DNA of 29,238 bases from a virus. The notes below the pieces were generated by a model. The model did not search any database. It was not told the DNA's origin and saw only the letters and a list, made by a program, of their open reading frames with translations. The position numbers and the translations under genes are program-made. The stretch spans positions 1-29,238 of IMG/VR virus record IMGVR_UViG_3300044615_000290. The stretch is one strand, 5' to 3'. Below, in pieces: positions 1 to 29,238 of this stretch (the stretch's first letter is position 1; the number at the start of each line of letters is the position of its first letter).

Positions 1-384
1 AAGTGGACGAGCGAGCAGGTGCAGGAGCGCAAGAAGGGCACTGGCATGGAGAAGTGGTACGACGAGGAAGCCGTGCGTGCAGTAGCAATGGCGAAGCCCG
101 TGGGGGCAGTGCCTCCGGCAGCAGAGCCAGCAGAAGTGGTTGAAGTGATCCCTGCGTTGCCGCAGATGGAGACTGAGCCTGTGGGTGCTGACGCGCCAGA
201 GCCGGAGAGCGGTGATTATGTGGAGGTGAAGATTGCGAAGAAAGCGATGAACTACCGTTTTGTGATTGGGACGAAGGGCGAGGTGGTGCGGGTGCAGGAT
301 AGTGCTAGGGTGAAGGTGGGTATGCTGCTATTGGCGAAGAAGAATGCGCGTGGACAGTTTGACACCAAGGAGGTGGTGCGATGA
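1..384 (+). CDS. Unrecognised protein, probably cut at its 5' end by the window edge
   Basis: The frame is open from base 1 and encodes KWTSEQ before the GTG at 19, so the true start probably lies upstream. An internal start at GTG 19 (121 residues) or ATG 46 cannot be excluded. From GTG 19 the protein has a short charged N-terminus, a Pro/Ala/Glu-rich linker at about residues 27-64, and a basic C-terminal part of about 55 residues (YVEVKIAKK...FVIGTKGEVVRV) that reads like a small beta-rich domain. I do not recognise a family. Its stop overlaps the ATG of the next gene (ATGA at 381), so the two are probably translated together. Linker plus small domain suggests the tail end of a larger, non-enzymatic phage protein, but this is only inference. 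Confidence 0.6.
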   Translation, partial: KWTSEQVQERKKGTGMEKWYDEEAVRAVAMAKPVGAVPPAAEPAEVVEVIPALPQMETEPVGADAPEPESGDYVEVKIAKKAMNYRFVIGTKGEVVRVQDSARVKVGMLLLAKKNARGQFDTKEVVR

Positions 385-686
385 ACGCTGTGGGCGATAT
401 GGCCGAGAAGCTGGGCCTAAAGACGAAGCAAGGGCGGGAGCTATTGTACGCAGCCGTGGAGCTTGTGAAGCTAATGGACAAGAAGCAGCAGGATTATGGG
501 CCAAGGAACATCGACGAGTTTGGGATACTGGGCGTTGTGGTGCGAATGAACGACAAGATGGAGCGCATCAAGAATCTGCTGCGGAAGGATAAGCAAGCGG
601 CATGTGAGGCGTATATGGACTCGTTCAAGGACATGGCTGGCTATGCGCTCATTGGAGTGCTGCTTGAAGAGAAGAAGTGGAGCTAG
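381..686 (+). CDS. Small DUF1599/Nmad1-like phage protein
   Basis: This 101-residue protein carries the pattern KKQQDYGPRNI, then FGILGVVVRMNDKMERIKNL, then a C-terminal stretch with YMDSFKDMAGYALIGV. That order (DYG, FG-x-x-G-x-x-VRxxDKxxRIxNL, D-x-x-K/D-x-AxYA) matches my memory of the DUF1599 (nucleotide-modification-associated domain 1) family, small helical MazG-like phage proteins thought to act in nucleotide metabolism. No catalytic role has been shown for most members. It starts at an ATG overlapping the previous stop and has one of the few strong Shine-Dalgarno sequences here (AAGGAGG about 8 bases upstream). It sits where a small terminase subunit might be expected, but the sequence does not look like one. 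Family assignment is from memory of conserved motifs only. Confidence 0.7.
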   Translation: MNAVGDMAEKLGLKTKQGRELLYAAVELVKLMDKKQQDYGPRNIDEFGILGVVVRMNDKMERIKNLLRKDKQAACEAYMDSFKDMAGYALIGVLLEEKKWS

Positions 687-689
687 AGG

Positions 690-758
690 ATGGATAAGGA
701 CATAGCTATCCCTTTGCTATGTGCTTTGTATGTGGCTTACTTTATCCTACGGAGATAA
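690..758 (+). CDS. Possible 22-residue single-span membrane peptide
   Basis: A very short frame encodes MDKDIAIPLLCALYVAYFIL followed by RR: an acidic start, one hydrophobic span and a positive end, as in tiny phage membrane peptides. It begins 3 bases after the previous stop. The purine-rich AGAGG abuts the ATG and is too close to be a good ribosome site. At this length chance is a serious alternative. Confidence 0.25.
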   Translation: MDKDIAIPLLCALYVAYFILRR

Positions 759-782
759 GGTGAGCCAAAGGGCGAAGTCGGG

Positions 783-801
783 TTCTTGCGATGAGCAAGA
801 A
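783..801 (+). repeat. Perfect 7-bp inverted repeat (hairpin)
   Basis: TTCTTGC (783-789) and GCAAGAA (795-801) are exact reverse complements around a 5-base loop, GATGA. A shorter relative, TTGC-GAA-GCAA, lies near 969-979. Role unknown. It could be a protein-binding palindrome or an RNA hairpin in the pre-terminase spacer. Confidence 0.5.
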
Positions 802-816
802 GCAGACGCAGCATGG

Positions 817-846
817 AGGTGATGCAGGTGAGAGGTGGGAGAGGTG
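817..846 (+). repeat. Four AGGTG words in 30 bases
   Basis: AGGTG begins at 817, 826, 833 and 842, giving spacings of 9, 7 and 9 bases. Clustered short direct repeats just upstream of terminase genes can be binding sites for a small terminase or a regulator. The region is purine-rich, so part of the pattern may be composition. Confidence 0.35.
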
Positions 847-893
847 AACTTCGCAAACGCTGCTCGCTTCGCTCACCCGCGCTTTGCTTGCGC

Positions 894-946
894 ATGTTGA
901 ACCTTATGCCTCCGCCCATTCGGGCTTCGAGCATAAGCCTCAACAT
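894..946 (+). repeat. Long imperfect hairpin in the pre-terminase spacer
   Basis: The left arm ATGTTGAACCTTATGC (894-909) matches the reverse complement of GCATAAGCCTCAACAT (931-946) at 14 of 16 positions. The intervening loop has its own perfect stem, GCCC-ATTC-GGGC (914-925). The result is a two-tier stem-loop in non-coding DNA. No T-tract follows, so it is not a typical intrinsic terminator. A structured RNA or a DNA recognition site fits better. Confidence 0.55.
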
Positions 947-998
947 TTGCACGGTGTAGCTATTCTCTTGCGAAGCAACCACATCCAGAGCGTGAGCG

Positions 999-1157
999 AT
1001 GGAGATGAGTGAGCAGAATAAGCCCCTTCCCATAAAGAAGGAGCTTTATCATGCTTGGAAACAACGACATCCGTCGCGGTCGCGCATCGAATCGTTTCGC
1101 ATTTTTGCCGTGGCACGAGCGAGGGTTTACCCATCAATGTACTCTAGTCTACTCTAG
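999..1157 (+). CDS. Possible 52-residue small protein
   Basis: An ATG at 999 (or the second ATG at 1005) opens a frame of 52 (or 50) residues ending at TAG 1157. The product starts MEMSEQNKPLPIKKELYHAW and is basic, with a helix-like charged pattern and no known motif. No good ribosome site precedes it. It overlaps another tiny frame (1051-1185) in a different frame, so at most one is likely real. It also overlaps part of a region I think is structured. Length and lack of a recognised family keep confidence low. Confidence 0.25.
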   Translation: MEMSEQNKPLPIKKELYHAWKQRHPSRSRIESFRIFAVARARVYPSMYSSLL

Positions 1158-1185
1158 CGGACTCCACGGAAAGCAGTGCTTATGA
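1051..1185 (+). CDS. Possible 44-residue small protein with a strong ribosome site
   Basis: The ATG at 1051 follows AAGGAG (1038-1043) with a 7-base gap, one of the best Shine-Dalgarno placements in the window, where most established genes have none. The frame gives 44 residues starting MLGNNDIRRGRASNRF, basic at the N-terminus, with two cysteines near the C-terminus. I recognise no family. It competes with the 999-1157 frame. The ribosome site is the only positive evidence. Confidence 0.25.
   Translation: MLGNNDIRRGRASNRFAFLPWHERGFTHQCTLVYSSGLHGKQCL
1140..1157 (+). repeat. Tandem TACTCTAG repeat
   Basis: TACTCTAG occurs at 1140-1147 and again at 1150-1157, separated by TC and followed by a partial third match (CGGACTCC). 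This is a 10-base period direct repeat in the spacer before terminase, so the two copies would lie on the same face of the helix. Confidence 0.4.
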
Positions 1186-1198
1186 GGCACTTCTATTA

Positions 1199-1286
1199 AG
1201 AGTGTGGGGCAAACCCACTCTCCCTCCCTTAGCCGGTATGACGATTTTACTCGTAGCATGACGGTTACGCTGGTTCTATTTGAACC
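1199..1286 (+). promoter_or_regulatory. Three consecutive hairpins just upstream of the terminase start
   Basis: Hairpin 1 (1199-1221) pairs AGAGTG plus GG with CCCACTCT, with one bulged T. Hairpin 2 (1230-1267) pairs TAGCCG with CGGTTA (one G-U), then ATG with CAT, then ACGA with TCGT around a TTTTAC loop. Hairpin 3 (1272-1286) is a perfect GGTTC-TATTT-GAACC. The run ends 11 bases before the chosen terminase ATG at 1298, which has no Shine-Dalgarno sequence. This suggests a structured leader controlling terminase translation, or a packaging site. Function is inferred from position only. Confidence 0.45.
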
Positions 1287-1297
1287 GAAGCCAAGAT

Positions 1298-3016
1298 ATG
1301 CAAGAGATAGACAAAGAGCAAGAGGAAAAGTTGGTGGAGCAGATACTCCGGCTCAAGCAAGAGCCGCATCCGATTATCCCCATGTTGAGCGTGGATGAGC
1401 GCAAACGGATGATTGGGAATGTTGGCGCGTTTCGGACAATCGAGTTGCTAGAACTGCGAGAGAACAGAATCCGCGCAGAGCAGTCTGACCCGATACGCTA
1501 CGGCACAGAGTTCGATTCATGGGCAGACTCAGACAAGCTGCTCTCCGAATACAACGAGATGATTATCTTGGGCGGAAACAGGGCAGGCAAGACGGAGTAT
1601 GCTGCAAAGAGAGCCGCGCAGATGTTCGTTGGCGCAGACTTGGGCGGCATGCCGGATTGGATCAAGGAGCGTATCGAGAAACGCAATCTGAGGATATGGA
1701 TGCTCCATACAAGCCATTTCACCTCCGTGTCAGCGCAGCAGAACGTCTTCTACAAGTATTTGCCAAAGGAGCTAAAGAACCTCAAGAAGAGCGTCCACAC
1801 CCAGATTGGCTACAGCCAGAAGAACGGGTTTACGGACAATACTGCCGTATACATGGGAAACCAGGTGTGGTTTATGAACTACTTCCAAGACATCAAGGTG
1901 ATTGAAGGTGGCGAAGTGGACTTCATCTGGTGCGACGAGCTTGTGCCGCAGGATTGGCTAGAGACGCTAAGATACCGTTTGGTGACAAGGAACGGCAAGA
2001 TGCTCATCACGTTCACCCCTGTCGAGGGCTATACATCCGTTGTGAAGGAGTACGTCAACTCAGCCAAGATTACGCACTGGAAAGAGTCCGACTTGCTCCC
2101 GAATAGCAACGTCATCGGTGTTCCAGCGGGGCACATGCCGTATATGGCCAAGAACGTGTTCGGGAAACACGCCTGCATTTGGTATCATTCGAGAGATAAC
2201 CCCTACAACAACTGGAGCCGGATGAAGGAGACGCTCCGAGGGAAGACAACGAACGAGATTAAGATTCGCGCCTACGGCTGGGCTGAAGCAACAGCAGGTA
2301 GCCAGTTCCCTCTGTTCAATGACCACAACATCTTCAGCAAAGACCCGAGAGAGATTGAGGGCACGAACTACATGGTGGTTGACCCAGCAGGTGCGCGAAA
2401 CTGGTTCATGCTCTGGGTGAGAGTGGACAAGAACGGAGTGCTCTGGGTGTACAGAGAGTGGCCTGACCAAAGCTATGGCGAGTGGGCATTGCCATGCGAG
2501 AAGCCGGACGGTAAACCTGGGCCAGCGCAGCGCAGTTCAGCAGGCAGAGGCGTGGACGAGTACAGTCTGCTTATCCAGACGCTGGAGATTAACGACAAGG
2601 ATAAAGAAGAGATAGCAGAGCGATATATCGACCCAAGAAGTGCTGGAACAGCCGCTATGACGAAGGAAGGCGGAGTTACGCTGCTTGATATGCTCGCAGA
2701 CGCTGAGATACCGACATACTTTATCCCCGCAGCTTCGGCCAGTGTGGATGAGCGTGTGCTCATCATTAACGACCTGCTATGTTACGACAGGGAAAAACCC
2801 CTAGAAGAAGGGGTGAACCATCCAAGGCTTATGGTGCATGAGACGTGTCAGAACCTGATTTACTCGCTTCGGGAGTGGACAGGCGCAGACGGGCAAAAAG
2901 GAGCTAGTAAAGACCCTATTGACGCACTAGGATATTTGGTAATGATGAACCCGCAGCATTCGGATGCGACGGATGAGCTTATGAAGGCGGGACAAAAATT
3001 TGCAGGAGCGTACTAA
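1298..3016 (+). CDS. terL: Terminase large subunit (packaging ATPase/nuclease)
   Basis: The 572-residue product is the motor that pumps DNA into the prohead through the portal and cuts it. The ATPase half shows a Walker A motif GGNRAGKT (92-99; K98, T99) and a Walker B motif VDFIWCDE (207-214; D213, catalytic E214). The C-terminal RNase H-like nuclease half offers acidic metal ligands at D362 (VVDPAG), D445 (YIDPRSAG) and D542 (DPIDALGYLV), in the family's usual order and spacing. I prefer ATG 1298 over the upstream TTG 1280 because TTG lies inside a hairpin and adds only six residues. Neither has a Shine-Dalgarno sequence. The stop shares its last base with the portal ATG. No small terminase subunit is evident nearby. 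Confidence 0.95.
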   Translation: MQEIDKEQEEKLVEQILRLKQEPHPIIPMLSVDERKRMIGNVGAFRTIELLELRENRIRAEQSDPIRYGTEFDSWADSDKLLSEYNEMIILGGNRAGKTEYAAKRAAQMFVGADLGGMPDWIKERIEKRNLRIWMLHTSHFTSVSAQQNVFYKYLPKELKNLKKSVHTQIGYSQKNGFTDNTAVYMGNQVWFMNYFQDIKVIEGGEVDFIWCDELVPQDWLETLRYRLVTRNGKMLITFTPVEGYTSVVKEYVNSAKITHWKESDLLPNSNVIGVPAGHMPYMAKNVFGKHACIWYHSRDNPYNNWSRMKETLRGKTTNEIKIRAYGWAEATAGSQFPLFNDHNIFSKDPREIEGTNYMVVDPAGARNWFMLWVRVDKNGVLWVYREWPDQSYGEWALPCEKPDGKPGPAQRSSAGRGVDEYSLLIQTLEINDKDKEEIAERYIDPRSAGTAAMTKEGGVTLLDMLADAEIPTYFIPAASASVDERVLIINDLLCYDREKPLEEGVNHPRLMVHETCQNLIYSLREWTGADGQKGASKDPIDALGYLVMMNPQHSDATDELMKAGQKFAGAY

Positions 3017-5124
3017 TGACTTACGACAAAGATCCACTAGCGATTGCAGGAGCAACGCCCGATATTGGCGACCTTCTGGACGAGTATAACCGCTCCATGG
3101 TGAACTCAAGCCAAGGCAATTTGGCGACCAAGTTCGATAATATCCGCTTTTGCAGGTGGTCTGGACAGACAGATGACGGCAAGAAATGGAGCAAATGGCG
3201 TGAAGAAGGCAATCCGGCGTGGCCTTTTGAAGGCGCAAGCGATGTTAGGCTCCGGCTTGTGGACAGCACCTGCAACGAGCTATCTGCCCTGCTAGTTACA
3301 GCTTTTCAACGCTCAGACATCAAAGCGCAAGCGTCCAACCTGCAAGATTTAGGGCTATCGAACGTAGCCTACACCTTAATGCAGTGGGTTAGGGACAATA
3401 AGATGGCGAATGAGCTTCGCAAAGAAGCAGAGCTAGCAGCGCAGTACGCTCTTCAGTACGGCTGGACAGCATTCTACGTTGGTTGGGAACAGCACATCAG
3501 CAAGCGGCCACAGTCCATTTCCATGGAACAAATCATGGGGCTAGCACAGCAAGCAGGCAGCGAGCAGTTAGCGCAGCTTCCCATACTGATTATGGAGCAA
3601 CCGGACGTAGCAGCGTCCATCGTGCAAGCTGCCTTGGGGATTGACCTCTCCGAATGCAAGCGCATGGTTAAGGAGCTAGCTGAGACAGGCGTAACTTCAT
3701 ACGACGAAGAGTACGTCTCTCGCAACCTGCCAACGGTGCAAGCCCTCAAGCCTTGGGATGAAATCATTTTCCCGCCTGAGACAGCAGACTTACAGAGGAG
3801 CAGGGTCATCTTCCGCAGAACGTGGATGAGCGAAGTGGAACTGCGCGAGAAAATCACCACAGATGGCTGGAATCCAGACTGGGTTGAGAGAGCACTCCAG
3901 CAGATTGGCAAAAGCAGCACGCTCTACAACATCAACCTGCTCCCAACGACGACGATGCTCGTCTACAACGGGGTCAACTACAACAACATGGTTGAGGTGG
4001 TGTATGCGTACCAGAAGAGCTTGGATGGCAAGGCTCCCTGCATTTACTACACCGTGTTCTGTCCGCAGGCGGCAAGCAACAGGCGCGAGGATGACGCAAG
4101 CTGGGCTATCTACGAGAAGCTGGACTACGCACATGGCGAGTATCCCTTTGTGGAGTTCCGCAGGGAACAGCTCCGCAGAGCGATTGCAGATAGCCGTGGG
4201 ATTCCTGAGTTGGCGATGACTGATCAGGACGAGATTAAGGCGCAGCACGACTCTATCCGCGATTACACGGCGTTCGCAACGCTGCCGCCCATCAAGGTGG
4301 TCAAGCGCATCGGAGCTATTAACAAGGTTGGCCCAGGGGTGCAACTGCCCGTGACGCAGCGGGACGATTACACATGGATGGAGCCTCCGGCACGGGAGCC
4401 GAACACAGCATTCAACCTGATTAAAGCCGTAGAGATGCGGCACTGCGCGTACTTTGGAGTATCGCATGAGCTTGTGAACCCCGTGAGAACGCAGACGCTC
4501 CAGCAGTTGCTCGTTAACAACTGGCTTATGAGTTGGAGAGGCGTGTTCCGGCAAGTGTTTGCTCTGTGCGCTCAGTTCCTCTCGCCAGAAGAGATTGCTG
4601 CGATTACTGGCGGAATGCAAATCCCGCAGAACTTGGCGTCTATCCACAACGAGTTCGACATCAACATTCGGTTTGACGTGCAGGACATGAACCCTGACTT
4701 CATCCAGAAGAAGATTCAGTTCTTGCAGACCATTAGCCAAATGGACGCTGGCGGAGCTATCGATAAGAACGCCTTAACCAAGATGATGCTGCAAGCTGTG
4801 GCTCCAGAGGTGGCGAACCAGCTTATCGTGAATCAAGCGCAAGCAAGCCAGCAGATGTACAAGGACGTGCAGAGCGATATTGCCAATATGCTACTAGGCA
4901 ACGAGGCCATTTACGCTGAGAACGATCCAGCCGCACAGACCAAGATGCAGTTCGTACAGGACATCATGTCGAAGAACCCGAAAGCGCAAGCGGCATTGCA
5001 GCAGGACGAGAACTTCAAGGCTCTGTTCGAGAACTATGTGAAGAATATCCAGATGAGCCTGATGCAACAGCAGAACGCTCAGATTGGGAGATTGGGAGTG
5101 AACCAAGTTAACAGACCTGCGTAA
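3016..5124 (+). CDS. Portal protein (podovirus type)
   Basis: The 702-residue protein matches podovirus-type portals, the dodecameric ring at the head vertex through which DNA enters and leaves. The N-terminal block with WSGQTDDGKKWSKW and PFEGASDVRLRLVD is characteristic. The remainder is a long mixed helical body with a Gln/Ala-rich C-terminal helical region (about residues 600-700) that may form the barrel. Its position directly after the large terminase is a standard packaging-gene pair. It starts at ATG 3016, overlapping the terminase stop by one base, with GGAG upstream. Its own stop overlaps the next ATG (TAATG). Length is at the long end for tailed-phage portals. Confidence 0.92.
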   Translation: MTYDKDPLAIAGATPDIGDLLDEYNRSMVNSSQGNLATKFDNIRFCRWSGQTDDGKKWSKWREEGNPAWPFEGASDVRLRLVDSTCNELSALLVTAFQRSDIKAQASNLQDLGLSNVAYTLMQWVRDNKMANELRKEAELAAQYALQYGWTAFYVGWEQHISKRPQSISMEQIMGLAQQAGSEQLAQLPILIMEQPDVAASIVQAALGIDLSECKRMVKELAETGVTSYDEEYVSRNLPTVQALKPWDEIIFPPETADLQRSRVIFRRTWMSEVELREKITTDGWNPDWVERALQQIGKSSTLYNINLLPTTTMLVYNGVNYNNMVEVVYAYQKSLDGKAPCIYYTVFCPQAASNRREDDASWAIYEKLDYAHGEYPFVEFRREQLRRAIADSRGIPELAMTDQDEIKAQHDSIRDYTAFATLPPIKVVKRIGAINKVGPGVQLPVTQRDDYTWMEPPAREPNTAFNLIKAVEMRHCAYFGVSHELVNPVRTQTLQQLLVNNWLMSWRGVFRQVFALCAQFLSPEEIAAITGGMQIPQNLASIHNEFDINIRFDVQDMNPDFIQKKIQFLQTISQMDAGGAIDKNALTKMMLQAVAPEVANQLIVNQAQASQQMYKDVQSDIANMLLGNEAIYAENDPAAQTKMQFVQDIMSKNPKAQAALQQDENFKALFENYVKNIQMSLMQQQNAQIGRLGVNQVNRPA

Positions 5125-6182
5125 TGCCAAAGCCTGCTCGTAAGCCTGAGAAAAGCGAACCCGCGCCTCCTCCTGCTCCGAAGGAAGACTTTTTAAGCAG
5201 GGTCACGCAGGCAGTTGAGCGAACACGCGAGGCATATTTAGAGAACAAGACAACGCCAGACGACCCGTACGGATTGCCGCTAGAAATCAGGCGCGGGGGC
5301 TCTATTTCGCCACTGGAGCTTGCCCAGAGATACTACGGTTCTGCACTAGAAGATCAGATGGCAGCGGCACGGCAGTATGCATTGGAGGCGCAGCAGAAGC
5401 ACGAGACAAGTCCAGAGGAATATCCGTTCGTTGTTCCGCAGTCATACTACGAGGCAATGTCGCAGCAAGTGCCCGTTCGTTTTGCAAGAGCAGGGATTGT
5501 CGCCCACTACGACCCAGAATCCAATGTCGCAGCAATACCAGTGCTGACCGACTACATCACCCAGCAAAGCGGAGGATATTTGCAAGAAGGAGAGAAGGCA
5601 AAGCACGCAAGAGCCAATGACCTTATTGAACAAGAAATGAACATGCGTTCAATTGTGGAGAACCTGCCAGAGAGGTACGCAGGGACTATTGAACACGAAG
5701 TGATGCACTCCGTTGCCCCATTCAAAATGGAGACAGGTGACATCTCCTCAAAGAACGCAGGATACATGGGGGACAAAGGTCATCTCGCATTGGGCCTTAC
5801 GAAGATTCAGAGGGAGTATTACAAGAACATGGGCGAGCGGCTAGACCCGCAGAAGTTCAACGACTTGGTAATGAGTCTTGCCAGCATGGAAGACCCAGAG
5901 GAAGCAATGAGCGGCTATTCCACAGAGGCGAAAAGAGCACTCAGGACGCAAATCAAGAACGCCAAGCCCATTCTGAAGTACAAGCAGAGGCTGGAGGAAT
6001 ACAACGAAAAGCTAAAGGAGCACGAGCAACTCCCGAAATGGAAACAGTTCCTACAGGGCAAGCCGTACCGCTCACCTAGCGAATTGTCAGTTCCAACGCG
6101 CAACATGCTCTTCCTTAACCAGAGCGCAAACCTTATCCCTGCGCTAGTTAGCACAGGCAACAACGAACAACAGGCAACATGA
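5124..6182 (+). CDS. HExxH (zincin-like) protein between portal and scaffold
   Basis: This 352-residue protein has a Lys/Pro/Ala-rich N-terminus (about 1-25) and a central TIEHEVMHSVAPF segment in which H191, E192 and H195 form the HExxH zinc-protease signature. A downstream third ligand is not obvious; acidic residues around 258-262 (MEDPEEAMSGYS) are candidates. The C-terminal third is helical and charged. Virion-region HExxH proteins are known in podoviruses, but I do not recognise this family. Its slot between portal and scaffold is where many phages keep the prohead maturation protease, normally a serine protease. A structural, catalytically inactive role is equally possible. It starts on the portal stop and overlaps the next gene by ATGA. 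Confidence 0.7.
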   Translation: MPKPARKPEKSEPAPPPAPKEDFLSRVTQAVERTREAYLENKTTPDDPYGLPLEIRRGGSISPLELAQRYYGSALEDQMAAARQYALEAQQKHETSPEEYPFVVPQSYYEAMSQQVPVRFARAGIVAHYDPESNVAAIPVLTDYITQQSGGYLQEGEKAKHARANDLIEQEMNMRSIVENLPERYAGTIEHEVMHSVAPFKMETGDISSKNAGYMGDKGHLALGLTKIQREYYKNMGERLDPQKFNDLVMSLASMEDPEEAMSGYSTEAKRALRTQIKNAKPILKYKQRLEEYNEKLKEHEQLPKWKQFLQGKPYRSPSELSVPTRNMLFLNQSANLIPALVSTGNNEQQAT

Positions 6183-6430
6183 CCGAAGAACAAGCACTAG
6201 CATTCAGCTTCACTGGCGAGAATAAGCTCTGGGACAATGTTCTTGGAGTTATTGACTCCTACATTGAGAGAGAAGTCTTTTTTGCAATCGACAAGAACAC
6301 CACAGGAGAAGCCAGAGTACACGCTGCTGGACGAGCGGACGGGGCTAATGGTCTCAAGGAAACTTTGCTATGGTTTAGAGAGGAAGCCCTTAAAAAAAGA
6401 GGGTTGACAGATACAGATTTGACCGCATAG
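6179..6430 (+). CDS. Small unrecognised protein before the scaffold gene
   Basis: The 83-residue product is acidic at the start (MTEEQALAFSFTGENKLW) and mainly helical. It includes AAGRADGANGLKETLLWF and a basic ALKKRGL near the end. It has no transmembrane segment and no known catalytic motif. The ATG overlaps the previous stop (ATGA), so it is probably co-translated with the HExxH protein. The gene ends within the first hairpin of the following spacer. Compact helical proteins in this position are common in podovirus head modules, but no function can be assigned. Confidence 0.7.
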   Translation: MTEEQALAFSFTGENKLWDNVLGVIDSYIEREVFFAIDKNTTGEARVHAAGRADGANGLKETLLWFREEALKKRGLTDTDLTA

Positions 6431-6501
6431 TGCGGTTAATTGCCTGCTAGTCTGGGCAACAACAAACAGACTTGGTTAATGATAGCGGTTCTTGCACCGC
6501 A
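6421..6501 (+). promoter_or_regulatory. Spacer with mutually exclusive hairpins upstream of scaffold
   Basis: ACCGCA-TAG-TGCGGT (6422-6436) forms a perfect 6-bp hairpin whose loop is the stop codon of the upstream gene. GCGGT-TCTTGC-ACCGC (6485-6500) forms a second one, followed by an A-rich run. A weaker TTGCC/GGCAA pair lies at about 6440-6459. The arms of the outer hairpins are nearly the same sequence, so the first left arm can also pair with the second hairpin's GCGGT, and the first right arm with its ACCGC. Such interchangeable arms resemble an attenuator or translational switch. The next ATG (6512) has no Shine-Dalgarno sequence. No T-tract is present, so plain termination is less likely. 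Confidence 0.45.
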
Positions 6502-6511
6502 ATAAAACAGC

Positions 6512-7510
6512 ATGCCACAAGATGAAACACAACCTGTGTCGCAGTCACAGGGGGAAGAAAGTTCTGCGGAACAAGTCGGTTTGCTCGATGAGTATTCGCT
6601 TAGTGCGATGATCAAAGACACGTTCCTATCCGACGAGGGACAAGCAAAAGCTCCCGCTCAAGAGGAGCAATCGGCAGAGGAGGAGGAAGAGCCGCAGGCT
6701 GAAGAAGCCGAAGCTGAAGAATCCGAATCTGAAACGCAGGAAGAATCGGAAGAAGAATCCGAAGAATCCAGCGACGATGTGTCCAAGGGCGTTCAAAAGC
6801 GAATCAACAAGTTAGTTGCCGCTAAGAAAGCTGCCCTTGCTGAAGCGCAAGCCTACAAGGAGAAACTCACGGAGCTTGAGAGCAAGCTCAGTCAGGCTCC
6901 AGCCCAGGTCGCAAAGCAGGAGAATATCTCTGATGCAGTTGCCAAGCTCACGAGTGTTGAGCAGGTGGATGCAGAGTGGAGAAAAGCTACTGAGGTGCTG
7001 ATGTGGTGCGAGGAGAATCCAGATGGCGGCGTTATTCAACTGCCTAGTGGCGAAGAAGCTGATGTGGATGAATCCCAAGTGCGGCAAATGAAGAAACTTG
7101 CGCTCCGGCGCAGGGAACTGGAGTTGCCAGCACGAAGACAATATCTGCTAGTTGAGCGAGAAGCTGACGCTCAGACGGTGAAGGAGTTCCCATGGTGGAA
7201 AGACCCTTCTACGAAAGAGTATCAGACCGCCCAGCAGGTGTTGAGGGACTTCCCAGAGATTCGGGCCAAAAGAGCAGACTACAAACACATCGCTGGGATT
7301 GTTGTTCTGGGACTCCAAGCATACCAAAACATGCATGGGAAACAGGCAGCAGCACCCAAGCCTATCAAGCGAGCACCAAGCCAACCCGCAATCAAGGCTG
7401 CGCCTATGGTTAAGGACAATGGCAAAAAGGTGTTTGATAGCTTCGCTAGAAACAACGGTGACTCAAAGCTGTTCTCTGACCTGCTCAAAGCCAAAGGTTT
7501 CGTAGATTAA
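6512..7510 (+). CDS. Capsid scaffold (assembly) protein
   Basis: The 332-residue protein has the profile of a phage scaffold, which guides capsid shell assembly and then leaves. A strongly acidic Glu/Ser-rich stretch (about 44-90) precedes a coiled-coil-like Lys/Glu/Ala helix (about 90-150) with KAALAEAQAYKEKLTELESK. The C-terminal tail is basic (residues about 270-332, KPIKRAPSQPAIK...), as expected for the part that binds the shell. Its place immediately before the major capsid gene is classic. It starts at ATG 6512 after a hairpin-rich spacer and has no Shine-Dalgarno sequence. Identification rests on composition and position rather than on a motif. Confidence 0.82.
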   Translation: MPQDETQPVSQSQGEESSAEQVGLLDEYSLSAMIKDTFLSDEGQAKAPAQEEQSAEEEEEPQAEEAEAEESESETQEESEEESEESSDDVSKGVQKRINKLVAAKKAALAEAQAYKEKLTELESKLSQAPAQVAKQENISDAVAKLTSVEQVDAEWRKATEVLMWCEENPDGGVIQLPSGEEADVDESQVRQMKKLALRRRELELPARRQYLLVEREADAQTVKEFPWWKDPSTKEYQTAQQVLRDFPEIRAKRADYKHIAGIVVLGLQAYQNMHGKQAAAPKPIKRAPSQPAIKAAPMVKDNGKKVFDSFARNNGDSKLFSDLLKAKGFVD

Positions 7511-7522
7511 CAACTCAATACT

Positions 7523-8617
7523 ATGCCTCTATTAACTGAACCCAACCTCTCCGGTCGCGGTAAACGCGAAGACCTCATGGACATGATTGCCTTGGTGGAT
7601 GCCAAGGACACGCCATTTACTTCAATGGCGCGTAAAGGCTCCAAGCCTGGCAACATGTACTTCCGCTGGCAAGCTGACCAGAACCCTGGCCCTACCATTG
7701 GTGGGGTTGTTGACGGGACTGATGTGAACAATGCAAATGCGAACTCCTACACGAACTTCGTGACTGGGTATCGCAAGGAACTCGCCAACTACGCGCAGAT
7801 TTTCCGGCAAGCTGTTCGTGTGTCCAAGCTCACGCAGGACATCGCAGACGTTGCAGGGATTCGCGACGAGTTGAGCGACAACATCGCCAAAGCCATCATC
7901 GCCATCAAGCGTTCGATGGAAGCGACGTTCACGTCCGACCAGCTTGGTCAGGCCGACAACGCTACGGTTCCTTACCTCACGGCAGGGATTCAAAGGTGGA
8001 TTGGAAACGCAACTGTTGGAAGCGGACTGCTGCCCCTAGACGCCAGCACGACTGCTCCGTCATTTGTGACCCCAGCAGGGTCGATTGTTTCTGGGTCGAA
8101 CGCTTCCGCTTTGACGGACGCAACGGTGCAAAACTTGCTGAAGTCGATCTACGACCAGACGGGCAAGTACAAGTCCTTCGACGCAATCGTTGGAACTGAC
8201 CTCAAGCGTGCATTCACGAGCTTGCTCGGCACGACGGCATTGACCACCACGATTGCCCCGAACACTGCTGCTGGCGCAACGAAGGTGCAGACCTTCCAGC
8301 GTGATGCTGCTGCTGACACGTTCATCCAGAGCGTTGACGTGTTCCAAGGGGACTTCGGGACGGTGCGCTTGCACCCAACTACGTTCATCGGGACTGTGAC
8401 CAGCGGCGGATCAAATACAACCACATACACCTCAATGCCAGCATATGGCTTGGTGCTCGACATGGACTTGATCGAAGTTCGCTACGGCGGGAATGTCGCC
8501 AACGTCACGGCATTGCCTGACTACGGTGCTGGCCCTGCTCGCCTGATTGAAGCAGTTGCTGGCCTTGTGGTCGGCAACCCGCTCGGACTTGGCAAGTTCA
8601 CCTACGCTGCGGCTTAA
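7523..8617 (+). CDS. Major capsid protein, SU10-family-like
   Basis: The 364-residue protein should form the icosahedral shell. Its N-terminal region, with GKREDLMDMIALVDAKDTPF, then a RWQADQNPGP segment, NYAQIFRQAVRVS and DNIAKAIIAIKRSMEATF, follows the pattern I associate with the SU10 major capsid family (HK97 fold). The rest, with repeated small-residue beta segments and FDAIVGTDLKRAF, fits the P and A domains. It lies 12 bases after the scaffold gene. The start ATG has no Shine-Dalgarno sequence (upstream ACAACTCAATACT), notable for what must be the most abundant phage protein. A structured spacer follows it. Confidence 0.9.
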   Translation: MPLLTEPNLSGRGKREDLMDMIALVDAKDTPFTSMARKGSKPGNMYFRWQADQNPGPTIGGVVDGTDVNNANANSYTNFVTGYRKELANYAQIFRQAVRVSKLTQDIADVAGIRDELSDNIAKAIIAIKRSMEATFTSDQLGQADNATVPYLTAGIQRWIGNATVGSGLLPLDASTTAPSFVTPAGSIVSGSNASALTDATVQNLLKSIYDQTGKYKSFDAIVGTDLKRAFTSLLGTTALTTTIAPNTAAGATKVQTFQRDAAADTFIQSVDVFQGDFGTVRLHPTTFIGTVTSGGSNTTTYTSMPAYGLVLDMDLIEVRYGGNVANVTALPDYGAGPARLIEAVAGLVVGNPLGLGKFTYAAA

Positions 8618-8661
8618 TCGCCATCCGCGACACCTGCGTGGCTTGACTGAGGTTGAGCTAA

Positions 8662-8693
8662 AAGTGGTGCGACACTCTGGAGAGACAGAGACA
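8662..8693 (+). repeat. Hairpin motif copy 1
   Basis: AAGTGGTGCGACA is followed by CTCTG-GAGAGA-CAGAG and ACA. Upstream is GTGGCTTGACTGAGG. The flank and loop are identical to copy 2, while the stem bases differ. Confidence 0.65.
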
Positions 8694-8761
8694 ATAGCGC
8701 CAAGCGACACCTGTGGTTCCAAATGGAGCCAAACGCTTCCAACACTATGTGGCTGGTTGAC

Positions 8762-8793
8762 AAGTGGTGCGACAGCTCGGAGAGACGAGCACA
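8762..8793 (+). repeat. Hairpin motif copy 2
   Basis: AAGTGGTGCGACA is followed by GCTCG-GAGAGA-CGAGC and ACA. Upstream is GTGGCTGGTTGAC. It ends 7 bases before the preferred start codon of the next gene (ATG 8801), so folding here could affect translation start. Confidence 0.65.
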
Positions 8794-8800
8794 TTTTCTT

Positions 8801-9112
8801 ATGATACACATTCCAGAAGAGTTCCGTGAGCGAGCACATGGCATGATGGATGCAAAGTGGCAGAAGTCCCGCATCGACGCAAAGAAAGCTGCTGAAGAAC
8901 TCGGCAAGCTCAACTCACAGGAGCACAAGTCCGTTGAAGGCATTGGCGAACTTACAGCCCGTATCCCTGGGGTTGCCTTCCATTTCTGGGGACAAAAGCT
9001 GGGCTACGATTGCTGGAAAGACCAAGAATTTTTGCGAGAGTTTTTGCGCGACAATCCCGAATGCAGAGTGAATAGTAAAGGGACGAAGTTGCAGGTAGGA
9101 TTCGGAAACTAA
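8801..9112 (+). CDS. Small unrecognised protein between capsid and tail adaptor
   Basis: The preferred start is ATG 8801, giving 103 residues (MIHIPEEFRERAHGMMDAKW...). An in-frame ATG at 8723 would add 26 residues, but those are encoded by the second copy of the hairpin motif and look unlike protein (MEPNASNTMW...). The product has a charged, helical N-terminal half with KKAAEELGKL and a C-terminal half with FHFWGQKLGYDCWKD, FLREFLRDNPECRV and a short basic-hydrophobic end. I do not know the family. Its place between the capsid and tail-adaptor genes suggests a head-completion or accessory virion role, but nothing shows it. The stop overlaps the next ATG by one base (TAATG). Confidence 0.7.
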   Translation: MIHIPEEFRERAHGMMDAKWQKSRIDAKKAAEELGKLNSQEHKSVEGIGELTARIPGVAFHFWGQKLGYDCWKDQEFLREFLRDNPECRVNSKGTKLQVGFGN

Positions 9113-10293
9113 TGAAAACTGTCCCGTATAGCGACATCTTGAACGCAACCCTGCAACTCGCTGGGGTTGACAGGGTAAGCCTGAGCAACAAGACGTTCGC
9201 AACCTTTCGGGACTTTTTTAGCAAGCGGATTGCAGAAGCGTGGAACAGAGAACGCTGGCCAGACTTCGTCCAGTATATCACAAGATACCCAGGACTCCAG
9301 ATGTACTCGCTGGACTATGCTCCAGCTACAGGCACACTGACCCTGCGCTTCTCTAGCGACGAGAGCAGTCCGTACTACGAGGACACCACGTTCACAAGCT
9401 ACAGCGTTGGCGGGTCTGTTTCTGTGCAGATTCCAAAGGGAGTGCTCACGCTCACGCCAAATGATGCGGATGTAAGCCAAGCCTGCACCATCTCAGCAGG
9501 GCCAACAACGGTGACATCCAACGGGATGACGTGCATCCAGATTGTGGCGCAAGCTGACGAGCTTATCAACTCGGCATCCACGGCAACGGAGACGGTCGTT
9601 ATCACGGCAAGCCAGTTTCAGCGGTATCCGTACAACAACTACATCGGCTCTTGCTTACACACCAAGAACGGAACTGACGGAGCGCAAATCCTGCCAATTA
9701 ACCGTATCAAGCTGCCAGAGGACGCGGACACAGTGCAGGGGGTGTACTCACGCGATCCACGTACGACGACACGGACGCAAGAGGTGGCATTCATTTTGGA
9801 GGATAGCGGCGTGGCATCCGGCTATGTCGCAGCTTCCGAACAGAAGTTCCTCATCACGCAGAACACGGATAGCGTGTGCATCGAGTACTCCATCGAGAAT
9901 CCAGTTGTATGGGGAGACGTGTATAACTCCTCAACGAACTATCTCGCCGGAGCACAGTTCTTCTACTTCCGCTTTCACGAACCATCCGCTAACCATTTAG
10001 TTCCACCGAACGACCGTCAGATGAAAGGGGACTTCTATTCCCCAATCACAACGGCAGCTAGCGGACAGTCTCCATACACAGCTCCGCAAAACTACAAGCT
10101 CATCCCTATCCCTGACTTGTTCAAAGACTTCCTTATTAACGCCATGCACTCCGACTGGCTGAAATCAGAAGGACAGTTTGAAGCAGCTATGGCTGCGGAG
10201 CAAATGGCAGAGAAGGGGATGCAGGACGCTATTGACAAGGTGCTGCGCCAAGAGGGACAAGTGCAGCGGATGAACATGCAATACACCTACTAG
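9112..10293 (+). CDS. Tail adaptor / tubular protein A (T7 gp11-like)
   Basis: The 393-residue protein begins YSDILNATLQLAGVDRVSLS, then FATFRDFFSKRIAEAWNRERWPDF. This helical opening is typical of podovirus head-tail adaptors that form a ring under the portal. The middle is beta-rich, and the C-terminus returns to a helical segment (FLINAMHSDWLKSEGQFEAA and onward to about residue 385), as expected for the parts contacting portal and neighbouring subunits. It lies downstream of the capsid gene and upstream of fibre genes; the nozzle partner is at 15894. Start ATG 9112 overlaps the preceding stop. Only weak purine-rich sequence precedes it. Assignment is by overall pattern and position. Confidence 0.8.
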   Translation: MKTVPYSDILNATLQLAGVDRVSLSNKTFATFRDFFSKRIAEAWNRERWPDFVQYITRYPGLQMYSLDYAPATGTLTLRFSSDESSPYYEDTTFTSYSVGGSVSVQIPKGVLTLTPNDADVSQACTISAGPTTVTSNGMTCIQIVAQADELINSASTATETVVITASQFQRYPYNNYIGSCLHTKNGTDGAQILPINRIKLPEDADTVQGVYSRDPRTTTRTQEVAFILEDSGVASGYVAASEQKFLITQNTDSVCIEYSIENPVVWGDVYNSSTNYLAGAQFFYFRFHEPSANHLVPPNDRQMKGDFYSPITTAASGQSPYTAPQNYKLIPIPDLFKDFLINAMHSDWLKSEGQFEAAMAAEQMAEKGMQDAIDKVLRQEGQVQRMNMQYTY

Positions 10294-10295
10294 TT

Positions 10296-11312
10296 ATGCC
10301 GGACGTAAAAATTTCCAATCTGCCATCTACAGAATCAGTTTCAGATTCGGATGTATTCATAGTAAACCAAGGCAGTCCGGCTGTAACAAAAAAGACAACA
10401 TACGGCGTACTGGTTCCTTCAATAGGAACAAATACAGGAACATTCGGCTCAAGCTCATCTGTGCCGCAAGTTACCGTTGACATAAAGGGCCGCGTGACAT
10501 CCGCGCAAGCAATCCCAATCAACGCATCAGACATCTCTACTGGAACACTGCCTGTAAGTCGCGGAGGAACAGGAGCTAGCACGCAACAAGGTGCGCTAAA
10601 CGCCATAGCTGCATCAACAGCTTCTGGTCAATACCTGCGAGGCAACGGCACGAATGTCACGATGTCTGCAATCCAAGCATCGGATGTCCCGACGCTCAAT
10701 CAGAACACGACTGGCACGGCAAGCAACGTCACGGGTGTAGTGGCTGTAGCCAATGGCGGCACAGGAGCAACCACACTGGCATCCGGCTATCTCAAGGGGA
10801 ATGGCGCATCGGCAGTCACGACATCCGCAACGGTTCCGGCAGCAGATGTAACAGGGGTTCTAGCAGCATCGAATATCCCAGCTCTCACAGGGGATGTGAC
10901 AACCACAGCCGGATCAACGGCAACAACGCTGGCAAACACGGCGGTTACAGCAGGGACATACGGCTCATCCAGCCAAGTGGGGCAATTCACGGTAGACACA
11001 AAGGGGAGGATTACCGCAGCCTCGCAAACGGCAATATCTGCATCTGCAATTGGCGCAGTTAGAGCATATCAGGGATTTACGAATACTCCATGGACTGCAA
11101 ATGCAGGAACAGGGCCAACAGCGTTTAACATTACAGTTGCAGGAGCAACTGTAGGCATGCCTGCTTTATTGTCATTTAGCTCCGTGTTGCCTGGAGGGCT
11201 TGTGTTCTCCGCGCATGTTAGCGCAGCAAACACAGTTCGCGCTTCCATATATAACGGAGGCGGGGTTAATCAGACATTTTCTGGCACGACATTCGCAACT
11301 GTGTTCTACTAA
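10296..11312 (+). CDS. Tail fibre-like protein with repeat modules
   Basis: The 338-residue protein starts MPDVKISNLPSTESVSDSDVFI, an N-terminus common in phage fibres. It continues with low-complexity beta-repeat sequence rich in Gly, Thr, Ser, Ala and Asn. Two internal copies of a GTFGSSSSVPQVTVDIKGR-type unit (near 47-65 and 220-238) and several GGTGA/TVTGVVA units are visible. Residues 111-147 match residues 513-549 of the long fibre (11533-14427) at 33 of 37 positions, so the genes share ancestry. The C-terminal about 90 residues differ and may be the receptor or trimerisation end. No Shine-Dalgarno sequence precedes the start. Confidence 0.8.
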   Translation: MPDVKISNLPSTESVSDSDVFIVNQGSPAVTKKTTYGVLVPSIGTNTGTFGSSSSVPQVTVDIKGRVTSAQAIPINASDISTGTLPVSRGGTGASTQQGALNAIAASTASGQYLRGNGTNVTMSAIQASDVPTLNQNTTGTASNVTGVVAVANGGTGATTLASGYLKGNGASAVTTSATVPAADVTGVLAASNIPALTGDVTTTAGSTATTLANTAVTAGTYGSSSQVGQFTVDTKGRITAASQTAISASAIGAVRAYQGFTNTPWTANAGTGPTAFNITVAGATVGMPALLSFSSVLPGGLVFSAHVSAANTVRASIYNGGGVNQTFSGTTFATVFY

Positions 11313-11530
11313 TGGCTAAGATTACAAAGTTCATCCGCAAGCGGAACGTAAATCCCGCATTGACGCAGAACAAGACCTTTGCAAGAGTGCAGGTCGCTGG
11401 AGACAGTCTGACTTTCCGCTTCAAGAAAGTCGCTTCCGCAGCCCCTCCTCCTAGCGGATTTACATACCTACAGCCAGACGGTTTTAACTACTTTCAACCA
11501 GACGGGGAATCCCTTTACATCCAGCCGTAA
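11312..11530 (+). CDS. Small fibre-associated protein with a QPDG repeat
   Basis: The 72-residue product has a basic first half (MAKITKFIRKRNVNPAL...) and a C-terminal tail with two repeats, YLQPDGF and YFQPDGE, ending SLYIQP. It lies between two fibre genes, with its ATG on the previous stop (TAATG). The repeating aromatic-QPDG pattern suggests a short beta repeat that might dock on a fibre or baseplate. No catalytic motif, signal peptide or membrane segment is present. I do not recognise a named family. Confidence 0.65.
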   Translation: MAKITKFIRKRNVNPALTQNKTFARVQVAGDSLTFRFKKVASAAPPPSGFTYLQPDGFNYFQPDGESLYIQP

Positions 11531-11532
11531 CC

Positions 11533-14427
11533 ATGCCCAACTACAACGTTACAAACAACATCGACACGCTGCTCCGCTCAACGAGCAACGCTGCTGCCAG
11601 AACGAGCCTGGAGCTAGGTGACGCCGCAACCAAGAACACGGGAACGACCGCAGGAACCGTTGCCGCAGGGAACGACTCGCGCATCACGGGAGCATTGCAG
11701 ACTTCTGGCGGCACGATGACTGGCAAACTCACTGCTGCTGCTGACAATACGATTGCAAAACTGAGCGTTGGATCAAGAACTGTGGGCAGTTCGCCAACTA
11801 CACTTTCAGATGGCGATATATGGATTTCAAACCAAGGTGCTCTCAGCTATCGAGACTCAACAGGGCCAACTTCCCGTGCAGTTGCAGCTACATCCCTATC
11901 AAACACCTTTAACCAACCGCAGACAATCGGCGTTGGAGCGGGGACTGCATTGACGGTAAACAACAGTGGAACAGGCACGGCAGCATCAATCGCGAACACC
12001 GCTACGGCGACAAGCGATGCCGTTGTCATCACAAACCTCGGCTCTGGAAACAGCTTGGTTGTCAACGACGAGACAACACCGGATAGCACTCGGTTTGCTG
12101 TGGCGAACAATGGGCGCGTTGGCATCGGGGTGACTCCAGACGCATCAGTTGCGTTGTCGGTGGATACTACGGGGATTAAATTTGGAGACGGCACGATTCA
12201 AACGACCGCAGGACTTACTGGAACCGTGCAGGAGGCAAACGGCGGCACAGGGGAAACCACCTACACGAACGGCCAGCTTCTTATCGGGAACGCTGCTGGT
12301 GGGCTCACGAAAGCCACATTGACCGCAGGAACGAACGTAACCATTACGAACGGGGATGGAGCCATCACAATCAATGCAACAGGCGGTGGTGGTGGAGGTG
12401 GAACAGTCACCAGCGTCACAGCAGGCACAGGGCTAACAGGCGGCACAATCACAAGCACTGGAACAATCGCAGCGGATTTTGGAGCGACCACAGGCAAGGT
12501 GACTGAGGGCGGCACGACGGTGCTGAAGGCGGGGGACACGATGACGGGGAAGCTCACACTCCCTGCGGCTACAACCACGTCCGCCCCATTGAATGTGGGC
12601 TCTAGCGGCGTTCAGCCAACTTCTCCAGCAGTTGGAGATGTTTGGATTCGCAACAACCTGCTTCAGTATAGGGGGAGCAGCATCACCGTAAACTCTGTTG
12701 CCGCTACAGCAGAACCAAACACGTTTAGTGCTAGGCAAGCTATCAATGCTACCGACACTCTCCCAGCCTTGCGTGTCACTCAGCTTGGCACAGGCGAAGC
12801 CCTGCGAGTGGAAGATGAGGCGAACCCAGACGCAACCGCATTTGTTGTAGCAAACAACGGACGTGTTGGCGTTGGTGTTACGCCAGACGCAGCGGTTGCC
12901 TTGTCCGTGGACACGAGCGGCATCAAGTTCGGAGACAACACAACCCAAACCACTGCGTTTACAGGCACGGCATCCAACGTCACTGGGACGGTTGCCATTG
13001 CAAACGGAGGTACAGGTCAGACGGATAGGCAGGCAGCAATCGACGCTTTGGCTGGAGCAACCACGTCAGGACAGTACCTCAGAGGAAATGGAACTGATGT
13101 CGTTATGTCGGCTATCCAAGCCGCAGATGTTCCTACGCTGAACCAGAATACAACAGGGACAGCAGCAAACGTAACAGGTACGGTTGCCATTGCAAACGGC
13201 GGCACGGGGCAGACCACACCAAATGCAGCAGTAAACGCTCTGCTTCCATCACAGAGTGGCAACAGCGGCAAGGTTCTCTCTACGGACGGCACGAATACAT
13301 CGTGGATTACGTCAGGAGGCGTAGGCACGGTTACGAGCGTTGATGTCTCTGGAGGAACGACTGGGCTAACCACATCTGGTGGCCCTGTGACTGGTTCTGG
13401 CACGATTACCATTACTGGGACGTTGGCTCTTGCAAACGGAGGGACAGGCGCAACAACTCAACCAGGCGCAGCCAATGCGGTGCTGCCATCACAAGCGAGC
13501 AATAGCGGCAAGTTCCTCACGACGGACGGGTCGAATGTATCATGGGCTACGACAGGCGGTGGAGGTGGCTCAACAACACAGGTAGCCAGATATTTAACAA
13601 CGCAGAACGTGTCGGTTCCGGCAGGTGCTAAAAAGCTAGACGTATTTTGCGTTGGAGGAGGAGGGGGCGGTGGGGGTGCGTCAGGCAGCAATGGGGCATT
13701 AGCAAATCGCGGCGGCGGGGCAGGAGGAGGCGCAGGTGGATTCTCTACTGCATCATTCGACGCAACGGCTCTTCCAGCATCTATACAGGTTGTTATTGGC
13801 GCAGCGGGAGCCGCTGGAACAGGTGGGGTTGGACTGAACGACGGCACGGCAGGAGGATCGGCTGGAAGGTCAGGGGTTACAACTGTTGGAGCTGATATAG
13901 CGACATTCCCATCTTTAATTTGTGCATTTGGAGGAAATGGCGGTGGAGCAGGACTTACAAATGGATCAGGAGGGTCAACTGGCAATGCAGCGACATCAGC
14001 ACTTTTTCCAGGAACAAACGGAGGAAGTGGTGGGAGTAGCGGTGGAGTAGGTTCTGCAGGGTCAAATCAAAATGCAACCGCTGGAGTTAGAGGGCCAACA
14101 GGAGGCGGTGGGGGAGGAGCAATATCAACAACTACATTTGCAAATGGAGGCACTGGAGGAAATCTTGTGCTGCAAAGTTTTGGAGGGGGCGGCACGGCAG
14201 GAACAACAAATGGCGCAAGCGGTGGAAACGGATGGACTGCGCTTTATGATGGGCAAACAACAGCAGGAGGTGGAGGTGGTGCGGGATCAACCACGGGAAC
14301 GGGAGGAACAGGTGGAGCAGGTGGGTTCCCTGGCGGTGGTGGTGGAGGAGGCGGGGCTGGGATTAACAACGGAGGGAATGGAGGAGCAGGTGGCGCGGGT
14401 ATTGTCGTATTAACTTGGTATTTCTAA
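11533..14427 (+). CDS. Long tail fibre with glycine-rich C-terminal tip
   Basis: The 964-residue protein is made almost wholly of repetitive fibre sequence. A diverged tandem module covers about 59-224 and again about 334-473, each running from TMTGKL to IKFGDxTxQTT. A VANNGRVGxGVTPDAxVALS segment is nearly identical in both. TGTVAIANGGTGQT units follow (about 480-570). From about 690 the chain changes to an adhesin-like end: a VPAGAKKLDVFCVG strand, then long glycine tracts, ending GAGIVVLTWYF. Glycine-rich tips of this sort occur in phage adhesins (T4-type gp38 and others) and probably contact host receptors. Its start lacks a Shine-Dalgarno sequence. The C-terminal DNA is biased by GGN codons. 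Confidence 0.88.
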   Translation: MPNYNVTNNIDTLLRSTSNAAARTSLELGDAATKNTGTTAGTVAAGNDSRITGALQTSGGTMTGKLTAAADNTIAKLSVGSRTVGSSPTTLSDGDIWISNQGALSYRDSTGPTSRAVAATSLSNTFNQPQTIGVGAGTALTVNNSGTGTAASIANTATATSDAVVITNLGSGNSLVVNDETTPDSTRFAVANNGRVGIGVTPDASVALSVDTTGIKFGDGTIQTTAGLTGTVQEANGGTGETTYTNGQLLIGNAAGGLTKATLTAGTNVTITNGDGAITINATGGGGGGGTVTSVTAGTGLTGGTITSTGTIAADFGATTGKVTEGGTTVLKAGDTMTGKLTLPAATTTSAPLNVGSSGVQPTSPAVGDVWIRNNLLQYRGSSITVNSVAATAEPNTFSARQAINATDTLPALRVTQLGTGEALRVEDEANPDATAFVVANNGRVGVGVTPDAAVALSVDTSGIKFGDNTTQTTAFTGTASNVTGTVAIANGGTGQTDRQAAIDALAGATTSGQYLRGNGTDVVMSAIQAADVPTLNQNTTGTAANVTGTVAIANGGTGQTTPNAAVNALLPSQSGNSGKVLSTDGTNTSWITSGGVGTVTSVDVSGGTTGLTTSGGPVTGSGTITITGTLALANGGTGATTQPGAANAVLPSQASNSGKFLTTDGSNVSWATTGGGGGSTTQVARYLTTQNVSVPAGAKKLDVFCVGGGGGGGGASGSNGALANRGGGAGGGAGGFSTASFDATALPASIQVVIGAAGAAGTGGVGLNDGTAGGSAGRSGVTTVGADIATFPSLICAFGGNGGGAGLTNGSGGSTGNAATSALFPGTNGGSGGSSGGVGSAGSNQNATAGVRGPTGGGGGGAISTTTFANGGTGGNLVLQSFGGGGTAGTTNGASGGNGWTALYDGQTTAGGGGGAGSTTGTGGTGGAGGFPGGGGGGGGAGINNGGNGGAGGAGIVVLTWYF

Positions 14428-14430
14428 CAT

Positions 14431-14616
14431 ATGAGCGCAGCATCTTATCTTTGGATTGACCAAAACGGAGTTGTAACCAACATAGTCATGTTTGACCCAT
14501 CAAACGAGCTTACGCTTCCAGCAGGGCATGAGCTAGTTCTCTGCACGGGCCAAGCCGACATTGGCTGGATTCGCAACGAAGACGGGAGTTTCACTCCTCC
14601 TCCTCAAGATGCCTAA
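14431..14616 (+). CDS. Small tail-fibre-associated protein
   Basis: This 61-residue protein reads WIDQNGVVTNIVMFDPSN, then LPAGHELVLCTGQADIGW and NEDGSFTPPP. The pattern NGxVxNIVxxD plus a terminal IGW-x-x-x-DGxFxPP is common in small proteins encoded just after phage fibre genes, often labelled tail-fibre assembly or accessory proteins. It follows the long fibre by 3 bases, supporting a role with that fibre. Its last bases overlap the next gene. No Shine-Dalgarno sequence is present. Confidence 0.7.
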   Translation: MSAASYLWIDQNGVVTNIVMFDPSNELTLPAGHELVLCTGQADIGWIRNEDGSFTPPPQDA

Positions 14617-14869
14617 ATCCGTATCACTCTCCGTAGGGCGCGGCGAAAAGCTCCCAGCATCGAAAGGTGCAGGGCTCACAGCCAAGGGTCGCGCCAAATA
14701 CAACGCAGCCACAGGCTCCAAGCTCAAGCCTCCAGCTCCTAGCCCCAAGACCAAGGCAGATGCAGGCCGGAAAGCCTCCTTCTGCGCGAGGATGAAGGGC
14801 GTGGTCGCCAAGGCCAAAGGGCCAGCAGAACGCGCCAAAGCAAGCCTTCGCAGGTGGAAATGCAGCTAG
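14609..14869 (+). CDS. Small basic protein with a terminal RRWKC motif (DUF6321-like)
   Basis: The proper start is ATG 14609 (86 residues); an upstream non-ATG extension would overlap the previous gene. The protein is strongly basic: SLSVGRGEKLPASKGAGLTA, KGRAKYNAATGSKLKPPAP, then KASFCARMKGVV and the terminal ASLRRWKCS. The combination LTAKGRAKYNxATGS, SFCARM and a RRWKC end is one I have seen in many small phage-encoded basic proteins of unknown function (DUF6321-like, from memory). Two cysteines (in FCARM and WKC) are conserved features. A role in DNA binding or packaging is plausible from charge alone. It overlaps the preceding stop by 8 bases. Confidence 0.75.
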   Translation: MPKSVSLSVGRGEKLPASKGAGLTAKGRAKYNAATGSKLKPPAPSPKTKADAGRKASFCARMKGVVAKAKGPAERAKASLRRWKCS

Positions 14870-14878
14870 AACACGATT

Positions 14879-15046
14879 ATGAAGTACATCTTTGACCGTC
14901 TATTTGAGCCTTCCACATGGAGGGGACTCGTCTCGCTAGCAACGCTGCTGGGAATCAAGATTGCGCCAGACCACGCTGATGCAGTCTTCACCGCAGGAGC
15001 GAGCGTATATTCGGCTATCAACATTCTCCGAAAGGAGCGCAAATGA
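14879..15046 (+). CDS. Holin-like small membrane protein
   Basis: The 55-residue protein begins MKYIFDRLFEPSTWRGLVSL. The EPSTWRGL phrase, followed by a hydrophobic segment (LVSLATLLGIKIAP), a short acidic turn (DHADAV) and a second weakly hydrophobic segment (FTAGASVYSAINIL), then RKERK, is typical of small two-span phage holins. It would open the inner membrane so the endolysin can reach the cell wall. It is followed by another small membrane protein and the M15 endolysin, forming a compact lysis cassette. No Shine-Dalgarno sequence precedes it. Its stop overlaps the next ATG. Confidence 0.75.
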   Translation: MKYIFDRLFEPSTWRGLVSLATLLGIKIAPDHADAVFTAGASVYSAINILRKERK

Positions 15047-15207
15047 TGGACAAAGCGATGGAGCAGCTTGTTGCTCAAGGCCCACTTGCCGCAGCGATGG
15101 CAGTCGCCATTTGGTGGCTAGCCAGCAAGATTAAGGATTGCGAGATAGACCGCCAGAAGCTCTGGGACAAGATCACCGAAATAGCCAGTAAGCACGACAA
15201 TGCTTGA
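15043..15207 (+). CDS. Small single-span membrane protein of the lysis cassette
   Basis: A frame of 54 residues starts at ATG 15043 (a second ATG follows at once). It has a short amphipathic N-terminus (MMDKAMEQLVAQ), one hydrophobic span (PLAAAMAVAIWWLA) and a charged, coiled-coil-like cytoplasmic or periplasmic tail (SKIKDCEIDRQKLWDKITEI). AAAGGAG lies about 8 bases upstream, so it has a real ribosome site. This layout suits a second holin/antiholin or an inner-membrane spanin-like partner. It overlaps both neighbours by a few bases, which supports coupled expression with holin and endolysin. Confidence 0.7.
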   Translation: MMDKAMEQLVAQGPLAAAMAVAIWWLASKIKDCEIDRQKLWDKITEIASKHDNA

Positions 15208-15664
15208 TCCTCGGACAGAGAAGACGCTAGGCACGCTGCATGAGAAGGTGCAGCCCAAGTTCCGTGCGTTCATGGAGGAGGCACAAAGGCTTGCAGCCAT
15301 TGATGGGCTTGAATACCGTGCAATCTCTGGACTGCGCACCTTCGATGAACAAGCCGCTATTTACGCCCAAGGCCGAACGAAACCTGGCCGAATCGTCTCC
15401 AACGCAAAGCCTGGCACGAGTTATCACAACTACGGACTGGCAATTGATTGCGGCGTCTTTCGTGGCGGGAAGTATCTTGATAGCGATGAGCCTAAGACAG
15501 CTAGTGCTTTCCACAAAAAAGCTGGAGTTCTAGCCGATAGCTACGGACTGACATGGGGCGGCACATTCAAGAGCATGGTGGATGAGCCGCATTTCGAGTT
15601 GAGCAAGGGGCTTCCAATCCTCACACTTCTGGACAAGCACAACAAAGGCCAAGACATCCTATGA
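15200..15664 (+). CDS. Endolysin, M15-family L-alanyl-D-glutamate peptidase type
   Basis: The 154-residue enzyme should cut peptide stems of peptidoglycan at lysis. It shows the zinc-binding SxHxxGxAxD motif as SYHNYGLAID (H76, D83) and the second zinc/catalytic region DEPHFE (H131, with E129 nearby). ISGLRTFDEQAAIYAQGRT (residues about 42-60) is typical of this group (T5 endolysin, CwlK). A single catalytic domain with no obvious wall-binding domain is normal here. No signal peptide is present, so it depends on the holin. The gene overlaps the upstream membrane gene by 8 bases and the next by ATGA. Confidence 0.92.
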   Translation: MLDPRTEKTLGTLHEKVQPKFRAFMEEAQRLAAIDGLEYRAISGLRTFDEQAAIYAQGRTKPGRIVSNAKPGTSYHNYGLAIDCGVFRGGKYLDSDEPKTASAFHKKAGVLADSYGLTWGGTFKSMVDEPHFELSKGLPILTLLDKHNKGQDIL

Positions 15665-15894
15665 GCAAACTTGAAGAACTGATGAATGCGCTTGTCGGTG
15701 GCGAGAGCGAGGACGAGGGGCATGGCGAGCACATGATGAAGATGAAGAAGGCGTACAAGCTGATGAAGAAAGCCACAAAACTTATTGGCGAGTGCTGCGA
15801 GGAAGGCGAGGAATACGAAGAAGAGGATGATGAGGAAGAGAGCAAGGCAATGCCCGTGGCAACGACATTTGTGGTTCAAAAGAGCAAACGCTAA
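15661..15894 (+). CDS. Small acidic protein
   Basis: This 77-residue protein has a helical Lys/Met-rich middle (HMMKMKKAYKLMKKATKLIG) flanked by very acidic stretches. The second, CCEEGEEYEEEDDEEES (about residues 46-62), is almost all Glu and Asp. It ends in a short hydrophobic then basic tail (VATTFVVQKSKR). The alternation of basic helix and acidic run resembles small assembly factors or nucleic-acid mimics, but I recognise no family. It is translationally coupled to the endolysin (ATGA) and to the nozzle gene (TAATG), so it is probably a late protein. Confidence 0.65.
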   Translation: MSKLEELMNALVGGESEDEGHGEHMMKMKKAYKLMKKATKLIGECCEEGEEYEEEDDEEESKAMPVATTFVVQKSKR

Positions 15895-17906
15895 TGGCAT
15901 ACCAGCAACAGACTGATGGGGACATGGGATTCAAGGGATTTGCGTCCCGACTCAACCCCATTGCTCTGGAGCCTGGAATGTTGCAGCTTGCTCAGAACTG
16001 CCGGATGGACAGGGGTGTTATCACGGCAAGAAAAGGGCTTGAAAAACTAACAGGGCAAACGCTGGCAAACGACTCCCTCATAACAACATATGCCTATACA
16101 GACGGGCAGAACGTAGACCACGTTATGCTGGTCTGCTTTGACGGCATATACATCTACACGCCAGAACAATACGGGCAAATTGCTGCCATTTCCTCGAAAA
16201 TACCATTTGCGTCTGGCAGATACATGTCAACAGCGTTTCGCCTTGCCGCTGAAAACGGGGACAATATTACGACGGAAGACGGCTACACCTTTACTGAAAG
16301 CCTTACATCTTCGATTCAGTATGATGTGCAAGGCCCGTTCCCAGACAGTGGCCAAGAGCACTTTGTAATTTTCCGTGGCAGGACAGATGAGCCGAAACTT
16401 ACCGCGCAGTTTTCCAGCCCTAACACGATTAATGCAACCGTAACGGTTACAACGTCGATTCCACACGGATACTCAATTGGAGAAGAGGTCAGCTTTTACA
16501 CGGCAGACACAGGGGCAGTTGTTCTAAACAACAACCACATTGTCACGTCGATTCCGACTCCAACATCTTTTACTTTCGTTTCAGCGGTATCACCTGGAAA
16601 TCACAACACGGTTAGCTGTTTTGTTCAGAAGGGGAAGCCACCGCTATTCTGGGACGGAACAAGCCCAATCAACATCATTCCGCAAACCAAGCCAGCATTC
16701 ATGGCTGGCGAGGCAGGATTTACTTCTGGCGAGTGCTCCGTCCCTCCAGGGGACTTTGGATTACAGTTCCAGAACAGGCTCGTTGTAGCCTACAAGCGAA
16801 ACAAGCTAGCTGTCTCAGATATCCTCGATTATCGCACGTTCGATCTCACGCTGAACAATTTCACCATCAACACGGGACTAAACGACACGCTTGTCGGGGT
16901 GCTTCCGTGGGTGCAAGACCAGTTCTTGGTGTTCATGCAGAAGAGCATTTACGTCTGCTACATCGAGACGAGCAACTTTGCTGTTGGCTCTGCCCCAGGG
17001 GTTAACTCGTCCATCACAGTGGTGACCACCGAACTCGGTGGACTTGCTCGCAGGTCGATTGTTTCTGCCGGACAGTTCGTGTTCTTCTTATCCAACAGGG
17101 GTATCAACATGCTCACGCCGCAGCTTGACCTCAAGCTCATCGGCAACACGAAGGCGTTATCTGACAATATCAACGACTGGATTGAACGCATCAACTACAG
17201 TTTCGTAGGACAGGCTTGCTGCGCCTATTTCAACAACCGCTTGTGGGTTTCATTGCCGATTGATCAAGCACAAACCAACAGCCACCTGTTCATATGGAAC
17301 ATGCTCAATGAAGCATGGGAGTCAATTGACACATATCAACCAGTTGAAGCAGGAACAACTATGGGAGCTGACGAGTTTCAAATCGTGCAGTTCAAAACAG
17401 CAAAGCAGCTTTTCATAATTCGCAAGTTCGATCAGTCTGGAACAGTAACAAGCGAAAATGGCGGAGTGTATGTAAGCGACCAGAAAGCGGATGGAGACTA
17501 TATCCGCACAAGCGCAGGCGCATCTCCAGTGCTCACGTTCACGCTTCCAGCAATCCTACAAGAAGCGACATCTGCGCCATCGAGCATTCTGTCCTCATTC
17601 AAGAGTCGTCAATACATCTTAGGAAGCCTGCAAGAGAAATACTACAGTAACGTGCAAGTTGTATCAAAAGCAAGCACGCCGCAAGACCAGATTGCAGTCT
17701 CAATCAGCACAAGCAACCAAGACGTTACCCAAGACAACGGTGTCATTACATTCACAGACGCAACAGACAAAACATATCGCGACCGTATTGGATTGCGCGG
17801 GTACGCTATTGATGCAACTCTATCGCTACAGAAGGGCCAGCCAGAAGTGCGTGCGATTAGCATTACCGGAAGCGTGGCATCCAGACCAATGATTTCACAG
17901 CAATAG
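15894..17906 (+). CDS. Tail nozzle protein (T7 gp12-like tubular protein B)
   Basis: The 670-residue protein opens GFKGFASRLNPIALEPGMLQ, followed by CRMDRGVITARKGLEKL. This is the usual start of podovirus nozzle proteins, in which the virus collects beta-propeller blades into the hexameric tail tip. Diagnostic segments include GVLPWVQDQFLVFMQKSIYV, LGGLARRSIVSAGQFVFFLS and NRGINMLTP. A late beta-strand section runs to residue 670. Its partner adaptor is the protein at 9112. It lies after the lysis cassette and before another fibre-like gene. Start ATG overlaps the previous stop and has no Shine-Dalgarno sequence. Confidence 0.88.
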   Translation: MAYQQQTDGDMGFKGFASRLNPIALEPGMLQLAQNCRMDRGVITARKGLEKLTGQTLANDSLITTYAYTDGQNVDHVMLVCFDGIYIYTPEQYGQIAAISSKIPFASGRYMSTAFRLAAENGDNITTEDGYTFTESLTSSIQYDVQGPFPDSGQEHFVIFRGRTDEPKLTAQFSSPNTINATVTVTTSIPHGYSIGEEVSFYTADTGAVVLNNNHIVTSIPTPTSFTFVSAVSPGNHNTVSCFVQKGKPPLFWDGTSPINIIPQTKPAFMAGEAGFTSGECSVPPGDFGLQFQNRLVVAYKRNKLAVSDILDYRTFDLTLNNFTINTGLNDTLVGVLPWVQDQFLVFMQKSIYVCYIETSNFAVGSAPGVNSSITVVTTELGGLARRSIVSAGQFVFFLSNRGINMLTPQLDLKLIGNTKALSDNINDWIERINYSFVGQACCAYFNNRLWVSLPIDQAQTNSHLFIWNMLNEAWESIDTYQPVEAGTTMGADEFQIVQFKTAKQLFIIRKFDQSGTVTSENGGVYVSDQKADGDYIRTSAGASPVLTFTLPAILQEATSAPSSILSSFKSRQYILGSLQEKYYSNVQVVSKASTPQDQIAVSISTSNQDVTQDNGVITFTDATDKTYRDRIGLRGYAIDATLSLQKGQPEVRAISITGSVASRPMISQQ

Positions 17907-17909
17907 CAT

Positions 17910-19112
17910 ATGGCACAGATTCAAGCAGGAACAAGTTACGCAACGGGGATGGCTGTTACCGCAGCAAATCTGAATGCACATGTAAATGACGCAATATTGA
18001 AAGAGCCTTGCATTGGCGCACAGCCAGTCTCTCAAGCGGTGTCTGCAACAGACAACATACTTATCAGCAACGGGTCTGCTCTGAACAAAACAACGCTAGC
18101 GTCCATTATTTCACCGCTAAACCTGTTTGATAAATCGCAAGCGCAAAGCCTGTCGCAAAACCTATCAATGGTTAGCGGAGCTGATTTCGCCCTGTCATCC
18201 AGCAGCATCATTTCATTGTCAGCAGGAGCGCAAATAGATTTATCATCAGGAGCGCAAATAGCGTTATCTTCTGGCGCAATTTTGACTCTTGGACAAAATC
18301 CGATTTCAAATCTTCAAGCAGCTACGAAAGAATATGTAGATAGCTCAATATCAGCTTCTACAACAAAGACGGTTGCAAAATTAAGAATTCGCACATCGCC
18401 AAATCCAACAGCACAGTCGTCCACAAGGACTGACCTCAAGATACCAGCAGTATTTACTCGGACAGCAAACTCGACAGACGTAACAATCACAATTAACAAC
18501 GCAACGTACTGGACAAGTCCATCCACCCCTTTCTTCCTTCAAGGGCAATATGTGTCAGTCTCAGAAAGCTCGGCAACTGGCCCTCTCGCAAATCGAACGT
18601 ATGAAATTTTGTCTGTAAATTTTGCAGCAAAAACAATCACCGTTCTATCGTCAAGCGATCCTAGCACTGTCGATATATCTGGAAACTGCAATCTTTTCGC
18701 GGTTTATGTAAACGCGAATCCTCCACCTTTAAATATTGACCAAAACGGCAACGTAAACATCAAAAGTGTTTATGTGGATTTAACTTCAGAAAAGTACTAC
18801 ATAAATTACTGGAGAGATTCAGAAACGCAAGACATGACATCTGTGCCGCAAACACAGACTGCAAACCCCACGTTACTCACAACCAGTGTTTTTGGGAATG
18901 CTCTTATTGGAAGCACGACTACACCAACATTGTATTCCGCAATAATTGCTAGAAAAATAGAAGCCCCAATAAGCAACCAGTCAATAAACAACCCAGACTC
19001 AGCACTTACCGGATACGGGATCACATCAAAAGGAATTCAAATAGTATTTCCTAGTCATCCTGCAATAACAACAAATGGCATATACGATGGCATTATAAGC
19101 GTCATAAGATGA
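17910..19112 (+). CDS. Tail fibre/appendage-like protein
   Basis: The 400-residue protein has an N-terminal segment (ATGMAVTAANLNAHVNDAIL) typical of phage appendage proteins that bind the tail. A fibrous repeat region follows (about 85-130) with short SGAQIxLSSGA units and the phrase ATKEYVDSSISAS, frequent in phage fibres. The C-terminal about 250 residues are beta-rich, with no clear enzymatic motif. Placed between nozzle and ejection genes, it could be a nozzle-attached fibre or receptor-binding protein. It starts 3 bases after the nozzle stop without a Shine-Dalgarno sequence. Confidence 0.75.
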   Translation: MAQIQAGTSYATGMAVTAANLNAHVNDAILKEPCIGAQPVSQAVSATDNILISNGSALNKTTLASIISPLNLFDKSQAQSLSQNLSMVSGADFALSSSSIISLSAGAQIDLSSGAQIALSSGAILTLGQNPISNLQAATKEYVDSSISASTTKTVAKLRIRTSPNPTAQSSTRTDLKIPAVFTRTANSTDVTITINNATYWTSPSTPFFLQGQYVSVSESSATGPLANRTYEILSVNFAAKTITVLSSSDPSTVDISGNCNLFAVYVNANPPPLNIDQNGNVNIKSVYVDLTSEKYYINYWRDSETQDMTSVPQTQTANPTLLTTSVFGNALIGSTTTPTLYSAIIARKIEAPISNQSINNPDSALTGYGITSKGIQIVFPSHPAITTNGIYDGIISVIR

Positions 19113-19567
19113 CCGTATGGGACAAAATCCTTGAAGCAGAACTAGCTGCTGCGAAGAGATATCCCAAGCTCTGGGATGGAACTAGCGAAGCGGAGATTAA
19201 GAACATACTGACATATTACGGACTGCACGGAGGACTGTTTTACTCCATGAAAGACGGGGAAATTGAGGCAGTCATGCTAGCCCACCCTGGTTGCAAGTTG
19301 CCGGATTGGCAATGGGAAGAGCTAACAAACGACTGGACAATATTAACGGCGTGGGCGAAGAACAGGAAGGCTTTAGAGGATATGACCGAGAGGGCTATCC
19401 AAGATAAGAAACCTGACTTGATTTACGCTATACGGGATGGAATCATCCATGAAATAACAACCAAGAAGCTACTGCGCCTATTTTATGGGATCTTCACCCA
19501 AAATCCAAGCTCCGCCTCCACCGCAATACAAGGAATCCATGAGGGATGTCCTCATGGCTCAGATTGA
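19109..19567 (+). CDS. Small protein at the start of the ejection cluster (T7 gp13 position)
   Basis: The 152-residue product is mixed helix/strand. It contains NILTYYGLHGGLFYSMKDGE and IEAVMLAHPGCKL, then WTILTAWAKNRKAL and IYAIRDGIIHEITTKKLLRL. The beta-strand/dG pattern, followed by a late R-D-G and K-L-L-R-L-F-Y, resembles phage proteins of the GNAT-fold internal-protein type, but the match is loose and no acetyl-CoA motif is clear. Its place before the gp14-like gene matches T7 gp13. Its 3' end overlaps the next gene by 83 bases if that gene starts at 19485. Its ATG overlaps the fibre stop. Confidence 0.65.
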   Translation: MTVWDKILEAELAAAKRYPKLWDGTSEAEIKNILTYYGLHGGLFYSMKDGEIEAVMLAHPGCKLPDWQWEELTNDWTILTAWAKNRKALEDMTERAIQDKKPDLIYAIRDGIIHEITTKKLLRLFYGIFTQNPSSASTAIQGIHEGCPHGSD

Positions 19568-20561
19568 ACTTGCGCCACAGCTATACGCTCGCGAGAAGGA
19601 ATACCAACCGCTTTACCAAAAGCTCCAGTCGCAAATTCAATCACAGGAAGCAAAAGACCAGCTAGGTCTATTTAGAGAGCTTCAGCCGCAGTTATCTCAG
19701 CTTGAATCAAGCTACAAGCGTTCCCAACAACTGGCAGAGACACAGGCTCTGCGAGAGCGTGCTCCAGGCTACGTTCAAGCCTTTCAAGATGCTGCTGGAA
19801 TCACTCCGCTCACCAAAGGACTTCGCACCTATGCAGAGGAGTTGCAAGGTCGCAGGCCAGAGTACGGGCTAAACCCACAGGAAGAACGCGCAATCCAGCA
19901 ATCAACCCGTGCAGCGTATGCCGCACGAGGAACAGCCCTTGGCGACCAATCTGCTTTGGGCGAGATTCTCAACCGCTACCAGTTCGAGCGTCAACGCAAG
20001 CTGGAGGAAGATCAATTGCAGGCTGGCAGAATGCAAATGTCTGCTGGTATTGCAGGGTCACTGCAACAGGCAGCGGCTCCAGCGATTGCATCGTTCTACC
20101 AGCAACCAATGTACGCAGCAAACTTCGCAGGCAACTCGCTGGGTCAAGCGTTGATGTCACAGCAGATGTCCGGCCCTTCCATGTTCAACCCAGAAAGCCA
20201 AGTTGGCATGGGGTCGATTTACGGGGCATACAACGCGCAAACACAACTAGCGGCAGCGAACGCTCAAGCAGCAGCGGGGCAAAGAGCAGGGACGATGAGC
20301 ATGATTGGGTCAATTGGCGGAGCGGTTGTTGCCGCAGTTGCCTACTGCTGGATTGCCAGAGCATGCTTTGGCAGCTTGAGCGACAAGTGGGTCAAGTTCA
20401 GAAACAGCATGATTCGCAACGCATCCGACAAGTTCATCCGGTGGTACTGCAAAAATGGCGAGCAGCTTGCTGAAACGATTGCCAACTCTAGCGTCATGCG
20501 GTTCATTGGACGCATAGCCCTAACAGGGCTTTCTTCCGCATGGATGTTAAAACAAAGCTAG
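19485..20561 (+). CDS. Internal virion/ejection protein (T7 gp14-like) with a C-terminal CWIAR domain
   Basis: The 358-residue protein starts MGSSPKIQAPPPPQY, a Pro-rich opening common in podovirus internal proteins, then a long Gln/Ala/Leu helical region. A hydrophobic segment (about 272-291) leads into YCWIARACFG (C288, C294), followed by WVKFRNSMIRNASDKFIRWY. I recall this CWIAR-then-WxxFRxW arrangement at the C-terminus of many phage proteins, of unknown function. An alternative start at ATG 19539 has AAGGAA upstream and would cut the overlap with the preceding gene. I keep 19485 because MGSSP-type N-termini are typical. The YcaO gene starts 22 bases before this gene's end. Confidence 0.75.
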   Translation: MGSSPKIQAPPPPQYKESMRDVLMAQIELAPQLYAREKEYQPLYQKLQSQIQSQEAKDQLGLFRELQPQLSQLESSYKRSQQLAETQALRERAPGYVQAFQDAAGITPLTKGLRTYAEELQGRRPEYGLNPQEERAIQQSTRAAYAARGTALGDQSALGEILNRYQFERQRKLEEDQLQAGRMQMSAGIAGSLQQAAAPAIASFYQQPMYAANFAGNSLGQALMSQQMSGPSMFNPESQVGMGSIYGAYNAQTQLAAANAQAAAGQRAGTMSMIGSIGGAVVAAVAYCWIARACFGSLSDKWVKFRNSMIRNASDKFIRWYCKNGEQLAETIANSSVMRFIGRIALTGLSSAWMLKQS

Positions 20562-21694
20562 ATGGTGCTCAGAGAGCTTGCACCCACAGACAGACACTAG
20601 AGAGGATGAAGCCGTGGCTGAAAGCTGCTGGCATTACTCGTCTTGCAGAGATAACGGGACTTGATCGCACAGGGATTCCTGTGGCTCAAAGCATACGACC
20701 AGACAGCAAATCTGTTTGCGTTGATTCGGGAAAAGGATTCACAACCGAGGCTGCGCTATGCTCCGCAATGATGGAGTCATTTGAGCGGCACGTTGCTGAG
20801 AGTTTCCCAATCAACTCGTTCTTCGATAAGGGCCGAAACCTCAAGGACACCGAGACGCGAGTGCAGATGGTCAAGGGAGGCTTCTATCACCCAGACATAC
20901 CGATTGAGTGGACAGACATGTTTGGCCTTCGCTCAAAGCAGCGAAAGCTAGTTCCCGCAGTGTCAGTGCGCTTGGAGCAATCTCAGCCTTTATTCCCAAT
21001 CTTCAAGACTAGCTTCGGCTCAACAACGAACGGACTATCCAGCGGCAACACGCTGAACGAGGCAATCGCAGGTGGTATCTACGAAGTTATCGAACGCGAC
21101 CAAGTTTCAACGTCATTCACAAAAAACATTCATGCACACCGAGTGGACTTGGACACCATCAAGGATGAGATTGTTGGGTCGCTGGTCGAAAAGCTCAGGA
21201 CAAACGGCATCATGCCAGTTCTCTTGGATGTCACTCAGGACATCGATGTGCCAACGTATATCGGATACACCTTTGATATTGAGGGAGGAACAGGGGTTCA
21301 CAAAGGCTACTCGTCGCACCTCAGCCCTCATGTGGCTCAAGCCAGAGCACTTTGCGAAGCCGTGCAAAGCAGGGTTGTATATCTCTCCGGCAGCAGAGAC
21401 GACATCTCGCACGAAAAGTTCACCAAATCACGAACGATTGATGCGGCTTCTGCAATCAAGACGTTTTACGAGTTCGACACGATAGATGCCAACAAGCACG
21501 AGGATTGCAGCGCAGATTCGTTCACAGCAGACATTGCTGTCCTCTTGCACAAGTTGCACAAAGCAAAGATGCCAGAGCCGCTTGTAAAGGTGTTCAAGCA
21601 CCCGTATCCGTGCAGCGTTGTGCGCGTTACAATACCAACAGCCGAAGGCTATTACCACAAAGGTGGACGCATTGGAGAAAGGGGGATTGCATGA
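20540..21694 (+). CDS. ycaO: YcaO-domain protein, probable ATP-dependent peptide-backbone thioamidase/cyclodehydratase
   Basis: YcaO enzymes use ATP to phosphorylate a peptide-bond oxygen, giving azolines or, with TfuA, thioamides. This 384-residue protein is a near-complete YcaO fold. GITRLAEITGLDRTGIPV (31-48) and SIRPDSKSVCVDSGKG (51-66) are followed by the ATP/Mg motif SAMMESFERHVAE (75-87; E79, E82). The second ligand set is GSTTNGLSSGNTLNEAIAGG (160-179) plus YEVIERD (181-187; E182, E185). ALCEAVQSRVVYLSGSRDD (270-288) is also conserved. The C-terminal VTIPTAEGYYHKGGRIGERG lacks the PxPxP tail of azoline-forming cyclodehydratases. Start ATG 20540 keeps the expected N-terminal HRxTLER segment. 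It overlaps the gp14-like gene and the TfuA gene, indicating coupling. Confidence 0.93.
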   Translation: MDVKTKLDGAQRACTHRQTLERMKPWLKAAGITRLAEITGLDRTGIPVAQSIRPDSKSVCVDSGKGFTTEAALCSAMMESFERHVAESFPINSFFDKGRNLKDTETRVQMVKGGFYHPDIPIEWTDMFGLRSKQRKLVPAVSVRLEQSQPLFPIFKTSFGSTTNGLSSGNTLNEAIAGGIYEVIERDQVSTSFTKNIHAHRVDLDTIKDEIVGSLVEKLRTNGIMPVLLDVTQDIDVPTYIGYTFDIEGGTGVHKGYSSHLSPHVAQARALCEAVQSRVVYLSGSRDDISHEKFTKSRTIDAASAIKTFYEFDTIDANKHEDCSADSFTADIAVLLHKLHKAKMPEPLVKVFKHPYPCSVVRVTIPTAEGYYHKGGRIGERGIA

Positions 21695-22686
21695 GAGTGT
21701 TTATTGGCCCAACTGGGCATGGAATGAATCTGGACGGACTGGACGTGTTTGCGCCAGCGCAGCAGGGAGACATCGCTAGAGCTGTTCACGAAGGAGAGAA
21801 AACCATCGTCCTTATCGACGGCTTCTTCACGCAGAACCTAGCCCCTTGGCACAAGGAAATCCTGCACGCAATCCATCAGGGATGCAGAGTCATTGGTGCG
21901 GGTTCGCTAGGGGCACTCAGGGCTGTTGAATGTGAGCGATACGGCGCAGAGCCAGTTGGACTAATCGCCGAGTGGTACAAGGATGGAACATGCACGGATG
22001 ACGCTGACGTTGCATTGGCGCATTCTGCCGCAGAGGACGGGTGCAAGCAGCTTTCAGTGCCGCTTGTGAATATCATAGCAACAGCCAAGCACCTTGAGGA
22101 GAGTGGCAAGATCAAGAGCGCACAGCAGGTCATTGAGCAGTGCCGTGGAATCTTTTACATGGAGAGAAGCTGGCAGCGGCTTCTCAAGGACTTGGGCGAC
22201 ACAGGGCAGTTGCTCAAGGACAACTACATCGACCAGAAGCGGCTTGATGCCGAGGAGGCTATCGCTCACGCAAGAAAGCCTGTTGCGGTCATTCCTTCTG
22301 CAAAGCACATCTACACCTCAAACATGGGGATGCTCCTAGAGCACGATATGCCAGGCAGCAAATGTAGACCGTGGGAGCTATCAACGCACAAAGAAGAGGC
22401 TATAGCACTGCATATGCTAGTTGAGATGGCAGCGACGATGGGAGTGAATCCAAACGCTTACGAAGTTAGCGAGCAATCCAAGGCAATGTGGCAAAAGCTA
22501 GGCATCACTAGCGATAAAGCTGCCTCTGAGTGGATGGAGGCAAACAACGTGAGCCAAGAGCGGTGGAATATGTTTGCAATCAAACTTGCTGTCAAGCAAT
22601 GTGTGCTTGACTGGTTTGATTCCACAGACGGGTGCATTCTAGCAGCAAGACTTGAGCAAGACTACAAACTATTCAATAACCTATGA
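21691..22686 (+). CDS. tfuA: TfuA-like protein, partner of YcaO
   Basis: TfuA proteins assist YcaO in backbone thioamidation, apparently helping deliver sulfur. The 331-residue product has the family landmarks: VFIGPTG (3-9), FAPAQQGDI (20-28), LIDGFF (41-46), then AIHQGCRVIGAGSLGALRA (60-78) with ECERYGAEPVG (80-90) and CTDDADVALAH (101-111). The about 100 C-terminal residues past the core are helical and extend beyond the shortest TfuA proteins. The start is the ATG overlapping the YcaO stop (ATGA). A longer frame upstream is out-of-frame YcaO DNA and should be ignored. GGAGAAAGGGGG just upstream is one of the few clear ribosome sites. Its stop overlaps the next gene's ATG. Confidence 0.92.
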   Translation: MRVFIGPTGHGMNLDGLDVFAPAQQGDIARAVHEGEKTIVLIDGFFTQNLAPWHKEILHAIHQGCRVIGAGSLGALRAVECERYGAEPVGLIAEWYKDGTCTDDADVALAHSAAEDGCKQLSVPLVNIIATAKHLEESGKIKSAQQVIEQCRGIFYMERSWQRLLKDLGDTGQLLKDNYIDQKRLDAEEAIAHARKPVAVIPSAKHIYTSNMGMLLEHDMPGSKCRPWELSTHKEEAIALHMLVEMAATMGVNPNAYEVSEQSKAMWQKLGITSDKAASEWMEANNVSQERWNMFAIKLAVKQCVLDWFDSTDGCILAARLEQDYKLFNNL

Positions 22687-23135
22687 CTCCAAGAAACCCT
22701 TTTAGCGGACAAGCACCAGCAGCAATGGCACAGATGGGAGCAGGACTCTCAGAGGCCGGAGGAAGGATTGGACAGTTCAACTACCAAGGTCTAGCTGACT
22801 TCGGCAAAGGAATGGCTTCCGGTATCTCAACGGGAGCTGGGAACTATTTTGCTGGGCAAGATGCCAAGAGCACCGTGTCGGCTCTAGGAAAAACAGCAGA
22901 CTTGATTCAAGACCCGCAGCAGAAACAAGCATTTCAAGACTTCTTGTCTAGCGACGAGTTCTCCAACAAACAGAAAGCTCAGATGGGCACGAACCTGTTC
23001 AACACGCTATTGGACTACGGCATGAAGTACACGATGCAGCAGAGTGACTTGGCTTCTCGTGAGCGGATTGCAGGGATGAGGGCAATGGGTGGAGGGGGAG
23101 GGATTGGCATGGAGCCTTGGAGTCCCGTTCAATAA
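22683..23135 (+). CDS. Small internal virion protein with a Gly-rich C-terminus
   Basis: The 150-residue protein begins MTPRNPFSGQAPAAMAQMG, has a Gly/Ala-rich amphipathic middle and a charged helix (DPQQKQAFQDFLSSDEF), and ends RAMGGGGGIGMEPWSPVQ. It contains no catalytic motif. It starts on the TfuA stop (ATGA) and is followed one base after its stop by the next virion gene, so it belongs to the same transcript as YcaO/TfuA. The composition (small residues, Gln, Met) fits an ejected internal protein. The Gly-rich tail directly beside a thioamidation pair is a tempting modification target, but that is conjecture. Confidence 0.7.
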   Translation: MTPRNPFSGQAPAAMAQMGAGLSEAGGRIGQFNYQGLADFGKGMASGISTGAGNYFAGQDAKSTVSALGKTADLIQDPQQKQAFQDFLSSDEFSNKQKAQMGTNLFNTLLDYGMKYTMQQSDLASRERIAGMRAMGGGGGIGMEPWSPVQ

Positions 23136-23136
23136 A

Positions 23137-24825
23137 ATGGAATACCAAACACAACAACTGCTTGAAGCGAACCGTCTGCTGTACGGTTCCATGCCTGCCA
23201 ATTCATTTGGTCAGCCAGAGGAAGCGATGGACTACCGAATGCAGCAAACGCTTCAAAGAGACCGTCAGCTATATGGCCCTGCACCAGGCAATCCGTTTGC
23301 GGATAAACAAGAGCCACAAGCCGCGCCTGACTCACAGCAGGAAGAGCCTATCAGGATGGATTTTGAAACACGACAACTGCTATACGGCCCTGGCCCAACT
23401 AATCCATTTGGAAGCGGGGACGCAGTGCAAGAAGCAGTGCAGCAGACAAGTGGCCCACAGCAATCGGAGTCTCTAAAGCCAATTAAGCCGAAAGGGTGGA
23501 CGCTCGACGAAGCTCCAGTAGCTCTGCGTATTCCGGCGGGATACGACCCAGCAAATCCAGATCACCAAAAAGCGTACCAAGAAGCAGAGGCAACTGCCAC
23601 AAATCCCAAGACGCTAGGCACTTTCGCTGGCGAGTATTTGACGAGTATTGAGGGTCAAAAGGGCAGAGTTCAAGCAGCGCAAAAAGCAGTGGCTGACTCG
23701 CTCGCAGAGCTAAACGGAATCAAATCCACGCTTGCATCCGGCGGGAAACAAATGTCTACACCTGACTATGGACGGGTAACAGTGCCACTTACCAACAGGG
23801 AAATAGCGAATCTGAACGTAAGGCTTGGGACTGCCGAAGAGAAGTACAAGGCAAGCAAAGCTGCACTGGAAGAAGGGTCTGCCCCGATTGGCCCGAAGAT
23901 CATTGACGTTACTCTACCGAAGCCGCCAGAACCCCCTGCCGAAGCTGCGCCTGCGCCAGCCAAAGAGCCAGAGCAAAAACCGCAAGGGCAGCAGAGCATT
24001 GATCAGCTAGAGGACATACCACTCTCAAGGCAGCAGATCATATACAACGCAAATGTCCAAAGTCTAAACAACTGGGCAATGCGGCAGATAGCAAGGGGCG
24101 TGAAACATGAGGCTGTAAATGCCTTCAAGAACAACGCAATGGACTCCTTGAAAGCTAGCATGAAGCCTGAGTATCGTCAGCTAGGTGATGGGCTGTACTA
24201 CTTTAAAGATCCATCCTCTGAGGGTGTGAAGGTTGAAGACCGTGGGGTTCTGCGTCGAGAGATTTACTCTGAGAACGTGAAGCAGTTCGATAAGCAGATG
24301 CAGAATCTCAACGAGATTGATGCTATGGCAAGAATGGCAGATGAGGCTGCTAAACTTAAACCAGGAGACAAACAGAGGGCGGCGTACATAACTGCACTTG
24401 GAGCAGCAACCAAGGCGATCAACACGGCAATCGCTGGAACGTCTGACGCTGTATCCTTGCAAGAATACAACAGGGTGGCATCGTCACTGAACATGGGAAT
24501 CATACAAAACCCATTACAGGCATTCAATCAGGACAGCATCGGCAAGATGTTCGGCACAAACCCAGAAGGATTCGCTGCTTTTGCAAGAGAGATACGCAAC
24601 ATTGCGGCTAACCGTTCCAAGGGAAACTACGCTACAATTAAGTCATTGGAAAAGCGTGTTGGAATTCCGCTTCAAGAGGTTCCAGATTGGTATCTGTCCG
24701 CTATCTCAAAAGACAAGGGCATAACGGTCAGCGCAGAGGAAGTCAGGTCTGCATTAGGGGCGCGGCAGCAAAATAAAGGCACGAGCTTCAAAACTCAAGG
24801 CGGGTTGAAACTAAACATCAGATAG
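23137..24825 (+). CDS. Internal virion/ejection protein with N-terminal LYGPxPxNPF repeats (T7 gp15 position)
   Basis: I choose ATG 23137, one base after the previous stop (562 residues). The frame extends to ATG 23089, but those 16 residues overlap the preceding gene. The N-terminus has three repeats: residues 1-24, 31-54 and 74-91, each ending in a LYGxxPxNxF phrase (LYGSMPANSF, LYGPAPGNPF, LYGPGPTNPF). A Pro/Ala/Glu-rich linker (about 255-295) separates them from a long helical C-terminal half with KHEAVNAFKNNAMDSLKASM and AAYITALGAATKAIN. No enzymatic motif is visible. Position between a small protein and the giant ejection protein suggests a T7 gp15-like role, forming part of the DNA-ejection channel. 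Confidence 0.75.
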   Translation: MEYQTQQLLEANRLLYGSMPANSFGQPEEAMDYRMQQTLQRDRQLYGPAPGNPFADKQEPQAAPDSQQEEPIRMDFETRQLLYGPGPTNPFGSGDAVQEAVQQTSGPQQSESLKPIKPKGWTLDEAPVALRIPAGYDPANPDHQKAYQEAEATATNPKTLGTFAGEYLTSIEGQKGRVQAAQKAVADSLAELNGIKSTLASGGKQMSTPDYGRVTVPLTNREIANLNVRLGTAEEKYKASKAALEEGSAPIGPKIIDVTLPKPPEPPAEAAPAPAKEPEQKPQGQQSIDQLEDIPLSRQQIIYNANVQSLNNWAMRQIARGVKHEAVNAFKNNAMDSLKASMKPEYRQLGDGLYYFKDPSSEGVKVEDRGVLRREIYSENVKQFDKQMQNLNEIDAMARMADEAAKLKPGDKQRAAYITALGAATKAINTAIAGTSDAVSLQEYNRVASSLNMGIIQNPLQAFNQDSIGKMFGTNPEGFAAFAREIRNIAANRSKGNYATIKSLEKRVGIPLQEVPDWYLSAISKDKGITVSAEEVRSALGARQQNKGTSFKTQGGLKLNIR

Positions 24826-24831
24826 TTCAGT

Positions 24832-27800
24832 ATGCCACAAGTCACTATTGAAGGTAAGAACGTCACGCTGAACTTTCCTGACGATATCTCAAACGAAGAG
24901 ATCGCAGCGTATGTGGATATGAAGTATCCACGCACAGGGAAAGACGTGGAGGAGGACATCAAGACTAGCCTGCTTGATTACGAGCCTACGCTGGAGGACT
25001 TCCGCAAATACAAGAGCTTCTCGCAGGAGCGTGGGTTTGAAGTTGGTGAAGCACTCAAGGGAGTTGGCAGAGGGTTGCTTGAGATGGGCAAGAGCATGAT
25101 TGGCTTGCCTGGTGCAGTGATATCAGACCCCACAGCAGTCCCTGCTTCAGCAGCAGAGGCACTAGCGCAGAACCTCGTCTCTTACGGGCAAATCCTATCC
25201 GGCGGCACAGACCCAGGCGGGAAGGTCTTCAACGCAGTAAACGGCTCTGACGAAACGCTGGCGTACTTCTCGTGGAGAGATAACCTCAACAGGGCCAAGG
25301 AACTGGCGCGAGCAGCAACGGGAGAAGCCACCCTTACAGGACTCCAAGCAAGCCCAGAGCAAGTGCAAGGACTCGCTCCTATTGCAGACCCAATGAACCT
25401 CATTGGACTTGGATTTGCTGGCAAAGCAGGGACAGCAGGAGCCAAGGCAACGCAGGCAGTAGGGACAGTTCTACGCAACACAGGCAGAGCCGCAGAAACC
25501 ATTGCAGGAGTGCCGCAACGGGCCGTTGCAGCCGCAGCAAGAGGACTTGCTGGAGTTACGCCAGAAGCAGCGGCGCAGCTAGCTGAGAGGGCTGGAACAG
25601 CCGCAGTGGTGGCTGATGTCGCTGGAAACTTGATCCCTGGTGCTGCTGAGACTGCCGCAGTTAAAGCTGCTGGGACTGCAACCAAAGCAGTTGGTGAAGC
25701 AACGCAAGCTGTGGGACGGGCTCTTGAAGGCGGTGAGAGGCAGCTTAGTGTGATTGAGCGAGCATTGCTTGATCCCACGGTTTCGGATGCAGCCAAGATT
25801 CCGCTCACGATTGCCGCGAGGGTTGTTCCACGCGAAGCCGCAGGGATTGCAGCGCAGGCAGCAAAGGCAGGGCTCACGGCAGGCGCAATCAACGCTATCC
25901 TTGAATCCTCGCAGACAACGGACGCAGAGCGCATTGGTGAAGCATTTGGTGGCGGTCTAGCTGCTGGCGGCATCATGGGCGCGTCTGCACGGCTTTATGA
26001 CGTGGCAACGGGCAAAGTGTCCAAGCAGCGTGCGCTCAACGAGGCAGGCAGGCAGCTCCGCGCATTTGAGTTGATGGGTGAAGCTCCAGAGGACTTGGCG
26101 TACAGGGCCGAGTTCATCGACAACCTGTCAAAGACGGACAAGGGCGGCAAGGCTCTTGCAACATTTGTTGCTCTGACCGACATGGCTCTTGAGCGGAATC
26201 GGAACGTCAAGGTTGTTGACGGCAGCACACACTTGGTTGATGGCAAAGTCCTAGAAGGCTGGAACGCCATTTACGACAAGAAAGACGGCACGATTTACAT
26301 CAACAAGAATAGCGCGGATCCGACCACGCTGCCGCACGAGATGACCCACTCGCTTGTGACGGACGTTGTTGCAGACGAGATTACCAACACGCTCTTTAGG
26401 CGCGACTCCGAGGGCAGACTGACTCCGCAGCTAAACAACGCTGAGACGGCAAAGCTGCTCGATGACTACATCACCAGAGCCGACAACATCACGCACCCTG
26501 ACGGCACGACCGAAGGGCAAAGAATGCGCGATAGGCTCAACAGAATCACCGACCCTGCTATTCCGACTGAGCAGGTAGTGCGAGAGCTTCGGGACATTAC
26601 GCACGAGATTGCTGCCACTTACGCCGAGGATTGGGTCACAGGCAAAGACCCGCGCAGCTTCATTCGTGGAGCAGTGCCGACAATCTGGCAGGAGGGGATC
26701 AACACAGCGAAGACAAAGCTGCGCCGTATCTTTGGCGCGGAGGTTAAGGGCAACCCGATTCTTGACCCTGTCATGGATCGCATCTTCGCCAAGGACAAGC
26801 CTGGACTCCCGCCAGAGCGTGTTGCTGTGGATATCGACCCCAAGATGTTTAAGGCAGATTTTGCTGATCGTCTGGGCGTGATGATGAACGACAAGACCCG
26901 CAAGATGCATTGGCCAGCGGTGTACGAAGGGGTCAAAGAAACGTTGCTTCAGAATGGCGGCAGGGAGCCTGCATCAAAGTACTATGCCAACAACAACGTA
27001 TCGATTCTCGATGTGCCTGATGCGGTCATCAACGATTTGACGCAGCGGACAATCACCACCAAGGCCAAGCAGAACGCTCCGTTCCTCTATCCGATTGAGG
27101 CTCAGAACATCATCACGATGAAGCAAGCCATTCGGGAAGGCAAGATGGTGAAAGCCTCGCAAGTCTTCAAGATGATGAACGAGCAGGGTGTAGCTGAAAC
27201 TGGCAACATCCGCAGGGGCACTCCGTCTGATAAAGACCTCGTTGGTATCGACATCATGTGGAACAAGGATGGCGGGGTGCAGCTATTGGCGTTTGATTAC
27301 GGCAATGCGATTGACCGTCTGGGCAAGGCTGTGGTTGGTGGCAAATCGGGGTTCAGTGACATGGCTCAAGCCCGTCGCTACATGGATGCTTACTTGGAGT
27401 ATCTCTCCAAAAACAGGTTTGCGCCAGAAGCTGCGAAGAACAGCACGGTTGCTGTGGAAGTTGACGGAGTGCCGCTAGGCAAGCAAAGACACGCTGCGCT
27501 GATTGATTCGTTCCAGATTCCAACCCCTACGAAGAGGTTTGCGAGAGAAGGCATATCAATGCTCAATGAGTTGCCAGCGGATGTTGCAGCATCCACGAGC
27601 CGCCAGGGGATGGAACGACAAGCTGGGGTTGAGATCGTTGACCTTCGCCGCATGGTTGGGCCGATTACGATTAGCGATGTGCGCGTGCCAATGGATGTGG
27701 CTAGCATGCAAGGGATTCAGCGGCATTTCCAGCCGACGAGAACCAAGTTTGAGCAGCTTCCAAACGGCAGTGTGGCGCAGGACATCTCTGGTGATCGCAT

Positions 27801-29151
27801 CGTCAAAACAGACACTACGGGCTATCGAGTGTTCGACGCACTTGGCAACCGCATTGGCATCTTCAAGACGTTCGATCAAGCAGCAGAAGCCTCTACACGG
27901 AGGTCGATGAAGGACACGGAAACCATCAACAAACTACAAGATGCCATTCAAGAGCAACGCGCAAAGGAAAGCCAAGTAAGGTTCCAGCCCAAGCGCAAGA
28001 AACAGAAGCCATTGCCTCGCACCCCATTTGAGATGGGAGAGCAGATCGCTAAACGCGAGAAGGGCATGGCTGAATCCGCTCAACGCCGGACTGACCGTGA
28101 TGTTGCTGCAATCAAAGCGAAGTTTGAAAGAGAGGGTGTTGCCACCGCAGAGGAGATGGCAATCATGCAGGAGCAGGCTATTGCCCAGCAGCAGGAGCTA
28201 TCTAGACTCTTCTCCAAGGACGTTCGTAAACCGCTCACGGAACAGGAGTACCAAGCTCTGCAAGAAACCAACAAGCTGCGCGATTACGTCGAGGCTCTAA
28301 TCAACTTTGAGAAGACACTTGGCGAAGAGCCTGTTGGAAAGGTGTACCAGCAGAATCCGCTGAAGATGACCTCCTTGCAAAAGGACGCCATCCTCCGAAA
28401 GGCTCTGTCTCTCGATACACCAGAGGCTATGCGTGCAATCCAGACTGCGCGTGAATTTGTGTCGGACGAGATGCGTGTGGCTGTTGAGCGGATGTTCGCC
28501 GCAACAGAACGTAAAGCAGCAGCGCAGAACCAGGTGATGCAACAGCAGGCAGAGGCTAGAGCCTCGCAAGTGCAACCAATCTTAGAGCCAGCCTTCGGAT
28601 TTAATCCTACTCGTCTAGTTGTTCCAGAAGCAACTCGCGTGGCTATAGACAGAATGCGTGGCGCGTTGGAGCGCACGGCGGGTGTACGGGAGCGAATCTC
28701 TATGCAGCAGCCGCAAGCTGAACCTCCAACAGGAGTGGCTTATGGAGTTAACCTTAAGAGAGTTGTGCTTGAAGCTGGGTCAAAGCCTGCTGCCCCGCCT
28801 GCAGCACAGCCGACCGTAGGTGAAGTTGTTAGGGCAAAGAAAACGCTGCGAGAGCAAGCACAGCAAGAAGCTGCCGCAATTTCCGCTGAACGCGAAGCCA
28901 AGTTAGCTGCTATGGAGCAGAATATTGCTGCGGAAGCTGCAACACTTAGCGAGGAGATGGCGAAGAAGTTCAGCAGTATTGCCAAGGAAATCGGTAAAGC
29001 AGAAGAGGTTGTCACATCCGAGCAGGAGCCGATTAAGCCCAACCGCATCATCCTCAAGATCAACAACAAGTATCGCCTCTACGGAGCAACTGCTGGACTT
29101 CTTGGGGTGTATCGGAATAGAGAAGACGCAATCAAGAAAGCAAAGAAATGA
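24832..29151 (+). CDS. Giant ejection/polyvalent-like virion protein (T7 gp16 position) with an HExxH motif
   Basis: The 1439-residue protein opens VTIEGKNVTLNFPDDISNEE, a start common in phage ejection proteins. A very Ala-rich region (about 90-400) is helical. At residues 502-506 HEMTH gives the HExxH zincin signature (H502, E503, H506), followed by mixed domains. A segment at about 987-1020 (YRVFDALGNRIGIF...) recurs in diverged form at the C-terminus (about 1405-1439, YRLYGATAGLLGVY), each ending in an A-rich helix. A charged coiled-coil run (about 1040-1400) precedes the end. Multi-domain size and position fit gp16-like proteins that enter the cell first. I see no lysozyme motif. It starts 6 bases after the previous stop, without a Shine-Dalgarno sequence. 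Confidence 0.8.
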   Translation: MPQVTIEGKNVTLNFPDDISNEEIAAYVDMKYPRTGKDVEEDIKTSLLDYEPTLEDFRKYKSFSQERGFEVGEALKGVGRGLLEMGKSMIGLPGAVISDPTAVPASAAEALAQNLVSYGQILSGGTDPGGKVFNAVNGSDETLAYFSWRDNLNRAKELARAATGEATLTGLQASPEQVQGLAPIADPMNLIGLGFAGKAGTAGAKATQAVGTVLRNTGRAAETIAGVPQRAVAAAARGLAGVTPEAAAQLAERAGTAAVVADVAGNLIPGAAETAAVKAAGTATKAVGEATQAVGRALEGGERQLSVIERALLDPTVSDAAKIPLTIAARVVPREAAGIAAQAAKAGLTAGAINAILESSQTTDAERIGEAFGGGLAAGGIMGASARLYDVATGKVSKQRALNEAGRQLRAFELMGEAPEDLAYRAEFIDNLSKTDKGGKALATFVALTDMALERNRNVKVVDGSTHLVDGKVLEGWNAIYDKKDGTIYINKNSADPTTLPHEMTHSLVTDVVADEITNTLFRRDSEGRLTPQLNNAETAKLLDDYITRADNITHPDGTTEGQRMRDRLNRITDPAIPTEQVVRELRDITHEIAATYAEDWVTGKDPRSFIRGAVPTIWQEGINTAKTKLRRIFGAEVKGNPILDPVMDRIFAKDKPGLPPERVAVDIDPKMFKADFADRLGVMMNDKTRKMHWPAVYEGVKETLLQNGGREPASKYYANNNVSILDVPDAVINDLTQRTITTKAKQNAPFLYPIEAQNIITMKQAIREGKMVKASQVFKMMNEQGVAETGNIRRGTPSDKDLVGIDIMWNKDGGVQLLAFDYGNAIDRLGKAVVGGKSGFSDMAQARRYMDAYLEYLSKNRFAPEAAKNSTVAVEVDGVPLGKQRHAALIDSFQIPTPTKRFAREGISMLNELPADVAASTSRQGMERQAGVEIVDLRRMVGPITISDVRVPMDVASMQGIQRHFQPTRTKFEQLPNGSVAQDISGDRIVKTDTTGYRVFDALGNRIGIFKTFDQAAEASTRRSMKDTETINKLQDAIQEQRAKESQVRFQPKRKKQKPLPRTPFEMGEQIAKREKGMAESAQRRTDRDVAAIKAKFEREGVATAEEMAIMQEQAIAQQQELSRLFSKDVRKPLTEQEYQALQETNKLRDYVEALINFEKTLGEEPVGKVYQQNPLKMTSLQKDAILRKALSLDTPEAMRAIQTAREFVSDEMRVAVERMFAATERKAAAQNQVMQQQAEARASQVQPILEPAFGFNPTRLVVPEATRVAIDRMRGALERTAGVRERISMQQPQAEPPTGVAYGVNLKRVVLEAGSKPAAPPAAQPTVGEVVRAKKTLREQAQQEAAAISAEREAKLAAMEQNIAAEAATLSEEMAKKFSSIAKEIGKAEEVVTSEQEPIKPNRIILKINNKYRLYGATAGLLGVYRNREDAIKKAKK

Positions 29152-29238
29152 AAAAGGAAATCTCGTTCAAGCACGTCAAGTCCATCGACCAGACCGACAA
29201 GCGTTCTGCCAAAGTTCTGCACCAAGAGCTAGGCACGC
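29148..29238 (+). CDS. Start of a further gene, cut by the window end
   Basis: ATG 29148 overlaps the previous stop by 3 bases (ATGA), and the frame remains open to the end (30 codons). It begins MKKEISFKHVKSIDQTDKRS and is basic. There is no family to assign from this fragment. Tight coupling suggests it continues the ejection/virion operon. Confidence 0.6.
   Translation, partial: MKKEISFKHVKSIDQTDKRSAKVLHQELGT

Follow-up and report, generated by a model that had tools for sequence, protein, structure and literature searches.

A putative protein-thioamidation system encoded by a YcaO-TfuA gene pair in a phage virion operon, with the adjacent ejection-type protein as candidate substrate

The virion operon described here carries adjacent genes for a YcaO-family enzyme and a TfuA-family protein, which together may form a viral system for protein thioamidation, acting most likely on the ejection-type protein encoded immediately upstream; on the sequence comparisons below, we put the probability of this reading at about 0.5. 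The two genes are intact, under selection, ancient in viruses and linked to the upstream virion protein, and they are joined in one sub-clade by a gene for a ThiS-family sulfur carrier. Searches of the open-access literature turned up no account of a phage system of this kind.

Genomic context of the YcaO-TfuA pair

The window, meaning the whole stretch of DNA analysed, comprises the 29,238 bases of an IMG/VR virus record. The genes around the pair follow the order terminase, portal-size ORF, scaffold-like protein, SU10-type capsid protein, endolysin, virion proteins and a gp13-gp16-like set. The terms podovirus and ejection cluster are used provisionally from this gene order, weak matches to internal virion proteins and the SU10-type capsid protein, and not from a formal classification; likewise, the resemblance to gp13-gp16 ejection genes is one of order and size, from which the labels gp14, gp15 and gp16 are putatively assigned.

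The pair and the neighbouring genes described next lie on the positive strand. A virion-operon gene that is gp13-like by position (19109..19567), with synteny kept in relatives and no family match in Pfam or PHROG, precedes the gene for the 358-aa candidate substrate (19485..20561), read as a gp14-like ejection protein from its location between gp13-like and gp15/16-like genes and its Ala/Gly-rich C-terminal segment. The gene for the YcaO-family ATP-dependent peptide-backbone enzyme (20540..21694; 384 aa) starts 22 nt within this upstream ORF. The true start of the TfuA gene (21691..22686; 331 aa) lies at the ATGA overlap with ycaO (21691-21694), and its stop overlaps the start of the next ejection-cluster gene (22683..23135), which in phages without YcaO comes straight after the gp14-like gene. 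Beyond it are a gene that is gp15-like by position (23137..24825), identified by synteny and having no Pfam match, and a gene for a 1439-aa protein that is gp16-like by position and size (24832..29151). As the first-pass annotation had proposed, the pair is integral to the virion operon, overlapping each other and the flanking virion genes, and its membership of that operon is near certain. Chance or host contamination was ruled out by the purifying selection described below and by the same arrangement in tens of independent contigs. Promoter- and terminator-like matches in positions 17900-24900 were no more frequent than in shuffled sequences, a weak negative result.

This arrangement bears on the possibility that the pair belongs to a RiPP pathway with a small thioamidated peptide as product. 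YcaO-TfuA pairs of bacteria are known to serve as RiPP enzymes (PMC8120280, PMC6511847); however, the virion ORFs that overlap both flanks in the window leave no room for a precursor gene, and no exclusive small ORF lies beside the pair across lineages, so that a RiPP product appears highly improbable.

Identity of the YcaO and TfuA proteins

Both proteins score well above their Pfam cut-offs. YcaO matches PF02624 with 188.2 bits (cut-off 25.7), residues 63-368 aligning to positions 1-324 of the 325-position profile, and TfuA matches PF07812 with 112.5 bits (cut-off 30). The ATP/Mg motifs SxxxExxER and ExxER of YcaO are intact (S75/E79/E82/R83 and E182/E185/R186); the key residues named in the first-pass annotation are all present, with no loss at the ATP site, and the four glutamates E79, E82, E182 and E185 are invariant in 18 viral YcaOs. 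The three TfuA motifs named with them are likewise found, GPTG at residue 6, GAGSLGALRA at 69 and DDADVA at 103; invariance extends to DD..VA and most of the second motif, but not to the last glycine of GPTG. The best PDB match of YcaO is the MJ1094 YcaO (6pe3; E 1.4e-39), and dN/dS values of 0.03-0.10 in the four pairs measured indicate purifying selection. An AlphaFold2 model of the window TfuA (pLDDT 78.5), which has about 130 aa extra at its C-terminus, matches the TfuA fold, with a Foldseek match to the Methanosarcina acetivorans TfuA 6xp8 (E 2.9e-12; TM 0.79, normalised by target). The assignment of the two proteins to the YcaO and TfuA families is near certain.

Neither protein reaches the cut-off of a model specific to a known substrate. 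YcaO scores 212 bits against TIGR03266 (McrA-glycine thioamidation; equivalog cut-off 365) and 38 bits against NF040716 (uL16-modifying YcaO; equivalog cut-off 700), and TfuA scores 134 bits against the McrA-specific equivalog NF033432 (cut-off 235).

The viral TfuA shares 49% identity along its whole length with A0A6J5NWG3, a protein of an uncultured Caudovirales phage named in UniProt as 'COG3482 uncharacterized conserved protein'. A viral TfuA is therefore already present in UniProt, its entry unexplained.

Distribution and ancestry

Five scans of IMG/VR gave a set of 95 viral contigs encoding YcaO, the window included (82 found first and 13 added later), which bears out the expectation that related phages would carry the pair. 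TfuA follows YcaO in 81 of the 95; the other 14 contigs end in YcaO or no more than about 120 nt past its end. The pair is not represented in PHROGs, neither YcaO nor TfuA had a match in 50,697 GenBank phage records, and a search of 84,980 bacterial and archaeal species genomes with the TfuA profile returned only three distant relatives. The phylogeny with other phage copies that the first-pass annotation had suggested, built together with bacterial and archaeal YcaOs, places the viral YcaOs in a single virus-only clade (support 100/95), the nearest bacterial sister group of which comprises YcaOs of rhizobial plasmids (L267, L268 and L270).

The upstream protein and its C-terminal domain

Because the protein encoded upstream of YcaO has no Pfam or PHROG match, known internal-virion-protein families included, it is putatively labelled gp14-like from gene order and the Ala/Gly-rich segment only. 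It consists of a coiled N-terminal part, a low-confidence Ala/Gly-rich segment and a C-terminal helical domain. The N-terminal part is highly variable among relatives, with identity to that of the window protein as low as 15-17%, and the C-terminal residues, approximately 70 in number and starting C-W-[IVL]-A-R-x-x-[FY]-G, are conserved. In the window this domain spans aa 288-355 (20346..20549), shows the pattern CWIARACFG...KW..FR...Y...G, scores 116 bits against its own HMM, and is modelled by AlphaFold2 as a four-helix mini-domain (pLDDT 94-97) behind the low-confidence Ala/Gly-rich segment; a fold search with the domain gave no match. Residues G275, C288, W289, A291, R292, G296, W302, R306, Y321, G325 and A329 (window numbering) are invariant in 45 carriers.

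The domain resembles the NCBIfam CFI-box-CTERM family (NF041770) in its C-terminal location, its length of about 69 aa and its C-x-[IV]-A-x-x-x-[YF]-G start, and a bacterial CFI-box copy has the FR and Y positions in common with the viral domain. Viral copies nevertheless remain under the curated cut-off (17.1 bits for the window protein against 40, and a weak match in 5 of 45 relatives), and the domain is therefore termed CFI-like. The YcaO start lies on the same strand as the CFI-like domain and no more than about 60 nt from its end in 86 of the 95 YcaO contigs.

A ThiS-family sulfur carrier in one sub-clade

Thirteen contigs of one sub-clade encode, between YcaO and TfuA, an 88-aa ORF ending in AFAGG, with the stop codon followed three bases on by the TfuA ATG. 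This ORF is identified as ThiS by Pfam PF02597 (34.6 and 33.2 bits; cut-off 22.5), aligning to the last position of the profile with its Gly-Gly end, and has dN/dS values of 0.09-0.48; a 14th contig carries a truncated ThiS-family copy. The Gly-Gly end is the site of thiocarboxylation in the ThiS/MoaD family. TfuA has been assigned the role of a hydrolase that releases sulfur from ThiS-like thiocarboxylated carriers (PMC13063428), and the viral carrier is, in our judgement, the strongest new evidence for thioamidation by the viral pair; thioamide chemistry is considered likely. The earlier observation that the pair has no biosynthetic neighbours thus holds for the window and fails for the family. 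A ThiF-type/E1-like activating enzyme was found neither in six carrier-bearing records nor in the window, and ThiS is encoded neither in the window nor in 12 other phage records, such that host help is required.

YcaO enzymes are best known for forming azolines, and the invariant Cys of the CFI-like domain in the 45 carriers would offer a site for such a reaction on the same upstream protein. This different YcaO reaction is considered very unlikely, given that TfuA and the ThiS carrier in relatives point to sulfur transfer and that no E1-like/ThiF partner occurs in the 7 records tested.

Linkage between the CFI-like domain and YcaO

In a blind scan, viral contigs were selected by the N-terminal part of the upstream protein alone, irrespective of the CFI-like domain and YcaO; this yielded 80 contigs, eight of which end before the informative place. 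Among the remaining 72, YcaO is present in 13/13 with a CFI-like domain of the AR[AET]C[FY]G type, in 0/19 with the AREVYG type (two of these having almost no downstream sequence) and in 0/40 with no CFI-like domain (Fisher p 1e-14 for CFI subtype against YcaO, kinship of contigs ignored). In 17 of the YcaO-lacking contigs the whole record was searched, and YcaO was absent. A DNA-pattern scan (CW..ARA[A/C..][FY]G) of 2.9 M viral contigs gave 72 matches, 63 of which have YcaO; the other nine were rejected as exceptions, eight stopping at or inside the gene or its stop codon and one being a chance match. No gene within 5.5 kb other than the YcaO-TfuA pair is present in all YcaO-containing loci and absent from YcaO-lacking ones.

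Distances between CFI-like domains correlate with those between YcaOs (r 0.87; partial 0.75 given the N-terminus; as high in 0/2000 permutations), and their partial correlation with distances of the same protein's N-terminus is 0.11; the domain co-diverges with YcaO and not with its own N-terminus. Independent capture of YcaO beside the domain was rejected, the viral YcaOs being one clade. Part of the co-divergence could come from physical linkage within one recombining cassette, and it therefore shows a cassette and not by itself a substrate.

Generic domains of the AREVYG type occur at no fewer than 587 viral loci, and the 79 contigs with such a domain that were examined have no YcaO in the flanking sequence present, indicating that the CFI-like domain does not need the enzymes. 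In bacteria, 18 of 297 genomes of one phylum have a CFI-box over the cut-off and four have TfuA, with both in a single genome (G022) on different contigs; the link is thus viral and not general.

In relatives lacking YcaO, two states are seen behind the gp14-like gene: an empty slot, where the upstream protein has an AREVYG-type domain, or a PP-loop gene, whose product of about 280 aa matches PAPS reductase (PF01507, 25.1 bits). The PP-loop gene, categorised as auxiliary/moron in PHROGs, is present in 39 of the 72 informative contigs; in every one of them the upstream protein lacks the CFI-like domain, and gene and domain never occur together. This pattern allows two readings: an enzyme suited to its type of substrate, or a hot spot that takes alternative cassettes. 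On the second reading, the 3′ end of the gp14-like gene would be a cassette site taking up sulfur/ATP enzymes (YcaO-TfuA or the PAPS-reductase-like protein) that act on host proteins or sulfur metabolism, with the CFI link a by-product of the recombination site. The frequency and moron category of the PP-loop gene in the same slot are consistent with such cargo, as are the persistence of YcaO after loss of the CFI-like domain and its relocation in one lineage (see below); moreover, known protein thioamidation targets the housekeeping proteins MCR and uL16 (PMC13063428). However, the YcaO-TfuA pair keeps its place behind one virion gene throughout a deep clade made up of viruses only, the blind scan shows no exception to the match between enzyme type and C-terminal type, and the window YcaO falls far under the E. 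coli uL16-type model (38 against 700 bits), which leaves the cargo reading unlikely, at perhaps one chance in four.

Lineages departing from the pattern

Three lineages (L016-L018, L419/L424 and L422) keep YcaO-TfuA with an upstream protein, a true homologue of the domain-bearing ones, that stops just before the Cys position of the domain. The CFI-like domain was not found elsewhere in their records, and a frameshifted copy was looked for and not found in L017. In a further lineage (028025), the pair adjoins terL on the opposite strand, the usual slot is empty, and the CFI-like domain is of the generic type and far from the pair. In L423, YcaO-TfuA is joined to a generic-type domain; this combination of YcaO with AREVYG led us to drop the strict distinction of AR[A/T/E]C[FY]G from AREVYG as a universal rule.

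Since three lineages lost the CFI-like domain and kept the enzymes, the domain is not the only target everywhere; either the Ala-rich segment or a further protein of the ejection set belongs to the target, or targets have shifted. These lineages are also consistent with the idea that another virion protein, such as a gp15/gp16-like protein or the next small ejection protein, is the substrate and the gp14-like neighbour a positional companion only, as is the embedding of the pair in a whole ejection cluster. Nevertheless, these neighbours occur in YcaO-lacking relatives as well, and among neighbours and domains only the CFI subtype tracks YcaO, making a different virion substrate rather improbable. 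Modification of the upstream ejection-type protein itself is judged to have about even odds. The first-pass annotation had argued for a new substrate, to be sought among the virion proteins; that search need not be blind, the upstream protein with its CFI-like end being the consistent partner.

Proposed mechanism

We infer the catalysis, substrate, site and benefit of the viral pair as follows. YcaO and TfuA would be made late in infection together with the ejection proteins. YcaO would use ATP to activate a backbone amide of the substrate, and TfuA would free sulfide from a thiocarboxylated ThiS-type carrier, host-derived in the phage of the window and virus-encoded in 13 relatives, to give a thioamide, with sulfur in place of the backbone oxygen (+15.977 Da). 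The likeliest substrate would be the gp14-like protein translated immediately before YcaO, the site in most phages being at or next to the CFI-box-like C-terminal domain, behind the hydrophobic Ala/Gly-rich segment. The thioamide may stiffen or protect that part of the ejection machinery which passes into the host envelope.

Significance and comparison with known systems

The broader proposition, that viruses introduce thioamides into the backbone of one of the virion proteins they inject, and that the enzyme set (YcaO, TfuA and in some a virus-encoded ThiS carrier) and the C-terminal domain on which it acts evolve together as a single cassette, is held tentatively, at slightly less than even odds. 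According to a 2026 paper (PMC13063428), only two proteins, MCR and uL16, are known targets of thioamidation by YcaO enzymes. If the proposition is true, this would be the first virus-encoded protein thioamidation, with a third protein substrate, and viruses would be changing backbone chemistry in a virion part; it would also be a first clue to the frequent occurrence of CFI-like domains at the ends of phage virion proteins. With a candidate substrate of about 70 conserved residues beside the system, the question of phage thioamides is directly testable.

Among known systems, the rhizobial plasmid and actinobacterial pairs resemble that of the phage in the adjacency of YcaO and TfuA, the rhizobial YcaOs being the nearest bacterial sister group; however, they share only about 30% identity with it and are not viral, and the two bacterial pairs checked (L150 and L151) have no CFI-like neighbour. 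The methanogen YcaO-TfuA pair, responsible for McrA glycine thioamidation (PMC5589413), comprises the same two families, and the best PDB matches of both phage proteins are methanogen proteins (6pe3 and 6xp8). The phage pair differs in falling under the McrA-specific cut-offs (212/365 and 134/235 bits), in being viral and located in a virion operon, and in having a TfuA about 130 aa longer. The E. coli YcaO, which thioamidates the backbone of uL16 (PMC13063428), operates without TfuA and is distant from the window protein on NF040716 (38 against 700 bits), but it is similar to the system proposed here in that its substrate is a whole protein and not a RiPP peptide.

Gene content around the YcaO-TfuA slot

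Between YcaO and the ThiS-like sulfur carrier gene, 5′ of the latter, an additional ORF, roughly 73 aa long (MTPQLIAYPPTHETTYHYRIDG...), is encoded in the related viral contigs 044617_002246 (L061), 042887_003996 (L084), 034064_001981 (L065) and 043468_001861 (L062); it is present in contigs where the gap between YcaO and TfuA is about 480 nt, and a Pfam search with it returned no match. Within the window, the 1439-aa protein at 24832-29151 weakly matches a CYP38/PsbQ-like domain, scoring 21 bits, which does not reach the cut-off.

Six viral contigs (L094, L098, L099, L110, L124 and L359/L404) break off precisely where the gene bearing the CFI-like C-terminal domain reaches its stop codon, as if trimming software had removed YcaO-TfuA as host DNA. 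YcaO-TfuA systems behind such genes may be undercounted in virus databases. A generic CFI-like domain is also found in the cultured marine phage HMO-2011 (GU557055.1, 22531-22725), at the C-terminus of ADW08438.1, a protein annotated as hypothetical, and the annotation around this domain includes no YcaO.

A PAPS-reductase-like PP-loop gene with the motif SGGKDSTVLLD lies directly 3′ of the gp14-like gene in contig L282 (about 6802-7644), and in this and 38 other loci such a gene occupies the exact site that holds YcaO-TfuA in relatives. This arrangement occurs only in phages whose upstream gp14-like protein lacks the CFI-like domain. PAPS-reductase-like PP-loop genes are customarily labeled auxiliary metabolic genes; at this slot, the gene may serve the ejection proteins rather than auxiliary metabolism.
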